Source of the DNA: Brachybacterium endophyticum
GTDB taxonomy: Bacteria > Actinomycetota > Actinomycetes > Actinomycetales > Dermabacteraceae
DNA: 64,000 nt
NCBI RefSeq assembly: GCF_003130585.1
Contig: NZ_QFKX01000002.1
Location: 186,001 to 250,000 of the forward strand
Direction: 5' to 3'
Shown piece after piece: positions 1 through 64,000 of the stretch. Every line of letters begins with the position of its first letter. Within the stretch, counting starts at the first letter, position 1. The notes below the pieces were generated by a model. That model searched no databases and was not told where the DNA came from. It was given only the letters and a program-made list of their open reading frames with translations. A program made the position numbers and the translations under genes.

Positions 1-838
1 AGCCCGTGCCGCCACCTTCGCCACCGCCGTCACTGGGGTCGGTTGCGGTCGGGGGCTCGGAGTCGTCGTCTCCGGGTGTGGTCGGCGATGGGGTCTCGGG
101 CTCGTCGCCGTCGGGACTGGTGACCTCGAACGTCGTGGTCACGGGCTTCGAAGTAGCGCCGCTTCCTGAGGTGGCAGTGACTCGGTAGTTACCTTTCGTC
201 GCATCCGCATCAGTTCGGAACTTCGCGGAGAACGAGCCCTTCGAGCTCGGGCTCTCAGATGCCGTCTTGAGCACGGCGCCCTGTGGGTTCTCCAACTTGA
301 CCGCGACCTTCACCCCGGCAGGGAAGTGGCTTCCCTCGACCTCCACGGGATTTCCGGCAACGAGAGGATCGTCGGAGTTGAGCGAAAGGGTGGGGCGATC
401 GGTAGGAGTTCCGTCGGACGGAGACTCACTCGTCGGCGGCGTGTCACTCGAAGTCTTCGGAGGTGTATTGCTCGAAGGCGTGCCAGTGCCCGGCGAAGAA
501 CTTTCGCTTTGTTGAGGATCGTTACCCCCCGACGTGGCCTCAGGCTCGACCTTCGGAGGCTTCTCCGGGCCGTTCGACTTCCGTTGAGTCGTCTCACTCA
601 GCCCGTCGCTCTGCTCCTGCGTCGGGGCCTTCTCCTCGGCAGTGGACCCCGCGTCCGAGGAGCTGTTGTCACTCGCCTCGGCGACCGCCTGGGTCGTCGG
701 GGTGCTCGAGGCTGTGTCCGCGATGGCGGGGGAGAGGCCCACGCCGAGCGCAGCGAGCGCGATCACGGACGCGGCGCGCAGGTGCATGCGGCCCGCGCGG
801 GCGTCACGTCCAGTGCGTACGTGTGCGGTGCGTCGCAT
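1..838 (-). CDS. Secreted Ig-like surface protein, C-terminus beyond window
   Basis: The frame is open from an ATG at 838 down to base 1, giving about 279 codons with no stop, so the C-terminus lies outside the window. The N-terminus has an Arg-rich start and a hydrophobic stretch (about residues 22-40) ending in SPAIA, which fits a Sec signal peptide cleaved near residue 40. A Ser/Thr/Pro/Glu-rich linker follows (about 41-135). Next comes one beta-sandwich-like domain (about 136-230) with an AGNPVEVEGSHFPAGVKV pattern typical of bacterial Ig-like repeats. The visible end is an acidic Asp/Glu/Pro/Thr tail. AGAGGAGG stands just before the ATG. Met18 is an alternative start. A cell-wall or surface role is inferred; no sorting signal can be seen because the end is missing. 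Confidence 0.72.
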   Translation of the reverse strand, partial: MRRTAHVRTGRDARAGRMHLRAASVIALAALGVGLSPAIADTASSTPTTQAVAEASDNSSSDAGSTAEEKAPTQEQSDGLSETTQRKSNGPEKPPKVEPEATSGGNDPQQSESSSPGTGTPSSNTPPKTSSDTPPTSESPSDGTPTDRPTLSLNSDDPLVAGNPVEVEGSHFPAGVKVAVKLENPQGAVLKTASESPSSKGSFSAKFRTDADATKGNYRVTATSGSGATSKPVTTTFEVTSPDGDEPETPSPTTPGDDDSEPPTATDPSDGGGEGGGTG

Positions 839-1335
839 GCGCCTCCTCTCGTCGCGTCACGCTGGGCGGCTCGCCGGTCGGCGATCCGTCATCGGTCGGG
901 GTTCCCACGTGGTGGGGTCAATGCTCTGCGGAACGATACATGGCGGGCGTTTCCCACGGGGCTTGCTTCGTCTTTGCAGGTCAGCGGTATTCGTCCTGAC
1001 CTGACGAAGGGTTTGAGCGGGTTTGTGCGGGGGTTGTCCGTGGTGCCTTTGCCGAGTCGTTACTATTCCTTGGCCAACTACCACCCTGCCTTGTTCGGCC
1101 GGATCGCGCAATGACCGTGTGCATGAGCGCTCATCGCCGGGAGCGGCCTGGGAGGAGTCCTGGCATCTCCGGAGGGGCTCCGGCGTACCCCCGGCGGACG
1201 CGCCGAGCCGCAGGCCCGGGCTCGGAACGCCCGTTCGTGCGCTCACCGGCCGGACATCGGACGTCAGACTACTGGAGAGTAACCGCGACCGGCGTGTTGC
1301 CCTCGTGGAGTCCTGGGGAAGGAGGTCACGAGGCG
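839..1335. other. Long intergenic region, surface-protein leader
   Basis: About 500 bp lie between the start of the surface-protein gene and the stop of pgm, both on the minus strand. Apart from the extended hairpin at 966-1009 I see no convincing gene, riboswitch consensus or canonical promoter. The length suggests a long 5' leader or a complex promoter for the surface protein. Confidence 0.4.
966..1009 (-). repeat. Extended inverted repeat in the leader of the surface gene
   Basis: CAGGTCAG (977-984) and CTGACCTG (996-1003) form a perfect 8-bp inverted repeat around an 11-nt loop. CTTCGT (966-971) pairs again with ACGAAG (1004-1009), leaving a 5-nt one-sided bulge. On the minus strand it lies about 130 nt upstream of the start at 838, so it could be a 5' UTR RNA structure or an operator. 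Confidence 0.5.
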
Positions 1336-2991
<1,656 letters not shown>

Positions 2992-3130
2992 GATCTTCTC
3001 TCCCTCGCATCGGCTGCAGCCGCCACTCTAGGGACCCGGGCTGGGCGCTGCCGTTCCCGGCCCGGTGCGTGAGATGGGGAGCGTCCACGGCCCGGGAGGC
3101 CCCGTCGGCCCCCGGGATCCGGTCGCGACG

Positions 3131-3985
3131 TCAGCGCAGCAGACGATCCATCCGACGGTCGCTCAGGCGCCGCCCTCCGGTCTGACAGGTCGGGCAGTAC
3201 TGCAGGGAGCGCTCGGCGAAGGAGACCTCGGCGATCCGCGTCCCGCACACCGGGCACTCCTCGCCGGCGCGGCCGTGCACCCGCAGCAATGCCTTCTTCG
3301 CCCGTTTGATGCGATCCAGCGGCAGGCCCGTGAGTCCCTGCGCGGCACGCTCCAGCACCTCGCGCAGAGCCGCGTGCAGATGCACGGCACCCTCGCGGCC
3401 CAGCCCGTCGGCCGCCGCGAAGGGGGAGAGGCGAGCGGTGTGCAGGACCTCGTCGGACCAGGCATTGCCGATGCCCGCGAGCAGCGTCTGGTCGGTGAGG
3501 ACCGTCTTCAGGTGGGAGTGGGTCCCCGTGCAGAGGCGGGCGAAATCATCCGCGTCCACGGCGTCGGCCTCAGGTCCCAGGCGGGCCAGGGTCTCCAGGT
3601 CCTCCGGCGTGGTGCTCGCCCACAGCGCGACCGCCTTGCGGGTGCCCTGCTCGGTGACGTCGAGAGCGGAGTCGTCGTCCCAGACCATCCGCAGGGCGAG
3701 GGGTCCCTTGCGCGGGCCGGGCGGACCGGAGGGGGCCTCGGCGTGGTGACGGAGCCATCCCGCGAGCGCCAGGTGCATGACCAGGGTGACGCCCTCGAGG
3801 TCCAGCAGCAGGTGCTTGCCGCGGCGACGTACTCCCGTGAGCTCGTGACCCGTCAGGTCGGCGAGCGGCGGATCCGCCGTCTTCAGGACGCTGATGGCGG
3901 CGACGTCCACGCCGTGCAGGCGACGCCCCACGAGGAGGCGGTCGATCTGCGCCACGGCGGCGTCGAGCTCCGGCAGTTCCGGCAT
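3131..3985 (-). CDS. Fpg/Nei-family DNA glycosylase
   Basis: Base-excision repair enzyme that removes oxidised bases and nicks the strand. The protein is 284 aa. The N-terminal MPELPEL supplies the catalytic Pro2 and Glu3, RRGKHLLLDL carries the beta-hairpin lysine, and the helix-two-turn-helix region includes LLAGIGNAWSDEVL. The C-terminal zinc finger has a CPVC pair and a CPTC pair. I set the start at 3985 because catalysis needs Pro at position 2, although the frame is open about 50 codons further. A CATACT box 6 nt upstream suggests a leaderless transcript. The sequence cannot tell 8-oxoguanine from pyrimidine specificity. Confidence 0.9.
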   Translation of the reverse strand: MPELPELDAAVAQIDRLLVGRRLHGVDVAAISVLKTADPPLADLTGHELTGVRRRGKHLLLDLEGVTLVMHLALAGWLRHHAEAPSGPPGPRKGPLALRMVWDDDSALDVTEQGTRKAVALWASTTPEDLETLARLGPEADAVDADDFARLCTGTHSHLKTVLTDQTLLAGIGNAWSDEVLHTARLSPFAAADGLGREGAVHLHAALREVLERAAQGLTGLPLDRIKRAKKALLRVHGRAGEECPVCGTRIAEVSFAERSLQYCPTCQTGGRRLSDRRMDRLLR

Positions 3986-3991
3986 GCCACC

Positions 3992-3997
3992 AGTATG
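3992..3997 (-). promoter_or_regulatory. Putative -10 box of a leaderless transcript
   Basis: CATACT on the minus strand ends 6 nt before the ATG of the Fpg/Nei gene, the spacing expected when transcription starts at the initiator codon. There is no Shine-Dalgarno sequence. Confidence 0.45.
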
Positions 3998-4052
3998 AGC
4001 GAGGGCGGACGTGCGAGGAGGAAGAACGCCGCAGGTCCGCGGCCGCGGGAGC

Positions 4053-4562
4053 TCAGGAGGAGGGCACTTCGGGCTTCTGCGTACGGGAGGCGTGCAGCGC
4101 CCCGCGCGGGCCGCGCAGACCGAGGATGAGGACACCGCCCACGAGCAGGTGCATCGCCAGCAGCGCCACGAGCGCTCCGCCGCTGGCTCCCAGCACGATC
4201 GGTCCGAGCAGCGACAGCACCATCACCGCGACGGCGATGATCGTCCAGATCTTCGCACCGCGGGACGCGAATCCGAGAGCCAGGCGCAGAGCCCAGGCGA
4301 GGACTCCCAGCATCAGTATCGCCGGGATGATCGCGCCGGGGTCCACCGAGAAGCTCCCGGCATGCAGGTCCAGTCCCGCGATGGGGGTGGCCAGCACCCA
4401 CACCAGGAGCGCTGCGACCAGCGCGATCACGATCGACAGGCCGGCGCGTGCGGGCCCGGGAGCGCTCGGCGGCACCGGGCGCGGGCCGGACGGGCCGGTG
4501 TTCGGGTCGGAGTCGCCGGTGGGGCGGGACTCGGGGCGGGGCCGGCTCTGTGGGGTCGTCAT
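4053..4562 (-). CDS. Small four-helix membrane protein (DUF6069-like)
   Basis: A 169-aa protein with a Pro/Arg-rich cytoplasmic N-terminus (about 1-38), then four hydrophobic segments (about 42-60, 75-95, 105-125, 130-150) and a short charged tail. The layout resembles the DUF6069 family of actinobacterial membrane proteins; the family call is from memory of that pattern, and no function is known. The ATG lies 5 bp after the TGA of the upstream membrane-protein gene, so the two are probably one transcript. Confidence 0.65.
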   Translation of the reverse strand: MTTPQSRPRPESRPTGDSDPNTGPSGPRPVPPSAPGPARAGLSIVIALVAALLVWVLATPIAGLDLHAGSFSVDPGAIIPAILMLGVLAWALRLALGFASRGAKIWTIIAVAVMVLSLLGPIVLGASGGALVALLAMHLLVGGVLILGLRGPRGALHASRTQKPEVPSS

Positions 4563-4567
4563 CAGAA

Positions 4568-5338
4568 TCAGGCCCGCCGAGTCCGCACCAGGAGCACGAT
4601 CCCGATGATCGCGAGCACGAGGCCGACCAGGCCGATCATCACGCCCAGCGCCGGTCCGCCGATCAGCGGCAGCAGCATCTTCGTGGGGTTCATCGGCCCG
4701 ATGTAGGCGGCATCGGCGGAGCTGGTGCCCTTGCAGGTGAGTGTCACGGTCGTGGAGTCGGTCGCGGCGACCCCGAGCTTCTGCACGTAGGAGGAGCCGT
4801 CGGGGAAGGTGATCGACTGGCCGGCGGACTCCGTCTCCACGGTCTTGTCACCGGGGCTCGACGTCGTGCACGTCGCGCTGTCGGCGTCCTCGGACGGGAC
4901 GTAGACGACCAGCATCTCGAGCCGGTCCAGCTTGACGTCGGCCGTGCCGTTCGAGATCTTCGCGGGCCCGTCGCCCACCGCGCCCATGATGCTGCGCACG
5001 CCCAGCACCAGCCCGACGATCGCGATCACGAAGGCCGCCACGATCAGGATGATCCCGAGGATCAACGGCAGCTTCCCGCGCCGACGAGGTGGGGCGGTGG
5101 TCGCTGCCGCGCCCCCGCTGGGCATCACGAAGCCCGACGGCGCGGAGGGGGCGGAGGACTCGAAGGGCGCGGCGGAGCCGCCGGCAGGCTGACCGGTCGC
5201 CGGGCGGCCCTCGTCGGGGCGGCCGTACTCGGGCCGAGAGGAGTCGGCTCCGTTCGCGCTCTGCTCGCTCGGTGTCGGACCGGGCAGCCCGTAGTCGGGG
5301 CGCGGGCGTGCGGCGGGGCGCTCGTCGGGCGAGGGCAT
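4568..5338 (-). CDS. Proline-rich membrane protein with extracytoplasmic domain
   Basis: A 256-aa protein. The first 85 residues are disordered, rich in Pro, Ser and Gly. A basic RRRGK precedes a first transmembrane helix (about 89-115), then comes an extracytoplasmic domain of about 105 residues containing two widely spaced cysteines that could form a disulphide, then a second helix (about 225-250) and a short RTRRA tail. The start at 5338 is fixed by TAGGAGG 5 nt upstream; the open frame extends 25 codons further but without a ribosome site. It is the first gene of a probable pair with the DUF6069-like gene. I do not recognise the family. Confidence 0.75.
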   Translation of the reverse strand: MPSPDERPAARPRPDYGLPGPTPSEQSANGADSSRPEYGRPDEGRPATGQPAGGSAAPFESSAPSAPSGFVMPSGGAAATTAPPRRRGKLPLILGIILIVAAFVIAIVGLVLGVRSIMGAVGDGPAKISNGTADVKLDRLEMLVVYVPSEDADSATCTTSSPGDKTVETESAGQSITFPDGSSYVQKLGVAATDSTTVTLTCKGTSSADAAYIGPMNPTKMLLPLIGGPALGVMIGLVGLVLAIIGIVLLVRTRRA

Positions 5339-5470
5339 CGGACCTCCTATGAGGCGTCGTCGGGTCGGGACAGGATAACGAGAGGTCCCGAACGTCGGCA
5401 GGGCGCAGACCACAGGCGCGGAGTGCAGTGCGCAGGACGGGACAGGGCAGGGATGGGGATCGTCGGCCGG

Positions 5471-6496
5471 TCAGGTGGTGAGGCGCTGCACGAGCAGCGT
5501 GAACACGGCCCCCAGCCCCAGCGACGCCAGGGGCGTCACCACCCAGACGCCGACGATCCCGCCGAAGACGTTCCAGCGGATCTGCCGCGGGCCCAGGGCG
5601 AGGCCGGAGCCGACGACGCTCGAGGTCAGCGAGTGCGAGGTCGAGACGGAGGGGGCCGAGAAGCTCGCGCCGAGGATCACGATCAGCGCGGTGACGGTCT
5701 CGGCCGCGAAGCCCTGCACGGTCGCGAGGTTCGTCAGGCGCCGGGCGAGGGTGCGGATGATGCGTCGCCCGCCCACCAGCGTCCCGGCTGCCAGCGCGAG
5801 CGAGACGCCCACCATCGCCACGATCGCCCCGGCGCTGCGGGAGAGGTCCACGCCCTCGTAGGAGGCGGCCAGCACGATCACGCCCATCGCGATCCGCGAG
5901 TCCGCGAAGCCGTGCGCCGTGGCCACGGCGCCCGCCGAGAGGGTCTGGAGGAACTGCAGGCTGCCGATGCCGATGCGGTCGTCCGCACCCAGCCGACGGA
6001 TCACGCGGGCCAGCAGGTACGAGCCGGCGCCGCCCACCAGGAGCGCCGTCAGCATCGGCGCGAGCACGAGGGGCAGGGCGGATGCCCACGGCACCGCCAG
6101 GCCGAGGGAGAGCGCGGCCCCGGCGGCAGCCCCGAGCATCGCCTGCCACGTGGAGGAGGGCATGCCCAGTGCCCAGGTGGCCAGCGACCAGGCGATCACC
6201 GCCAGGACGATGCCCGCGAGCATCGGGGGCAGCAGCGGCTCACCCTGCATCGGGACGTCGGAGAACGAGTTCAGGCCCGCGAGGTCGAGCGCCCAGTGGG
6301 TGCCCGCGAGGGACAGGCCCAGGCCCAGCAGGGAGCCCAGCAGGTTCAGCACCGCGGCGAGGACGAGGGAGGAGCGCTCCGACATGGCCCGCGTCGCGAT
6401 CGTCGTGGACACCGCGTTGGAGGCGTCGTGGAAGCCGTTGACGTAGGCGAAGGCCAGGGCCAGCACCACGGCGACGACGAAGAAGGACGACACCAT
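5471..6496 (-). CDS. Inorganic phosphate transporter, PiT family
   Basis: Low-affinity phosphate (metal-phosphate) symporter of the inner membrane. The 341-aa length suits short bacterial PiT proteins. The N-terminal NGFHDASNAV (20-29) is the PiT signature of the first half; the second-half equivalent reads HGFADSRIAMG, with the order of the halves typical of the family. About ten hydrophobic segments are visible. The gene starts 14 bp after the stop of a PhoU-like DUF47 gene, the usual partner of PiT transporters, so both should be one operon. No good ribosome site is seen at ATG 6496, so coupling to the upstream stop is likely. Confidence 0.9.
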   Translation of the reverse strand: MVSSFFVVAVVLALAFAYVNGFHDASNAVSTTIATRAMSERSSLVLAAVLNLLGSLLGLGLSLAGTHWALDLAGLNSFSDVPMQGEPLLPPMLAGIVLAVIAWSLATWALGMPSSTWQAMLGAAAGAALSLGLAVPWASALPLVLAPMLTALLVGGAGSYLLARVIRRLGADDRIGIGSLQFLQTLSAGAVATAHGFADSRIAMGVIVLAASYEGVDLSRSAGAIVAMVGVSLALAAGTLVGGRRIIRTLARRLTNLATVQGFAAETVTALIVILGASFSAPSVSTSHSLTSSVVGSGLALGPRQIRWNVFGGIVGVWVVTPLASLGLGAVFTLLVQRLTT

Positions 6497-6510
6497 CTAG
6501 CGGGCCCCGC

Positions 6511-7137
6511 TCACGGTGCCTTGACGCGCAGCAGGTCCGCGGTGCGTCCCAGCTCGTCCAGCAGCCGCAGGCTCGCCTCGACGCTCTCGACCTGATCGCG
6601 CTCGCGCAGCAGGTCCGCCGCGGCACCGCCGCGGCCGTACGTCTCCGTGCGGGCACGCAGGGCCAGCGAGTCCCCCTGACGGCGCAGACGGCGCATCTCC
6701 TGGGCGTAGCCCTCGAGCTCCTGCACCGCCTGCAGCTTCCACACCGCCTCGACGGTCAGCTCGCAGCCGCGCTCGATCAGCTGGGCCGCCTCCAGCAGGA
6801 CATCGGGGACCGCTGCCGCCCCACGGGCGGCAGAGAGCGAGGCCGTGCGCTCGAGCGCGTACATCAGGTCGGACATGGTCAGCGCGAGGTCGTGCAGGGC
6901 ATCGGCCTCGAACGGGGTGATCAGGGAGTCCGCGAGGCGGTTGGCGATCCGGTGGGAGAGCTGGGCGGAGTCGCTCGCCAGCTCGTGCAGCCGCGGGGCG
7001 CTGCGGGCGCGATCGCGGGAGGACTGCCCCAGCGTGCGCGAGTGGATCTCGGCCCCGGCCACCAGCACCTGTGCCAGATCATTGAAGAGATCGTGCAGGG
7101 AGCTCTCGAAACGACGGGAGAACAAGCGCAGCGGCAC
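6511..7137 (-). CDS. DUF47 / PhoU-like regulator of phosphate transport
   Basis: All-helical cytoplasmic protein of 208 aa in the DUF47 (TIGR00153-like) group, known to accompany and probably gate PiT transporters. Signs are the start VPLRLFSRRFESSLHDLFNDLAQ, repeated amphipathic helices, and acidic metal-binding-type stretches such as ITPFEADALHDLALTMSDLMY. I place the start at GTG 7137, where GAGGAG lies 5 nt upstream. An ATG 54 codons earlier would add a Pro/Arg-rich, poorly conserved leader. It is the first gene of the phosphate-uptake pair. Confidence 0.85.
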   Translation of the reverse strand: MPLRLFSRRFESSLHDLFNDLAQVLVAGAEIHSRTLGQSSRDRARSAPRLHELASDSAQLSHRIANRLADSLITPFEADALHDLALTMSDLMYALERTASLSAARGAAAVPDVLLEAAQLIERGCELTVEAVWKLQAVQELEGYAQEMRRLRRQGDSLALRARTETYGRGGAAADLLRERDQVESVEASLRLLDELGRTADLLRVKAP

Positions 7138-7425
7138 GACGTCTCCTCGCGAGGACGGAGCGGACACGGATTCGACGGGGGCGAGCAGCTCCGGGTGGGG
7201 CGGACGACGCCACGCACCCGGGGAAGGGGGCGCGCCGGACCGGGTGCGCCTGACGGCGCGAAGGCCGCTCGTAGCGGCGAATTTTGGAGCCCGGGGCAAC
7301 CGCGGCCCGACGCAGAACCATCGTAGGACATCGCCGGTTCGCCGTGCATCCCACGTGTGGGGACGTGTGCGGTGGATGACGTCCGTGCAGGTCCGGGGTG
7401 GGGGAGGTACGCCCGGTGCGCAGGA

Positions 7426-8058
7426 TCAGCTGAGGGTTCCGGCCTCGGCCATCCGCGCGGCGGCGGTGAGCTCCTCGCCGGTCGAGAGCAGACGGGAGGC
7501 CTGCCGGGTCATGGCCTGCTGCTGTTCGTGGGTGCTCTCGCGATCGGCCAGGTGCGCGGTCCCGTGGGCGCAGAGCACCGCGACCGCGCCCGCGCGGCCG
7601 AGGGCGATCGGCAGGTCCCCGGTGAAGGCACCACGCAGGATCTCGTCCATCGTCGTGCGGACCTGCTCGATGTCCGGAGGCTCGGCGACCCCGGCGAGAT
7701 ACCGCAGCCCCGGGACGGTGTGGGTCCCCTCGCGGAAGCGGCGGCTGACGTCCTCGCCGTTGCGTCGCACCCAGGTGTGCAGGACGTACAACCGCCACAG
7801 CGCCCCCGGCAGCGTGGTCGCCGGCGAGCCCGACCACAGCGTCGCGAGGTCGTCGAGCCCTTCGGACTCCACCAGGTGCAGCACCCGCTCGACGACCTGC
7901 GGATCGGTGCTGCCATACACCCCGTTCAGCAGCGCGCGGGCGCTCTCGTGGCCCAGCTCCGTGGCCAGCTGCGGATCCGGCGCACCGGGGATCTCCTCCG
8001 CGCGCGCAGGGAACAACGGCGCGGGACGGCGGAAGCGGGGCGTGGGATCCGAGGGCAT
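7426..8058 (-). CDS. Conserved actinobacterial protein of unknown function
   Basis: A 210-aa cytoplasmic, mainly helical protein without membrane segments. It contains a Trp-rich centre (ATLWSGSPATTLPGALWRLYVLHTWVRR) that I associate with a family found across Micrococcales, but I cannot name a function. The N-terminus is Pro/Arg-rich (PTPRFRRPAPLFPARAEE). The start is MPSDPTPRF at 8058 because a TACCCT box ends exactly 6 nt before it; the longer frame to 8226 crosses the 61-bp palindrome. It stands alone, facing away from the DUF4126 gene. Confidence 0.7.
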   Translation of the reverse strand: MPSDPTPRFRRPAPLFPARAEEIPGAPDPQLATELGHESARALLNGVYGSTDPQVVERVLHLVESEGLDDLATLWSGSPATTLPGALWRLYVLHTWVRRNGEDVSRRFREGTHTVPGLRYLAGVAEPPDIEQVRTTMDEILRGAFTGDLPIALGRAGAVAVLCAHGTAHLADRESTHEQQQAMTRQASRLLSTGEELTAAARMAEAGTLS

Positions 8059-8064
8059 GACACC

Positions 8065-8070
8065 AGGGTA
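8065..8070 (-). promoter_or_regulatory. Putative -10 box of a leaderless transcript
   Basis: TACCCT on the minus strand is 6 nt from ATG 8058. The same hexamer at the same spacing precedes the ROK regulator gene at 13650. Confidence 0.5.
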
Positions 8071-8177
8071 GGACGCGTGGGTGAGGGCGGGGTGTGGAGG
8101 GTGGGGCGAGCCGGTGTGGAGGGTGAGGCGGAGGTGGGGCGGGGCCTCGGGCAGTGATGCTCGGTCGGCGGTCGCTT

Positions 8178-8238
8178 CGATGGCTCCGGGTGAGGGCTCG
8201 ACGCTCCATAGGGGTTGAGACCTCACCCGGAGCCATCG
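8178..8238. repeat. 61-bp palindromic element, copy A
   Basis: Two perfect 18-bp arms, 8178-8195 and 8221-8238 (CGATGGCTCCGGGTGAGG and its reverse complement), flank a 25-bp centre. A second element with the same 61-bp geometry occurs at 48097-48157. It lies between two divergent genes, so it is not simply a shared terminator. A REP-like or small non-autonomous element is possible. Confidence 0.75.
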
Positions 8239-8248
8239 GCGAACAGGT

Positions 8249-8311
8249 GGGCGGTGGTCGGGAAGGGGTTATGGGTAGGCCAGGGCGGTGGCTGGGGAGG
8301 GGCTATGGGTA
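8249..8311. repeat. 29-bp direct repeat, two copies
   Basis: Copies at 8249-8277 and 8283-8311 both run from GGGCGGTGG to ATGGGTA, with a 34-bp period and few mismatches. A more degenerate third copy may follow near 8318. They fill the rest of the 367-bp gap between the divergent genes, next to the palindrome. Confidence 0.6.
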
Positions 8312-8413
8312 AAGCGGGGCACTGGCCGGGGAGTGACGATGGCTGGGGCAAGTCGGCGGCTGGGCGTGGGAGAGGGGTGAGATGGCCGAGCCGGGGGCGA
8401 TGGGTGGTTCGCT

Positions 8414-8419
8414 TACGCT
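8414..8419 (+). promoter_or_regulatory. Putative -10 box of a leaderless transcript
   Basis: TACGCT is followed by 6 nt and then ATG 8426, with no ribosome site between. Confidence 0.5.
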
Positions 8420-8425
8420 GAGCCC

Positions 8426-9019
8426 ATGGAAGCGCTGATGATGACGCTGGGGTCGGGCTGGGTGAGCGGCCTGCGGCCCTACCTCATGCTGTTCCTGCTC
8501 GGCGCGAGCGGGAGGTTCCTGGGCATCGACCAGGTGCCCGAGGTGATGCAGAGGGCCGACGTCCTGATCATCACGGCGGTGCTGCTGGTCGTCGACTTCG
8601 CGGCCGACAAGATCCCCTTCCTCGACTCCTTCTGGGACGTCGTCCACACGGTCGTGCGCCCCGTCGCCGGTGGCGCGATCGGCTACCTGCTGGGTGGCGA
8701 GAGCGACACCATGAACGCCGTCGTGCTGGCCGTGATCGGAGTCGTCGCAGCCTTCGGAGCCCACGGCGCGAAGTCCGCCACGCGGGCCGTCGTCAACACC
8801 TCACCCGAGCCGGTCTCCAACGTCGCAGTCTCCGGTGTCGAGGACGTCGCGGCCCTGGTCGTCGGCATCCTCGCCATCGCCCTGCCGGTGCTGGCCGGGG
8901 TGATCGCCGTCGTCCTGCTGCTCGTCGGCGGATACCTGATCTACCGCGCGCTGCGGATCTGGTCGCGGGTGCGGGCGCGACGCCGGGCGAGGGAAGCCGG
9001 GAGCGTCGCCGCGGGGTGA
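8426..9019 (+). CDS. DUF4126-type membrane protein
   Basis: A 197-aa integral membrane protein. Features of the DUF4126 family are the N-terminal GLRPYLMLFLLG segment, a central VVDFAADKIPFLDSFWD stretch that reads as a short conserved loop between helices, and a Gly/Ala-rich second half with PVAGGAIGY. About five to six hydrophobic segments are followed by a basic tail (RVRARRRAREAG). The biochemical role of the family is unknown. Met5 and Met6 are alternative starts, but ATG 8426 fits the leaderless spacing. Confidence 0.82.
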   Translation: MEALMMTLGSGWVSGLRPYLMLFLLGASGRFLGIDQVPEVMQRADVLIITAVLLVVDFAADKIPFLDSFWDVVHTVVRPVAGGAIGYLLGGESDTMNAVVLAVIGVVAAFGAHGAKSATRAVVNTSPEPVSNVAVSGVEDVAALVVGILAIALPVLAGVIAVVLLLVGGYLIYRALRIWSRVRARRRAREAGSVAAG

Positions 9020-9079
9020 CGAGGCCGAGTGGTCCGAGCCCCGATGCCCCGGCGCCCCCGTCCTGCGCCGGCATATAGT

Positions 9080-9102
9080 CCCCGGGCCCCGGGCCCCGGG
9101 GG
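9080..9102. terminator. GC palindrome between convergent genes
   Basis: Alternating CCCC and GGGG blocks form a self-complementary hairpin in the 85-bp gap between two converging genes. There is no T-tract, which is common for terminators in such GC-rich genomes. Confidence 0.4.
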
Positions 9103-9104
9103 CG

Positions 9105-9647
9105 TCAGGACTCCGGTGTCACCAGGTCCAGCACGTCGGCGCCGGGGAGCTGGGAGAGCTCGGCGCCGGAGACCAGGAGCTTCGCGCCGCGCACGCCGCC
9201 GCCGATGACGAGTGCCTCGGAGGCGGCCACGCGCTCGTCGACGAGGATCGGCCACCCCTCCGGCAGACCCACGGGGGTGATGCCACCGGAGGTCATCGCG
9301 GTCGCGTGCTCGACCTCGCCCTGCTCGGCGAAGCTGATCTTGCGCGCTCCGAGGTGCTTGCGGACGCGCTTGTTGACGTCGGCGCGGTCGGTCGCGAGCA
9401 CCATCACGGCGGCATAGGTCTGGGTCTCGCCGCGTCGGCCCAGGACCACGACGCAGTTCGCCGAGGCCTCGAGGTCGACCTCGTAGCGCTCGCAGAAGGC
9501 GGCGGTGTCGGCGAGGTCCGGGTCGATCGGCGCGACCTCGGCGCCGGGTGCGGCGCCGGCGCGGAGGGCGTCGGCCACGGGCGGTGCGACGGACGCGAGC
9601 GCGTCGCCTGCCGGCACCCAGTCCAGGTTCCCGCGTGCCCCGCTCAT
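9105..9647 (-). CDS. YbaK/ProX-type aminoacyl-tRNA deacylase
   Basis: A 180-aa protein of the YbaK/EbsC fold, which hydrolyses mischarged aminoacyl-tRNA in trans. Supporting motifs are CVVVLGRRGE and AAVMVLATDRADVNKRVRKHLGA with its conserved lysine. Further on are the substrate loop TSGGITPVGLPEGWPILVDE and the closing IGGGVRGAKLLV. The start ATG 9647 has GGGAGGA 7 nt upstream. It lies 22 bp downstream of the unrecognised gene at 9670-10356 on the same strand, so the two may be co-transcribed. Whether it edits Cys-, Ala- or Ser-tRNA cannot be decided. Confidence 0.88.
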   Translation of the reverse strand: MSGARGNLDWVPAGDALASVAPPVADALRAGAAPGAEVAPIDPDLADTAAFCERYEVDLEASANCVVVLGRRGETQTYAAVMVLATDRADVNKRVRKHLGARKISFAEQGEVEHATAMTSGGITPVGLPEGWPILVDERVAASEALVIGGGVRGAKLLVSGAELSQLPGADVLDLVTPES

Positions 9648-9669
9648 GCTCTGTCCTCCCGGCTCGGGG

Positions 9670-10356
9670 TCATGCCGCGGTGCTCCGTGCCGAGCTCTCC
9701 CCGCGCTCCCACAGCTCGGCGACCGCTTCCTCGATGCCGTCCGCGGCGATGGGGGAGACGCTGAGCATGCCGTCCTCCGTCATCGGCAGGTGGCCGGACT
9801 GCCAGCTGCCGTCCTCCTCGACGCGGAGCATCAGCGGGGTGGTGCCGCGGTCGTCGCCGGCGTCGGTGCGACGCAGGTTCACCGTGTGCCCCAGGCCCTG
9901 GCGCAGGAACGTCGTGGCGATCCGCGCGACCGCCGCCGGCACCTGGTCCGACGAGCCCAGCGAGGTGATCTGGAAGGAGTCGAGGTCGTCCTGCGTGAGC
10001 ATGAGGACGTCCGTCTCGCCGCGGATCACGAACGCGGCGCGCATCGCCTCGCCGCGGGCCAGGGCGATCCCGAGCCAGCGGTCGGCGCCGTTGAGGACGG
10101 CGGCGATGCGCTCCCCCTCGGTGCCCAGGACCCATTCGCCCTCGCGGTGCACGAGCTTCCCGCGTGCCCGCAGGCCAGCCGTGACCGCGGCGGTGACGTG
10201 GTCCGCGGCGGCGCCGAAGCCGGGGACACCGGGGATGCCGATCTGCTTGCGCGTGATCCGCGCGGCGTCGGTCCTGCTCAGGGACAGCATGAAGTCGATC
10301 TCGTAGGAGGTGAAGATCGTCGGCTGATCGCCTGCGGCGTTCTGGTCCTGGCTCAT
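9670..10356 (-). CDS. Unrecognised conserved protein, about 228 aa
   Basis: A soluble protein without membrane segments or a signal peptide. It alternates helices with strands: an N-terminal IFTSYEIDFMLSLSRTDAAR segment, a helical part with a winged-helix flavour (AGLRARGKLVHREGEWVLGTEGERI), then strand-rich stretches such as MRAAFVIRGETDVLMLTQDDLDSFQITSL. The overall pattern loosely recalls EspG-like chaperones, but I see no type VII secretion genes nearby and do not make that call. The start is set at ATG 10356; ATG 10368 is 4 codons earlier and equally possible. The gap to the M3 peptidase upstream is 126 bp and GC-palindromic. Confidence 0.6.
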   Translation of the reverse strand: MSQDQNAAGDQPTIFTSYEIDFMLSLSRTDAARITRKQIGIPGVPGFGAAADHVTAAVTAGLRARGKLVHREGEWVLGTEGERIAAVLNGADRWLGIALARGEAMRAAFVIRGETDVLMLTQDDLDSFQITSLGSSDQVPAAVARIATTFLRQGLGHTVNLRRTDAGDDRGTTPLMLRVEEDGSWQSGHLPMTEDGMLSVSPIAADGIEEAVAELWERGESSARSTAA

Positions 10357-10482
10357 GGGACCGAGCATGTCAGAGTTCCCTGGGCCGACGGGGCAGGACC
10401 GGCCGGATGCACCGGCTCCACCGGGCGCCGCTTCCACCGGACCCCGGGGTACCCCGGCCCCCCGGACCCACCGGCCCCACCC

Positions 10483-12576
10483 TCACACCAGCCCGTGCCG
10501 CTCGAGCAGGAAGCGGGCGTCGCGCTCGCGGCCGCGGAAGGATCGGTAGGCGGCCGGCAGGTCGCGGGAACCCCCGATCGAGAGGATCGCCTCCGCGAAG
10601 CGGCGCCCGGCCTCCCGCGGCGAGGCTCCATCCGCCAGCTGCTCCTCGAACCAGGCGACGGCGTCGGCGTCGTAGGCCTCGGCCCACAGGTAGGAGTAGT
10701 AGCCCGAGGCGTACCCGCCGGAGAAGGTGTGCTGGAAGTAGCCGGTCCGGTAGCGCGGCGAGATCAGCGGATGGGCGAGGCCGGCCTGCTCCAGCTGGGC
10801 CTGCTCGAAGGCGTGCGGGTCACCGATCGTGTCGTCCTCGCCCAGACGGTGCCAGCGCCAGTCGAGCATCACGGCCGCCACGTGCTCGAGGGTGCGGAAG
10901 CCCGCGTTCCACTGCGCGGCCGCGCGCACCCTCTCCAGCAGCTCGTCGGGAACGACCTCGCCGGTCTCGACGTGCCGCGCGTAGTGCTCGACGATCCCGG
11001 GGCGCAGCGCCCACATCTCGTTGACCTGACTGGGGAACTCCACGACGTCCCGCGCGACGACGGTGCCCGCGACCGAGGCGTTCTCGACGTCGGAGAGCAG
11101 GGCGTGCAAGGCGTGGCCGAACTCGTGGAACATCGTGTCGACCTCGTCGAGGGTGACGAACGCCGGTCGTCCCTCGGCCGGACGGCTCACGTTCAGTGTG
11201 TTCATGACGATCGGCAGCGTGCCGTCGTGGCGCGACTGGTCCACGAGCGTGTTCATCCAGGCGCCGCCGCGCTTGCTGGGCCGGGTGAAGTAGTCCCCGA
11301 TGAACAGCCCCACCTTCTCGCCGTCCTCGCCGGTGACCTCCCAGATCCGTGCCAGCGGATGCGGCGGGGTGAGGTCCTCCCGCTCGGTGAACGAGAGTCC
11401 GTAGACCTCGTGGGCGGCTCGGAAGACGCCGTCCTCCAGGACCGTCTCGAGCACGAAGTAGGGCTGCAGCTCCGACTGGTCGACCGCGTACTCCTCGGTG
11501 CGGATCAGCTCGGAGTAGTAGGACCAGTCCCAGGGGGCGAGCTCGTCGAGACCGTCACGCGCGGCGCGCTCGGCGACGCGCTCCGCCTCACGATCGGCAT
11601 TGCGCACGGCGGGAGCGGCGATCTGGGCGAGGAAGGACTCGACGGCCGCCGGGGTGCCCGCGGTGCGGTCGGCCACCGCCAGCTCCGCGAAGTCCTCGAA
11701 GTCCAGCAGGTGCGCCTTCTCCGCCCGTAGCCGCGCGATCTTCTTCGCGAGGCCCCAGGTCTCCTCGCCGCGCTCGCGCGAGGCGGTGTACAGCCGCTCG
11801 CGCACGTCGCGGTCGGTGAGCGAGGCCAGCAGCGGCTGCATCGTCGGCAGGATCAGGGTCAGCAGCCAGCCGTCCAGACCGGCCTCCCGCGCGGCCAGGC
11901 GCGCGGACTCCCGCTGGGACGCGTCGAGCCCGGCGAGCTCGGCCTCGTCGGTGAGGTGGAGCGCGGCGCCGTGCAGATCGGCCTTGGTCTGCTGGGTGAA
12001 GCGCGTCTGCAGGGTCGAGAGCTCCTGGTTCACCTCGCCCAGGCGCGCCTTCTGCGCCGGGTCGAGCTGCGCGCCGTGCAGCTCGAAGCGCAGGTACGTG
12101 CGCTCGAGGACGTACCGCTCCTCGTCGCTGAGCGCCAGGGAGTCGGCGTCACGGACCAGCGCCCGCACGCGCGTGAACAGCCGCGGGTCCAGCCACACGG
12201 AGTCCTCGAGAGCGGCCAGCTCGGGGGCGATCTCGTCCTCGACCTCCTGCAGCTCCTCGGTGGCGTCGGCGGCCAGCAGATGGAACAGCACGGGCAGTGT
12301 GCGCTGCAGGATCGGTGAGCCCTCCGCGAGCGGGCGCAGCACGGTGGCGAAGGTCGGCATGTCCTCGTCGGTCGCGACCTGTTCGATCAGGGAGCGCTGC
12401 TCGGCGATGCCCGCACGCAGGGCCGGCAGGAAGTGCTCCGTGCGGATCGCCGCGAAGTCCGGGAGGCCGTAGGGGAGCTCGGAGGGATCGGCGAAGGGGT
12501 TGCCGGTGAGGTCGGGGCCGTCGGCTGCGGGCTCGGGATCGGCGGCGGGGACGACATCGTCGTGTGTGCGGGGCAT
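10483..12576 (-). CDS. M3-family oligopeptidase (Dcp/OpdA type)
   Basis: Cytoplasmic zinc metallopeptidase that degrades short peptides. The 697-aa length and architecture match peptidyl-dipeptidase Dcp/oligopeptidase A. A long helical N-terminal half covers the cleft, and the zinc motif HEFGH (about residue 480) stands in MFHEFGHALH. The C-terminal substrate-binding region includes FSGGYASGYYSYLWAE, with the family's GYxAGYYSY-like loop. The start ATG 12576 has TAGGCT 7 nt upstream and no ribosome site, so a leaderless mRNA is likely. It diverges from the SDR gene at 12662; the 85-bp gap holds both promoters. Confidence 0.92.
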   Translation of the reverse strand: MPRTHDDVVPAADPEPAADGPDLTGNPFADPSELPYGLPDFAAIRTEHFLPALRAGIAEQRSLIEQVATDEDMPTFATVLRPLAEGSPILQRTLPVLFHLLAADATEELQEVEDEIAPELAALEDSVWLDPRLFTRVRALVRDADSLALSDEERYVLERTYLRFELHGAQLDPAQKARLGEVNQELSTLQTRFTQQTKADLHGAALHLTDEAELAGLDASQRESARLAAREAGLDGWLLTLILPTMQPLLASLTDRDVRERLYTASRERGEETWGLAKKIARLRAEKAHLLDFEDFAELAVADRTAGTPAAVESFLAQIAAPAVRNADREAERVAERAARDGLDELAPWDWSYYSELIRTEEYAVDQSELQPYFVLETVLEDGVFRAAHEVYGLSFTEREDLTPPHPLARIWEVTGEDGEKVGLFIGDYFTRPSKRGGAWMNTLVDQSRHDGTLPIVMNTLNVSRPAEGRPAFVTLDEVDTMFHEFGHALHALLSDVENASVAGTVVARDVVEFPSQVNEMWALRPGIVEHYARHVETGEVVPDELLERVRAAAQWNAGFRTLEHVAAVMLDWRWHRLGEDDTIGDPHAFEQAQLEQAGLAHPLISPRYRTGYFQHTFSGGYASGYYSYLWAEAYDADAVAWFEEQLADGASPREAGRRFAEAILSIGGSRDLPAAYRSFRGRERDARFLLERHGLV

Positions 12577-12583
12577 GGTGACC

Positions 12584-12589
12584 AGCCTA
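12584..12589 (-). promoter_or_regulatory. Putative -10 box of a leaderless transcript
   Basis: TAGGCT on the minus strand is 7 nt before ATG 12576 of the M3 peptidase gene. Confidence 0.5.
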
Positions 12590-12649
12590 GGGGCGGAGAC
12601 TTCCGTGGTCAGGCCATCCGGGCGAGGACCAGGTAGGCGGATCCGGGTC

Positions 12650-12655
12650 TACCGT
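12650..12655 (+). promoter_or_regulatory. Putative -10 box of a leaderless transcript
   Basis: TACCGT is followed by 6 nt and then ATG 12662 of the SDR gene. Confidence 0.5.
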
Positions 12656-12661
12656 GACCCC

Positions 12662-13576
12662 ATGCGAACAGTCATGGGTTGGGAGCACCTGCGCGAGCCG
12701 GACCTGAGCGGCCGCCTGATCGTCCTCACGGGCGGGAGCGACGGGCTGTGCCGCGAGGCCGCCGTGCAGCTCGCACGGTGGGGAGCCGACCTGGTGCTGC
12801 CCGTGCGCTCGATCCCCAAGGGTGAGGCCGTGCGCGAGCGGATCCTCCGCGAGACCGGCCGCCCCGACGCCGCCCGCCTCGTCCGTCTCGATCTCGCCTC
12901 GCTGGCGTCGGTGCGGGAGGGTGCCTCTGCGATCGTCGAGACCGTCGGGGAGCGCGGCGTCGACCTGCTCGTGCACGGCGCCGGGACGGTGACCCGTCGC
13001 CGCGAGGAGACGGCCGACGGTCTCGAGCGCGCGCTCGCCGTGAACGCGGTGGCGCCCCGCCTGCTCACCACCCTGCTGCGGCCGCTCGTGCGGGAGCGGG
13101 TGGTGCTGGTGGGCTCCAACGCTCACAAGGCCGGCCGCATCGACCTGGGCGACATGGACTTCGCGCGCACCCGATGGAGCATCGCCGCCTCCTACGGACG
13201 CTCCAAGCTGACCGCGATGCTGTGGGCCCTCGATCTCGCGGAGGAGCTGCGCGAGACCGGCGTGGACGTGCAGATCGCGCACCCCGGCTGGGCGCTGACG
13301 AACATCCAGCGGGCCACCGGATCCGACCGGCTCGACTCCCTGGTCACCGCCGCCAGCAGGCCGATCGCGATGCCGGCCGCCCGCGGCGCGGAGTCCGTGC
13401 TGTTCGCCGCCACCCAGCCCTTGCCGCACGGCTCCTACGTCGGACCCGACGGGCCGACGGCCAGCCGCGGACGCCCGACACTGCTGCGCCGCTCGGCCGC
13501 GGCCTGCGACGTCGACCTCGCACGGCGCGTGACCGGCTGGGTGGACCGACGGATCGAGGCGACCGGCGGCCGGTGA
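12662..13576 (+). CDS. Short-chain dehydrogenase/reductase
   Basis: A 304-aa NAD(P)-dependent SDR. The dinucleotide loop is TGGSDGLC (a variant of TGxxxGxG), followed by VRSIPKG where NADP-preferring members carry a basic residue. The HGAG motif stands where classical SDRs have NNAG, and the active site is YGRSK with a serine in VLVGSNAHK. Length and the C-terminal half resemble WW-oxidoreductase/retinol-dehydrogenase-like SDRs that act on lipophilic substrates; this is inference. The start at 12662 is fixed by the leaderless spacing. Confidence 0.85.
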   Translation: MRTVMGWEHLREPDLSGRLIVLTGGSDGLCREAAVQLARWGADLVLPVRSIPKGEAVRERILRETGRPDAARLVRLDLASLASVREGASAIVETVGERGVDLLVHGAGTVTRRREETADGLERALAVNAVAPRLLTTLLRPLVRERVVLVGSNAHKAGRIDLGDMDFARTRWSIAASYGRSKLTAMLWALDLAEELRETGVDVQIAHPGWALTNIQRATGSDRLDSLVTAASRPIAMPAARGAESVLFAATQPLPHGSYVGPDGPTASRGRPTLLRRSAAACDVDLARRVTGWVDRRIEATGGR

Positions 13577-13592
13577 CGAGTGGGCATCGCCG

Positions 13593-13637
13593 CGCGCACC
13601 TGCGGCGTTCCGCCCCTCGCGCACCTGCACCGTTCCG
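13593..13637 (+). repeat. 20-bp direct repeat upstream of the ROK gene
   Basis: CGCGCACCTGCGGCGTTCCG (13593-13612) and CGCGCACCTGCACCGTTCCG (13618-13637) differ at two positions and have a 25-bp period. They end directly at the TACCCT box, so they cover the -35 region, where an autoregulatory protein could bind. Confidence 0.6.
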
Positions 13638-13643
13638 TACCCT
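13638..13643 (+). promoter_or_regulatory. Putative -10 box of a leaderless transcript
   Basis: TACCCT is followed by 6 nt and ATG 13650 of the ROK gene, and is preceded immediately by the direct repeat. Confidence 0.5.
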
Positions 13644-13649
13644 GAGGCC

Positions 13650-14858
13650 ATGGACAGCGCGAAGGGGTCGAGCCCGGTGACCACGGAGACCTCGCCGGAT
13701 CGCGCGTCGGGCGAGCCGTCGGTGCGCCGTGAGCTGCCGGCGGCGCCCTGCTCCGCGACGGCCGGTGACGTCTACGAGCACCTGGTCCGCTACGGGCCCC
13801 ACGCCCGCACCGACCTCGCGCGCCTGCTCGGTCTCTCGGGGCCGACGCTCACCCGCCTCACCCGCGAGATGCTGGAGACCGGACTGCTGCGGGAGCTGCC
13901 GCCGCAGCCGCAGTCCAAGGGGCGACCCCAGCAGCCGCTGGACGTCGACGAGCACCACGCCCGCTTCATCGGCGTGAAGATCACCGCGCAGAGCGTCTAC
14001 GCCGCGGTGGTCACCGTGCGCGGGACAGCCCTCGAGGAGCTCAGTGCGCCCCTGCCCGACTCCGCCCCTTCCACGGTCCTGACCACGACTCTCGAGCTGT
14101 GCTCGCCCCTCCTCGCCGCGCATCCGCGGGTCGCCGGGGTGGGCGTGGGCATCGGCGCGCAGGTCGACGACGAGGGCACCGTCGCCTCCTCCGCCATGCT
14201 GGGCTGGAGCGAGCCCGTCACCCTCCGCGCCGACCTCGAGGATGCCCTCGGGCTCCCCGTCAGCGTCAGCAACGACTTCCACGCCCTGCTCGAGGGGCAC
14301 GCCTGGTTCGGCATCGGGCGTCGCCACCGGTCCTTCGCCGTCATCACCATCGGCGCGGGCGTGGGCCTGGGCAGCGTCGAGGACGCCGAGGTCCACCGCG
14401 GGCGCACCCACCTCGCCGGGCTCACCGGGACCCTGCCCACCATCACCCGCGACGGGCGCGGTGTGCTGCTGCGCGAGGTCGCGAGCACCGCCCGGGTGCT
14501 GGAGGCGGCCCGCTCCCGCGGAGCGCTGGGCGAGGGGGAAGGGCTGGACGCCCTGGTGCGCGCCGCGCGCGAGGGGGATGCCGACGCGCTCGCCGTCGCG
14601 GCCGACGTCGCCCACGCCGTCGCCGTGGCCGGCGCCGGGCTGGTGGGTGTCCTGGACCCCGACGCCCTCATCCTGGGTGGGGAAGCCGTGGACCTGCTGA
14701 CGGTGGGCGACGAGTTCGACAGCGCGCTGCGCTCCCACCTCGCGCGGGTGCAGAGGGACGTCGCCGTGCGCTTCCTGCCCGCCGACTTCGACGACTGGAC
14801 CCGCGGCGCCGCCGTGATCGCCCTGCGCCGCTTCATCAGCGGGCACGTGCCGCGTTGA
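13650..14858 (+). CDS. ROK-family transcriptional regulator
   Basis: A 402-aa repressor-type ROK protein. Residues 37-85 form a winged helix-turn-helix (ARTDLARLLGLSGPTLTRL), followed by the linker signature GRPQQPL. The sugar-kinase fold follows, with phosphate loops FIGVKIT and IGAGVGLG and the conserved ND pair (208-209). The CxCGxxGC zinc motif of typical NagC/XylR proteins is absent; that stretch reads TGTLPTITRDGRGVLLRE. It therefore probably senses a sugar without kinase activity and without the usual zinc site. It converges on the sugar ABC transporter genes, whose promoter carries a ROK-like half-site, so it is the obvious candidate regulator. Confidence 0.88.
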   Translation: MDSAKGSSPVTTETSPDRASGEPSVRRELPAAPCSATAGDVYEHLVRYGPHARTDLARLLGLSGPTLTRLTREMLETGLLRELPPQPQSKGRPQQPLDVDEHHARFIGVKITAQSVYAAVVTVRGTALEELSAPLPDSAPSTVLTTTLELCSPLLAAHPRVAGVGVGIGAQVDDEGTVASSAMLGWSEPVTLRADLEDALGLPVSVSNDFHALLEGHAWFGIGRRHRSFAVITIGAGVGLGSVEDAEVHRGRTHLAGLTGTLPTITRDGRGVLLREVASTARVLEAARSRGALGEGEGLDALVRAAREGDADALAVAADVAHAVAVAGAGLVGVLDPDALILGGEAVDLLTVGDEFDSALRSHLARVQRDVAVRFLPADFDDWTRGAAVIALRRFISGHVPR

Positions 14859-14907
14859 GCGGGGCGCGAGGACCTCGCTCGCCCTGCACGCTCCGCCCGC
14901 CCCGCTC
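14857..14907. terminator. Bidirectional terminator-like inverted repeat
   Basis: GAGCGGGGCG (14857-14866) pairs perfectly with CGCCCCGCTC (14898-14907) across 31 nt, between the converging ROK and sugar-binding-protein genes. Confidence 0.5.
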
Positions 14908-14912
14908 GTCCC

Positions 14913-16298
14913 TCACTCGAAGAGCTTGTTGACCTTGTCGTTGTAGGCCGTGAACTCGGACGCCTTGATCTTGCGCATCCAGAGGTCGTCGAAGGCGGGC
15001 TGCATGATCGCCATGATCTCGGCGGCGTTCTCCACCAGCGGGTACAGCCCCGTCTCGCCCCTCTTCACCCGATCGGTGTAGGGGGAGACGTCCAGACCCT
15101 TGGACTCGTAGGCCTCGCTGGCCGCGGCGGTGCCGGCATCCGAGGCGGGGAAGACGACGGCGCGCCTGCCGATGATCTCCTGGGCGTCGTCGGAGCCCAG
15201 GAACGCGACCAGCCGGGCTGCTTCCTGCTGGTGCTCCGACTGCGCGGAGATCGAGTCGCCGAGCCCGTTGAACATCGACACGGGATGACCGACGGGGCCG
15301 GCGGGCAGGGGAGCGATGCCCAGGTCCACGCCCTCGAGGTTCGCGTACGTCCCGATCATCCACGAGCCCGCGAGCGCGATCGCCGCCTTCCCGCCCTGGA
15401 TCTGCGACTGGGCGGGGCTGGAATCGCCGAACATGCCGAAGGGCGGCAGCAGGCCCTTGTCGACGAGCCCGAAGTACCAGTCCAGGGACGCCTGGAAGTC
15501 GGGGTCGTCGTAGTTGAAGCGGGTGCCCCAGGTCTTCTCGTCGGTGAACGTCCAACCGGTGGAGAAGGCGAAGGGCGACCACGTGGACTGCCCTGTGTAG
15601 TCGATCCCGGCGTCGGCCCCGAGCGCGTAGCGGGCGATGCTCGTGGGGTCGAAGCCCTTCTCGTCGCCGCGCGTGCCGCTGGTGTCCTTGGCCAGGCGCC
15701 TCAGGACCTCCTCGAAGCTTCCGCCGTCCTCGGGGTTCCAGTCCAGGCCCTCGAGATCCTTCGGCGCGAGCCCCGCCTCCTCCAGGGCCTTCGCGTCGTA
15801 CATGATCGCGATCGTGTCGTAGTCCTTGGGCAGGCCGTAGCGCTTGCCGTCCTGACCGGTCCACAGCTCCTGCAGGCCCGGCTGGTACTGGTCGTCGGGG
15901 ATCTCGGCGATCTCGGCGAAGTCGTCGAGCGGCACGATGACGTCGAGCTTGAGGAACTCGGGGTAGCGGCCCAGGTGGTCGGTGAAGACGTCGGGCCCGG
16001 CGCCGGCGACGAAGCTCGCGGTGATCTTGGTCCAGTAGTCGTCGAAGCCCATCTGGGTGATGCGCACGTCGATGTCGGGGTTGCGCTGCATGAACAGGTC
16101 GATCGCCTGGGAGTAGCCGGGCAGCTGGTTGGCGTCCCACAGCCAGTAGTCCAGCTGCGTCGTCCCGCTCGCGCCGGCGCTGCCACCGCAGCCGGTCAGG
16201 GCTCCCGTCGCAGCGGCCGCACCGAGCGCGGCCGTCCCGCCCAGCACGCTGCGACGGGTCAGGGCGCGACCGGAGGAGGAAGGGGTCGTCCGTGTCAT
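14913..16298 (-). CDS. Sugar ABC transporter substrate-binding lipoprotein
   Basis: A 461-aa extracellular solute-binding protein of the family 1 (MalE-like) type that delivers a sugar to the permeases encoded upstream. The leader has a twin-arginine-like TRRSVLGG (14-21) and a lipobox LTGC with the lipidated Cys37, so it is exported and anchored outside. The mature part begins TTQLDYWLWDANQLPGYSQ and shows the usual two-lobe pattern, including GPDVFTDHLGRYPEFLK and GKAAIALAGSWMIGTYAN. The start at 16298 has GAGGGA upstream and lies 11 bp after the permease stop. The long open frame that continues through both permease genes is a shadow. No ATPase gene is present, as is common when one MsiK-type ATPase serves many systems. 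Confidence 0.93.
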   Translation of the reverse strand: MTRTTPSSSGRALTRRSVLGGTAALGAAAATGALTGCGGSAGASGTTQLDYWLWDANQLPGYSQAIDLFMQRNPDIDVRITQMGFDDYWTKITASFVAGAGPDVFTDHLGRYPEFLKLDVIVPLDDFAEIAEIPDDQYQPGLQELWTGQDGKRYGLPKDYDTIAIMYDAKALEEAGLAPKDLEGLDWNPEDGGSFEEVLRRLAKDTSGTRGDEKGFDPTSIARYALGADAGIDYTGQSTWSPFAFSTGWTFTDEKTWGTRFNYDDPDFQASLDWYFGLVDKGLLPPFGMFGDSSPAQSQIQGGKAAIALAGSWMIGTYANLEGVDLGIAPLPAGPVGHPVSMFNGLGDSISAQSEHQQEAARLVAFLGSDDAQEIIGRRAVVFPASDAGTAAASEAYESKGLDVSPYTDRVKRGETGLYPLVENAAEIMAIMQPAFDDLWMRKIKASEFTAYNDKVNKLFE

Positions 16299-16309
16299 CT
16301 CTGCGTCCC

Positions 16310-17341
16310 TCACTTGATCCCGCTGAAGCCGATGGAGTTCACGATCCGCTTCGCGAACAGGGCGAAGAGGATCAGCATGGGGGCCGCCGCGACCAGCGTC
16401 GCGGCCATCAGGCCCGCCCAGTCGGTGCCCGTGTTGGGGGACTGGGCGCGGAACACCGCGAGCGCCACGGTGAGCACCCGCGAGGAGTCCGTGTACGAGA
16501 CCATCAGCGACCAGAAGTACTCGTTCCACGCGGTCATGTAGGTCAGCAGCGCGAGCGTCGCCAGCGGCGCGGTGCTGATCGGGATGATCAGCGTGAAGAA
16601 CACCCGCACCTTGCTGGCCCCGTCGATCAGGGCGGCCTCCTCGACCTCCCGCGAGATGTTGTTGAAGAACTGGCGCAGGAAGAAGATCGCGAACGGCGAG
16701 ATGAACAGCGTGGGCAGCATGATCCCCAGCAGCGTGTCCACCAGGTGCAGGTTCTTGATCAGGATGAAGTTCGGCAGCAGCGTGAAGATCTGCGGGATCA
16801 TCATCGCGCCCAGGAACACCAGGAACACCGTCTCCCGGCCCTTCCAGCGCAGCCGCGAGGACGCGTAGGCCGCCATCGCGCAGCTGAAGGTCTGCACCAC
16901 GGTGATCGCGGTCGCCACGATCACCGTGTTCAGCAGGTAGCGCCAGAAGGTGATCGATGCGCCCGAGCCGCCCTGGGCGACCGCCGTGTCGACGTCCTGC
17001 AGGCCGAACACGCGCTCGAAGCCGCCCAGCGAGAAGCCCACCGGCAGCAGGCTCGTGGGGTCGGTCGCCAGAGCGGTGTTGGAGGACAGCGCGGTGCGCA
17101 GCATCCAGTAGAAGGGGAACAGCGTGATCACCAGGATCACGATCATCACGATCCAGGCGAGCAGGCGGCCCGGGCCGAGTCGTCGGCGGGTGCGACCGGA
17201 TCGCCGGGAACGGGGTGAACGGTGGGCCGACGCGCCGTTCGTGCGCGGGCCCGCGGAGATCCCGGTGCCGTCGGCCGAGGCGCCGGGGGAGAGGGGCGTG
17301 GAGCGGGGACCGTCGGCGGCGGGTGCGGAGGTCGTGGTCAT
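16310..17341 (-). CDS. Sugar ABC transporter permease (MalG type)
   Basis: A 343-aa inner-membrane permease with a long Pro/Ser/Arg-rich N-terminal tail (about 60 residues), then six transmembrane helices. The cytoplasmic ATPase-contact loop reads EEAALIDGASKVRVFFTLI, the EAA motif of the MalG group. The C-terminus ends KRIVNSIGFSGIK, typical for this subunit. It is the middle gene of a three-gene operon, 21 bp after the MalF-type gene and 11 bp before the lipoprotein gene. Confidence 0.93.
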   Translation of the reverse strand: MTTTSAPAADGPRSTPLSPGASADGTGISAGPRTNGASAHRSPRSRRSGRTRRRLGPGRLLAWIVMIVILVITLFPFYWMLRTALSSNTALATDPTSLLPVGFSLGGFERVFGLQDVDTAVAQGGSGASITFWRYLLNTVIVATAITVVQTFSCAMAAYASSRLRWKGRETVFLVFLGAMMIPQIFTLLPNFILIKNLHLVDTLLGIMLPTLFISPFAIFFLRQFFNNISREVEEAALIDGASKVRVFFTLIIPISTAPLATLALLTYMTAWNEYFWSLMVSYTDSSRVLTVALAVFRAQSPNTGTDWAGLMAATLVAAAPMLILFALFAKRIVNSIGFSGIK

Positions 17342-17362
17342 GGCGATGTCCTCTCTGTCCGC

Positions 17363-18295
17363 TCAGTCCAGGTCCGACTGGCCGGCGCGGGTCAGGAAGT
17401 ACTGGGCGAAGGTGATGATCATGAGGATCACCAGCAGCGCGACCGAGAGCGCCGAGGCGTACCCGAAGTTGTACTGGCCGAAGGCGTTCTCGTAGATGTA
17501 CATCTGCAGCACCTTCGAGGCGTCCGACGGGCCGCCCTGCGTGGTCACCGAGATCGTGTCGAAGACCTGGAAGCTGCCGATGACCGTCATGATCAGCACG
17601 AGCGCGAGGATCGGCCGCAGCAGCGGCAGGGTGATCCGGCGGAACAGCTGGATCTCGCCGGCGCCCTCGGTGCGGGCGGCCTCGTAGAGCTGCTCGGGGA
17701 TCGACTGCAGGCCCGCGAACAGGAGCAGCGCGGTGTAGCCCATGTGCCGCCACACGTTCACCAGCGCGACCGTCGGGATCACCCAGGTCTCGGAGGCCCA
17801 GAAGCTGACCGGGTCGAAGCCGACCGCCTGCAGCAGCAGGTTCACGATGCCCAGCTGGGAGTCGAGCAGCCACAGGAACACGATCGCGGCGACCACGTTG
17901 GAGACCAGGTACGGGGTGAGCACGAGCGAGCGCAGCCAGGTCGACTGCGTCAGGCGCTGCATGAGCACGGCGATCAGCAGGGCGAGCACCGTCTGCACCC
18001 CGATGTTGATCGCCACGTACAGCACGGTCACGCGCAGCGACTTCCAGAACACCGGGTCGCTCAGCATCGTCGTGTAGTTCTCCAGCCCCACCCACTTGGG
18101 CGGGGTGAGGATCGAGTACTCGGTGAGCGAGAAGTACAGGCCCGTCAGCAGCGGCCAGACCAGGAACACGAGCAGTCCGATCCCGGCCGGCAGGATGAAG
18201 AGCAGGGCCAGGCGTGTGTCGTCGCGCTTCTTCCGCCGTCCTGCCGGACGCCGGGGACCGGCGTCGACGGATCCCGCCGTGGATGCAGCAGACAT
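17363..18295 (-). CDS. Sugar ABC transporter permease (MalF type)
   Basis: A 310-aa permease, first gene of the operon. A basic N-terminus (RRPAGRRKKR) precedes six predicted transmembrane helices. The EAA loop reads YEAARTEGAGEIQLFRRITLP. The start ATG 18295 has a GAGAGGA ribosome site. Its promoter and a palindrome with a ROK-type half-site lie 96-124 nt upstream, so the operon is probably sugar-inducible. The substrate cannot be read from sequence. Confidence 0.93.
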   Translation of the reverse strand: MSAASTAGSVDAGPRRPAGRRKKRDDTRLALLFILPAGIGLLVFLVWPLLTGLYFSLTEYSILTPPKWVGLENYTTMLSDPVFWKSLRVTVLYVAINIGVQTVLALLIAVLMQRLTQSTWLRSLVLTPYLVSNVVAAIVFLWLLDSQLGIVNLLLQAVGFDPVSFWASETWVIPTVALVNVWRHMGYTALLLFAGLQSIPEQLYEAARTEGAGEIQLFRRITLPLLRPILALVLIMTVIGSFQVFDTISVTTQGGPSDASKVLQMYIYENAFGQYNFGYASALSVALLVILMIITFAQYFLTRAGQSDLD

Positions 18296-18378
18296 CTTCG
18301 TCCTCTCATGGGCAGCGCTCGGGCAGTCACCGGCCGGCGGCTCCCGTCGACCTGCGGTGTCGCCATCGACCCCCGATT

Positions 18379-18399
18379 ACTTACGGGACGAAACTAAGT
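18379..18399 (-). promoter_or_regulatory. Putative ROK-type operator
   Basis: ACTTA (18379-18383) and TAAGT (18395-18399) form an inverted repeat. The right half, GAAACTAAG, matches half-sites I know for ROK repressors in actinobacteria, while the left half is degenerate. It overlaps the -10 box of the transporter promoter, the right place for repression. A second inverted repeat, CGGGACG (18384-18390) with CGTCCCG (18406-18412), interlocks with it. Confidence 0.55.
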
Positions 18400-18419
18400 G
18401 GAGTGCGTCCCGACGTCAA
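18391..18419 (-). promoter_or_regulatory. Promoter of the sugar ABC operon
   Basis: On the minus strand TTGACG (18419-18414) and TAGTTT (18396-18391) stand 17 nt apart, a good sigma-70-type -35/-10 pair and the clearest in the window. It leaves a leader of about 90 nt before ATG 18295. Confidence 0.65.
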
Positions 18420-18615
18420 GGGGTGCCGGCAGGCGGTGCACGACGTCCGGCACCGCGGCGGCCACGGGGTGTGGCGGCATCCGCGCCCGCGCCGCGCGAG
18501 ACGCGCTCGCAGAGCACCCCACCACCGGCGATACCCTGGCCCGAATCCCGTGCCGTGCGGGACCGCGGTCGCCCCCGGCGGCCGTCCACCGGGTCCGGAC
18601 CCAAGGAGCCCAACG

Positions 18616-19827
18616 ATGATCCTCACCCAGTCCTCCAAGCTGCGCGACGTCTGCTACGAGATCCGCGGACCGATCCCCGCAGAGGCAGCGCGCATGGAGG
18701 CAGAGGGCCACAAGATCATCAAGCTGAACATCGGCAACCCGGCCCCGTTCGGCTTCGAGGCGCCCGACGAGATCCTCGTCGACATGATCCGCACCCTGCC
18801 CACCGCCCAGGGCTACTCGGACTCCAAGGGCATCGTCTCGGCCCGGCGCGCCGTCGCGCAGTACTACCAGACCCGGGGTGTGCCCGGGATGGAGCTCGAC
18901 GACATCTACCTGGGCAACGGGGTCAGCGAGCTGATCCAGATGACCTGCCAGGCGCTCGTGGACGACGGCGACGAGGTGCTCGTGCCCGCTCCCGACTACC
19001 CGCTGTGGACCGCCTCGGTCTCGCTCGCGGGCGGGCGCGCCGTGCACTACCGCTGCGACGAGGAGCAGAACTGGTGGCCCGACGTCAGCGACCTCGCCGA
19101 CAAGGTCACCGAGCGCACCAAGGCGATCGTCGTCATCAACCCCAACAACCCCACGGGGTCGGTCTACCCCGAGCACGTGCTGCGCGAGATCGTCGAGGTC
19201 GCCCGCAAGCACGACCTGATGATCCTGGCCGACGAGATCTACGACAAGATCCTCTACGACGACATCGAGCACACCCATGTCGCCGCGCTCGCGCCCGACC
19301 TGCTGACCATCACCTTCAACGGCCTCTCGAAGGCCTACCGGGTGGCCGGCTTCCGCGCCGGCTGGATGGCGCTGTACGGGCCGAAGGAGGACGCCGCGAG
19401 CTTCATCGAGGGCCTCGACGTGCTCTCCAACATGCGGCTGTGCCCCAACGTGCCGGCCCAGCACGTGGTCGCCACCGCGCTGGGCGGCTACCAGTCGATC
19501 GACGACCTGCTGCTGCCCGGCGGCCGCCTGCGCGATCAGCGCGACGTCGCCTATGAGGGGCTCAGCGAGATCCCCGGCGTCTCCGTGGTCAAGGCGCAGG
19601 GCGCGCTCTACATGTTCCCGCGCATCGACACCGAGATGTACCGGATCGAGAGCGACGAGCAGTTCGCCATGGACCTCCTGCGCTCGAAGAAGCTGCTGGT
19701 CACCCAGGGGTCCGGGTTCAACTACCCGACCTCGGACCACTTCCGCCTGGTGACGCTGCCCGAGGTGGGGCTGCTGGCCGACGCCGTGGACCGCATCGCC
19801 GACCATCTGGTCTCCATCCGCCGCTGA
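18616..19827 (+). CDS. PLP aminotransferase, AlaA-like
   Basis: A 403-aa class I/II aminotransferase that most resembles glutamate-pyruvate transaminase AlaA. Evidence: the N-terminal PIPAEAARMEAEGHKIIKLNIGNPAPFGF typical of AlaA, the NPNNPTG loop, DEIYDKILYDD, and the pyridoxal-phosphate lysine in NGLSKAYRVAGFRAGW (about Lys239). The arginine that binds the substrate carboxylate is near the end in DHFRLVTLPE. The start follows AAGGAG by 7 nt. It stands alone, divergent from the transporter. Substrate preference is inferred from similarity only. Confidence 0.9.
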   Translation: MILTQSSKLRDVCYEIRGPIPAEAARMEAEGHKIIKLNIGNPAPFGFEAPDEILVDMIRTLPTAQGYSDSKGIVSARRAVAQYYQTRGVPGMELDDIYLGNGVSELIQMTCQALVDDGDEVLVPAPDYPLWTASVSLAGGRAVHYRCDEEQNWWPDVSDLADKVTERTKAIVVINPNNPTGSVYPEHVLREIVEVARKHDLMILADEIYDKILYDDIEHTHVAALAPDLLTITFNGLSKAYRVAGFRAGWMALYGPKEDAASFIEGLDVLSNMRLCPNVPAQHVVATALGGYQSIDDLLLPGGRLRDQRDVAYEGLSEIPGVSVVKAQGALYMFPRIDTEMYRIESDEQFAMDLLRSKKLLVTQGSGFNYPTSDHFRLVTLPEVGLLADAVDRIADHLVSIRR

Positions 19828-19889
19828 GGGTCGCTCCGCTGCGTCCCTGCCCGTAGTGTGGAAAGCCTTCCACGCGAAGGAGAGGGATC

Positions 19890-20822
19890 ATGAACCAGCC
19901 GATCGACCAGGACTTCCCGACCTCCCCGGCCGCCCGCGCCCGCGCGCTCGGCACGAAGGGCGGCGAACCGTCATTCCCCGCCCAGGACCAGGACCCTCCC
20001 GGCCTCACCGCCCCGATGGACCCGGTCCCGGACCATGGCGAGGAGAGCTACGTGGGTCACGGCCGGCTCGACGGGTTCGCCGCCCTGATCACCGGTGGTG
20101 ACTCCGGGATCGGCCGGGCGGTCGCGATCGCCTTCGCCCGCGAGGGGGCCGACGTCGCGATCTCCTACATGGAGGCCGAGCAGGAGGACGCCGAGGAGAC
20201 GCAGCGCTGGATCGAGAACGCCGGTAAGCGCGCCCTGCTGCTGCCCGGCGACATCCGCGAGGAGTCCCACGCCCGCTCGCTGGTGACCCGCACCGTCGAG
20301 GAGCTGGGCCGGCTCGACATCCTCGTGAACAACGCGGCCTTCCAGTGGGGTCGGGCCGAGCCGAAGGGGATCGAGGGCATCGACTCCGATCGTCTGCATC
20401 GCACCTTGACCACCAACCTCGAGGTGATGTTCTGGATCACCCAGGAGGCGGTGCCGCACCTGCACCCCGGCTCCTCGGTCATCAACACGACCTCGATCCA
20501 GTCCTACGACCCCTCCGTGCCGCTCATGGACTATGCCTCCACGAAGTCGGCGATCAACAACCTCACGGTGAACCTGGCGGCCGACCTGGGCCCGAAAGGC
20601 ATCCGCGTGAACGCTGTCGCCCCCGGGCCGATCTGGACGCCCCTGAACGTGGCGACGCGCGTGGCCGACGACTACACCGCCTTCGGGGGCAACACCCCGC
20701 TGGGGCGCGCCGGTCAGCCCGCCGAGTGCGCCGGGGCCTACGTGTTCCTGGCGAGTCCGGCCGAGGCCTCCTACGTCTCGGGCACCGTGCTCGGCGTGAC
20801 CGGCGGGCGCCCGGTGTTCTGA
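19890..20822 (+). CDS. SDR oxidoreductase, YghA/YhdG-like stress type
   Basis: A 310-aa NAD(P)-dependent SDR with the N-terminal extension of about 50 residues typical of the YghA/GsiB-type glucose-dehydrogenase-like group (PGLTAPMDPVPDHGEESYVGHGRLDG). Motifs: TGGDSGIGRAVA, NNAAFQWG, active-site YASTK and GPIWTPL. It is paralogous to the SDR at 57795 in the stress island. A short inverted repeat, GTGGAA/TTCCAC, overlaps a possible TAGTGT box 30 nt before the start, and GAAGGAG lies near the ATG. A general-stress role is inferred from the family. Confidence 0.87.
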   Translation: MNQPIDQDFPTSPAARARALGTKGGEPSFPAQDQDPPGLTAPMDPVPDHGEESYVGHGRLDGFAALITGGDSGIGRAVAIAFAREGADVAISYMEAEQEDAEETQRWIENAGKRALLLPGDIREESHARSLVTRTVEELGRLDILVNNAAFQWGRAEPKGIEGIDSDRLHRTLTTNLEVMFWITQEAVPHLHPGSSVINTTSIQSYDPSVPLMDYASTKSAINNLTVNLAADLGPKGIRVNAVAPGPIWTPLNVATRVADDYTAFGGNTPLGRAGQPAECAGAYVFLASPAEASYVSGTVLGVTGGRPVF

Positions 20823-20915
20823 GCTCGCAGTGCGCCAGGGCTCGCGATGGGTCGAAGCTCCCGGTGCGCCGAGGGTGCGTGCGCACGGCAGCGTCGAGCG
20901 GAGCTGCGCCGGCCC

Positions 20916-21302
20916 TCAGAGCGTCGCGACCCCCAGCGCGATCACCGCGAGGAGGGGCAGTGCTCCTTGGCGAACTGCCGCGCCACGATGCGGCGGCGAG
21001 CTGATGCCCAGCACGAGCGCCGCGCCGAGCATCGATCCCGTACCGGCGAAGGCCAGGGTGAGGCCCGCGGTGTGCGCGCCGACAGCGCTCAGCAGCACGC
21101 CCAGCAGCGCGAGCACTCCGAGGAACAGGTTGTAGAACCCCTGGTTGAGGGCGAGAGGGCGGGTCGCCGCGGTCTCCTGCGGGGTCTGCCGCCCGAAGAT
21201 CCGCTGAGCGCGTTCGCTGCCCCAGGCCACCGACTCGAGCCAGAAGATGTAGCCGTGCAGCAGAGCGGCCGCCGTGGACAGGACGAGTCCGAGGATCAGC
21301 AT
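20916..21302 (-). CDS. DUF1304 membrane protein
   Basis: A 128-aa protein with four hydrophobic helices, matching DUF1304: an N-terminal ALLHGYIFWLESVAWG, then TRPLALNQGFYNLFLG. The start at 21302 follows GGAGGGA by 4 nt; the longer frame to 21581 runs through the TetR gene on the other strand. Its leader contains an operator identical in its fixed bases to that of the quinone reductase gene, with TATAGT as a likely -10 box. It is therefore placed in the TetR regulon described here. Family function is unknown. Confidence 0.85.
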   Translation of the reverse strand: MLILGLVLSTAAALLHGYIFWLESVAWGSERAQRIFGRQTPQETAATRPLALNQGFYNLFLGVLALLGVLLSAVGAHTAGLTLAFAGTGSMLGAALVLGISSPPHRGAAVRQGALPLLAVIALGVATL

Positions 21303-21323
21303 GTGTCCCTCCCGAGGGGTTTC

Positions 21324-21345
21324 TGAAATGCTCGCTCCACTATAG
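21324..21345. promoter_or_regulatory. TetR operator, copy 1
   Basis: TGAAA, seven variable bases, then TCCACTATAG. The same 22-bp pattern recurs at 23617-23638. On the minus strand it includes TATAGT, a good -10 box for the DUF1304 gene. It lies 106 bp upstream of the TetR start on the other strand, so autoregulation is likely. Confidence 0.65.
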
Positions 21346-21450
21346 ACTGGGGACGGCGTACTGGCCATGTCGCCGAAGAGCGGACGCCCGGAAGTCCGCG
21401 GTCGCGGGCACCCGAGCAAAGCAGTGCTTCGACCGGAGAGGGAGTGAACG

Positions 21451-22041
21451 ATGGGACGCACCGCCACCTTCGCGACGGCCGATGCCGTGCGCTCGGCCCG
21501 CTCCCTGTTCTGGGCCGAGGGGTACGAGAACACCTCGATGAGCGCGATCCAGCAGGCGACGGGGCTGAACGCCTCGAGCATCTACCACGCCTTCGGCTCC
21601 AAACGAGGGCTGTTCGAGGCCGCGATCGCGAACTATCTCGAGGAGGTCGTGCGTCCGGGTCTCGCTCCGCTGCTCGCCACCGATCCCTCGCCCCATGCTC
21701 TCGCGGACTACCTCGGTCGCGCCGCCGATCTGCTCGGGGAGCCCGGAGGCTCCGAGAGCCTCCCCGACGGCTGCCTGCTCGTGAACACCGCCTGCGCCGG
21801 GATCGCTCGGGAGGAGTCCGTGCGCGAGGTGATCACCTCCTACCGCGCCGAGCTCGTGCGAGCCTTCGGGGCGGGCGTCGCCGCCCGCTTCCCCGAGGCC
21901 CCGGCTGCCGAGCGCGAGCGGATCACCGAAACCGGCGTCTCCGCTCTGCTGGCAGCCCTGGTCATGTCCCGCGTCGATCCGTCCGCCGCGCGCAGCGCGC
22001 TGGACGCGGCCCGAGAGCCCCTGCGGACCTCGACGTCCTGA
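21451..22041 (+). CDS. TetR-family repressor
   Basis: A 196-aa regulator. The helix-turn-helix (about 26-49) reads TSMSAIQQATGLNASSIYHAFGSKRGLF, with the family-typical YHAFGSK. The ligand-binding half contains a CLLVNTACAGI stretch with two cysteines, which could sense oxidants or electrophiles. The start follows AGGGAGTG. Its neighbours are DUF1304 (divergent), Ohr (59 bp downstream, same strand) and a quinone reductase (convergent with Ohr). Matching operators in front of the two minus-strand genes tie them together. Confidence 0.9.
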   Translation: MGRTATFATADAVRSARSLFWAEGYENTSMSAIQQATGLNASSIYHAFGSKRGLFEAAIANYLEEVVRPGLAPLLATDPSPHALADYLGRAADLLGEPGGSESLPDGCLLVNTACAGIAREESVREVITSYRAELVRAFGAGVAARFPEAPAAERERITETGVSALLAALVMSRVDPSAARSALDAAREPLRTSTS

Positions 22042-22099
22042 GCGCGCCGCGCCCGGTCGACCCGCAGACCATCCGCAGCACCGATCGAAAGGAACCATC

Positions 22100-22522
22100 A
22101 TGAAGCCGCTCTACTCCACCGAGGCACTGGCCACCGGCGCCGGCCGCGACGGCCACGTCGAGGTCTCCCAGTCCGATCTCGCCTTCGACATGGCCGTCCC
22201 CAAGGACATGGGCGGCTCGGGCGAGGGCGCCAACCCCGAGCAGCTGTTCGCAGCGGGCTACGCCGCCTGCTTCCACTCGGCGCTGCAGGTCGTCGCCCGC
22301 CAGAAGAAGGTGTCCATCGACGGATCGAGCGTCGGTGCCCGCGTGAGCATCGGCAGCAACGACGAGGGCGGCTTCGCGCTCGCCGTCGATCTCGAGGTGG
22401 TCATCCCCGAGCTCGACCACGAGACCGCACAGTCCCTCGCCGACGCGGCGCACCAGGTGTGCCCGTACTCCAACGCCACCCGCGGGAACATCCCCGTGAA
22501 CGTGAGCGTCGCCGACGACTGA
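22100..22522 (+). CDS. Organic hydroperoxide resistance protein (Ohr/OsmC)
   Basis: A 140-aa thiol peroxidase of the Ohr group that reduces organic hydroperoxides in the cytoplasm. The two catalytic cysteines are Cys57 in AAGYAACFHSAL and Cys121 in HQVCPYSNATRGN, and the ANPEQLFAAGY signature is intact. The start follows AAAGGA by 6 nt. It lies 59 bp after the TetR gene, so they are probably co-transcribed, which would make its expression respond to the same signal. Other Ohr genes are usually controlled by OhrR of the MarR family; here the neighbour is TetR. Confidence 0.93.
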   Translation: MKPLYSTEALATGAGRDGHVEVSQSDLAFDMAVPKDMGGSGEGANPEQLFAAGYAACFHSALQVVARQKKVSIDGSSVGARVSIGSNDEGGFALAVDLEVVIPELDHETAQSLADAAHQVCPYSNATRGNIPVNVSVADD

Positions 22523-22541
22523 GGTCGCGGCGCGAGATGCG

Positions 22542-22581
22542 GACGGGGCCCGCCGGGAGTGATCTCCCGACGGGCCCCGTC
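22542..22581. terminator. Strong bidirectional terminator hairpin
   Basis: GACGGGGCCCG (22542-22552) and CGGGCCCCGTC (22571-22581) pair perfectly, with an inner GGGAG/CTCCC pair closing the loop. It separates the converging Ohr and quinone reductase genes. Confidence 0.75.
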
Positions 22582-22621
22582 TCCTTCGCGACGCATTCCC
22601 GACACGTCGCGGGGACATCGC

Positions 22622-23599
22622 TCACGGACGCAGCAGCACCTTGCCCGTGCGCCCGGCCTCGAGGTTCGCGGCGGCTGCCTGGCGGGCCTCCGCGATCGGG
22701 TACGTGGCCTCCACCGGCAGCGTCACCGAGCCCTCGAGCAGGCGCCCGATGATCTCGCGGAACAGCTCGGAGCGCTCCTCGGTGGGCATCTCCTTCGAGA
22801 CCGTCGCGCCCCAGAAGCCCTCGATGTGAAGGTCGCGGAAGATCACCGGCCCCGAGGGGATCTCCATGACCGGGGCGGCCATCGCCCCGAAGACGACCAG
22901 CTTCCCGCCGTCGGCCAGCAGCGACATCACCTGTCCGGCGGCCTCGCCGCCCACGGAGTCGATGCCGGCGCGCGCGGGGGCGTCGCCGATCAGGGCGCGG
23001 GCGCGCTCCTCCCAGCCCTCGGTGTCGGTCGCGACCACGCCGGTGATGCCCTGCTCGGCGAGCTCGTCGACGCCCGAGGAGCGGCGCACCAGGCCCACCA
23101 CGTTGACGCCGCGGGCGCGGGCGAACTGCGAGATCAGACGGCCGACGGCGCCGTTCGCCGCGTTCTGCACGAGGGTCTCGCCGGGGGCGAGGTCCAGCTG
23201 CTGCAGCAGCGAGAGCGCGCTGAAGGGCATCGCGGCGAGCTGCGCCGCGGTCTCGTCGTCCAGTCCGTCGGGCACCGGGATCAGCGAGTCGGCGGGAGCC
23301 GTGAAGAGCTCGGCCCACACGCCCAGCTGCGAGGTGGCGACCACGCGCTGGCCCACGGCCGGCTGGGTGACGCCCTCGCCGAGCTGCTCGACGACGCCGA
23401 GGGCCTCGGTGCCGGCGCGGGCCGGCAGCTCGGGCTTGACGCCGTAGGAGCCGCGCACGGTCCACAGGTCGTGGTTGTGGATCGGGCTGAGCACCATGCG
23501 CACGAGAACCTCGCCCGCGGCGGGCGCGGGATCGGGGATCTCGGTGAGCTCCAGGACGTCGGTGGGCTCACCGAACTGCTGATGGGTGACGGCACGCAT
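22622..23599 (-). CDS. Quinone oxidoreductase, zinc-less MDR type
   Basis: A 325-aa NADPH-dependent medium-chain reductase. It starts MRAVTHQQFGEPTDVLEL, typical of the QOR group, and carries the NADP-binding AANGAVGRLISQFARARG loop in the second half. The catalytic-zinc ligands of alcohol dehydrogenases are missing. These enzymes reduce quinones or reactive enones. TAGGAGG 8 nt before the start overlaps the second TetR operator, so repressor binding would block both promoter and translation start region. It converges with the Ohr gene. Confidence 0.9.
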   Translation of the reverse strand: MRAVTHQQFGEPTDVLELTEIPDPAPAAGEVLVRMVLSPIHNHDLWTVRGSYGVKPELPARAGTEALGVVEQLGEGVTQPAVGQRVVATSQLGVWAELFTAPADSLIPVPDGLDDETAAQLAAMPFSALSLLQQLDLAPGETLVQNAANGAVGRLISQFARARGVNVVGLVRRSSGVDELAEQGITGVVATDTEGWEERARALIGDAPARAGIDSVGGEAAGQVMSLLADGGKLVVFGAMAAPVMEIPSGPVIFRDLHIEGFWGATVSKEMPTEERSELFREIIGRLLEGSVTLPVEATYPIAEARQAAAANLEAGRTGKVLLRP

Positions 23600-23610
23600 G
23601 ACGGAACCTC

Positions 23611-23638
23611 CTATAGTGAAACGATGATTCCACTATAG
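23611..23638. promoter_or_regulatory. TetR operator, copy 2 (28-bp palindrome)
   Basis: CTATAGTG (23611-23618) and CACTATAG (23631-23638) are perfect inverted arms around 12 bp. The segment 23617-23638 matches the operator at 21324-21345: TGAAA, seven bases, TCCACTATAG. TATAGT within it is a likely -10 box for the quinone reductase gene, starting 12 bp further. Confidence 0.72.
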
Positions 23639-23698
23639 GGGAGGCGCCCCTCCTGTGCCGAGGGGCCGGTGTGATCCGGGCCGGGATCGCCGACAGGA

Positions 23699-25189
23699 TC
23701 AGTGGTCGGCGGAGGCCGGATCCTGCTCGCGCGCCTGCGCCTCGCGGGCCACCCGCACCATCTCCTCGCGGGGGACGACCTTCACGCGCGGACGCGGGTT
23801 GCCCTCGCTGTCCTGGACGGCGGCGCCCCGGGAGATCTCGTGCTCCTCCAGGGCCGTCCACCCTTGCCAGGTCGTGTACTGCACGCCCTTGTCCTCGAGC
23901 AGGCGCAGGATCGAGTCCTGCTCGCGGTCGGGAGCCGTGGGCACGGAACCGGCGGCGAGGTCCTCGAGCAGGCTGGCGACGGTCTCGGTGGCGTCGGACT
24001 TGGTCGCCCCGATCAGGCCGACGGGCCCGCGCTTGATCCAGCCGTTGGCGTAGATGCCCGGCAGGGGCTCGCCCTCGGCCTCGGTGACGCGTCCGGCCTC
24101 GTTGTGGATGACGCCGCGGGTCTCGTCGTAGGGCACGTCGGGCAGTTCGGAGCCGAAGTAGCCGATCGCCCGGTAGACCGCCTGCAGGTCGTAGTCGAGG
24201 AACTCGCCGGTGCCCTCCATGGCTCCCTCGTCGTCCAGGCGGGTGCGCTCGAAGCGCATCCCCGTCACGGATCCGTCCTCGCCGAGGACCTCGACGGGCT
24301 TGTGCCAGAAGTGCAGGTGGAGGCGACGCTCGACGGGGCCGCCCTGGGAATCGGTGGGCTCCTCGCCGCGGGCCTCGCGCTCCTGCTGCTCGTGCAGCCA
24401 GCCCTCGAAGGTCGCGTAGACCTGCTCGCGGCGGCGGTCGGCGCGGATCGCCTCGCGCTCCTCGGTGGTGATGACCTCGAAGTCGCGCGGATCCATGACG
24501 ATCTGCACCCCGCGGGGGTGTGCGAGCTCGCGGGTCTCCAACGGCGTGAACTTCGACTGCGCGGGGCCGCGGCGCCCGAAGACGTGCACGTCGGTCGTGC
24601 GGGCGGCGGTCAGGCCCTCGTACACGTTCTCGGGGATCTCGGTGCGCAGCAGCTCGTCGGCCGACTTCGACAGCATGCGGGCGGCATCGAGCGCGACGTT
24701 GCCGTTGCCGATCATGGCGACCTGCTCGGCCTCCAGGGGCCAGGTGCGCGGGTAGTCCGGGTTGCCGTCGTACCAGGCCACGAAGTCGGCGGCGCCGTAG
24801 GAGCCCTCGAGGTCGATGCCCGGGATGTCGAGCTCGGCGTCCTTGAGGGCGCCGGTGGCGAAGATGACGGCGTCGTAGCGCTCGCGCAGCTCGTCCAGGG
24901 TGAGGTCGGTGCCGAACTCGACGTCGCCCAGGAAGCGGATGTCGCCGCGGTCCAGGATCCGGTGCAGGGCGGTGATGATGCCCTTGATCCGCGGGTGATC
25001 GGGGGCGACGCCGTAGCGGATCAGGCCGAACGGTGTGGGCAGGGCGTCGAACAGGTCGCACTCGACCTCGAGCTCACCGGACTTGACCTGCGTGGAGCGC
25101 AGCAACGTCTCGGCCGCATAGACCCCGGCCGGACCGGAGCCGATGACGGCGAGTCGCAGGGGCTGGGCGGAAGGCTGATTCGTGGACAT
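23699..25189 (-). CDS. fprA: Ferredoxin/adrenodoxin-type NADP reductase
   Basis: A 496-aa flavoprotein passing electrons between NADPH and ferredoxin, of the FprA/adrenodoxin-reductase group found in actinobacteria. FAD binding: VIGSGPAGVYAAETLL at about 15-30, then LFDALPTPFGLIRYGVAPDHP. NADP binding: MIGNGNVALDAARML and the RRGPAQSKFT arginines. The C-terminal GYFGSELPDVPYDE and NGWIKRGPVGLIGATKSDA are group-specific. A possible TATAGG -10 box lies at about 25278-25283, giving a leader of about 85 nt. It converges on nothing and is probably monocistronic. Confidence 0.93.
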   Translation of the reverse strand: MSTNQPSAQPLRLAVIGSGPAGVYAAETLLRSTQVKSGELEVECDLFDALPTPFGLIRYGVAPDHPRIKGIITALHRILDRGDIRFLGDVEFGTDLTLDELRERYDAVIFATGALKDAELDIPGIDLEGSYGAADFVAWYDGNPDYPRTWPLEAEQVAMIGNGNVALDAARMLSKSADELLRTEIPENVYEGLTAARTTDVHVFGRRGPAQSKFTPLETRELAHPRGVQIVMDPRDFEVITTEEREAIRADRRREQVYATFEGWLHEQQEREARGEEPTDSQGGPVERRLHLHFWHKPVEVLGEDGSVTGMRFERTRLDDEGAMEGTGEFLDYDLQAVYRAIGYFGSELPDVPYDETRGVIHNEAGRVTEAEGEPLPGIYANGWIKRGPVGLIGATKSDATETVASLLEDLAAGSVPTAPDREQDSILRLLEDKGVQYTTWQGWTALEEHEISRGAAVQDSEGNPRPRVKVVPREEMVRVAREAQAREQDPASADH

Positions 25190-25308
25190 CGCACCTCAGG
25201 TTCCCGGGGCGAGCGCCCGCGGTCGCTGCACGCGTCCGGCGAGGGCGGCGTCGCCGTTGGTCTCGATTTACGCACCAGCCTATACGCGAAATTCCTCGGA
25301 CTGCAGGC

Positions 25309-25352
25309 CGGGAGGGGGTGGAGCGTGCGGGATCACGCTCCACCCCCTCCCG
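25309..25352 (-). terminator. Perfect 19-bp stem terminator of the Gfo/Idh gene
   Basis: The arms 25309-25327 and 25334-25352 are fully complementary with a 6-nt loop, starting 12 bp after the stop at 25364. It is the strongest hairpin in the window. Confidence 0.8.
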
Positions 25353-25363
25353 GTCGCTGCTGG

Positions 25364-26647
25364 TCACGCCTCGGCGAGCAGCGCCTCGAGTCCGGCCTGG
25401 TCCAGGGCGGGCTGGTCGGCGTCCAGGTCCTGCACGGGCAGCGGGCAGTTGCCGAGGTCGCGGATCTCCAGGCGCGCGCCGTTGCTGCGCATCGACTGGT
25501 GGGCGATCACGCCGGGCAGCGTGTACCGGGCGGCCTGCCAGGCGTTGACCACGGGCTGCACGCCGGCGCCGACGGCGCGCGCGAAGTCGTCGACCAGGAA
25601 GTGGTGGGCGCCTTCGTGGCCGTTGGGCTTGCCCTGGAACTGGGCGGGCAGACGCTGCTGGTGGTGGGAGCGGGCGGAGCCGGCCACGAAGGCGTCGCGC
25701 AGCGCGGGGGAGACGTCCTTCAGGCGCGGGTCGTCCAGGCTCATCGTTCCCTGCGTGCGGATCAGGTCGCTGACCTCGAGGACCGTCTTCTTGTCGTGCC
25801 AGTAGGTGACGTCGATCGTCTCCTCGAAGCTCGAGGTCTCGCCGAAGAAGCGGAAGCGCGACTCGCGCTTGTGGGAGGGGTAGCCCACCCGCCGCAGCTC
25901 ATTGGTGCGGAAGGCCCCGCCGTTGTCCATCTCGAACAGGGCGAAGGCGTTGGAGACGTCGTTGTCGAACGTCGAGACGTCCTTGTCGAACACGCCGTCG
26001 CCGCGGGTGTCGGGCCGGCCGATGGCCGAGACCGAGACCGCGTGGCGCTGGGGGAGGACGCCCAGGATCCCGCCGATCGAGTGGGTGGGGTAGAGGAGGG
26101 GTGGGTAGGAGGCGGTCGCCTTCCAGTCCTCGCCGCCGGAGTACTTGTAGGCGTCGTAGAAGCCCAGGTCCATGTCGTGCACGTAGTCGCCCTCGGCGTA
26201 GAAGACCTCGCCGAAGGCGCCGGAGCGCTGGATCCTGCGGGCCAGCACCACCGCCGCGTTGTACTGACTGGTCTCGCCCATCATGTAGACCAGGCCCGTC
26301 TGCTCGACGAGGCGGGTGATCTCCCGGATCTCCTCCTCCTCGATCGCCATCGGCACCGCCGAGTAGACGTGCTTGCCGGCTTGCAGGGCCTGGATCGCGA
26401 TCCGGCCGTGGGTCCACCGCTGGGTGAAGATGGCGACGGCGTCGACGTCGGAGGCCAGCAGCTCCTCCACGGAGGAGAAGCGCCCGGCGAAGCGGACGGG
26501 GGAGTCCTCGCGCTGCTCGATCGCGTCGATGCGCTCGGGGACGGAGTCCACGGCATAGACACCGGAGATCTCGGGGTGGGCGGAGAACAGCTCGGCGAAG
26601 TGGGTACCGAACTGCCCGATCCCCACGATGCCCAGGGTGAACGACAT
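25364..26647 (-). CDS. Gfo/Idh/MocA-family oxidoreductase
   Basis: A 427-aa NAD(P)-dependent enzyme that probably oxidises a sugar or cyclitol. The Rossmann start is GIVGIGQFGTHFAELF. Next is the conserved dinucleotide/catalytic stretch GKHVYSAVPMAIEEEE, where the usual EKP of the family reads SAVP, and the substrate lysine of that motif is missing. The C-terminal alpha/beta domain holds GDYVHDMDLGFYDAYKYSGGEDWK and YPTHSIGGILGV. An excellent AAGGAGG precedes ATG 26647; the longer frame upstream is a shadow of the transglutaminase gene. The lost lysine makes a changed chemistry possible. Confidence 0.87.
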   Translation of the reverse strand: MSFTLGIVGIGQFGTHFAELFSAHPEISGVYAVDSVPERIDAIEQREDSPVRFAGRFSSVEELLASDVDAVAIFTQRWTHGRIAIQALQAGKHVYSAVPMAIEEEEIREITRLVEQTGLVYMMGETSQYNAAVVLARRIQRSGAFGEVFYAEGDYVHDMDLGFYDAYKYSGGEDWKATASYPPLLYPTHSIGGILGVLPQRHAVSVSAIGRPDTRGDGVFDKDVSTFDNDVSNAFALFEMDNGGAFRTNELRRVGYPSHKRESRFRFFGETSSFEETIDVTYWHDKKTVLEVSDLIRTQGTMSLDDPRLKDVSPALRDAFVAGSARSHHQQRLPAQFQGKPNGHEGAHHFLVDDFARAVGAGVQPVVNAWQAARYTLPGVIAHQSMRSNGARLEIRDLGNCPLPVQDLDADQPALDQAGLEALLAEA

Positions 26648-26835
26648 ATTTCCTCCTTGAAACAAAGTGTGCGGCGCCCACTCTACGCACGGCGGGGCGC
26701 GGGAGGGAAGGGCCGGGAGGCGTCGGCGGGACCCTTCGTCGGCGCCACCACTGGGAGCGCCCGTCGATCGCACCCGTCGACCATGCCTGACGACCCCTCC
26801 CGTCGGCAGCGCACCGGACGCAGGGACGGGTCCGC

Positions 26836-27843
26836 TCAGGCGGGCTCGGGTGCGCCGGAGCCGGTGCCGCTCGCATCGGTGGGGACCGGCACCACGCCGA
26901 CGGACACGTCGAGCGTGGAGGTCGCCCCGGGCGGGCCGACGACGATCCCCTTCAGCGGCGGCACGTCGGTGTAGTCGCGCCCCCAGCTGGTGGTGACGAA
27001 GCGCTGGTCGACGAAGGTGTTGTTGGTCGGGTCGATGTCGACCCAGCCCGCGCCGGGGACCAGCACGCTCAGCCACGCGTGGGAGGCGGCCGAACCGATC
27101 ATCTCCCCGTCCGGGCGGGTGCCCAGCGACTCGAGCGAGGCCTGGGCCGTGCGCAGGTAGCCGGAGACGTAGCGGGCGGCGAGCCCCACGCTGCGCGCGA
27201 CCGCGAGACCCACGTGCGCGAAGTCCTGGCAGACGCCGTGGCGCTCGGCCAGCACCTCCTCGAGGGGCGAGGTCACGGTGGTCGCCCCCGAGGCGTAGGT
27301 GAAGCTCGAGTGGATCAGACGGGTGAGCTCGGCGAGGCACTCGCCGACCGGACGGCCCGGTGTGAAGACCTCCGCGGCGATCGCCTGCACCTCCGGGGTG
27401 GTGTGGATCCGCGGGGAGTCGTGGGTGAAGTCGATCGCCTCGGCGGGCACGAGCGGCCCCCAGTGCTCCGGCGTGCACTTCTCCCAGGAGACTGAGAGGG
27501 CGTCCAGAGGGTACTGCGGCAGCGAGACACTCACGTGCGCCCGCGAGTGTACGGCCAGCTCCTCGTGCGGGGTGCTCACCAGCAGGAACGTCGAGGAGTT
27601 CCCGTAGAAGTCGGTGTGGGCCGTGAGCACGGCGGGCTCGGGCTCGACCGTGACCTCGTGGGAGAGCACGCGCTGGTGCGGGGTCGCCCGCGGCTCCACG
27701 TGCGCCCGGCCGTAGTTGCTGGTCACCGGGCGGGCGTAGCGGTAGCGCGTGAGGTGGTGGACCTCGTAGTCCACGGCAGGCGGCGGCTGCTCCTGGTCCT
27801 CCGGACGCAGCGGGATCAGCGGACGGGGCTTCTCAAACATCAT
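26836..27843 (-). CDS. Transglutaminase-like cysteine protease family protein
   Basis: A 335-aa protein with an N-terminal beta-rich DUF2126/Bact_transglu_N-type domain (about 26-110, starting YEVHHLTRYRYARPV). The catalytic core has Cys205 in RHGVCQDFAH, His255 in ASHAWLSVLVP and Asp271 in GWVDIDPTNN, so the triad is complete. Its start overlaps the end of the ATP-grasp/alpha-E gene by 11 nt (ATG 27843) or 8 nt (ATG 27840), so the two are translationally coupled. This gene set recurs in many bacteria and was proposed to modify or process peptides; the substrate is unknown. Confidence 0.9.
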   Translation of the reverse strand: MMFEKPRPLIPLRPEDQEQPPPAVDYEVHHLTRYRYARPVTSNYGRAHVEPRATPHQRVLSHEVTVEPEPAVLTAHTDFYGNSSTFLLVSTPHEELAVHSRAHVSVSLPQYPLDALSVSWEKCTPEHWGPLVPAEAIDFTHDSPRIHTTPEVQAIAAEVFTPGRPVGECLAELTRLIHSSFTYASGATTVTSPLEEVLAERHGVCQDFAHVGLAVARSVGLAARYVSGYLRTAQASLESLGTRPDGEMIGSAASHAWLSVLVPGAGWVDIDPTNNTFVDQRFVTTSWGRDYTDVPPLKGIVVGPPGATSTLDVSVGVVPVPTDASGTGSGAPEPA

Positions 27844-30226
27844 CGAACCCCCAGGTCGACGTGCTCTCGGGCACGCGGAAGTACTCCTCCTCGAGGGCCT
27901 CCGAGAGCTCACGCAAGGTTCCCATCGCTGCTGTCGTCTCGGCCACCAGCACGGTCGGCCCCGCGCCGGCCGACTGCTCGTCGACCGCCAGCAGCTCCCG
28001 CGCCCGCCAGCCGGCGACCCGACCGGACAGCTCCGTCAGCAGCGACCTGGCCCGGGACTCGGTCGTGGTCTCGGGAAGGCGGCCGACGGCCTCGCGCAGC
28101 GCGTCGAGCTGGAAGGCCAGGGAGCGCGGCAGCGTGGTGTCCTCGAGGGCGAGTTCGAGGAGCAGCTCGCCCTGCAGGGGCGCGTCGTAGGTGCGGCGGT
28201 AGGCGCTCGCGGCGTCCAGGATGGTCGCGGCGGCCTCGCTCACGCGCCCTTCCACACGCCGTGGCCGACGCGCATCGAAGCAGCTGCGCAGCAGGGCCAG
28301 CAGGCCCATCGCCCGCTCGATGCGTCGGCCGGCCTGGACCAGGTCGCGCCCCGTGGTCCGGGACATGCCGTCGCTGACGATGCCGGCGAGTCCGAGGCCG
28401 CCCACGACCAGGTCACGCAGAACCTGCTCCTCGATCACGCCCACGGGATCGGTGAGCTCCTCGAGGCTGCCGCGCATGCGGGTCAGCACGGGCCAGACCT
28501 CGTCGGCGACCATGTCCCGCAGCGAGCGGGCGGTGCGCTCGAGGGCCCGGAAGGACTGGGCGAGGCTGCCGGGGCGGTGGGCGTCGGTCGCGGCACCGCC
28601 GAGCTCGCGGCGCACCTGCTCGCGATCGCGGGGATCGACCTCCTGCATCGTGGCGCCGGTGCCGGTCACGTCGGCGACCGCGCGCAGCAGCACCCCCAGT
28701 GCTGCGTCGGCCTCGGGTCCGCGCTCGGGGTCCAGGTCGTTGGCCACGTCGCGGATCGTGCGCAGCAGCCTGCTCGCCGAGTCGACGCGCTCCATGTAGC
28801 GACCGAACCAGAACAGATCGGAGCCGACGGAGCGGGTGAGCATCTGGGGCGGGACGGGAAGCGCCGGCGGTGCCTGCCGGTCGACGTCGGCCTGCTCCGC
28901 GGGTGCGGAGGCGGTCGAGGCGTCCAGCGGGGCCACGGCGCCGGGGGTGGCGGCATCCTCCGTGGTCGCGAGGACCCAGACGTCCTTGGTGGCCTCGGGC
29001 CCCTCGTCGGTGGTGCGGGCGATGCCGCCGGGGAGCACCTCGAAGCCGTCCTCGGTCGCGACGACCAGCAGCTGCACGGCCACCGGCCGGCCCACGAGGT
29101 GCCCGTCCTCCGTCGGGTCGCTCAGGGGCCCGCTCGCCGACCCGTCCGAGGGCCCGCTCGGCGATCCCCCCGGCGCGCCGTCGGCGGAGGCGCGGGAGGT
29201 GTCGCGGTGCGGCGCGAGGGAGAGCTCGGCGAGGGGTGCGGCGGACTCCTCGACCCCGCGCAGGCGCAGGTCCTCGTGCAGCAGCTGCCGGCAGAGATCG
29301 GGCAGCAGCGCGCGCAGCGCCGCGCTCTCGAGCACCCCGGCACCCACGGGGTTCAGCACCTCGACGACGCCGCGCCGGGCCGCCTCGAGCAGCCCGGTGA
29401 CGCCCTGGAGGGGCGTCGGCCCCAGGTCGAGGGGGTCCACGAGCGCGGACGGGACCATCCGCACCACGGTGTCGATGGCCGCGGCGTCGGGATCCGCGTG
29501 CGGTCCCTGCAGGCTCAGGACCCCGTCGCGGACGGTGAGGTCGGTGGCGCTGACCGCCGGGCGACCCAGCAGGTTCGCGAAGCGGTGATGGTCGAAGCCC
29601 GTCGAGGTGTCCTGGTCGTCGACCAGGACGACGGCGCGCCCGGCCGTGCCGTCGGTGCGCGAGCGGGCCGTGAGCGCCGAGCGCATCGACTCGTAGAAGG
29701 GGTGCAGGCGACGCAGCGCGGTCGAGCGGTAGAGCGCGGGCGCCGAGCGCGAGAGCACCCGGCGGATCTCGAGGGTCAGGCCCGCCCCGCCGGGCACGTC
29801 GACCTGGTCGTGCAGCACGCTCCAGGTGCCCTCCGCGGTGCGGGTCACCGTGGTGCTCAGCGCGAACAGTCGCTGGGGCGCGCGCGAGGGGATCGAGACC
29901 GCGGCGCGGAGATATCCGGGATCCTCCAGGAGCGCCCCCACGGGTGCGACACCGCCCGCGAGCACCGTGCGCGGCCCGTAGAGATCGGCATGGAGAGCGT
30001 CGAGGAGGCGCGCGCGCTGGACGAGGCCCGCGCTCAGCTCCTCCCACTCCTGGGCCGTGATCACGACCGGGACCGGATCGATGGCCCCCTGGCCCGGGGT
30101 GCTCGAGGAGGTGTCCGTCGCGACCATCCGTCGCGCCGCCGCGGCCGCGCGGCGCAGCCCGCGTTCGCCGAGAGCACGCAGCTCGCGCTGCAGCGGGGCG
30201 TCCGGGTCGATGGTCACGGCGTTCAT
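27833..30226 (-). CDS. Circularly permuted ATP-grasp fused to alpha-E domain
   Basis: A 797-aa fusion. Residues 1 to about 475 are a circularly permuted ATP-grasp ligase (DUF404/DUF407 type: LLDALHADLYGPRTVLAGG near the start, then ESMRSALTAR and RAVVLVDDQDTSTGFDHH). A Ser/Gly/Asp-rich insert lies near 345-380. Residues about 490-790 are an alpha-E (DUF403) helical domain starting MLTRSVGSDLFWFGRYMERV. In most genomes these are two genes beside a transglutaminase; here they are joined. ATP-grasp enzymes of this group are thought to form peptide bonds. GTG 30217 fits a leaderless start better than ATG 30226. Confidence 0.9.
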   Translation of the reverse strand: MNAVTIDPDAPLQRELRALGERGLRRAAAAARRMVATDTSSSTPGQGAIDPVPVVITAQEWEELSAGLVQRARLLDALHADLYGPRTVLAGGVAPVGALLEDPGYLRAAVSIPSRAPQRLFALSTTVTRTAEGTWSVLHDQVDVPGGAGLTLEIRRVLSRSAPALYRSTALRRLHPFYESMRSALTARSRTDGTAGRAVVLVDDQDTSTGFDHHRFANLLGRPAVSATDLTVRDGVLSLQGPHADPDAAAIDTVVRMVPSALVDPLDLGPTPLQGVTGLLEAARRGVVEVLNPVGAGVLESAALRALLPDLCRQLLHEDLRLRGVEESAAPLAELSLAPHRDTSRASADGAPGGSPSGPSDGSASGPLSDPTEDGHLVGRPVAVQLLVVATEDGFEVLPGGIARTTDEGPEATKDVWVLATTEDAATPGAVAPLDASTASAPAEQADVDRQAPPALPVPPQMLTRSVGSDLFWFGRYMERVDSASRLLRTIRDVANDLDPERGPEADAALGVLLRAVADVTGTGATMQEVDPRDREQVRRELGGAATDAHRPGSLAQSFRALERTARSLRDMVADEVWPVLTRMRGSLEELTDPVGVIEEQVLRDLVVGGLGLAGIVSDGMSRTTGRDLVQAGRRIERAMGLLALLRSCFDARRPRRVEGRVSEAAATILDAASAYRRTYDAPLQGELLLELALEDTTLPRSLAFQLDALREAVGRLPETTTESRARSLLTELSGRVAGWRARELLAVDEQSAGAGPTVLVAETTAAMGTLRELSEALEEEYFRVPESTSTWGFDDV

Positions 30227-30230
30227 CCTA
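30225..30230 (-). promoter_or_regulatory. Possible -10 box implying a GTG start
   Basis: TAGGAT on the minus strand overlaps ATG 30226 and is followed after 7 nt by in-frame GTG 30217. If used, the protein begins at VTIDPDAP. Confidence 0.35.
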
Positions 30231-30260
30231 GGGGCGGGACATGCGTGACCCCGTCCCCGT

Positions 30261-30938
30261 TCAGGAGCTGGTGGGGACGGGCGCGCCCTCGGAGGGCTGG
30301 ACCACGACGAAGCCCGGGCCGTGGAACCCCAGCTGGAAGGACTCGCCCGAGCCGCGCCCGATCAGCGAGCTCATCTTGAAGTCGTTCTTGATCTGCGGGG
30401 TCAGGTTCGCCGACCAGCACACCGCGGCCTGCGGGTCCACGAAGGTGGGCTGCTGGGAGCAGTCCAGCAGCATCGGCGGACCGTCGGAGGTGACCGCGAC
30501 CAGGCCCTGCCCCTGCAGGAACAGGTTGAACAGGCCACCGGCCATGATCCCGGCGCCGCCGGTGCCGCGGACGTCCCACTGGATCGAGGAGTCGAAGGCG
30601 AGGAGGTTGCGGGTGTTCAGCGTCAGCGCATCGCCCTCGAGCTGGATCAGGAAGATCTCGTCGGCCCGGCGGGCGAAGAAGACCTCGCCCTGCCCGCGAA
30701 CGCGCATCAGGTTCCCGCCCTCCCCGGTGGCCATCTTCTTCAGCAGCTTCATGCCGCCACCGGAGCCCTGGTAGGCGAAGTCCATCTGCCCCTGGTAGGC
30801 GACCATGACGCCCTGGGCGGCGATGATCTCCGGTGCCTGCGGCTGCAGGGCGCAGCGCAGCATCTTGTTGGACTGCAGGGTCCAGCGCTGCTGGGTCTGC
30901 TTCTCCTGGTTGGCGGCGTCGAAGAGGGTGCTGCGCAT
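30261..30938 (-). CDS. AIM24 (TIM-barrel-like beta-helix) family protein
   Basis: A 225-aa AIM24-family protein made of repeated beta strands with conserved Gly patterns (GEVFFARRADEIFLIQLEGDALTLN, LFLQGQGLVAVTSDGPP). The end, GSGESFQLGFHGPGFVVVQPSE, is the typical AIM24 closing motif. No membrane segment is seen. The start follows AAGGA. It lies 34 bp upstream of the ATP-grasp/alpha-E gene and may be its first operon gene; the molecular role of bacterial AIM24 is unknown. Confidence 0.88.
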   Translation of the reverse strand: MRSTLFDAANQEKQTQQRWTLQSNKMLRCALQPQAPEIIAAQGVMVAYQGQMDFAYQGSGGGMKLLKKMATGEGGNLMRVRGQGEVFFARRADEIFLIQLEGDALTLNTRNLLAFDSSIQWDVRGTGGAGIMAGGLFNLFLQGQGLVAVTSDGPPMLLDCSQQPTFVDPQAAVCWSANLTPQIKNDFKMSSLIGRGSGESFQLGFHGPGFVVVQPSEGAPVPTSS

Positions 30939-31056
30939 GGCGTGGGTCCTTGTCGTGAGAACGGGCCGAGGTGACGGGGGAGGCCAGCGGTCCGCAGGGC
31001 GGGAGCGACGAGCACGGTCGACGGAATCGTCTCATGCACCGGTGCTGCCCACGGGG

Positions 31057-32925
31057 TCATTTCTCCAGCAGGCCGTCGCGGGCGAGCTGGTCCTGCAGCG
31101 GCCCCGGCAGCACCCAGAGACGGAAGGAGTAGCTGGAGCCGCCGGTGACGAGCTCGGCGCCCCGCTCCCGCATCGTCGAGCCGTCCTGGCAGGAGATGAC
31201 GAGGTCCGAGCGGAAGGGCTCCCCCTGGGGCGGGTCGGCGAGGCGCACCGGGCGCGGGGAGTACCAGTACCCGGCCCAGTTGACCATCTCGGCCGTCCCC
31301 AGCCCGTTGCTCCTGCACGAGAGGTCGACGTCCACGGGTTCCGGCTCCGCGCTCGCGGTGGCCCGGTCGACCTTCGCGAGGCTCGCGCCGACCTTCTTCG
31401 GGGCCGCCCGGCGCTGGTCCTGGTTCGCCCAGAGGGACATGACGACGGCGGCCACCAGCAGCAGCGCCACGGCGCTGCGAGGGAGTCGTCGCAGCAGGAG
31501 GGTCGCGAGGACGCCGACCGTCGTGGCCAAGGAGGCCCAAAGCCAGAACCGGTTCGGACCGGTGAACGTCGGCGTCAGCGGTTCGTGGAAGGGGCGTTCG
31601 GGGAACGTGGACTGCCAGCTGTTCACCGCAGCGGTGTTCGTCGTGAGCCCGAGCCACAGGGGGGCGTGCGGGGCGACCCAGAGCACGACGACCGCCGACA
31701 CCAGCACGACGACGCCCAGCGCGATGCCGATCACCGCCGCGCTGACCCGGCGCAGGAGGACCGCCACCGCCACGAGGACGAGGAAGGGGGCGACCTGGTC
31801 GATGTACCGCGAGTAGACCCAGGCCTCGAGGCCGTGGAAGCTGTCGCCCCACAGGGCTTCGGGCTGGTACCACCACACCACGCTCATCCCCACGGTGCTG
31901 AGCGTCAGCCCGAACAGGAACGCGCCGGGCCCGAGGTGCAGGGTGCGCACCTCCCGCAGCGTCCAGACCACGATCACCACGGCGCCCAGGGCGAAGAGGC
32001 CGGCGGTCCCCACCAGCTGCGCCCAGACCTGACCGGCCAGGAGCTGGGCGAGTGCCTCCGGTCGGGCCTGGGTCAGCGCCTGCAGGGCCAGATCGGACTT
32101 GCTGCTCCCGCTCAGCAGCATGCGGTGGTTGATGGCGGCGGCCACCCGGTCGACACCCCACCAGGAGACGAGCAGCAGGAGCACGCCCACCACGGCCTTG
32201 GCCACGCTGCGGCGCGAGAAGAGGAGCAGCCACACCACCGCGGTCAGCACCAGGGCGAGCGCGCGCGTGTGCGTGAGGTAGGCGGCGGCGATCGCCAGGA
32301 CGAACAGCGCCAGGCGCCACCAGGTGGGTCGCCTCCACAGCGCGAACATCCCCAGCACCGCCCAGGCGTAGCAGAACATCAGCAGCTGCTCGCTCATCGC
32401 GTAGTCCGAGGGCTCGATCCGGCCCGGCAGGCACATGGCCAGGCCCGCTGCGGCGATCGCCTGCGGCGCGGTCATGCGCAGGTGACGACCGACCATGCTG
32501 AGCGGGACGATCGTGGCGACACCGATGACGTTGCCCAGCACGATGGCGGCGCGATACACGGTCTCGGGGTCGTGCGTGAACCACCAGATGGGCGTCATCA
32601 GGATCGCCCAGCCCGGGTAGTAGCCGCTGCCGGAGAGCCGGGGGACGTCGTTATCGCCGGAGAGCATCCGGGCGATCTGCAGGGGATGGATCTCGTCCCA
32701 GGGCGTGCGCGGCGCCACCGCGCTCTGCGCGACCACGATGTGCAGAACGATGCAGGTCGCGACGGTGATCACGGCGAGCACCCACCACAGGGGCGAACGT
32801 GCCGTCCCCGGGGGCTCCTGCTGCGAGCGGTCCCCGTGGACCACCCTCTCGTGCGAGGCGCGCAGGGCGGTGGGCGGGGTCGACTCGTCCCGCCGACGCA
32901 CGGCATCAGCAGTCTGTGATGACAC
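31057..32925 (-). CDS. Polytopic membrane glycosyltransferase-like protein (GT-C fold)
   Basis: A 622-aa membrane protein with about 12 hydrophobic helices and a C-terminal extracytoplasmic domain of about 110 residues. After the first helix comes an acidic loop, PRTPWDEIHPLQIARML, the place where GT-C glycosyltransferases carry their catalytic Asp/Glu. YAMSEQLLMFCYAWAVLG and THTRALALVLTAVVWLL are further helix patterns of this fold. The start at GTG 32925 is supported by GGAGGT; the 103 codons upstream are Arg/Pro-rich shadow. The donor is presumably a polyprenyl-phosphate sugar, the acceptor unknown. It diverges from another large membrane protein gene. Confidence 0.72.
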   Translation of the reverse strand: MSSQTADAVRRRDESTPPTALRASHERVVHGDRSQQEPPGTARSPLWWVLAVITVATCIVLHIVVAQSAVAPRTPWDEIHPLQIARMLSGDNDVPRLSGSGYYPGWAILMTPIWWFTHDPETVYRAAIVLGNVIGVATIVPLSMVGRHLRMTAPQAIAAAGLAMCLPGRIEPSDYAMSEQLLMFCYAWAVLGMFALWRRPTWWRLALFVLAIAAAYLTHTRALALVLTAVVWLLLFSRRSVAKAVVGVLLLLVSWWGVDRVAAAINHRMLLSGSSKSDLALQALTQARPEALAQLLAGQVWAQLVGTAGLFALGAVVIVVWTLREVRTLHLGPGAFLFGLTLSTVGMSVVWWYQPEALWGDSFHGLEAWVYSRYIDQVAPFLVLVAVAVLLRRVSAAVIGIALGVVVLVSAVVVLWVAPHAPLWLGLTTNTAAVNSWQSTFPERPFHEPLTPTFTGPNRFWLWASLATTVGVLATLLLRRLPRSAVALLLVAAVVMSLWANQDQRRAAPKKVGASLAKVDRATASAEPEPVDVDLSCRSNGLGTAEMVNWAGYWYSPRPVRLADPPQGEPFRSDLVISCQDGSTMRERGAELVTGGSSYSFRLWVLPGPLQDQLARDGLLEK

Positions 32926-33386
32926 GGGGGTGGACCTCCGATCCGCGGGACGAGCGAAGGGTGCGTCCGCACCCCGGCGACGGGCCCTGGCCGTCGGTCG
33001 TGACAGTAGCCCAGATGCGGACCCGGCCCGCGGCGTCCCGGGAGGGTCCCGATGGCCGCGGCGTGCGCTCGCCGCCCTCCCTGGGCACAGGCACGAGCCG
33101 GGCGGTGACCGGGGCGCCGCGGGGCGTCGTGGACGCTTCGTCGGGAGAGCTCCCGGCGGGTCAGCATTCATGCACGGTTCACCGTGGCGACGCCGCACGT
33201 TGACCGGCCCGGGAGCCTGCGTGAACTGCGCCACGAGCAGGTGAGTGCCCTCCGGGGGTCGTCCACGGCCGTGTGGCGCGGTTCCTTCGTCCGCTGAGCG
33301 TGCCGGAGGTCGTACCAGGGCCCGCCGTGTCGCATGATGGCAGGCAGAGGCCGCGGCGGACGCCGGGAGCAGAGGGGAGTGCGGAC
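32926..33386. other. Long divergent intergenic region
   Basis: About 460 bp between two membrane-protein genes. A weak TACTGT box (33008-33003, minus) could serve the left gene. TTGACC at 33199-33204 lacks a convincing -10 partner. I see no gene here; the open frames that cross it have shadow composition. Confidence 0.4.
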
Positions 33387-35528
33387 GTGGAACGAGCGAG
33401 GACCGCCGAGCGATCGGCGCGCCGAGGGGGTGCTCGCATCTCGCTGCCCGCCGGCTCGGCGGAGAGCGCGGAGCGTCTGGTGCGGGGGGCCGAGAAGGTC
33501 GGTGCCGTCGTCATCCCCGTCCTCGTCGTCGCCGCCCTCACGGTCTTCGCGACGATGGGATGGCTGGATCGCCACCCGCTCGAGGGACAGGGGGAGAACC
33601 TGCTGTTCCTGCAGCTCCTGCGCAAGCACACGCTGATCCTGCTCGGACTGCTGATCTACACCGCCGTGATGTTCGCCGTGGTGCTGGTGCTCGCCGGCGG
33701 CGTGCTGCGCTACACCCTCGCACGTGCCGACGAACGCCTCGACCCTGCCCGTGACCTGCTGCGACGCCGGGACCCGCGTCTCACGCGCGCGGTCTCCTGG
33801 CTGCTGGCGCGCTGGTGGCGGGTGAGCCTGCTGCTGCTCGTGGTGTGGTCCCCGATCCTCCTGCTGCAGTTCCCCGGCTACTCCTCCTGGGACCTGGTGA
33901 TGCAGGCACGGGAGGTCCTCGACCAGCGCGGCTCCGTGAAGCCGCCGCCCTTCGACGTCTATCCGATCGCCCACTACCTCGTCCCCACCGGCGACGCCCT
34001 GCTCTCCGCGCACCACGGCGCCGGTCTCACCCTGCTGTACGGGACGGTGCTGGGCTTCGCCGCCGACCACCTGGGCGGCTTCGGTGTGGGGCTCGCGATC
34101 CTCTCCCTCGCCCAGCTCGCCGTCACCCTGATCGCGCTGGGGCGGGCGACCGCGCTGCTCGGACGCTGGGTGGCGAGCCCGGGCGTGAGGACGGTCGCCC
34201 TGGTGGTGCTGGTCCTGGGTGGCCTGCCCATCGCCTTCTGGTCGATGTCCGTGGCTCCCGGCCCGCTGTTCGCGGCCGCCCTGTGCTGGCTGCTCGCGCT
34301 CTCGGTGGACCACGTCCGCTCGCGCGAGGAGATCGCGCCGCGCAGGATGCTCGAGTGGACGCTGGTCGCGCTCGTCGTGGCCTGCTCCGCACGGGTCGGC
34401 ATCCCGGTGCTGCTGGTGCTGCTGGTGATGACGGTCCTCGCGCGGCACGGATGGCAGGCCTGGCGCACCGCGCTGGTCTCGCTCGCGCTGCCCGCCCTGG
34501 TGGTGCCCGCGGCGCTCGCGATCGGGGTGACCCAGCACCGCATCATCCCCGAGGACCCGATGCGTGAGCGGGGACTGCAGATCCAGAGCCTGGCCCTCGC
34601 ACTGCACCAGAATCCCGATTCGCTCTCCGCGCAGGACGCGAAGACGCTGGACAGGGTCTTCGACGTCGAGAAGCTGGGGACGAGCTACGACCCCGCCTCG
34701 ATCGATGCGGCGCTGGGAGCGGGCGACGGCGACGGCGCCTACCGTCGGCAGAGCGTCACGGCGGCCGAGGTCGCCGAGTTCCCCGGGGTCTGGAAGGACA
34801 CCGTCGCCGATCAGCCCACGATCGTCGCCGACGGGATGCTGCTGTCCACCTTCCGGCTCTTCGACCCCCTGGGTTACGGGCGCGGGAACCTGCCCACCAC
34901 GACCCAGGACGACGGTGCCGCCGACGTCCTGATCGGCGGCGACGGTCATCTGAGCGACGACGGGGTCAACAGCGGCGGCCGCGATGCCGTCCACGCGATC
35001 GCCGGTGCGCTGAACGGGCACGACGGGCTGCGCGTGCTCACCGAGGCGCCCCTGCGGGTGGTGGTCGTGCTGCTGCTGACGACGATCGCCGTCGCCCTGC
35101 GCCGGCCCAACGCCTGGGTCTGGGCGCTCCCGGTCGCCCTGTGCACGTGGGCGCTCGTGAAGAGTCCGGACGACTCCTCGGGCCTCGACTCGCTGGCCTT
35201 CGTCTACCTGGTGCCCTTCGCGCTGCTCGCGCTCGCGGGCAGCCGCGAGCTCGTCGCCCGGGGAACCCCGCACGGCGCGGCGGAGGGCTCCCGCCGGGCC
35301 CCGTGGTCCGCTGCGGGGGCCGGCGGTGGGTCGAGGTCGGCCGAGTTCGAGGACGACGCCCCCTGGGCGGCGCCCGAGGGGGCGATCCCCTGGGAAGGCG
35401 GACTGCAGGGTCGCCATCAGCGCTCGCCCGCCGCGGAGAAGGCGGGCAAGTACGGGTCGATGCGCCATGTCCAGCGCCGCCCGCTCGCCCCGAACCCTGG
35501 CCTCCACAAGAAGCCACGCAGCAAGTAG
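33387..35528 (+). CDS. Large polytopic membrane protein, DUF6020-like
   Basis: A 713-aa integral membrane protein. A charged N-terminus (about 35 residues) precedes about 12 helices. A long extracytoplasmic loop between helices 10 and 11 (about 425-570) is acidic and ends near DGVNSGGRDAVHAI. FPGYSSWDLVMQAREVLDQRG in the first large loop is characteristic of the DUF6020 group, likely relatives of GT-C glycosyltransferases. The disordered C-terminus (from about 635) is rich in Gly, Ala and Arg. GTG 33387 is chosen because AGGGGAG stands 7 nt upstream. A cell-envelope polysaccharide role is inferred from its divergent GT-C neighbour. Confidence 0.75.
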   Translation: MERARTAERSARRGGARISLPAGSAESAERLVRGAEKVGAVVIPVLVVAALTVFATMGWLDRHPLEGQGENLLFLQLLRKHTLILLGLLIYTAVMFAVVLVLAGGVLRYTLARADERLDPARDLLRRRDPRLTRAVSWLLARWWRVSLLLLVVWSPILLLQFPGYSSWDLVMQAREVLDQRGSVKPPPFDVYPIAHYLVPTGDALLSAHHGAGLTLLYGTVLGFAADHLGGFGVGLAILSLAQLAVTLIALGRATALLGRWVASPGVRTVALVVLVLGGLPIAFWSMSVAPGPLFAAALCWLLALSVDHVRSREEIAPRRMLEWTLVALVVACSARVGIPVLLVLLVMTVLARHGWQAWRTALVSLALPALVVPAALAIGVTQHRIIPEDPMRERGLQIQSLALALHQNPDSLSAQDAKTLDRVFDVEKLGTSYDPASIDAALGAGDGDGAYRRQSVTAAEVAEFPGVWKDTVADQPTIVADGMLLSTFRLFDPLGYGRGNLPTTTQDDGAADVLIGGDGHLSDDGVNSGGRDAVHAIAGALNGHDGLRVLTEAPLRVVVVLLLTTIAVALRRPNAWVWALPVALCTWALVKSPDDSSGLDSLAFVYLVPFALLALAGSRELVARGTPHGAAEGSRRAPWSAAGAGGGSRSAEFEDDAPWAAPEGAIPWEGGLQGRHQRSPAAEKAGKYGSMRHVQRRPLAPNPGLHKKPRSK

Positions 35529-35599
35529 CGGTGGGTAGCGGGGGATTCGCGCCGGGAGCTGCGCCGCCGGCGCGGGGCGGGCCGCGGCAGACGGCGGCG

Positions 35600-35676
35600 T
35601 GGACACCCCGGCAGGATTCGAACCTGCGACACGCCCCATATGAGGGAGCTGCTCTACCGGACTGAGCTACGGAGCG
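35600..35676 (-). tRNA. tRNA with CAT anticodon (Met, possibly Ile2)
   Basis: Read on the minus strand, a full cloverleaf forms: a 7-bp acceptor stem with two G-U pairs, the D arm GCTC/GAGC, and an anticodon stem GCTCC/GGGGC with loop CTCATAT. A 5-nt variable region follows, then the T arm GCAGG-TTCGAAT-CCTGC, a T discriminator and an encoded CCA. It lacks the initiator features. The CAT anticodon reads Met unless C34 is modified to lysidine. Confidence 0.9.
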
Positions 35677-35679
35677 GAG

Positions 35680-35707
35680 GGGACGGCCGGTCCGAGGCCG
35701 GCGTCCC
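35680..35707. repeat. Hairpin just upstream of the tRNA
   Basis: GGGACGGCCGG and CCGGCGTCCC pair with one bulged base. On the minus strand it lies between hemL and the tRNA and could terminate the haem operon or separate the two transcripts. Confidence 0.4.
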
Positions 35708-35785
35708 GTGGCACGAGTCCATCGTGGGGGAGGCCCCGTCGGCCGCGCCAGCCCCGCGACATCGCCGTGACATGCGCCGACGCAC

Positions 35786-35822
35786 GAGGACGCCGAGCGT
35801 CCCGTGAGGACACCCAGCGTCC
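35786..35822. repeat. 17-bp direct repeat with internal hairpin
   Basis: GAGGACGCCGAGCGTCC (35786-35802) and GAGGACACCCAGCGTCC (35806-35822) have a 20-bp period. The first copy contains the perfect hairpin GGACGC-CGA-GCGTCC. It lies 72-108 bp downstream of the hemL stop. Confidence 0.5.
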
Positions 35823-35893
35823 GTCAAGTCCGGATCAGCGGTCCGTTGCGGCGCGACGGGCCGACCCGCCCCGCGCCCGCGGACGGCTCCGGT

Positions 35894-37210
35894 TCAGCCG
35901 GCCGCCGCGGCGCGCGCCGCCGCCGGCAGGGCGGAGGCGATGCGATCGAGCACGTCGCCGTCGTGCGCGGCGGAGACGAACCAGGCCTCGAAGGCCGAGG
36001 GCGGCAGGTAGACGCCCTGCTCGAGCATGCTGTGGAAGAACCGGCCGAAGGCGGCGGTGTCCTGGTCCTTGGCGTCCTGGTAGGTGGTCACCGGGTGCTC
36101 GCGGAAGAACACCGAGAACAGCGTCCCGGCGGTCTGGACCACGTGGGGGACGCCGGCGGCGGTGAGCGCCTCCGCGACGAGCGACTGCAGGGAGGCCGAG
36201 GTGCTCGTGAGCCGCTCGTAGGCGGCGTCGTCGAGCCCCGCGAAGGTCGCCAGACCCGCGGCGGTCGCGAGCGGGTTCCCCGACAGCGTCCCCGCCTGGT
36301 AGACGGGACCGAGCGGGGAGAGCAGGTCCATCAGGTCCGCACGGCCGCCGAAGGCGCCGACGGGCAGTCCGCCGCCGATCACCTTCCCGAAGGTCATCAG
36401 GTCCGGCGCCCAGCCGTCGGCGCCGGCGGCCGGCCCGTCGATGCCGTAGTAGCCCTCGGAGCTCGCGCGGAAGCCGGTGAGGACCTCGTCGGTGATCAGC
36501 AGCGCGCCGGCCGCGTGGGCGGTCTCGGCGAGGAAGGCGTTGAAGCCCTCGGGCGGGGTCACCACGCCCATGTTGGCGGGCGCGGCCTCGGTGATGACCG
36601 CGGCGATCTCCTGGCCGCGCTCGGCGAAGAGGGCGCGCACGGCCTCGCGGTCGCCGTAGGGCACCACGATCGTGTCGCGGGCGGTGCCCGCGGTGACCCC
36701 GGCGGATCCCGGCATCCCGAAGGTGGCGACGCCGCTGCCGGCCTCGGCCAGCAGCGCGTCGACGTGCCCGTGGTAGCAGCCGGCGAACTTCACGACCAGG
36801 TCGCGCCCGGTGGCGGCGCGCGCCACCCGGAGGGCGCTCATCGTCGCCTCGGTGCCCGAGTTCACCAGGCGCACCTTCTGCAGCGGACGCACCCGGCGCA
36901 CGAGCTCCTCGACGAGGGTGACCTCGCCGGCCTGCGGGGCGCCGAAGGACAGGCCGCGGCCGGCGGCCTCCTGGACCGCCTCGACGACGCGCGGGTTCGC
37001 ATGGCCCAGGATCATCGGGCCCCAGGAGCCGACGAGGTCGACGTACTCGTTACCGTCGGCGTCGGTGAGCAGGGCACCCGAGGCCGAGATGAGGAACGGC
37101 GGGGTGCCGCCGACGGAGCCGAAGGCGCGCACGGGCGAGTTCACGCCGGCGGGGATGACCTGCTTGGCGCGCTCGAAGAGGGACTGGGAGGTGGTCTCGT
37201 CCAACGTCAT
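35894..37210 (-). CDS. hemL: Glutamate-1-semialdehyde 2,1-aminomutase
   Basis: Converts glutamate 1-semialdehyde to 5-aminolevulinate, the second step of the C5 haem route. The 438-aa sequence is a class III aminotransferase: [20 protein letters not shown] at the start, [12 protein letters not shown] for phosphate binding, DEVLTGFR, and the PLP lysine Lys276 in [18 protein letters not shown]. The start follows AAGGAGA. It is the last gene of the minus-strand haem cluster, 16 bp after hemB, while hemA that feeds it is the divergent gene at the other end. Confidence 0.97.
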
Positions 37211-37226
37211 GGGTGGTGTCTCCTTC

Positions 37227-38288
37227 TCAGACGAACGGGCGCAGGTGCTCGGGAAGTCCGTCCTGGATCCAGCCGGCGACCTCGGAGGACCAGTAGGTCA
37301 GGATCATCGAGGCGCCGGCGCGCTTGAAGCCCAGCAGCGACTCCATGATCGCGCGGTCGCGGTCGATCCAGCCGTTGGCGGCGGCCGCCTCGATCATCGC
37401 GTACTCGCCGCTGATCTGGTAGGTCCCCACGGGCACGGGGGAGGACTCGGCGACGTCGCGCAGCACGTCGAGGTAGGGCATGCCGGGCTTGACCATCACC
37501 AGGTCGGCGCCCTCGTCGAGGTCGAGCTCGACCTCCTGGCGGGCCTCGCGGCCGTTGGCCGGGTCCTGCTGGTAGGTGCGGCGGTCGCCCTCGAGGGAGG
37601 AGTCCACGGCCTCGCGGAACGGGCCGTAGAAGGCGGAGGCGTACTTCGCGCTGTAGGCGAAGATCGAGACGTCCTCGAAGCCCTCGGCATCCAGGGCGTC
37701 GCGGATCGCGGCGATCTGGCCGTCCATCATCCCCGAGGGGCCGATCATGTGGACGCCCGCGCGGGCCTGCGCGATCGCGATCTCGCGGTAGCGCACCAGG
37801 GTCGCGTCGTTGTCGACCGTGCCGCGGGAGTCCAGGACCCCGCAGTGGCCGTGGTCGGTGAACTCGTCCAGGCACAGGTCGGCCATGATCACGAGGTCGT
37901 CGCCGATCTCCGCGCGCAGCCGCTTGATCGCCCGGTTCACGAAGGAGTCCGGGTCGCTCGCCGCGGACCCCACGGCGTCCTTGGTCGCCGGGACGCCGAA
38001 CAGGATCAGCCCTCCGACGCCGCGGTCGGCGGCCTTGCGGGCCGCTTCCAGCAGCGAGTCCTCGGTGTGCTGGACGACGCCGGGCATGGAGGTGATCGGC
38101 ACCGGGGCGTCGATGCCCTCGCGCACGAACATCGGCAGCACGAGGTCGGCGGGCCGCAGGGTCGTCTCGCGCACGAGGGAGCGCATCGCCTCGGTGGTGC
38201 GCAGGCGGCGGGGCCGACGGGAGGGGGTGAGGTGCGAGGGCAGCTGCGCGCGGTAGTCGGCGACGCGCTGGTCCGGGGTGGAGGTCAT
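37227..38288 (-). CDS. hemB: Delta-aminolevulinic acid dehydratase
   Basis: Condenses two 5-aminolevulinates to porphobilinogen. The protein is 353 aa, with the two active-site lysines Lys215 ([14 protein letters not shown]) and Lys267 ([11 protein letters not shown]). The metal region reads [14 protein letters not shown] with Cys139 and Cys149, so it keeps two of the three zinc-type cysteines; the middle one is Asp. The start ATG overlaps the hemD stop by 4 nt (ATGA type), so the two are coupled. Confidence 0.97.
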
Positions 38289-39172
38289 CGGGTGCTCTCC
38301 TTCGGGTCGGGGCTCGTATGGTCGGGGTCGGTGAGGCGCGTGAGGGCGAGGTGCACGGCGCGGGCCAGGGAGGGGGCGTCGGGATGCTCGGCGCGGGCGT
38401 CGATCCGCAGACCGGCAGCCTCGGCGGCCTCCTGGGTGGGGTGGCCGATCACGATCACGGCGGTGCGCGGGTGCACGCCGATCTCGGCGGCGCGGCGCGC
38501 GATCATGGGGCTGGTCAGGACGATCGCGTCGATCGCGCCGCCGGCGAGGTCGCCGGTGATCGCGGTGGGCAGCGGAGCGCTGCGGGGGTGATAGGCCTCG
38601 ACCTGGTCGACGTCCATGCCGAGGTCCTGCAGACCCTCGCGCACGGTCGGTGCGGCCGCCGAGGACGCGGGGAACAGCACCCGCCGGGGACGGACGCGAT
38701 CGGCCGACGCAGCGTCCGACGCAGCGCCCGACGCAGTGGCCGGATCCCGCTCCGCCGTCTCCTGGCCTTCCACCTCCCGGCGTTCGGTCTCGCGGCGCTC
38801 CGCCTCGCGCCGACGCACCGTCTCGACGAGCGCCGCTCCGGAGCCTCCGGCGACGAGGTCGACGTCGAGGCCCGCCTCGTGGAGGGCGCGGGTGGTGGCG
38901 CCGCCCACGGCGATCACCTCGGTGCCCGGCGACACCGTCGGAGCGGGATCGGCGCTGACCAGGGCGCGCACGCTCGCGGGGCTGGTCACCACGAGCAGGT
39001 CGTAGGCGCCGCCTGCCAGGCGGGCGAGGGCGGGGAGGAGGTCCTCGGCCGGCACCGGGTCGAGCTGGACGAACGGCGCGCGCACCACGTCGTAGCCGGC
39101 CACCTCGAGGAGGTCGGACAGGTCGTCCCCGCGTCCCTCGGGACGGGGGAGCAGGACGCGGCGGGTGATCAC
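38285..39172 (-). CDS. hemD: Uroporphyrinogen-III synthase with repeat linker
   Basis: Closes hydroxymethylbilane to uroporphyrinogen III. The 295-aa protein shows the two-lobe HemD fold: lobe one starts RRVLLPRPEGRGDDL and holds LLVVTSPASVRAL, lobe two holds AIVLTSPMIARRA and IVIGHPTQEAAEAAGL. Between the lobes, residues about 120-160 are an extra charged and Ala/Ser-rich linker with RREAE, RRETE, RREVE in tandem, encoded next to a 12-bp tandem DNA repeat. The start is GTG 39172, whose last base is shared with the hemC TGA (GTGA overlap). Confidence 0.92.
   Translation of the reverse strand: MITRRVLLPRPEGRGDDLSDLLEVAGYDVVRAPFVQLDPVPAEDLLPALARLAGGAYDLLVVTSPASVRALVSADPAPTVSPGTEVIAVGGATTRALHEAGLDVDLVAGGSGAALVETVRRREAERRETERREVEGQETAERDPATASGAASDAASADRVRPRRVLFPASSAAAPTVREGLQDLGMDVDQVEAYHPRSAPLPTAITGDLAGGAIDAIVLTSPMIARRAAEIGVHPRTAVIVIGHPTQEAAEAAGLRIDARAEHPDAPSLARAVHLALTRLTDPDHTSPDPKESTR
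38704..38739. repeat. 12-bp tandem repeat within hemD, three copies
   Basis: CCGACGCAGCGT, CCGACGCAGCGC and CCGACGCAGTGG follow without gaps. The 12-bp unit keeps the hemD frame and encodes part of the Ala/Ser/Asp linker. A 15-bp unit encoding RREAE/RRETE/RREVE lies next to it (about 38765-38815). Confidence 0.65.
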
Positions 39173-40176
39173 GAGGTCGTTGCGTCCGAGGTCGGGTCGT
39201 CCCCTCCGGCGAGCACGGACCCTGCACCGCGCTCCAGGAGGTCGGCGGCCAGGTCCTGGCCCAGGCGTTCGGCGTCCGCCACGAGCACGAGGGGGTCCTC
39301 GAGGTCGACCGGCGCCGTGCCGGAGCCCTCGAACACGGACGTGCCGTCCTCGGAGATCGCGAGACCGCGCAGCGTCAGCGTGCCGTCCTCCCCGAGGGTG
39401 CCCAGAGCCCCGACGGGCGCCGAGCAGCCGGCCTCGAGAGTGCGCAGCAGCGCCCGCTCGGCGGCGACCGCGGCCCGCGTGGGCCGGTGGTCGGCGGCGC
39501 TCAGGCCGTCCGCGAAGGGCGAGAGCCCGCCGTCCTCGGGCGAGGTCCCCGGCTCCGGGCACTCGATCGCGAGGGCACCCTGGGCCGGGGCCGGCAGCAG
39601 CACGTCGGGGCTCAGCAGCTCGCTGATCACCTCGTCGCGTCCCAGCCGCTGCAGACCGGCGGCGGCGAGGACGACCGCGTCGAGGTCGGCGTCCTGGCCC
39701 AGGGCGCGGGCCAGGCGGGTCTCGACGTTGCCGCGGATGTCGACGACCTCGAGGTCGGGCCGGGCACGCCGCAGCTGGGCGGCGCGGCGCGGGGACCCGG
39801 TCCCCACCTTCGCGTGGCGCGGGAGCTGCGCGAGGGTGAGGCCGTCGCGGGCGCACAGGGCGTCGCGCGGATCGGCGCGCTCGGGCACGCAGCCCAGCGC
39901 GATCCCGGGCACCGGCGCGGTGGGCAGGTCCTTGGCCGAGTGGACGACCACGTCGACCTCCCCGGCGAGCAGGGCCTCGCGCACGGCGGTGACGAACACG
40001 CCGGTCCCGCCGATCTGCGCCAGGGGGCTGGTGCGGTCCTTGTCCCCGTGGGTGCGCACCTGCACGAGCTCGAAGCCGTCGGCGCCGGCGATGTCCTCGG
40101 CGGCACGGCCGGACTGGGCCATGGCCAGGGCGGAGCCGCGGGTGCCGACGCGCAGCAGCGAACGATCCTCGCTCAT
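39169..40176 (-). CDS. hemC: Hydroxymethylbilane synthase (porphobilinogen deaminase)
   Basis: Polymerises four porphobilinogens. The 335-aa protein carries Cys251 in LEAGCSAPVG, the attachment site of the dipyrromethane cofactor, plus RVGTRGSALAMAQS, HSAKDLPT, and the aspartate/arginine set DIRGNVETRLARAL. The ATG lies within the end of hemH (4-nt overlap) and the stop overlaps the hemD GTG, so three genes are translated as a chain. Confidence 0.97.
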   Translation of the reverse strand: MSEDRSLLRVGTRGSALAMAQSGRAAEDIAGADGFELVQVRTHGDKDRTSPLAQIGGTGVFVTAVREALLAGEVDVVVHSAKDLPTAPVPGIALGCVPERADPRDALCARDGLTLAQLPRHAKVGTGSPRRAAQLRRARPDLEVVDIRGNVETRLARALGQDADLDAVVLAAAGLQRLGRDEVISELLSPDVLLPAPAQGALAIECPEPGTSPEDGGLSPFADGLSAADHRPTRAAVAAERALLRTLEAGCSAPVGALGTLGEDGTLTLRGLAISEDGTSVFEGSGTAPVDLEDPLVLVADAERLGQDLAADLLERGAGSVLAGGDDPTSDATTS

Positions 40177-41426
40177 GCGGGCACCTCCGCCCCGCGGTGG
40201 GCCTCCTGCTCCTCGGCGATCAGCGCCGTCATCTCCTCGTCGGCCTGCATCGCCCGGGCGATCTGCTCGACGGTGTCCAGGGGGACGCCCTCGCGGGGGA
40301 CGGGGCGGGCGTGCGCCGATCCGTTCAGGCAGCACAGCGTGCCGCAGGTGTCGCCGACGACGCCGACCTCGGAGACGGCCTGGGGCGCGTGACCGGGCTC
40401 GACGTGCTCGCGCACGAGGTCCACGAGGGCGTCGACGAATCGTGCGTCGGTGCCGGGGGTGGCGACGCGGGTGAAGGCGAGGCCGAGCTCCTCGGCGGTC
40501 TCGGCCGCCTCGGTGTCCAGGTCCCAGACCACCTCGACGTGGTCGGTGACGAAGCCGATCGGCACCACGACCACGGCCTCGGTGCCGCCGTCCTCGGAGA
40601 GCTCGGTCAGGCGGTCGTTGATATCGGGCTCGAGCCAGGGGACGTGCGGGGCGCCCGAGCGCGACTGGTAGACCAGCTCCCACTCTGGGAGGGCGTCGAC
40701 ATTGTCCGCGCCGGTCTCCGCGAGCTGCTCCATCACCCAGCGGCAGCCGGCGAGGTGCTGGGCGACGTACCAGCCGCCCACCTCCCCGGCGGAGGGGTCG
40801 TCGGCGGTCTTGTGCGCGGGCCCGGAGGCCTGCGACATCACGTGGGGGATGGAGTGGGTCGAGAACAGCACCCGGGTGCGGCGGGGATCGTGGCCGGCCG
40901 CGCGCATCTGCGCGAGCGCCGCACGCACGCCGTCCCGCACCGGCTCGAGGAAGCCGGGGTGATCGAAGTAGGCGCGCACCTTCTCGATCTCCATCTCGCC
41001 CACGAGGTCGTTCGCGACCAGGGCCTTCGCGTAGTCCTCGCGGTACTGGCGGCACGAGGAGTAGGAGGAGTAGGCGCTGGTGGCCACGGCGAGCACCCGG
41101 CGGTGGCCCTCGGCGTGGATCCGGCCCACGACGTCACTCGTGTACGGCGCCCAGTTGCGGTTGCCCCAGTACACCGGCAGGTCGATGCCGGCCTCGGCGA
41201 GGGCCGCCTCGAAACGGGAGATCAGGTCACGGTTCTGGTCGTTGATCGGGGAGCGCCCGCCCAGCTTCCGGTAGTGCTCGCCTACCACCTCGAGGCGCTC
41301 GTCGGGGATCCCGCGCCCCCGCGTCACGTTGCGCAGGAACGGGACCACGTCCTCCTGCTGCTCCGGACCGCCGAAGGAGGCGAACAGGATCGCGTCGTAG
41401 GGGAGGGGTTCGGGATTCTCGGTCAA
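40173..41426 (-). CDS. hemH: Coproporphyrin ferrochelatase (CpfC/HemH), TTG start
   Basis: Inserts iron into coproporphyrin III in this pathway. The 417-aa protein starts LPYDAILFASFGGPE after an N-terminal ENPEP. Metal-inserting His191 stands in FSTHSIPHVM. Cys125 (SSYSSCRQYRED) and the C-terminal C361, C365, C366 in DTCGTLCCLNG are candidates for the [2Fe-2S] cluster known in actinobacterial ferrochelatases. The initiator is TTG 41426, preceded by GGAGGT at 5 nt; no ATG or GTG fits better. The 123-bp gap to hemQ is the only long junction in the cluster. Confidence 0.95.
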   Translation of the reverse strand: MTENPEPLPYDAILFASFGGPEQQEDVVPFLRNVTRGRGIPDERLEVVGEHYRKLGGRSPINDQNRDLISRFEAALAEAGIDLPVYWGNRNWAPYTSDVVGRIHAEGHRRVLAVATSAYSSYSSCRQYREDYAKALVANDLVGEMEIEKVRAYFDHPGFLEPVRDGVRAALAQMRAAGHDPRRTRVLFSTHSIPHVMSQASGPAHKTADDPSAGEVGGWYVAQHLAGCRWVMEQLAETGADNVDALPEWELVYQSRSGAPHVPWLEPDINDRLTELSEDGGTEAVVVVPIGFVTDHVEVVWDLDTEAAETAEELGLAFTRVATPGTDARFVDALVDLVREHVEPGHAPQAVSEVGVVGDTCGTLCCLNGSAHARPVPREGVPLDTVEQIARAMQADEEMTALIAEEQEAHRGAEVPA

Positions 41427-41549
41427 GGTGACCTCCAGGTCGCAGCTGGTGCGCGCGTCGGGCGGCGCAGGCGAGTGAACGAGTTCGGCGGGGTGGACGG
41501 GAACGGGCGTGGCCCGGATCGGCGCGGGCGGGGCAGGGCCCGGGCGGGG

Positions 41550-42278
41550 TCAGACCAGGATGGCGGCGACGTCCTCGGGGGAGTTCAGACGGCGGCCGAC
41601 GTGGAAGGGCAGCTCGTCGCGCACGTGCAGACGGGCTCCGGTGTAGCGCAGGGCGCGCATCATGTCCACGAGGTCGTGGAGGTCGTCGGACTCGAAGGAG
41701 AGCAGCCACTCCCAGTCCCCGAGCGCGAAGGCGGCCACGGTGTTGGCGTGGATCTGCGGGTACTCCCGGCCCAGCTTGCCGTGCTCGATGAGCATGTCGC
41801 GGCGCTCGTCGTCGGGCAGCAGGTACCACTCGTAGGAGCGGGTGAAGGGGTACACGGAGACCCACTGCTGCGGGGTGCGCGAGGGGGAGAGGAACGCCGG
41901 GGCGTGGGTGCGGGAGAACTCGGCCTCGCGGTGCACGCCGACGGCCGACCACGAGCGCACCAGGCCCTCGGCGGCGTGGGTGCGCTCGAAGCGGCGCAGG
42001 GCGTCCTGCAGGGCCTCGGGCGTCTCGGCGTGCATCCACAGCAGCAGGTCCGCGTCGGCCCGGAACAGCGAGGCGTCGTAGATCCCGCGCACCACGGTGC
42101 CCTGGGCCTCGACGTCGGCCAGGAACGTGCCGATCTCGGCGGCGATCTGCGCCTGCGGGGCGGGTGCCGCCTGCGCACGCGTGAAGACGGTGTACGAGGT
42201 GTACCGGATCACCTGGGCGGACTCCGTGGTGCCGCCCTTCCCGGTGGTCTCGGTCGTGTGGCTGTCGGAGCTGGTCAT
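41550..42278 (-). CDS. hemQ: Coproheme decarboxylase (ChdC/HemQ)
   Basis: Removes two carboxyl groups from coproheme to give haem b, the last step. It is a 242-aa chlorite-dismutase-fold protein. Active-site Tyr143 is in SVYPFTRSYEWYLLP, the iron-ligating histidine in EHGKLGREYP (His166), and a possible distal His125 in FSRTHAPAFL, typical of the actinobacterial branch. The start overlaps the hemG stop by 4 nt. Presence of this gene next to hemG and hemH shows that the coproporphyrin-dependent route is used. Confidence 0.96.
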   Translation of the reverse strand: MTSSDSHTTETTGKGGTTESAQVIRYTSYTVFTRAQAAPAPQAQIAAEIGTFLADVEAQGTVVRGIYDASLFRADADLLLWMHAETPEALQDALRRFERTHAAEGLVRSWSAVGVHREAEFSRTHAPAFLSPSRTPQQWVSVYPFTRSYEWYLLPDDERRDMLIEHGKLGREYPQIHANTVAAFALGDWEWLLSFESDDLHDLVDMMRALRYTGARLHVRDELPFHVGRRLNSPEDVAAILV

Positions 42279-43753
42279 GATGTCCTTCCATCGTGTCGGA
42301 CGAGGGCGTCGAGCCCGGTGCCGGCGCGCCAGGCGCCGGTCAGCTCGAGGGGCAGCCCGGTGCTGCCCAGGGTGGTCTCGAGGTGGTCGAGGGCGGCGCG
42401 GTGACCCGGGCGTGCCTGCCGCATGGTGCGCCGCCAGGTGACGGTGTGCGATGCCCGCAGCTGCGAGCGGGAGAGCGGGATGCCGACGATCGCGGAGGCG
42501 TCGGCGAGGGCGAGGTCGGTGATTCCCTCCTCGTCCAGTCCGTCATCGCCCGGCAGCACCTCGCCCGGACGGCCGTAGGACAGCCGCAGCACGTGCGAGT
42601 GCGGTCCCAGCTGCTCGACGGCTGCCTGCTGGACGTGCTCCCACTTCGCGCTGGAGTGGGTGAGCCCCTTCGCGCGGATCCCGGGGGTGCCGGGCGCCAC
42701 CAGGGCGCCGGTGCCGGTCGGGAAGGAGTCCAGGGCGGCGTCGGTGAGGGCCAGCAGCACCAGGCGCACGGGGACCGCGGGGGTCTCCGGGATCGCGCGG
42801 GCGACCGCTGCGGCGGGATCGTCGGCGGGTTGCTCCTCGGCGGGTTGCCTTCCCCCGGACAGCAGGCCGCGGGCGGTGTCGGGATCCGTCGCCAGCACCA
42901 GGTGCGCGGCGTGCAGCGGCTCCCCGGTGTCCGAGGTCGCGGCGTCCGGGGCGGTGGTCGTCGCAGCGTCGAGGCGGGCCTCCCAGCTGTCACCGCGCCT
43001 GCGCAGGCCGGTGACGCGCGTACCGGTGAGGATGCGGCCTCCGTGGGCGCGCAGGTCGTCGGCCAGAGCATGGGGGAGGGCCGCCATGGTCGCCGTCAGC
43101 GATCGCACCGCCGTCCCCGCGGAGCGTCCCGCGGAGGCCGGGCGCAGGGCGCGCACGGCCGCGGCGAGTGACCCTGTCTCGCGGACGGTCTGTTCCAGGC
43201 TGGGCAGGACGCTCGCGAGCTCGAGGCTGCGTGGATCGGCCGAGTGGACGCCGCCGACGATCGGGGCGACCAGGCGGTCGGCCACACGGGCTCCCATCCG
43301 GGTGCGCACGTAGTCGGCGACGCTCACCTGCTCGGTGAGACCGAACGAGGCGGGGGCGAAGCGCTCGGCCCAGGCGCGGAGGGCACCCCAGGTGCCCAGC
43401 GCCTGCCGCGCATCGAGGGCGAGCGGATCGCCGGGGATCCCCAGCAGACCACCGCGGGGAGAGGCCACGGAGCCGGCGGCCGAGACCAGGTGGGAGCCCG
43501 GACCGCTGCGCGGGGCCACCGCCATCTGCCCGAGGCCGAGCTCGCCGATCAGGGCGTCGACCGCACCGGAGGCGGTGCCGTACGCCTCGGCGCCGGCGTC
43601 GACCGTGACCCCGCCCAGGTCGAGAGCGTGCACGGCGCCGCCGACGTCCTGCGTCTGCTCGAGGAGCGTCACCCGGGCCCCGGCGCGCGCATGGCGACGC
43701 GCGGCCAGGAGTCCGGCGATGCCTCCGCCGAGGACGAGGACGTCGGTGTTCAC
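42275..43753 (-). CDS. cgoX: Coproporphyrinogen III oxidase, FAD type (CgoX/HemY)
   Basis: Oxidises coproporphyrinogen III to coproporphyrin III. The 492-aa FAD enzyme starts VNTDVLVLGGGIAGLLAARR with the GxGxxG loop at 9-14, then LLEQTQDVGGAVHALDLGGVTVDAGAEAYG. ADRLVAPIVGGVHSADPRSLEL follows the protoporphyrinogen-oxidase family pattern, and the C-terminal ELTGAWRAGTGLDALVRHG-like end closes FAD. The GTG start overlaps the hemE stop (GTGA), and the stop overlaps the hemQ start. The gene was long called hemY or hemG in actinobacteria. Confidence 0.94.
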   Translation of the reverse strand: MNTDVLVLGGGIAGLLAARRHARAGARVTLLEQTQDVGGAVHALDLGGVTVDAGAEAYGTASGAVDALIGELGLGQMAVAPRSGPGSHLVSAAGSVASPRGGLLGIPGDPLALDARQALGTWGALRAWAERFAPASFGLTEQVSVADYVRTRMGARVADRLVAPIVGGVHSADPRSLELASVLPSLEQTVRETGSLAAAVRALRPASAGRSAGTAVRSLTATMAALPHALADDLRAHGGRILTGTRVTGLRRRGDSWEARLDAATTTAPDAATSDTGEPLHAAHLVLATDPDTARGLLSGGRQPAEEQPADDPAAAVARAIPETPAVPVRLVLLALTDAALDSFPTGTGALVAPGTPGIRAKGLTHSSAKWEHVQQAAVEQLGPHSHVLRLSYGRPGEVLPGDDGLDEEGITDLALADASAIVGIPLSRSQLRASHTVTWRRTMRQARPGHRAALDHLETTLGSTGLPLELTGAWRAGTGLDALVRHDGRTS

Positions 43754-44940
43754 AGCGCGTCGGCCTCCCGGGCATCCGGGGTCGAGGTGGTCGTGGTGGA
43801 TGCGGGATCGCCCGGGGTCTGCTCGTGCAGGAAGGCCACGAGGTCGGTGAGCACGCCGGGGTCGGTGTCGGGCGGGACCCCGTGACCCAGGTTCACCACG
43901 TGCCCGGGGGCCGCGGCGCCACGGGCGAGGACGGTGCGGGCCTCGGCCTCGCGGGCCTCGGCGCCGGTGAACAGGACGGCAGGGTCGATGTTGCCCTGGA
44001 CGGGCACGTCGCCCCCGAGGATGTCGATCGCCTGGTCCAGGCCGATCCGGTGGTCCACGCCCATGGTGGTCGCGCCGGCGGCGTGCATCTCGCGCAGCAG
44101 GTGGCTCGCGCCCACGCCGAAGTGGATGCGCGGCACGGGCAGGTCTGCGACGGCGCCGAGCACGGCGGCCGAGTGGTGCTGGACGTGCGCGAGGTAGGTC
44201 TCGGCCGAGAGCGCCCCGACCCAGGAGTCGAAGAGCTGGACCGCCTGGGCGCCGGCGAGCACCTGGGCACGCAGGAAGCGCCCCGAGAGCTCGGCGACCC
44301 AGCCGGCCAGACGGTCCCAGGCCTCCGGGTCCTCGCGGATCAGGGCGCGGGTGCGCAGGTGGTCGCGGCTCGGGCCGCCCTCGACCATGTAGGAGGCGAC
44401 GGTGAACGGGGCGCCGCAGAAGCCGATCAGGGGCGTGGGGCCGAGCTCGGCGGTGGTCAGGCGCACGGCCTCCCGGATCGGCTCGAGCGCCTCCTCGGTG
44501 TGATCGCCGATCGGCGGCAGGGCGTCGATGTCGGCCCGGGTGCGGATCGGATGGGCGAACACGGGGCCGCGACCGGGGACGATCTCGACCTCGAGGCCGG
44601 CGATCCTCGCGGGCACCACGATGTCGGAGAAGAAGATGCCGGCGTCCACACGATGGCGACGCACGGGCTGCACGGTGATCTCGGCGGCCAGATCCGGCGT
44701 CAAGCACGCCTCGAGCATCCCCGTGCCCTCACGGGCGGCGCGGTACTCCGGCAGCGAACGTCCCGCCTGGCGCATGAACCACACCGACGGCGGGGCGGCG
44801 GGATCGACGCTCTCGCCGCGCAGCCGGCGCACCAGCACGGGGGCGTCCGCGGCCGAGGATCCCGTGGCGGCCGGGGCCGTCGCGGCGCTCTGCGCTGCCC
44901 CCTGCGGGGCGGAGGAGGCGGGACTCATCGGTTCTGACAT
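43750..44940 (-). CDS. hemE: Uroporphyrinogen decarboxylase
   Basis: Decarboxylates uroporphyrinogen III to coproporphyrinogen III. The 396-aa protein has an Ala/Ser-rich extension of about 45 residues, then the catalytic start VWFMRQAGRSLPEYRA, FSDIVVPARIAG and GFCGAPFTVASYMVEG. It is the first gene of the minus-strand cluster. The start is set at ATG 44940 (MSEPM); ATG 44928 is 4 codons later. A TATTTT box lies 9 nt before it in the AT-richer 143-bp gap to hemA. Confidence 0.96.
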   Translation of the reverse strand: MSEPMSPASSAPQGAAQSAATAPAATGSSAADAPVLVRRLRGESVDPAAPPSVWFMRQAGRSLPEYRAAREGTGMLEACLTPDLAAEITVQPVRRHRVDAGIFFSDIVVPARIAGLEVEIVPGRGPVFAHPIRTRADIDALPPIGDHTEEALEPIREAVRLTTAELGPTPLIGFCGAPFTVASYMVEGGPSRDHLRTRALIREDPEAWDRLAGWVAELSGRFLRAQVLAGAQAVQLFDSWVGALSAETYLAHVQHHSAAVLGAVADLPVPRIHFGVGASHLLREMHAAGATTMGVDHRIGLDQAIDILGGDVPVQGNIDPAVLFTGAEAREAEARTVLARGAAAPGHVVNLGHGVPPDTDPGVLTDLVAFLHEQTPGDPASTTTTSTPDAREADAL

Positions 44941-44949
44941 CCTGTCGTA

Positions 44950-44955
44950 AAAATA
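44950..44955 (-). promoter_or_regulatory. Putative -10 box of the haem operon
   Basis: TATTTT on the minus strand lies 9 nt from ATG 44940, implying a leader of only 2-3 nt. It is within the most AT-rich patch of the divergent gap. Confidence 0.45.
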
Positions 44956-45071
44956 GGCTCTGACGTGCACGATCGCCGTGCGGTGCCATTCTGCCCCCGC
45001 GCCCTGCACGGCCCCCGGGAGGAAGGTCCCGGGGTGGTCAACACCTCACGTGTCCGTGGAGGGAGCGGGCC

Positions 45072-45077
45072 TACCAT
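45072..45077 (+). promoter_or_regulatory. Putative -10 box of hemA, leaderless
   Basis: TACCAT is followed by 6 nt (including GGAG and a GTG) and ATG 45084. The spacing favours ATG 45084 as initiator over GTG 45081. Confidence 0.5.
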
Positions 45078-45083
45078 GGAGTG

Positions 45084-46718
45084 ATGCTTGCCGCCGTCCG
45101 AGCCACACACGAGCACCTCGATCTCGGGGTGCTGGACGTGCTCACGCGCGATGCAGCCGATCTCCCCGAGGCCATCGAGTCGCTCAACGGCGACGCGGGA
45201 CCGCTGGACGGCTGGGTCGTCATGTCCACGTGCAACCGCCTCGAGGTCTACCTGGACACCCAGCGCTTCCACGACGGGCTGGACCTCGTGGTCGAGGCCG
45301 TCAGCGAGACCAGCGGGCTGGATCCCGAGCTGGTCTCCGTGTGCTTCGAGACCGCGATGGGCGCTCCCGTCGCCGAGCACCTCTACGAGGTGACCGCCGG
45401 TCTGCGCTCCGTCGTCCTGGGCGAGGCAGAGATCGCCGGCCAGGTGCGCGCCGCCTTCGACGCGGCCCGCGGTGCCGGCCACACCACCGCCCAGCTCAAC
45501 GACCTCTTCCAGATCGGCTTCCGCTTCGCCAAGCGCGTCGCCTCCCGCACCCCGGTCGGTGCGGCGGGACGCTCCGGCGTGGCGATCGCGCTGGACCATG
45601 CGATCGGCCTGATCGGCCCCCTGCAGGACAAGGACGTGCTGGTCATCGGCACCGGCGCCTACGCCCGCCTGGGCGTCGCCGACCTCACCCGTCGCGGCGC
45701 GGTCCGCGTGCGCGTGCACTCCGGCTCGGGCCGCGCGATCGGGTTCGCCGAGCGCCACGGCGTCGAGCCGATCCGGGCCGAGGAGCTCGGCTCCGCGATC
45801 CGCGAGGCCGACCTGGTGCTGGCCTGCTCCGGCCGCGGCACCAGCCTGTTCCCCGACCACTTCCGGGACGTCGGCCCGACCCTCATCCTCGACCTCGCCC
45901 TGCACTCGGACCTGCACCCCCTGGTGCGCCACCGCGGCGGGGTGCGCGTGCTCGACCTCTCCGACCTCACCATCGAGATCGACGAGGAGGCGGCGCCCGT
46001 CCTCGAGGCGGCCCGGCGGATCATCGCCGACGGCGTCGCCCAGTTCACCGCGCGCCAGGAGTACCGCCGCGTGGACCCGGCGATGGCGGCCCTGCGCCGC
46101 TCGCTCGGGGAGGCCACCGACGCCGAGGTCGCGCGCCTGCGCCGCACCGGCAAGACGGACGAGGCCGAGGACGTCGAGCGCTCGATCCGCCGCATCCTCG
46201 CCAAGGTCATGCACTCGCCGACGGCCCGCGCCCGCGAGCTCGCCGAGCAGGGTGACGCGGAGAAGTTCGTGCAGGCCTTCCACACCATCTTCGGCGTCGA
46301 CCTCGGCGAGGCCGACGCCCCCGCCGAGGGCGATCACCTCGCCAGCGCCTGGGTGCGCCTGGACCGCACCGTGCCCCCGGAGGCCGTGCGCGAGGGTGAG
46401 CTTACGGCCGCGGACGCGGCATCGGCCGCCGAGGTCGCCGGGCTCGCTCTCGAGGGTGACCTCCCGGCCGTGACCGCCTCGTCCGCCGAGGTCCGCGACG
46501 CCGAGGGGAGCCCGTCGGTCGACACGGCCCCGTCGGCCGACACCATGCAGGCCCTGGCGCGGCTGGCCCGGATCGGCGTGCAGGAGAATGTGCGCCAGGA
46601 CCCCTCGGCCTGCCCCCTCACCCCTGCCCAGCAGCAGGCCTTCCTCGCCCAGGTGGGGCCAGGGCACGTGGACCACGGGCAGGCGGGTCACGGACCGATG
46701 GGGCGCGGACGTGTCTGA
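45084..46718 (+). CDS. hemA: Glutamyl-tRNA reductase
   Basis: Reduces glutamyl-tRNA to glutamate 1-semialdehyde, the committed and usually regulated step. The 544-aa sequence has the catalytic Cys50 in VMSTCNRLEVY, then LRSVVLGEAEIAGQVRAAF, the NADPH domain with VLVIGTGAYARLGVADL, and a helical dimerisation domain. A C-terminal extension of about 110 residues, rich in Ala, Glu, Pro and with a terminal HGQAGHGPMGRGRV, goes beyond the typical length of about 430. The gene diverges from hemE so one region controls both directions. Confidence 0.95.
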   Translation: MLAAVRATHEHLDLGVLDVLTRDAADLPEAIESLNGDAGPLDGWVVMSTCNRLEVYLDTQRFHDGLDLVVEAVSETSGLDPELVSVCFETAMGAPVAEHLYEVTAGLRSVVLGEAEIAGQVRAAFDAARGAGHTTAQLNDLFQIGFRFAKRVASRTPVGAAGRSGVAIALDHAIGLIGPLQDKDVLVIGTGAYARLGVADLTRRGAVRVRVHSGSGRAIGFAERHGVEPIRAEELGSAIREADLVLACSGRGTSLFPDHFRDVGPTLILDLALHSDLHPLVRHRGGVRVLDLSDLTIEIDEEAAPVLEAARRIIADGVAQFTARQEYRRVDPAMAALRRSLGEATDAEVARLRRTGKTDEAEDVERSIRRILAKVMHSPTARARELAEQGDAEKFVQAFHTIFGVDLGEADAPAEGDHLASAWVRLDRTVPPEAVREGELTAADAASAAEVAGLALEGDLPAVTASSAEVRDAEGSPSVDTAPSADTMQALARLARIGVQENVRQDPSACPLTPAQQQAFLAQVGPGHVDHGQAGHGPMGRGRV

Positions 46719-47016
46719 GCCGCAGGAGAATGCCGGCTCCCCGGCGACGGTCGCCGAGCTCTACCCGCGCCTGGCCGCGCTGTTCTCCGGCCCCGAGGCA
46801 CCGGACGCCTTCGACTCCCAGGTGATCGACACGCGTGCCGAGCTCGCCATCGCCTGCGCCCGCGAGGGTCGCGCCGAGGACGCCGCCCTGCAGGTCGAGG
46901 AGCTCGCCAAGGACTGCCGCCGCGAGCTCGACGCGCAGGATCCGCGGAGCCTGCGCGCCGAGGCCGCGAGGGCCGAGGTCTGGCGCCTGATCGAGGCGGT
47001 CGGCGAGCAGGGCTGA
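46711..47016 (+). CDS. Small TPR-like protein overlapping hemA
   Basis: A 101-aa acidic helical protein starting at GTG 46711, which overlaps the hemA stop by 8 nt, so it is coupled to hemA. Two helical hairpins, TRAELAIACAREGRAEDAALQVEELAKD and SLRAEAARAEVWRLIEAVG, have a tetratricopeptide-like spacing of small residues. It has no catalytic motif. Reading starts further upstream in this frame are Arg/Pro-rich shadow within hemA. A role beside HemA is only a guess from the coupling. Confidence 0.62.
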   Translation: MSEPQENAGSPATVAELYPRLAALFSGPEAPDAFDSQVIDTRAELAIACAREGRAEDAALQVEELAKDCRRELDAQDPRSLRAEAARAEVWRLIEAVGEQG

Positions 47017-47034
47017 GCGAGGCCGCGGTCGCCG

Positions 47035-47571
47035 TCAGGACCCCATGACGGGAAGCTGCAGGTAGGAGGCGTGCTCGCCGCCGGTGTGCACCACGTGGCG
47101 GCCGCTGCCGGCGCCCGCGTACTCCGCGATCCCGGGCATCATCGTCCCCAGCAGGTTCCGCGAGCTGACGATGAACCTCAGCTGCTCCTCGGGATGGAAG
47201 GCGAGTCCGATCGGGAGCAGATCGATCTCGATCTCCGCCACCTCGCCGGGGGAGAGCTTCTCGACCCGGTCGAAGCTGTGGGCGGGGACCTCGTCGCTCG
47301 TGCGCGCCCCGTCGAGATGGCGGGCGGAGACCCGCAGGCGACCGTCGGACCCCTTGTAGCGCAGGATGCTCGCCCCGTGGTCGGTGACGTCATGGACCAG
47401 GGCGCTCTGGTTCGGCACGGTGAAGGCCTGCAGCGGCGTGCCGAAGCGGTCGAGCTTCTGGATCAGCACGAACAGGTCCATGTCGTCGGCGCCGTCGGCC
47501 TCGACCCAGAGGTGGGCCTTCGGATAGCCGACCAGTTGCGTCTCCTTCTCGAAGCGCACGAGGAAGGACAC
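47035..47571 (-). pseudogene. Remnant of a CocE/NonD hydrolase (C-terminal domain only)
   Basis: The 178 codons correspond to the C-terminal jelly-roll domain of CocE/X-Pro dipeptidyl-peptidase family hydrolases: SFLVRFEKETQLVGYPKAHL, VEADGADDMDLFVLIQKLD and LRFIVSSRNLLG. The catalytic alpha/beta-hydrolase part of about 450 residues that should precede it is missing. The frame continues upstream about 18 codons with family-like sequence (GPEPATASYEVGSAADAV) and then enters unrelated sequence on the opposite strand of the next ORF. There is no plausible start or ribosome site, so I call it a truncated relic. Confidence 0.75.
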
Positions 47572-47648
47572 CGCATCGGCGGCGGAGCCGACCTCGTAGG
47601 AGGCGGTGGCCGGCTCGGGCCCTCCTGCGCGCCCACCCGGAGCACTAC

Positions 47649-48005
47649 GTGATGGCCGACCAGCCCGATGGGACGGTCCTGGTGGTCGAGAACATCGGCC
47701 CCCATGTCTGCTCGTTCTTCATGGGCGGATGGGGGACCAACGCCCTGGGATGGGCCGAGGAAGCAGCCGAGCTGCTCGAGGAATCCGACTTCCCCCACCG
47801 GATGGCATCGAACCTCTTCCTCGCCGACGGGACCGTCGTCGGCCGGGTCCTGACGCAGTTCGGCGACACCCCTGGTGGCTTCAGTGCACGCCTGACGGTC
47901 TATCTCCCCGCCGCGTGCTCGCAGGACGTCCTCGAGCATCATCTGCGGCACTTCGGGGTCGAGTTCCACAACTGGATCCTCGCGGCGGATGCGAACCGGC
48001 GCTGA
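47649..48005 (+). CDS. Unrecognised small protein, possibly a gene fragment
   Basis: A 118-aa soluble protein (GTG 47649, or ATG 47652). It has one Trp/Gly-rich stretch (SFFMGGWGTNALGWAEEAAELLEES) and a strand-rich C-terminal half (LFLADGTVVGRVLTQFGDTPGGFSARLTVYLP). No ribosome site precedes the start. The frame continues upstream as LLRAHPEHYV, also protein-like, up to the point where the CocE remnant on the other strand begins, so its true N-terminus may be lost too. I know no family. Confidence 0.45.
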   Translation: MMADQPDGTVLVVENIGPHVCSFFMGGWGTNALGWAEEAAELLEESDFPHRMASNLFLADGTVVGRVLTQFGDTPGGFSARLTVYLPAACSQDVLEHHLRHFGVEFHNWILAADANRR

Positions 48006-48096
48006 GGAGGGTGGGATGCGCGGTGCGCGGTGCGCGCGCGGCATGCGGTAGCGATGTGCCCCGGGTGGGGCTGCGGGTGATAGCCGATCGCTCCTT

Positions 48097-48157
48097 CGAT
48101 GGCTCACCGTGAGGCCTCACGGCCCAGGGGAGGCTGAGCCCTCACCAGGAGCCATCG
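48097..48157. repeat. 61-bp palindromic element, copy B
   Basis: Same length and geometry as copy A at 8178-8238: identical outer arms CGATGGCTC (48097-48105) and GAGCCATCG (48149-48157), inner GTGAGG (offset 12) and CCTCACC (offset 43). The TTC before and G after are also shared. It sits in the 248-bp gap between the orphan ORF and the converging amidohydrolase gene. The inner arms pair less well than in copy A. Confidence 0.72.
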
Positions 48158-48253
48158 GGCGCACGCTCACCGCCGCCACCGAAACACACACCCCGCCTCC
48201 GACCGCACGGACGCCGACGCGAACCGCTCGGGTTCCGCCGCCGACTGCCACCC

Positions 48254-49363
48254 TCACCGGATCCGCTCGCCGGCGATCCAGACCCCCGCGATGCCGCGGG
48301 TCGCGGTGATGTCCGTGGTCGGGTCGCCGTCCACCAGCAGCAGGTCGGCGCGCTTGCCGGGGGCGATGACGCCGCGGTCCTCGAGGCCGAAGGTCTGCGC
48401 CGGCAGCGAGGTGGCGCTGCGCAGCACCTCGAGCGGGGTGAGCCCGGCCTCGACCAGGAGCTCCAGCTCGTCGTGCATCGACTCGCCGTGGCGCGGGGCG
48501 AACGGGGCGCCGGGCGCAGAGTTCGCGTCCGTGCCGGCGAGCAGGCGGATGCCGTGGTCGTGGAAGCGGGAGACGCTCGCGCGGGCGGCGTCGTAGCGCA
48601 GGCCCTGATCGGCGCGCAGGCCGGCGACGCCCCTCATCATGGTCAGCGTGGGGGAGGAGACCATGCGCTGGGCCGCCATGCGGTCCACCGAGGCCTCGTC
48701 CAGGACGTCGTCCAGCGGTGCGTGCGTACTGATGTCGACGCCGGCGTCGATGGCGACGTGGAACGCGCCGGTGGTCACCGAGTGCGCGACGACCAGCAGT
48801 CCGTGGGCGTGCGCGGCTTCGACGATCGCCCGCACGGTCTCGGGCGCCATGCCCTCCGGGGGCTCGGCCTCGGTGACGATCTTGATGTAGTCGGCGCCGT
48901 CCGCGATGCGGGTCTCGACGAATCCGCGCGCCTGCTCGGGTGCCGTGAGGATGCCGCCGGCCGGGAAGCCGGGCATGCGGGCGTGGTTGCCACCGGGGCC
49001 GACGGCCGGCGTCATCGCGCTGAGCATCTGCGTGGTGCCGCGCAGCTCACGCATCTCGCGGACGTGCTCGGCGGGCCAGGCCGCCATGTCCAGGCCCGTG
49101 GTCACGCCCCAGGCGGCGAGGTCGTCGAGGTCCTGGCGTCCCAGCGTGTGCATGTGGGAGTCGATGAGGCCGGGCAGCAGCACCTTCCCCCGGCCGTTGA
49201 CGCGCGAGCTCGAACCGTCGGCGCGCGAGCTCGATCCTCCGCCGGGCCCGAGGTCTCCCGTGTCCCCGATCGTCCCGTCGACGATCACGACGTCCTGCGG
49301 CTCGCTGAGGCCCTCACCGGTGAAGACCCGGGCTCCTTCGATGACTGTCACCTGGTCCGACAT
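48254..49363 (-). CDS. Amidohydrolase-superfamily metal-dependent hydrolase
   Basis: A 369-aa protein of the imidazolonepropionase/dihydroorotase-like amidohydrolases. After an N-terminal composite-domain strand set it has the metal motif HMH (His70, His72) in LIDSHMHTLG. YIKIVTEAEPPEGM holds the candidate bridging lysine, VVAHSVTTGAFHVAI another histidine, and LLAGTDANSAPGAPF the catalytic aspartate. A Ser/Arg-rich insert at 41-57 (GGGSSSRADGSSSRVNG) is encoded by a short direct DNA repeat. GAGGAG precedes the start. The substrate (prolidase- or atrazine-type) cannot be told. Confidence 0.88.
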   Translation of the reverse strand: MSDQVTVIEGARVFTGEGLSEPQDVVIVDGTIGDTGDLGPGGGSSSRADGSSSRVNGRGKVLLPGLIDSHMHTLGRQDLDDLAAWGVTTGLDMAAWPAEHVREMRELRGTTQMLSAMTPAVGPGGNHARMPGFPAGGILTAPEQARGFVETRIADGADYIKIVTEAEPPEGMAPETVRAIVEAAHAHGLLVVAHSVTTGAFHVAIDAGVDISTHAPLDDVLDEASVDRMAAQRMVSSPTLTMMRGVAGLRADQGLRYDAARASVSRFHDHGIRLLAGTDANSAPGAPFAPRHGESMHDELELLVEAGLTPLEVLRSATSLPAQTFGLEDRGVIAPGKRADLLLVDGDPTTDITATRGIAGVWIAGERIR

Positions 49364-49513
49364 GTTCTGCTCCTCACTGACGTCCTGTGAAACTACCGCG
49401 CCGGGCTGGTCGTGCGCCGATGCGCCCTAGAGTCGTCCCACATGCATGATCGGCGGACGCTCGACGGGAGGTCGGCGACCCCTCGCCGGTGGGCCGGAAG
49501 GAGAGATCCTCGG

Positions 49514-50395
49514 ATGGAGCCTGATCACGGGGGCCCGCGCGGCCTGGACCTGCGCAACCGTGTGGCGGTGATGGCGGTCGTGAACCGCACCCCCGACTCC
49601 TTCTACGAGGGCGCCCGCACGGTCGGTCTCGAGCAGGCCGTGACCAGCGCGCTGCAGGCGGCGGACCTCGGGGCCGACTGGGTCGACGTGGGCGGAGTGC
49701 CCTTCGGGCGCGGCCCGGACGTCACCACAACAGAGGAGATCGATCGGGTCGTCCCCGTCGTCGAACGTCTCGCCGAGGCGCGACCCGAGCTCGTGGTCTC
49801 GGTCGACACCTATCGCGCCGAGGTCGCGCGGGCCGCGATCACCGCGGGCGCGAGCGTCGTCAACGACACCAGCGGCCTCGCCGACCCCGACATGGCGCAG
49901 GTCGTCGCCGACGGCGGAGCCCACGTGATCCTCTGCCACAGCGCTGGGCGTCCGCGCCAGGAGAAACCGGCAGCCCACTACGAGGACGTCGTCGCCGAGG
50001 TCCGGGAGTCCCTCCTAGCGCAGATCGCGAGCGCGCAGGAGGCCGGCGTCCCGCGGGAGCGGATCATCATCGACCCCGGGCACGACCTCGACAAGAACAC
50101 GCTGCACTCCCTCGAGCTCACCCGGCGCCTGGGCGAGATCGCGGAGATCGGCCTGCCGCTGCTGGTCGCGGTCTCGAACAAGGACTTCATCGGCGAGTCG
50201 ATCGACCGGCCGCAGGGCGAGCGCCTGGCCGGGTCCCTCGCCGCGATGACCGCCTGCATCCTGGCCGGGGCGCGCATCGTGCGCATGCACGACATCGCCG
50301 CCACCGTCGATGCGGTCCGCATGAGCGAGGCGATCCTGGGGCTGCGCGAGCCCGCCCGCCTCGAGCACAACATGCACCCGACCCACAACGTCTGA
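49514..50395 (+). CDS. FolP2-like dihydropteroate-synthase homologue
   Basis: A 293-aa TIM-barrel protein of the DHPS family. The N-terminus of the barrel, VMAVVNRTPDSFYEG, and LLVAVSNKDFIGES with VDTYRAEVARAAI match the second, FolP2-type paralogue of actinobacteria rather than folate-making FolP1, where the loop reads NVTPDSFSDGG. FolP2 of Mycobacterium is reported to lack synthase activity, so the role is open. No other folate genes are nearby. ATG 49514 is chosen for its family-like N-terminus and AAGGAG; ATG 49442, just after a TAGAGT box, would add a basic leader. Confidence 0.82.
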   Translation: MEPDHGGPRGLDLRNRVAVMAVVNRTPDSFYEGARTVGLEQAVTSALQAADLGADWVDVGGVPFGRGPDVTTTEEIDRVVPVVERLAEARPELVVSVDTYRAEVARAAITAGASVVNDTSGLADPDMAQVVADGGAHVILCHSAGRPRQEKPAAHYEDVVAEVRESLLAQIASAQEAGVPRERIIIDPGHDLDKNTLHSLELTRRLGEIAEIGLPLLVAVSNKDFIGESIDRPQGERLAGSLAAMTACILAGARIVRMHDIAATVDAVRMSEAILGLREPARLEHNMHPTHNV

Positions 50396-50521
50396 CGGGC
50401 CGCCCCCGAACGTCCGAGGGGCCGCCCCGCGCCATCCGGAGAACGCCCCGGCCCCGAACCCGGGTGCTGCCTGCCCGTGGACTGTCGGGTTCTCCCCACT
50501 GGCAGGTCAGTGACGCCCCTG

Positions 50522-50527
50522 TAGCCT
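50522..50527 (+). promoter_or_regulatory. Putative -10 box of a leaderless transcript
   Basis: TAGCCT is followed by 7 nt and ATG 50535. Confidence 0.5.
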
Positions 50528-50534
50528 CGAGCTC

Positions 50535-51251
50535 ATGACGATCGCGGGCCTGCTGACCTTCTTCGGCCTCGCCATCGTCACCATGGACGTCCTCGGCGGC
50601 GTCATCGCCGCGACGTTCCTCGCGCGTGGCATGCGGCCCCTGCACCTGCTGTACTTCGTCGGCGGTTACGCGGTCGCCGTGTTCGTCGTGACCCTGGCGC
50701 TGAAGCCGATCCTCGAGATCGTCGGCCGGTGGGCCGCACCCGTGATCGAGTCCCCGGAGCGCATCGCGGGGATCCAGCTGGTCGTCGGGCTCGCGCTCGT
50801 CGGCTTCGCGATCTTCCAGTTCCGCAACGCCCGCAAGCCCCCGAGACCCAAGGACCACCACACCGTGGACCAGGTGGGCTCGCTCGCCGTCGGCGGTCTG
50901 CTGCTGTCGCTGACCACCTTCGCCGATCCCACCTTCACCATCGCGGTGGGGATGGCGATGCAGACGCACAGTCTGATCACGGAGATCGGCCTGCTGGTGG
51001 CCTGGAACGTCATCTACCAGCTGCCGCTGGTCACCGTCACCGCGCTCTCGCAGTTCGGCCTGCACACCCGGGCGCTGGACGCCCTCGCCCGGTTCTTCGG
51101 CCCGCGACGCCGCGTGCTGCTGCTGACCTTCTCGGCGATCCTCGCGCTCGGCGGCCTGCTGGTGATCGCCGACGGCGTCGTCGCCCTGTGCAGCGAGCAC
51201 CCGCCGTGGCTGCAGGCGCTGCTCCTGCTGCGCAGCAGCCACGGCGGCTGA
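50535..51251 (+). CDS. GAP-family six-helix membrane protein
   Basis: A 238-aa integral membrane protein with six hydrophobic helices and a cytoplasmic loop rich in Arg, Lys and Pro (about 97-113, NARKPPRPKDHH). The fold and layout resemble the GAP (Sap, sulfolipid-addressing) family, related to LysE-type exporters. LSLTTFADPTFTIAVGMAMQT after the loop is the most characteristic element. Export of a lipid or small metabolite is inferred from the family. It converges with the Gfo/Idh gene at 51306. Confidence 0.78.
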   Translation: MTIAGLLTFFGLAIVTMDVLGGVIAATFLARGMRPLHLLYFVGGYAVAVFVVTLALKPILEIVGRWAAPVIESPERIAGIQLVVGLALVGFAIFQFRNARKPPRPKDHHTVDQVGSLAVGGLLLSLTTFADPTFTIAVGMAMQTHSLITEIGLLVAWNVIYQLPLVTVTALSQFGLHTRALDALARFFGPRRRVLLLTFSAILALGGLLVIADGVVALCSEHPPWLQALLLLRSSHGG

Positions 51252-51305
51252 ACTGGCGCACAGGCATCGGCGGCAGCACCGCCTCTCGGCACCGCTCTCG
51301 CCGAG

Positions 51306-52415
51306 TCAGTCCTCGATGATCCGCAGGTCCTCGTCCAGTCGGGCCTCGCGGCCGCTGCGGGCCGAGGCGTAGCAGGCGTCGACGATGCGGGCGCGGCTGA
51401 GGCCGACGCTGCCGTCGTGCTCCGACCAGGAGCCCTCGTCGCGCACCTGCTCGAGGAAGCGTTCGACGACGGCGCGGTGGCCGCGGCCCTCGGGCGCCGT
51501 GACGGGGGTGTCGGTGGCCTCCTCGCCGTCCCCGGTGAAGATGGTCAGCTCGCCGGACGGCGCGTAGGCCTCGACACGCAGGTCGGCGCCGCCGTCCGTG
51601 CCGTACAGCGAGATGCCGAACTCGTCGGGCGTCGAGCGGTGGGTGGCCCAGCTGGTCTCGAGCATGATCGAGCCGCCACCCTCGAGGCGCAGCAGGGCGC
51701 TCGCGAGGTCCTCGACCTCGTAGGCCGAATCCACGCCGGACTTCAGTCCGCCGACGGCACCGCCGAGGCCGCGCGGTCCCAGCTCGGCGTGCGTGACGGC
51801 CGAGACGGCGGTGACCCGCGGCTCGCCCATGATGTGCAGCGTCCAGTCCAGGACGTGCACGCCGAGGTCCACGAGCGGGCCGCCGCCGGACATCTCGGCG
51901 TTGGTGAACCAGCTGCCCAGGGCGGGGATCCCGGCGCGGCGCAGCCACATGGCCCTGGCGTGGTACGGGCGGCCGACGGTGCCGTCCTCGACGGCGGCGC
52001 GCACCGCCTCGATGTCCCCGCGCCGACGGTGGTTGAAGACGACCTCGAGCACCTTCCCGGCCTCGCGGGCGGCCTCGACCATCGCCTGGCCCTCCTCGCC
52101 GGTGCGGGCGATCGGCTTCTCGCTGAGCACGTGGGCGCCCGCACGCAGCGCGCCGATCGCGATCGGCGCGTGCAGGAAGGTGGGTACGGCGACGCTGACG
52201 ACGTCGAGGTCGCCGCGGGCGATCATCGACTCCCAGTCGCGGTAGGTGTCGGCGATGTCGTAGCGCTCGGCGAGCTCGGCCCGCACGTCGTCCTCCATGC
52301 CGGCGATCGCGACCAGGTCGACGCCCGGGGCGGCGTCGTAGGCGGCCATGTGCTGCTGGCCGGCCCAGCCGATGCCGACCACGCCGGCGCGGATCGAGGG
52401 GGTCTCAGAGGTCAT
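51306..52415 (-). CDS. Gfo/Idh/MocA-family oxidoreductase
   Basis: A 369-aa NAD(P)-dependent dehydrogenase. Rossmann start VVGIGWAGQQHM, canonical catalytic SEKPIARTGEEGQ (Lys present, unlike the paralogue at 25364) and FNHRRRGDIEAVRAAV. The second domain has MWLRRAGIPALGSWFTN and GGPLVDLGVHVLDWTLHIMG with the conserved Asp and His. The start follows GGAAGG. It is monocistronic; its 270-bp upstream gap includes a TATCTA box (minus strand, about 52491-52486) as a possible -10. Inositol or another sugar is a plausible but unproven substrate. Confidence 0.9.
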   Translation of the reverse strand: MTSETPSIRAGVVGIGWAGQQHMAAYDAAPGVDLVAIAGMEDDVRAELAERYDIADTYRDWESMIARGDLDVVSVAVPTFLHAPIAIGALRAGAHVLSEKPIARTGEEGQAMVEAAREAGKVLEVVFNHRRRGDIEAVRAAVEDGTVGRPYHARAMWLRRAGIPALGSWFTNAEMSGGGPLVDLGVHVLDWTLHIMGEPRVTAVSAVTHAELGPRGLGGAVGGLKSGVDSAYEVEDLASALLRLEGGGSIMLETSWATHRSTPDEFGISLYGTDGGADLRVEAYAPSGELTIFTGDGEEATDTPVTAPEGRGHRAVVERFLEQVRDEGSWSEHDGSVGLSRARIVDACYASARSGREARLDEDLRIIED

Positions 52416-52645
52416 GGGGGAGGTGCCTTCCGTCGGCGCTGACGTGAGCCCGACTGCAATCCGCGAGGAGTTGATATCGGGTCCATAGATAAGTGCGGCA
52501 ACGAGACTACCACCGGTGATGCGCGCCTCTGGGCGCGCGGGCGGGACGCGATCACGGTCTCCGGACGTGGCGCGGCGACGGGGTTCCGGCGGGGGTGTCG
52601 CGGGGGGCGGAGAGGAGCGCCCGGCGACCGCACGGACGAGAAGGA

Positions 52646-52659
52646 CTACCGAGCGGTAG
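52646..52659. repeat. Palindrome with CCGAGCGGTAG, copy 1
   Basis: CTACCG-AG-CGGTAG is a nearly perfect 14-bp palindrome of the type bound by TetR regulators, preceded by AAGGA. A related element (AAGGA, TTAC, then ACCGAGCGGTAG) lies at 56479-56490. It stands 27 bp after the end of the STAS gene at 52686 and 230 bp from the Gfo/Idh start. Confidence 0.5.
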
Positions 52660-52685
52660 GCAGGATCGGACAGCCCCGGGGCGCG

Positions 52686-53018
52686 TCAGGTGGTGGACGC
52701 GCCTGCCGGATCCCCGCTCGCGCAGTGAGGGAGTGGTGTGGCCAGCAGGAAGCGCACGGGGGCGGGGTGATCCCATTGCGTGCTGAGAGCCCCGGTGGTG
52801 TCCGCGGTGGAGCGCAGCAGCTGGAGGGCGATCGGGTCCACGTGCCGGGCCCCGCGTGCGTCGACGACGACAGGGCCGCGCGGCCCGAGCGAGCGGGCCT
52901 TCTCGATCTGCGCCGCGAGCACGTCGCGCGTCCTCGGCGTCAGGCAGCCGGTCACCTCGAGCGTGATCGACTCGCTGTCGACGTCGGCGCGGACCAGGAT
53001 GGAGATCGTATGGGTCAT
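52686..53018 (-). CDS. Degenerate STAS-domain protein, paralogue 1
   Basis: A 110-aa STAS-fold protein like the anti-anti-sigma factors RsbV/SpoIIAA. The strand and helix order is visible in ISILVRADVDSESITLEVTG, CLTPRTRDVLAAQIEKARSLG and VVVDARGARHVDPIALQLLRST. At the place of the phosphorylated serine (DSSG in RsbV) it reads D61-P62-I63-A64, so it cannot be phosphorylated there. It aligns without gaps to the protein at 56043, with 25 of the first 44 residues identical. It is divergent from the signalling fusion at 53279. Confidence 0.7.
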   Translation of the reverse strand: MTHTISILVRADVDSESITLEVTGCLTPRTRDVLAAQIEKARSLGPRGPVVVDARGARHVDPIALQLLRSTADTTGALSTQWDHPAPVRFLLATPLPHCASGDPAGASTT

Positions 53019-53278
53019 GGCAGGGGCCTCGTCCTTCGAGGAGCGGAGGCCGTTGGCTGGACCCGCTCACGAGGCTAACGAGCCCGCCCGGCCCGTGCAA
53101 GGACGCCGGCTCTCCTCCCGGGCAGGTCCCGCACGACGCTCGATCGTGGTATCCGCCGGGCCCTTCCACCTCCGGGAGGCCCCTGCCGCGCCGGCCCGGC
53201 CTGTGCCATGCTCGGGTGGGCGGCGCCGCCGCGTCGCTCCTCCGCAGCATCCGGAAGCGTCCCGGGAGGTGGGCGAGG

Positions 53279-55267
53279 GTGAGCCAGCCAGGTGTCGACG
53301 GCGACCTCGATGGCCGGGTCGGCGAGCTTCGCGCCGTGCGCGCAGGGTTCGACGATCTGCCGATGCCCGTGGTGCTCGTCGAAGGCCCGGATCACAGGCT
53401 GGTCGCCGCGAACGCCGCGTTCCGACGGTTCTCCGGATGGCAGCACCCGATCGGCCGGACCCTGCGAGAGATTTTCCCGGGCCCCCGGGGGCAGCTCCTC
53501 CTCGAGATCGTGGAGAAGGTCCACGCGACCGGTGAGCCGGTGACGGCGGACGAATGGCGACAGCAGGCCGGCGCGACTGCGCATGCGACCGCCGACGAGG
53601 ACCACGAGTTCGCCGTGATACCGCGCAAGGATGCGCGGGGCGAGGTCTGCGGGGCCGTGATCCAGCAGATGGACGTCGCCCAGAGGGTGCATGAGCGTCA
53701 GCAGGCCGAGGTCGATGCGGCCGAGGCGGAGGAGCGGTACCAGGAAGCCCACGGGACGGTCGTGGAGCTGCAGAGAGCTCTCCTGCCTCCGCAGCTCCCG
53801 GTGCTGCCGAGGGTGCGCACGGCAGCTCGCTACCTCGTCGCCGATCGCGACCAGGCCGCCGGCGGTGACTGGTTCGATGCGATCCCTCTCGGGGAGGGAC
53901 GTCTCGCCCTCGTGGTGGGCGACATCGTCGGCCACGGGGTCGCGGCCTCGGCCGCGATGGGACAGGCTCGGGCGATCCTCGAGGACGCGATGGTGCGCTC
54001 ACACGACCTGCGGACCTCCATCCAGCGGGTGGACGAGCTCGCCGCACGACGCACGGAGGTACGGGCGAGCACCGTCTGCGCTGCGATCCTCGACGTGCAG
54101 CAGGGCAGGCTGGACTACATCACCTGCGGTCACCCTGCTCCGTTGATCATCGGGCCGGATGGCTCGAGCCGCACGCTGCCGCCGAGCGGCAGCATGCCGC
54201 TGGGGACGGCCGGGCCGATCCGCGTCGCCTCCGCACGGATCGAGCCCGACGAGACGGCCTTCCTCTTCAGCGACGGACTGATCGAGCGCGCCGGTCTCAC
54301 CCTCGACGAAGGGGTGGGGGCGCTCCGAGACATCGCCCGCGCCGCCGTCCTCGACGCCGGCCCGGCGGAGGAGGGAGCGGCCTCGCCCGCCGAGAGGATC
54401 TGCCAGCAGGCGGTCGAGCTGCTCGCCCGCACCGGCTACGACGACATCACCACGCTGGCCGCCCATGTGCTGACGCGCCCGCACGTCCCGATGAGCGTGG
54501 AAGCCCCGGCGGACGTTGACGGTCTTCTCGAGCTGCGACCGCGACTGTGCGAACGCGTCGCACGGCTGGGCCTGGACACGGCCGAGGTCCAGGGGCTCGA
54601 CCTCGCCGCGACCGAGGTCATCTCCAACGTGATCGAGCATGCGTATCTCGGCCAGGACCCCGGCTCCGTGCGGATCGACGCCGCGATCGGGGAGGACGGG
54701 TTCCTCGAGTTCGCGGTCAGCGACCAGGGTCTCTGGGTCCCTGAGTCCGCGCCATCCCCGGTCCGGGGACGCGGTCTGTGGATCGCGGCCTCCGTGATGG
54801 ACCAGGTCGAGATCGCCCGCAAGGGGACCCCCGCTGACAGGGGGAGCCGTGTGGTGCTCCGACGGCGCCTGGGCCGCCCTTCCAACATCTCGGAACCCGA
54901 GGTCTCGGGCGGGACGGCAGCGCCGTCGCGAACCCCTCTCGAACTGCGGTCGGAGAACGACGAACCGTCGCGCCTCGTCGCGACCGGCTGCGCCGACATC
55001 GCCTCGTCGGCAGATGTCGCCGACCACCTCGATCGCAGCAGTCGCGGAGGGTTCCATGACCTCACGCTCGACCTATCGGGCCTGCAGCTGCTCGCCAGCT
55101 CCGCCGTGAGGATCCTGATCGACGCCCGCGGCCGCATGGCCGACCATGGCCACGAGATCACCCTGGTGGCCGCACGAGGCACCCCGGCCCGAGCCGTGCT
55201 CGACGTCGTCGGCCTGCCGTGCGAACCTGAGGGCACTGATCGCCCTCCCGGTGCATGGCCCTCGTGA
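53279..55267 (+). CDS. PAS-PP2C-HATPase-STAS signalling fusion (RsbU/W/V-like)
   Basis: A 662-aa cytoplasmic protein joining all parts of a partner switch. PAS sensor about 24-140 (MPVVLVEGPDHRLVAANAAF); helical linker 135-168; SpoIIE/RsbU phosphatase about 180-400 with metal aspartates in AAGGDWFD (Asp197), GDIVGHG (Asp215) and GYDDIT (388-389). Next an RsbW-type ATPase about 405-532 with N-box E446, N450, H454 and the GRGL lid, then STAS about 553-645 with LLASSAV, keeping two serines (607-608). GTG 53279 follows GGGAGGTG; an earlier GTG 53216 is possible. No sigma factor gene lies nearby. Confidence 0.9.
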   Translation: MSQPGVDGDLDGRVGELRAVRAGFDDLPMPVVLVEGPDHRLVAANAAFRRFSGWQHPIGRTLREIFPGPRGQLLLEIVEKVHATGEPVTADEWRQQAGATAHATADEDHEFAVIPRKDARGEVCGAVIQQMDVAQRVHERQQAEVDAAEAEERYQEAHGTVVELQRALLPPQLPVLPRVRTAARYLVADRDQAAGGDWFDAIPLGEGRLALVVGDIVGHGVAASAAMGQARAILEDAMVRSHDLRTSIQRVDELAARRTEVRASTVCAAILDVQQGRLDYITCGHPAPLIIGPDGSSRTLPPSGSMPLGTAGPIRVASARIEPDETAFLFSDGLIERAGLTLDEGVGALRDIARAAVLDAGPAEEGAASPAERICQQAVELLARTGYDDITTLAAHVLTRPHVPMSVEAPADVDGLLELRPRLCERVARLGLDTAEVQGLDLAATEVISNVIEHAYLGQDPGSVRIDAAIGEDGFLEFAVSDQGLWVPESAPSPVRGRGLWIAASVMDQVEIARKGTPADRGSRVVLRRRLGRPSNISEPEVSGGTAAPSRTPLELRSENDEPSRLVATGCADIASSADVADHLDRSSRGGFHDLTLDLSGLQLLASSAVRILIDARGRMADHGHEITLVAARGTPARAVLDVVGLPCEPEGTDRPPGAWPS

Positions 55268-55308
55268 CCCGGCACAGGACCCGACCGATCGCGATTCAGG
55301 AGCACGGC

Positions 55309-56022
55309 ATGGCTTCGGACAGCATCCAGCATCTTGCACGGGAGTTCCGTGACCTCAGCGACTTCCTGCACGAGGGCGGCGCTCCCTCCACTGCGCGACA
55401 GCGCCTCGTGGACCTCGCCACGCGATCCATCTCGGGCTGCGACTGGGCGGGCATCACCATGCGCCCCACCGATGGCCCCGCCCGCAGCCTGACGCACGGG
55501 CAGGACGTGGTGCGGGAGGTCGACGCGTTCCAGCACTCGGTCGGGGAGGGGCCCTGCCTGGATGCCGCACGCACGCACGACCCAGTCCTCAGTCGCGACC
55601 TGTCGCAGGAGGAGCGCTGGCCCCGGTTCTGCGCGTACGTGCTCGAGGAGACCCCGGTGCGGGGAGCGCTCTCGTTCCATGTGGCGGATATTCCGTCGCC
55701 GACCGCCCTGAACCTGTATTCGGCCTCGCCGACCGGGCTGGACGAGGAGGCGGTCGCGAGCGCCAGCCTGTTCGCGATCCACGCCTCGGTGATGATCGCT
55801 CACGCCGAGAGCGCCCAGCAGGCGGCGACCCTGGGAGCGGCGCTCACCACGAGCCGGCAGATCGGTGTTGCGGTGGGGATCCTGATGGCCCTCCACAAGA
55901 TCACCGAGGACCAGGCCTACGACCTGCTGAGGATCGCCAGCAACCGGTTGAACCGCAAGCTGCGCGACATCGCGCAGGAGGTCAGGGAGAGCGGGACGCT
56001 GCCCACCGGCCAGGACGGTTGA
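55309..56022 (+). CDS. GAF-ANTAR RNA-binding regulator
   Basis: A 237-aa protein. The GAF sensor spans about 10-160 (CDWAGITMRPTDGPARSLTHG, VGEGPCLDAARTHDPVL). The ANTAR domain spans about 180-230 (SRQIGVAVGILMALHKITEDQAYDLLRIASNRL), with the aromatic-poor three-helix layout of the family. ANTAR proteins bind dual-hairpin RNA and prevent termination. ATG 55309 is chosen because AGGAG lies 7 nt upstream; the frame opens at 55255, overlapping the fusion's stop. It follows the signalling fusion closely and is probably in its operon. Confidence 0.92.
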   Translation: MASDSIQHLAREFRDLSDFLHEGGAPSTARQRLVDLATRSISGCDWAGITMRPTDGPARSLTHGQDVVREVDAFQHSVGEGPCLDAARTHDPVLSRDLSQEERWPRFCAYVLEETPVRGALSFHVADIPSPTALNLYSASPTGLDEEAVASASLFAIHASVMIAHAESAQQAATLGAALTTSRQIGVAVGILMALHKITEDQAYDLLRIASNRLNRKLRDIAQEVRESGTLPTGQDG

Positions 56023-56042
56023 GCCCGGGCCGACGGCCTGGC

Positions 56043-56339
56043 TCATGAATCGCTGGGCTGGGCCGGCAGGAGGAAGTGCGTGCCGTGGCGATGGAGCTCG
56101 TGTCCCAGTGACCGGTGGCAGCCGAACGTCTCCCGGAGCCACGTCAAGGGCTGGGCGTCTATGGACTCCGCGGCCGTCAGGTCCACCAGGATCGCGGACG
56201 CCGGGTCCAGCGTGCGGGCCTTGAGGATCTGGGTGGCGAGGGTCTGGCGGGTCTGCTCGGTGAGGCGCCCGCGGACCAGGACGTCGATGGTCTCGCGTCC
56301 CACGTCAGCGCGGATGAGGACGGATATCTCGTCCGTCAT
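56043..56339 (-). CDS. Degenerate STAS-domain protein, paralogue 2
   Basis: A 98-aa STAS-like protein, close paralogue of the protein at 52686. Same order: ISVLIRADVGRETIDVLVRG, RLTEQTRQTLATQILKARTL and ILVDLTAAESIDAQPLTWLRE. The serine site reads D61-A62-Q63-P64, so again there is no phosphorylatable residue. It converges with the GAF-ANTAR gene (20 bp apart) and, on the other side, diverges from the TetR gene at 56684. Paralogues on both sides of the fusion suggest gene duplication around it. Confidence 0.7.
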   Translation of the reverse strand: MTDEISVLIRADVGRETIDVLVRGRLTEQTRQTLATQILKARTLDPASAILVDLTAAESIDAQPLTWLRETFGCHRSLGHELHRHGTHFLLPAQPSDS

Positions 56340-56683
56340 GGCTGGCCCCCGTTCGTCTCGTGATCGGAGCGGTTGTCCCCGGCAGCTGTCGGGGTTCGCA
56401 TCGCCGTCCGGTGGGCCGGCGGTGGAGGCCGCTCGCCCTCGACGCTAGGGAGAGGTGACGTGCCCGGCAAGGATTACGACCGAGCGGTAGTGCCGGGCGG
56501 GCGGTGGTGCGCACGAGCGGTGCCAGCGGGCCCCGGCCGCGCTCCACGCTCCGCGCTCGCAACGGATGGAGCACGATCCGGGCGACGTGCAGCGACGTTG
56601 TCCTCATCATTCTTCCGGGTTAGGGTGGCAGTTGGTCTAGCAGAAGGCCGCGCGAGCTGTTGAACATCTCGGAGGCCTCTGCC
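56340..56683. other. Divergent intergenic region, STAS paralogue 2 / TetR
   Basis: A 344-bp gap. It includes the nested palindrome at 56462-56498, a TAGGGT box (56621-56626) about 60 bp before the TetR start, and TAGCGT on the minus strand (56447-56442) for the STAS gene. A GTTG-N16-GGGTTA arrangement just before TAGGGT weakly resembles stress-sigma (SigF/SigB) promoters. Confidence 0.4.
56462..56498. repeat. Nested palindrome with ACCGAGCGGTAG, copy 2
   Basis: Outer arms GCCCGGCA (56462-56469) and TGCCGGGC (56491-56498) are perfectly complementary and enclose AAGGATTACG plus ACCGAGCGGTAG (56479-56490). The inner element matches copy 1 at 52646-52659. It lies between the divergent STAS and TetR genes. 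Confidence 0.55.
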
Positions 56684-57559
56684 ATGGAGCGGACCGACCC
56701 CCTTCTCGAATGCACCGACGAGCAGCATGATCCTGCGACGTCGGTGGCGGCGGCGCACGCCGTTCCCGCGACCGGACGGGCCGTCGGGCCCCGTGCCGAG
56801 CGAAGCCGATCGCGACCAGAGAGCTCCCACCCCCCGGACCCCTCCGCACAGATCCCCGGAGCCGGACAGAGCCGGTCCACGGCGGGCCCCGAGCAGCCGC
56901 AGCGACTCGCCCCGACCCGCGGTGATGCGAGCGATGTGCCCGTACGGCCCGGCCGTCCCTCACGACGCGAACAGATCATCGACGGCGCTGCCGAGGTCCT
57001 GGCCGAGTACGGCTATCACGGCTCGAGCCTGCGTCACATCGCCACGCACGTGGGCATCACCCATCCGGGCATGCTGCACCACTTCGCCTCGAAGCACGAT
57101 CTGCTCGGCGCCGTCATCGACCGCATGGAGGCCCATGCGCAGAAGGCCCTGAACAGGCTCGACGAGCTCAGCACCGACAGGGACTCCCTGCTGCAGGCGC
57201 TGTCGGAGGTGTGGGATCCGTGCTCGGCGTCGATCCAGCTGCTGGCGACCCTGGACGCCGACATCGTGAGCAGGGACCACCCCGGCAGGTATCGGGTCGC
57301 GCGATTGCACAGGGTCCACGAGCACGTGCTGCAGGAGTGCTTCGCCCAGCTCGATCGCGCGGGCCTGCTGCGCCCGGGCGTCGACCCCGCGTTCATGGCC
57401 CGCAGCACCCTCGCCCTCGTGCTCAGCCATGCGATGCGGGAGAAGACCGTCCGCATGATGCAGGGCACCACCCACGACGACGCGCCCCTCAGCGACGTCA
57501 CCACGCTGGTCGGGATGTTCCTGAAGGACGTTCCCGCCGACGTATCGACTGCCGACTAG
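56684..57559 (+). CDS. TetR-family regulator with long N-terminal tail
   Basis: A 291-aa protein. The first ~90 residues are disordered, rich in Pro, Ala, Arg. The HTH region then follows (REQIIDGAAEVLAEYGYHGSSLRHIATHVGITHPGMLHHFASK), with the ligand domain to the end. ATG 56684 is chosen for GGAGGC upstream; TTG 56660 is 8 codons earlier. It stands beside catalase and SDR genes and may bind the CCGAGCGGTAG palindrome; that is inference. The N-terminal tail is unusual for TetR proteins. Confidence 0.85.
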   Translation: MERTDPLLECTDEQHDPATSVAAAHAVPATGRAVGPRAERSRSRPESSHPPDPSAQIPGAGQSRSTAGPEQPQRLAPTRGDASDVPVRPGRPSRREQIIDGAAEVLAEYGYHGSSLRHIATHVGITHPGMLHHFASKHDLLGAVIDRMEAHAQKALNRLDELSTDRDSLLQALSEVWDPCSASIQLLATLDADIVSRDHPGRYRVARLHRVHEHVLQECFAQLDRAGLLRPGVDPAFMARSTLALVLSHAMREKTVRMMQGTTHDDAPLSDVTTLVGMFLKDVPADVSTAD

Positions 57560-57794
57560 CGGGGCACCCGACGATCCTCGTCCGCCCGCCGGCCGGGCGG
57601 GCGCCGACCGAGTGGAAGGTGCCGGTGACCAGCGGGTGGGGGAGCCGCTGTTGAACACCCGCGGACCGATTGCTAGGCATGCCTGACCGGGGCGTCTCCC
57701 CGAGTTCCCGCCCGAGCTCGGTACCGGTCCTGCCCAGGTCCGCCCGGACGGGCATCGCACGGCACACCGCTACCTTCGACACGAGGAGCACCAC

Positions 57795-58694
57795 ATGAGC
57801 ACCCATGACCAGCTGACCTTCTGCGATCCCGTCTCCCGGTTCCACCGGATCAGCCCTCCCCGCCAGTCCCAGCCCGAGCCGGGCCTGGACGCCGAGCTCG
57901 ACCCCGCTGCTGACCGCGGCGAGGAGAGCTATCGCGGGACGGGGCGCCTGGAGGGGCGCCGGGCCCTGATCACCGGCGCGGACTCCGGCATCGGCGCCGC
58001 CGTGGCGATCGCCTTCGCCCGCGAGGGCGCCGACGTCGCCCTGAACTACCTGCCGGAGGAGCGCGAGGACGCCGAGCGGGTCGCCGAGATCATCCGGGCC
58101 GCAGGGCGCCGCGCGATCCTGCTGCCCGCGGACCTGGCGGACGTCGAGGCCTGCCGGAGCGTGGTCTCCGATGCGGTCGATCAGCTCGGAGGGCTCGACG
58201 CCCTGGTGAACAACGCCGGCAAGCAGGTCTCGGTGGACCGGTTGGAGGACCTCGAGGACGAGGAGTGGACGGCGACCTTCGACGTCAACATCACCGCGAT
58301 CTTCCGCGTCACCCAGGCCGCGCTCCCGCATCTCGAGGCCGGCGCCACGATCGTGAACACGACCTCGATCCAGGCCTACAACCCCTCGACCAACCTCATC
58401 CACTACGCCTCGACGAAGGCCGCGATCAACAACTTCACCAAGGGCATGGCACAGCAGGTCGCCTCCCGGGGGATCCGCGTCAACGCGGTCGCTCCCGGCC
58501 CGATCTGGACGCCGCTGCAGGTCTCGAAGGGCCAGCCGCAGGACGCACTGCCCGACTTCGGGAAGGACACGCCGCTGGGGCGCGCCGGACAGCCGACGGA
58601 GCTGGCTCCGGCCTTCGTCTTCCTCAGCTCGCCGGAGTCCAGCTACGTGCTCGGCGAGACCCTCCATGTCAACGGCGGGACGCCGACGCCCTGA
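57795..58694 (+). CDS. SDR oxidoreductase, YghA/YhdG-like stress type
   Basis: A 299-aa SDR, paralogue of the one at 19890. The N-terminal extension (PEPGLDAELDPAADRGEESYRGTGRLEG) is shared. Motifs are TGADSGIGAAVA, NNAGKQ, YASTK and GPIWTPL. GAGGAGC precedes the start by 5 nt. It lies 74 bp upstream of the catalase gene on the same strand and they may form one transcript. Family members are general-stress proteins of uncertain substrate. Confidence 0.87.
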   Translation: MSTHDQLTFCDPVSRFHRISPPRQSQPEPGLDAELDPAADRGEESYRGTGRLEGRRALITGADSGIGAAVAIAFAREGADVALNYLPEEREDAERVAEIIRAAGRRAILLPADLADVEACRSVVSDAVDQLGGLDALVNNAGKQVSVDRLEDLEDEEWTATFDVNITAIFRVTQAALPHLEAGATIVNTTSIQAYNPSTNLIHYASTKAAINNFTKGMAQQVASRGIRVNAVAPGPIWTPLQVSKGQPQDALPDFGKDTPLGRAGQPTELAPAFVFLSSPESSYVLGETLHVNGGTPTP

Positions 58695-58768
58695 GACGGC
58701 CGACCCCACCGACCCCACCTGCTGCTGCACCGCAGTTCCCGCACACGATCACAAGGACGTGGCCCACG

Positions 58769-60952
58769 ATGGACGAAGATCTCCGCACCCCCGATCAGGC
58801 CGACGACGCGGCAGGCGCCCGACGGCCACGCTCCGCGACCGGGGCGACGCGCGCCGACGCCCCCGACGTCGAAGCCCAGCAGGGGAAGACCCTGACCACG
58901 GCCCTCGGCACACCGTTGCCGGACACCGATCGCTCGCTGACCGCGGGGCCGCGGGGCCCCGTCCTCCTGCAGGACCACCACCTGCGGGAGAAGATCACCC
59001 ACTTCGACCACGAACGCATCCCCGAGCGGGTCGTCCACGCCCGCGGTGCGGCAGCGCACGGGCGCTTCGAGAGCTACGGCACCGCCGGTGAGCTGACGGT
59101 CGCCGACTTCCTCGCCCCCGGGCGCGTGACACCCGTGTTCACGCGCTTCTCACCGGTGGTGGGGTCGCGCGGATCCTCCGACACCGTGCGGGACACCCGC
59201 GGGTTCGCGACCAAGTTCCATACCTCCGAGGGCGTGTTCGACCTCGTGGGCAACAACATCCCGGTCTTCTTCATCCAGGACGCGATCAAGTTCCCCGACG
59301 TCGTCCACGCCGCGAAGCCCCACCCGGACCGCGAGATCCCCCAGGCGCAGAGCGCGCACGACACCTTCTGGGACTTCGTCTCCCTCCACACCGAGGCCCA
59401 GCACCACACCATGTGGCAGATGTCGGACCGGGGGATCCCGAGCTCCTACCGCATGATGGAGGGCTTCGGCATCCACACCTTCCGGCTCACCAACGGCGAG
59501 GGCGTCAGCTCCCTGGTGAAGTTCCATTGGAAGCCCGCCCTCGGCGCGCACTCGCTGACCTGGGAGGAAGCCCAGCTCCTGGGCGGGGTGGACCCGGACT
59601 TCCATCGCCGCGACCTCGCCGACGCCATCGAGGCCGGTGCCCTGCCGCAGTGGGAGCTCGGCGTCCAGGTCTTCCCCGATACCGATGACCAGAGCTTCGA
59701 GGGCATCGACCTGCTGGACCCCACCAAGCTGGTACCGGAGGAGCTCGCGCCCGTGCGTCCACTGGGCCTGATGACGCTGGACCGCAACGTCAGCAACTTC
59801 TTCGCGGAGACCGAGCAGGTGGCGTTCCACCCAGGGCACCTCCCCCCGGGCATCGACGTCACCGACGACCCGCTGCTCCAGGGGCGTCTGTTCAGCTACC
59901 TCGACACGCAGCTCACGCGACTGGGCGGGCCGAACTTCGACCAGCTCCCGATCAACCGTCCGCACGCGCCGGTGAACGACATGCTGCGAGACGGCTACGG
60001 ACAGCAGGCCACCCATGAGGGCATCGCGCCGTACAAGCCCAACTCCCTGGGCGGCGGATGCCCCTTCGCGGCGGATCCCGGTGAGGCGGTCCGGGACATC
60101 CCTGTCCCCATCGCCTCGTCGGTGCGGGAGCGTCGGACCCCGAGATCGTTCGAGGACCACTTCAGCCAGGCGCGTCTGTTCTGGCTCTCGATGACGTCCG
60201 TCGAGCAGGACCACATCGCGGCCGCCTACTCCTTCGAGCTGGGGAAGTGCACGGACGTCGGCGTCCGGGAACGTCAGCTGGAGTGCCTCGCGCGGATCGA
60301 CGAGGGCTTGTGTGCGACGGTCGCCGAAGCTCTCGGTCTCCCCGTCCCGGACCCGGCGGAGCCGCCTGCCACCGATCTCGACCCCAGCCCTGCGCTCTCA
60401 CAGCTCGGTCGACGCTGGCCCGTCGACGGTCGCAGGATCGGCGTGGTCGTCGATCCCGAGCGCCTTCCGGATGATCTCGGTGCGACGCTCGAGCTGATCG
60501 AGTCGCTCTCGATGACGCCTCTGCTGATCGCTCCCGAGGGCGGCGAGATCCTGGGGCGCCAGATCGACCGCACGTTCGCCACGGCACGGTCGGTGGAGTT
60601 CGATGCGCTCGCCTTCGTGGGGTCGCCGGCCGCGGCGGCCGACGCGACACCGGCGCTTGATGCCAAGGCGGGGGCGGGGGTTATCTCGGGACTTGACCCC
60701 CGGGCGGTGCTCCTGGCGCACGAGGCGTGGCGGCACAGCAAGGCGCTGGCCGCGTGGGGTGCAGGCTCCCAGGTCATCGATGCCCTCGTCGTCGCGGGGC
60801 GTGCAGCCGAGATCGATCCCTCCGGTGCAGGGGAAGGTCCGAGCGCGGGAGTCATCGTCGGCGCCGACGGCGAGGCACTGGTGCGTAAGCTGCAGGAGTT
60901 CCTCGGCACGCACCGCGTCTGGCAGAGGTTCGCGCCTTCCCTCACTCCGTGA
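58769..60952 (+). CDS. katE: Large-subunit catalase (clade II, KatE type)
   Basis: Decomposes hydrogen peroxide. The 727-aa protein is of the HPII type: disordered N-terminus (about 1-60), catalytic His90 in RIPERVVHARGAAAHG, Asn163 in LVGNNIPVFFIQD and proximal Tyr near 376 in RLFSYLDTQLTRLGG. The extra C-terminal flavodoxin/DJ-1-like domain spans about 555-727 (RIGVVVDPERLPDD to the end). Start ATG 58769 is preceded by AAGGA at 12 nt, a weak site. It follows the SDR and is followed after 19 bp by the isochorismatase-like gene, so the three likely form a stress operon. Confidence 0.95.
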   Translation: MDEDLRTPDQADDAAGARRPRSATGATRADAPDVEAQQGKTLTTALGTPLPDTDRSLTAGPRGPVLLQDHHLREKITHFDHERIPERVVHARGAAAHGRFESYGTAGELTVADFLAPGRVTPVFTRFSPVVGSRGSSDTVRDTRGFATKFHTSEGVFDLVGNNIPVFFIQDAIKFPDVVHAAKPHPDREIPQAQSAHDTFWDFVSLHTEAQHHTMWQMSDRGIPSSYRMMEGFGIHTFRLTNGEGVSSLVKFHWKPALGAHSLTWEEAQLLGGVDPDFHRRDLADAIEAGALPQWELGVQVFPDTDDQSFEGIDLLDPTKLVPEELAPVRPLGLMTLDRNVSNFFAETEQVAFHPGHLPPGIDVTDDPLLQGRLFSYLDTQLTRLGGPNFDQLPINRPHAPVNDMLRDGYGQQATHEGIAPYKPNSLGGGCPFAADPGEAVRDIPVPIASSVRERRTPRSFEDHFSQARLFWLSMTSVEQDHIAAAYSFELGKCTDVGVRERQLECLARIDEGLCATVAEALGLPVPDPAEPPATDLDPSPALSQLGRRWPVDGRRIGVVVDPERLPDDLGATLELIESLSMTPLLIAPEGGEILGRQIDRTFATARSVEFDALAFVGSPAAAADATPALDAKAGAGVISGLDPRAVLLAHEAWRHSKALAAWGAGSQVIDALVVAGRAAEIDPSGAGEGPSAGVIVGADGEALVRKLQEFLGTHRVWQRFAPSLTP

Positions 60953-60971
60953 CAGCGTTCCAGGAGAAGTG

Positions 60972-61538
60972 ATGACAGCCCCCGCCACCGATGCCCTCCT
61001 GCTGATCGACCTGCAGGAGGCCTTCCTGACCGCGCCCGGGCTGGCGGGCTCGCGCGAGGAGGTCGTGGAGGCCACCACCTCGCTGATCGACGCGGCCAAG
61101 GATGCGGACGTGCCCGTCCTGCTCGTCACCACCGAGCACAGCCGGGACCGATCGACCTGGACGCTGACCATGTTCGACGACGACCAGGGCTTCCTCTTCC
61201 ACGGCGACGCCGGCACGGAGGTGATCCACGAGATCGACACGACCGGGATGACCCGCCTCGAGAAGACCCGTGACAGCGCCTTCTTCGCCACCGATCTCCT
61301 GCTGAGGCTGCGCAATCTCGCCGTCGAACGGGTGGTCGTCGCGGGCGTCTCGACGCACGCCTGCATCACCCAGACCGCTCGGGACGCCTTCGCCAACAAC
61401 ATCCGCGTCAGCATCGTCACCGACGCCGTCGCCGACGAGCGCCCCGAGCACAAGGACGCCGTCCTCGAGCTCCTCGAGGACGACCGGCAGGCGGAACTGG
61501 TGGACGTGCGCGAGATGCTGGGCCGCTGGAGGGCGTGA
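60972..61538 (+). CDS. Isochorismatase-like cysteine hydrolase
   Basis: A 188-aa cysteine hydrolase with the complete triad Asp13 (LLIDLQEAF), Lys98 (RLEKTRDSAFF) and Cys131 (VSTHACITQTARDAF). This family includes nicotinamidases and biuret hydrolases; the substrate here is unknown. The ATG has CAGGAG 6 nt upstream (GTG 60969 is adjacent). Position after the catalase gene suggests co-transcription. It converges on the aminopeptidase gene, with 27 bp between stops. Confidence 0.9.
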   Translation: MTAPATDALLLIDLQEAFLTAPGLAGSREEVVEATTSLIDAAKDADVPVLLVTTEHSRDRSTWTLTMFDDDQGFLFHGDAGTEVIHEIDTTGMTRLEKTRDSAFFATDLLLRLRNLAVERVVVAGVSTHACITQTARDAFANNIRVSIVTDAVADERPEHKDAVLELLEDDRQAELVDVREMLGRWRA

Positions 61539-61565
61539 GCGCGCTCGTCCCTCCCCGCGAGCGGT

Positions 61566-62942
61566 TCAGCCGCGCAGGAACTCCTCGCACGCCCGCGAGA
61601 GGTGCAGAGGATCCGCGACGGCGCACATCTCGCGCACCGAGTGCATCGACAGCAGCGTGATGCCCACGTCGATCGTGGTCATCCCGAGCCGGGTCGCCGT
61701 GATCGGCCCGATGGTCGACCCGCAGGGCATGGCGTTGTTCGAGACGAAGGCCTGCAGCGGCACGTCCGCGCGCTCGCAGGCCTCCGAGAGCGCCGCGGTG
61801 CCCACGGCGTCGCTCGCATAGCGCTGGTTGGCGTTGAGCTTGAGGATCGGCCCGGCGCCCAGCCGCGGGCGGTTCACGGGGTCGTGGCGCTCGGGATAGT
61901 TCGGATGGGCGGCGTGACCGGCGTCGGCCGAGAGCACCATCGAGCCCGCCAGGGCGCGGCGCCGTGAGGCCTCGTCACCGCCCAGGGCCGCGTGCACCCG
62001 GACCAGCACGTCCTCGAGGAACGGTCCGGCCGCGCCGGAGCGGGAGGCGGAGCCGACCTCCTCGTGGTCGTTGGCGACCATCAGCGCGATCGGACGCCCC
62101 GCGCCCGTGCCTGTGCCCGTGCCCGCGTCCGTGCTCGCCTCGTCGCCCGCCTGCCCGTCAGCGGCGCCGTCACCGCGGGCGATCCGCACCAGCGCCTCGG
62201 TCTCTGCGTGCACGGAGGAGAGGTTGTCCAGACGGCCCGAGGCGAGGAACTCCTCGTTCGCGCCGAAGAAGCCGGGCGCCTGCGCATCGACTGTGACCAC
62301 GTCGGTGCCCAGCACCTCGGCCTTCTCGACGCCGGCGCGGCGGGCGAGGATCTCGAGCACGTCGACCTCGCCGAGACCGGCGACCGGCTGCATGTGCTTC
62401 TGCGGGTCCAGGGTGAGTCCCTGGGTGTTCACGCCGCGGTCGAGGTGCACCGCGAGCTGCGGGATCCGCAGCAGCGGACCGGTCTCCACCAGCACCTCGC
62501 GCCCGCCGCGCAGCACCAGGCGTCCGGCCAGCCGCAGCTCACGGTCCAGCCAGGAGTTCTGCAGCACGCCGCCGTAGACTTCGACGCCGACCTGACCGAG
62601 GCCCTCGGCCGCGAGGGCCGGGTCGGGCTTGATCTTCAGCGCCGGGGAGTCGGTGTGTGAGCCGACGATCCGGAACGGCGTGCGTGCATCGGCCGAGGCC
62701 GGTGCCGACCAGGCGATCAGGGACCCGTCGCGCAGCACGTAGCGGTCACCGCCGACGTCGGAAGCAGCCCAGTCCTCGTGCTCGTCCAGGGCCGTGAACC
62801 CCGCCGCCTCCAGGCGTCTCGCGGCCTCGCGGGCGGCGTGGAATGACGAGGGGGACGCGGTGACGAAGGTTCCCAGGTCGCTCGCGAAGGAGCGGGCCTC
62901 GTCGGTGGGGTGGACGGCGGTCTCGGCAGGTGCAGCGGGCAT
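61566..62942 (-). CDS. M18-family aminopeptidase
   Basis: A 458-aa metallo-aminopeptidase of the aspartyl-aminopeptidase type. Metal ligands are visible: His96/Asp98 in VGSHTDSPALKIKP, Asp in LDNLSSVHAETEAL, Glu pair in VANDHEEVGSASRSG, and His near the end in LLSMHSVREM. A Gly/Asp/Thr-rich insert (GQAGDEASTDAGTGTGTGAG, about 263-282) is species-specific. ATG 62942 is chosen by family length; ATG 62993, 8 bp upstream of the SGNH gene's stop on the same strand, would couple the two genes. A ribosome site is weak in both cases. Confidence 0.92.
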   Translation of the reverse strand: MPAAPAETAVHPTDEARSFASDLGTFVTASPSSFHAAREAARRLEAAGFTALDEHEDWAASDVGGDRYVLRDGSLIAWSAPASADARTPFRIVGSHTDSPALKIKPDPALAAEGLGQVGVEVYGGVLQNSWLDRELRLAGRLVLRGGREVLVETGPLLRIPQLAVHLDRGVNTQGLTLDPQKHMQPVAGLGEVDVLEILARRAGVEKAEVLGTDVVTVDAQAPGFFGANEEFLASGRLDNLSSVHAETEALVRIARGDGAADGQAGDEASTDAGTGTGTGAGRPIALMVANDHEEVGSASRSGAAGPFLEDVLVRVHAALGGDEASRRRALAGSMVLSADAGHAAHPNYPERHDPVNRPRLGAGPILKLNANQRYASDAVGTAALSEACERADVPLQAFVSNNAMPCGSTIGPITATRLGMTTIDVGITLLSMHSVREMCAVADPLHLSRACEEFLRG

Positions 62943-62982
62943 GGCCACATCGTTCCACAGCCGGTCGGCCCGTCGGCCGGGT

Positions 62983-64000
62983 TCAGGCCCCATCGTCGGA
63001 GGCCCCCGCGGCGCCCGCGGGCCCGGTGGCCTCCGGGTCCTTCATCGCCACGGTCGCCTCGATCTGCTCCTCGAGCCAGGGGGACATCGTCCTGGAGAAG
63101 GCGTCGCTGACGTGGTAGCTGTCGCGGTAGACGAAGACGTTGCCGACCACGGGGGAGCAGCGCCCCTTCGGGCACAGCACGTCGCCCGCGGGGTCGGCGA
63201 CGCGGATCGGCGCGAAGGGGTCGTCGCTGGCGCGGTCGGCCGCAGGGTTCTGCGCGGCCATGCGGTTGCTCATGTCGTCGCCGCACTCGGCGTCGGCGTC
63301 GGCGTTGTTCCCGCCGTCGCGCAGCACCCGGTAGGCGCAGTCGTAGCGGTTGCCCTCCTCGTTCTTCTTGGGCCAGCGCGGGTTGTCACGCAGCAGCAGG
63401 ACCGGGATCCCGCGCTGCGTGGTCAGGGCGAGCCCGCTGTCCAGGCCCTCGCGGTCCTTCTCGGTGTCGGAGCCGCCGTTGAAGGAGGTGCGCGTCCCCA
63501 TCGTCACCACGACGTCGGGGTCGACCCCGTCCAGCAGGGTCTCCCACGAGGTGTTGACGTCCTTGCACTGGGTCTCGACCGGTTCGGTGGTGAAGGTGCA
63601 GCCGCTGTGGCCGATGTAGTAGACGGCCCAGTTGTGCTTCCGGGCCGCTTTCAGCACCCCGCCGGTGTACTGGCCCGCGTGGGAGTCACCGGTCATCGCG
63701 ACGGTGAGGTCGGGATCGCCCTCGGGCGCAGGCGTGTACCGGCAGGTGACGGTCTCCGGCAGGCCGAGCTCCGTCGTGCAGTCGTCGTCGTAGGTGAGCT
63801 CCGAGGGTTCGGTGGCCTCCTCGAGCCCGGGGATGATCGGGCCGAAGCCGTCGGTCAGAGGGTCGACGGTCCACTGGGCACCAGGGTTGGGGACGTCGGG
63901 CGGCTCCACCTCCTCGCCGTCGCTCGCCGGCGAGGAGGCGGAGGGTGAGGGCGCGGGTGCGGCGACCGTCAGCGAGCGCTCGGTCACCTGCGGGAAGACC
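62983..64000 (-). CDS. SGNH domain of a surface acyltransferase, N-terminus beyond window
   Basis: The C-terminal 339 codons of a longer protein; the frame is open to base 64000. Disordered Pro/Ser/Ala-rich linker first, then an extracytoplasmic SGNH hydrolase-like domain: GDSHAGQY with the catalytic serine, cysteine pairs near CTTELGLPETVTC and GCTFTTEPVETQC, and the closing RDSYHVSDAF with Asp and His. This is the tail of OafA-type acyltransferase-3 proteins; the membrane part should lie upstream. The GTG at 63987 is probably not the true start. O-acylation of a wall polymer is inferred. Confidence 0.82.
   Translation of the reverse strand, partial: VFPQVTERSLTVAAPAPSPSASSPASDGEEVEPPDVPNPGAQWTVDPLTDGFGPIIPGLEEATEPSELTYDDDCTTELGLPETVTCRYTPAPEGDPDLTVAMTGDSHAGQYTGGVLKAARKHNWAVYYIGHSGCTFTTEPVETQCKDVNTSWETLLDGVDPDVVVTMGTRTSFNGGSDTEKDREGLDSGLALTTQRGIPVLLLRDNPRWPKKNEEGNRYDCAYRVLRDGGNNADADAECGDDMSNRMAAQNPAADRASDDPFAPIRVADPAGDVLCPKGRCSPVVGNVFVYRDSYHVSDAFSRTMSPWLEEQIEATVAMKDPEATGPAGAAGASDDGA

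Follow-up and report, generated by a model that had tools for sequence, protein, structure and literature searches.

Dispersed palindromes of Brachybacterium endophyticum and a palindrome-bracketed gene for a predicted AbiEi–Vsr-type nuclease

The window analyzed here, a 64-kb stretch of the Brachybacterium endophyticum draft genome (G000:C10:186001-250000), carries two 61-bp palindromes 40 kb apart. A sequence-only reading had regarded them as a dispersed repetitive element. Both palindromes were recovered as window inverted repeats I1 and I7 (Table 1), and the perfect 18-bp arms attributed to copy A lay inside 25-nt arms with 92% complementarity. The arms of copy B comprised 23 nt with 83% complementarity in the inverted-repeat scan of the window. 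Exact CGATGGCTC occurred in the 64 kb solely at the four arm ends of copies A and B. Codon-usage gene calls agreed with the earlier placement of copy A between divergent genes and of copy B between convergent genes. Neither the spaced pattern nor the covariance model R1 detected a further copy of this type in the window, and the palindrome type of the second B. endophyticum nuclease (described below) was also absent from it. At window positions 25308-25353, an inverted repeat with perfect 20-bp arms around a 6-nt loop resembles an ordinary terminator hairpin.

Table 1. Coordinates of the two palindromes, their half-sites, and their neighboring genes in the window
Feature	Position	Strand	Composition or source
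Copy A, solo palindrome	8178..8238	.	Half-site CGATGGCTCCGGGTGAGGGCTC, 17-bp center, half-site GAGACCTCACCCGGAGCCATCG
Copy A, left half-site (22 nt)	8178..8199	+	Pattern and half-site searches
Copy A, right half-site (22 nt)	8217..8238	-	Pattern and half-site searches
Gene left of copy A, without Pfam match	7426..8058	-	Codon-usage gene calls, Pfam scan
Gene right of copy A, DUF4126	8426..9019	+	Codon-usage gene calls, Pfam scan
Copy B, solo palindrome	48097..48157	.	Left half-site diverged to CGATGGCTCACCGTGAGGCCTC
Copy B, left half-site	48097..48118	+	Pattern and half-site searches
Copy B, right half-site	48136..48157	-	Pattern and half-site searches
Gene left of copy B, without Pfam match	47649..48005	+	Codon-usage gene calls, Pfam scan
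Gene right of copy B, amidohydrolase	48254..49363	-	Codon-usage gene calls, Pfam scan

The palindrome family in B. endophyticum and its relatives

In the 3.55-Mb draft genome (17 contigs), the spaced pattern matched 17 sites, as compared with none for a backward-read control, and the covariance model R1, built from those 17 sites, identified 18 sites (36 matches over the two strands). The palindrome family is far above chance in B. endophyticum. The whole-genome search thus returned neither just two copies nor a family missing from relatives, and the proposal of a REP- or MITE-like element dispersed in this lineage was borne out by the 18 copies and by the presence of the family in related genomes. 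The searches demonstrated a fixed anatomy. All 18 copies have a 61-bp core in which two 22-nt half-sites (consensus CGATGGCTCCnGGTGAGGnCTC) enclose a 17-bp center of variable sequence and constant length. This center is AT-rich in GC-rich genomes, the AT content of its five middle positions amounting to 57–83% in 35 copies from four genomes, and many copies are flanked by GCC on one edge and GAACG on the other. Half-sites were nearly always paired, 35 of the 37 half-site matches lying inside the 18 full copies; of the other two, one was a lone half-site beside another copy (C11:162623) and one, with three mismatches, was probably a chance match. At the former place (G000:C11:162623-162870; L063 7624-7871), the lone half-site precedes two full copies, separated by 146 bp, which have in common an odd right arm, CCTCAGGGGGAGCCAT, and resemble a local duplication.

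According to the codon-usage gene calls, 18 of 18 copies were intergenic: the adjoining genes diverge at two sites, converge at four, and run in the same direction at 12, so that the family is not tied to one gene orientation, as the sequence-only reading had supposed from two copies. The scanned neighbor genes were unrelated to one another and mostly had housekeeping or metabolic functions, e.g., CrgA, EF-Ts, an amino-acid-kinase family gene, and glutamate dehydrogenase. The B. endophyticum consensus had no match in the genome_contigs and viral_contigs collections, both of which may omit the B. endophyticum genome itself.

Within the genus, a wider model matched 13 of 38 Brachybacterium genomes, including 12 of the 33 good ones. 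This model gave 18 sites in B. endophyticum, eight in G043, six in B. subflavum CFH 10395 (G017), and four in B. halotolerans MASK1Z-5 (G041), and G016 and G002 had 28 matches each, corresponding to at least 12 and at least 11 sites. Some matches of R1 that looked by eye like ordinary hairpins, among them L037, L038, L040, L043, and L049, were excluded from the counts. Individual sites differed between species: the B. endophyticum copy at L054 had no counterpart in the corresponding intergenic region of G043, G041, or G017, and a copy common to G043 and G041 was absent from B. endophyticum. Other sites were common across species (L064 with G043; L062 with G017 and not with G041). No target-site duplication was seen at the compared empty and filled sites, the flanks of which were too diverged to define exact ends.

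Variation at one site extended to a gene. At L197 (positions 400-1586; G041:C7), two palindromes of a second family, described below, enclose a putative esterase gene (PF00756), and the corresponding site in G043 and G017 has one palindrome with both flanks aligning. One palindrome as opposed to two at this site indicates that a gene can be gained or lost with palindromes as the boundaries; the comparison could equally reflect gain of the esterase gene in G041 or its recombinational loss in G017 and G043. Separately, in L099 of G043, 1.19 kb (positions 2868-4053) is missing at the matching place in G017 and ends approximately 30 bp from a shared palindrome. In L101 (4120-4210; G041:C3), a palindrome is adjoined by long runs of G and of C, probably an assembly artifact.

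Nuclease genes between matched palindromes

Two copies of the B. endophyticum family lie 1.4 kb apart at C1:823449-824924 and bracket one nuclease gene, next to which lie dtd and an APH-like gene; the scan of that locus detected no AbiEii toxin gene. The encoded protein contained an N-terminal AbiEi_4 domain (PF13338; 32.9 bits, cut-off 25) and matched the MTES_1575 Vsr-type nuclease domain (PF18741) at an E-value of 1.2e-7, below the cut-off of that family. MTES_1575 matched 10 of 10 further proteins, three of them above the cut-off, and AbiEi_4 was above its cut-off in two of these, below it in two, and without a match in six. A set of residues (E, D, ExD, H, and DxxRD), which we take to be the catalytic pattern of Vsr/EDxHD nucleases, was invariant in the 32 proteins of alignment A7. 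Of these proteins, five come from outside the genus and 27 from the first batch of 30 genus loci, with none from the second batch (see below); the alignment leaves out three of the first batch, as it omits those of G023 (gene apparently split), G041 (stop inside the gene), and L116, the first two of which remain among the 49 loci analyzed below.

The predicted structure of the nuclease had a mean pLDDT of 89 and a pTM of 0.85. In VIA-align, its C-terminal domain resembled the homing nuclease I-Bth0305I (Z 11.2, rmsd 2.6, 96 aligned residues) and Vsr (Z 9.7, rmsd 2.5, 100 aligned). Foldseek returned no match at an E-value of 0.001 or better, its first match being the AbiEi antitoxin 6y8q (E 6.3e-3), which was a weak match in VIA-align (Z 5.5, rmsd 5.2, 160 aligned) with a similar fold over residues 40-208; the AbiEi assignment draws on a weak structural match together with Pfam. 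PADLOC likewise gave weak AbiEi matches. AbiEi proteins autoregulate by binding inverted repeats (PMC7319586). The enzyme that the sequence-only reading had expected to be linked to the repeats was thus present, as a gene bracketed by two copies, but it was of another kind than the anticipated REP-associated transposase, combining an AbiEi-type helix with a Vsr-like nuclease. A RAYT link was rejected, as Y1_Tnp (PF01797) had no match in B. endophyticum and the positive control was found in five of 14 genomes.

We next compared nuclease loci across the genus. In G002, G001, and G012, palindrome copies were 1.1–1.3 kb apart; the nuclease gene lay beside the palindromes in G001 and G002, and that of G012 was on another contig, again beside a palindrome. 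A search of the genus with the protein sequence yielded 72 matches spread over 35 of the 38 genomes, 15 of which carried a match of the close group (>150 bits). Fifty of the 72 matches were taken, and omission of L225, which is cut by a contig end, left 49 loci. Among the first 30 loci, 19 had mutually similar palindrome pairs and three more combined one palindrome with a partner that had diverged (scores 26-43); of the rest, two were one-sided, one was unclear, and five had no palindrome near the gene (one of these near a contig end). Long palindromes adjoined nuclease genes of very different lineages in this set. In the second batch of 20 loci, nine scored 26 or higher and one scored 22, and the others mostly had one long palindrome. 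This second batch contained a second small nuclease gene of the family from B. endophyticum (L206, G000:C11:290500-295100, positions 1824-3114), which carries a quite different palindrome, of the GGACTAATAGCGCATCATCTGC type, on both sides.

Matched cassettes were found at 29 of the 49 genus loci, spanning 1.1–1.7 kb, with 16 direct and 12 inverted pairs and one tie; 20 loci were without a matched pair. Under the same limits, none of 158 other genes (600–1500 bp) lay between matched palindromes, and five of 5000 random intervals did so, all five on the B. endophyticum nuclease cassette itself. Palindrome similarity tracked nuclease similarity (Mantel r 0.37, p 0.0005), although the 29 cassettes and this test do not represent fully independent cases, since the G001 and G020 cassettes are near-identical and those of G017 and G041 are similar. 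These comparisons demonstrated recurrence of the bracketed gene and co-divergence of palindrome and nuclease, and the association between them is well supported at the level of sequence.

A second covariance model, built from four palindromes flanking a second, distant nuclease of G017 and G041 and from one solo palindrome, identified 14 sites in G017, 10 in G041, and four in G043. It further matched two sites in G039, one of them beside the nuclease gene of that genome, and one weak site in G003; the other 33 genus genomes, including B. endophyticum, had none. An exact pattern for this family had no match in four genomes, the sites being found by the covariance model. Nuclease flanks thus predicted a dispersed family in the same genomes.

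Palindromes and close nucleases did not always occur together. Six genomes with own-type (R2) palindromes had no close nuclease above 150 bits (G017, G041, G043, G007, G010, and G018), and R2 palindromes were missing from eight of the 15 genomes that carry a close nuclease, most of these eight having other palindromes beside the gene. Twelve of the 15 close nucleases were located in shared flanking DNA, indicating a gene that is mostly inherited in place and mostly does not hop; that of B. endophyticum was at another locus, and two shared a third. Such inheritance in place is closer to the behavior of RAYTs than to that of free insertion sequences, and a regulatory role, considered below, would also be compatible with it.

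Outside the genus, the nuclease domain was present in 42 of 118 genomes of the class (B. endophyticum included). Nine of 25 short-nuclease loci had a matched palindrome pair at the gene ends (scores 31-45), the palindromes of several loci overlapping open-frame ends and three of the 25 loci being cut by contig ends, and several more of the 25 had one palindrome. Among 25 loci of giant proteins with the nuclease domain, none showed a pair of palindromes in the 1.5 kb around the domain, which lie mostly inside the giant gene. The nuclease gene is rare on plasmids and phages: one of 72,556 plasmid records matched the B. endophyticum protein and three matched another protein used as a query, and one of 50,697 phage records matched. 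Two of the four plasmid loci had matched pairs, those of Tsukamurella tyrosinosolvens (score 27), in which the annotated nuclease gene is short, and Arthrobacter sp. ERGS1:01 (score 25). In Arthrobacter sp. StoSoilB13, a nuclease gene on one replicon adjoins one palindrome, and a solo copy of the same type lies on the other replicon, which carries its own nuclease gene with a single palindrome of another type. The first type matched 32 places on the two replicons, i.e., at least about 16 sites, since a palindromic query may count one site on both strands; at an E-value of 1e-5 it was found in no other plasmid record. With Arthrobacter as the third, dispersed solo copies were demonstrated for three nuclease lineages.

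Arm symmetry and competing explanations

The arms were then compared within and between species. Arm covariation within B. endophyticum (0.102) was close to that of shuffled sequences (0.109), and the p-values for arm coupling were 0.14 in B. endophyticum, 0.045 in G017 (six copies), 0.004 in G043 (eight copies), and 0.33 in G041 (three copies). Between species (alignment A2), covariation was 0.302 as compared with 0.153 after shuffling, a value reached in none of 500 shuffles; A2 includes related rows, an ordinary hairpin (L060:6515) in two of its 62 rows, and most sites on both strands, so that its covariation figures lean towards symmetry. The consensus depended on the species, being GATGGCTCCnGG in B. 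endophyticum and mostly GATGTCGCTGGG in G043, G017, and G041, and the GATGTCGCTGGG form was found in G043 also at a site common to G043 and B. endophyticum. Arms that change together between species and not within B. endophyticum are expected of a symmetric protein site, and half-sites following the preference of a changing protein would yield a species-specific consensus. The sequence-only reading had left the choice between conserved RNA and protein binding; the RNA alternative lost ground, as the arms did not covary within the genome and tRNA was the sole Rfam match in the window at gathering scores, and predicted protein binding is the better reading. A structured RNA of a known family was accordingly dropped as a candidate.

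With moderate confidence, we consider the window palindromes to be solo members of a family whose presumed parent cassette is that at C1:823449-824924, in a system that resembles REP/RAYT but is based on a nuclease of unrelated origin. The AbiEi-like N-terminal domain would, as a dimer, read the two conserved half-sites, and the Vsr/EDxHD-type C-terminal domain would cut at or near the palindrome, perhaps in its AT-rich center. Repair of the break from another copy would spread copies, would overwrite old copies with the current consensus (concerted evolution at shared sites) while keeping the length fixed, and could carry a gene lying between two palindromes, above all the nuclease gene, into a site with a single palindrome. 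A homing-type nuclease would thereby take the place of the Y1 transposase in a REP/RAYT-like scheme. We infer the reading, cutting, and repair steps and the mobility of this system. A wider proposal, which we put forward tentatively, is that of a selfish element class widespread in actinobacteria, in which a single AbiEi–Vsr gene bracketed by its own palindromic sites homes and homogenizes them by cut-and-repair, the sites co-evolve with the nuclease, and host genes between palindromes are picked up or dropped.

The most serious competitor, which we regard as unlikely, is a DNA-binding regulator or chromosome-organizing factor for which the palindromes would be fixed operator or architecture sites, the nuclease domain being secondary or idle. 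Such a role would suit symmetric, conserved half-sites at fixed spacing, a nuclease locus that 12 of the 15 genomes have in common, some sites found in more than one species, and the autoregulation of AbiEi proteins through inverted repeats (PMC7319586). It accords poorly with the four of 18 B. endophyticum sites between convergent genes, with scanned neighbors that are unrelated, with the gain and loss of sites between relatives, and with nuclease residues invariant in all 32 aligned proteins. More improbable is an anti-phage or toxin-antitoxin system in which the palindromes would label the host or regulate the gene. The AbiEi-like domain and the weak PADLOC matches point in that direction, but cassettes of 1.1–1.7 kb offer little room beside a nuclease gene of approximately 0.9 kb, the B. 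endophyticum neighbors are dtd and an APH-like gene rather than an AbiEii toxin gene, and the 16 remote copies would be left without a reason.

Look-alike bidirectional terminators or structured RNAs are very improbable as an explanation. Single-strand folding was strong for copy A (z -10.6) and all 18 B. endophyticum copies are intergenic, but copy B folded poorly (z -2.2), arms did not covary within B. endophyticum, two of the 18 sites lie between divergent genes, and both the sequence family and the link to a nuclease would go unexplained. The terminator reading was dropped on copy folding and gene orientations, in line with the earlier doubt that the palindromes have a common gene-linked function such as termination. 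Least credible of all is that a Y1 transposase moves the palindromes as REP or IS200/IS605-derived elements: the layout of REPs flanking RAYT genes (PMC3733652) is similar, but the B. endophyticum genome lacks a Y1_Tnp match under a control that was positive elsewhere.

Comparison with known systems

REP-type palindromes are common in bacteria, and to our knowledge their only known cognate enzymes are Y1 transposases. The consensus of RAYT-associated repeats is species-specific and co-diverges with the enzyme, the gene of which is mostly inherited in place. The system of putative cassettes described here is similar in each of these respects, as well as in its many dispersed extragenic palindromes in one genome (18, all intergenic) and in an enzyme gene flanked by its own repeats (29 of 49 loci, with a different enzyme). 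It differs in that the AbiEi-helix and Vsr-like nuclease is unrelated to Y1/HUH transposases and in that the palindromes are approximately 55–80 bp long and number in the tens. A REP unit has 20–40 bp and a GTAG or CGTC tag at one end, whereas the 61-bp core here shows no such tag by eye. REPs often exceed 100 per genome (PMC2817692), and CGTC-tagged REPs are reported without a dedicated transposase (PMC3733652). In open full texts, we found none that links such a nuclease gene to dispersed palindromes, an earlier description being possible; this kind of selfish repeat system in actinobacteria is apparently undescribed.

The predicted C-terminal fold (Z 11.2 over 96 residues) and the invariant acidic and His residues are shared with the EDxHD homing endonuclease I-Bth0305I and with Vsr, from which the protein differs by its fusion to an AbiEi-like DNA-binding part and by its link to dispersed palindromes rather than to introns or mismatch repair. 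The gene of a homing endonuclease inserts at the site that its product cuts; here, the cassettes are bracketed by the palindrome, the predicted site of cutting, and at one palindrome site either G041 gained the esterase gene or its relatives lost it. The N-terminal winged helix, with its similar fold over residues 40-208, recalls AbiEi antitoxins of type IV AbiE systems, a family that binds inverted repeats (PMC7319586), but a nuclease domain is added here and no toxin gene adjoins the B. endophyticum copy. MTES_1575 (PF18741) proteins have the same nuclease domain family, described from a giant fused HEPN/helicase protein (PMC3710099), in contrast to the single gene of about 310 codons within a palindrome cassette.

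If the proposed scheme is true, a restriction-type nuclease would have independently invented the REP/RAYT way of life, and the existence of another enzyme class, unrelated to the first and equipped with palindromes of its own, would show more than one origin of such a strategy. It would also give a role to uncharacterized AbiEi/DUF559-type genes in actinobacteria, and the many matched nuclease–site pairs could allow DNA recognition to be decoded. The reading is directly testable, as each cassette predicts its own target.

Two other kinds of palindrome were observed outside the genus. Palindromes in L041 and L051 (G030, of the same order and another family) had GGCTCAGGGTGGCC arms that partly match the outer motif of the window element. 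In Helcobacillus massiliensis, an orthologous gene has near it a palindrome of 62 bp (CCCGTTGAATGCGTTTCAGCGC...; L076, 756-817), which possibly belongs to another family.
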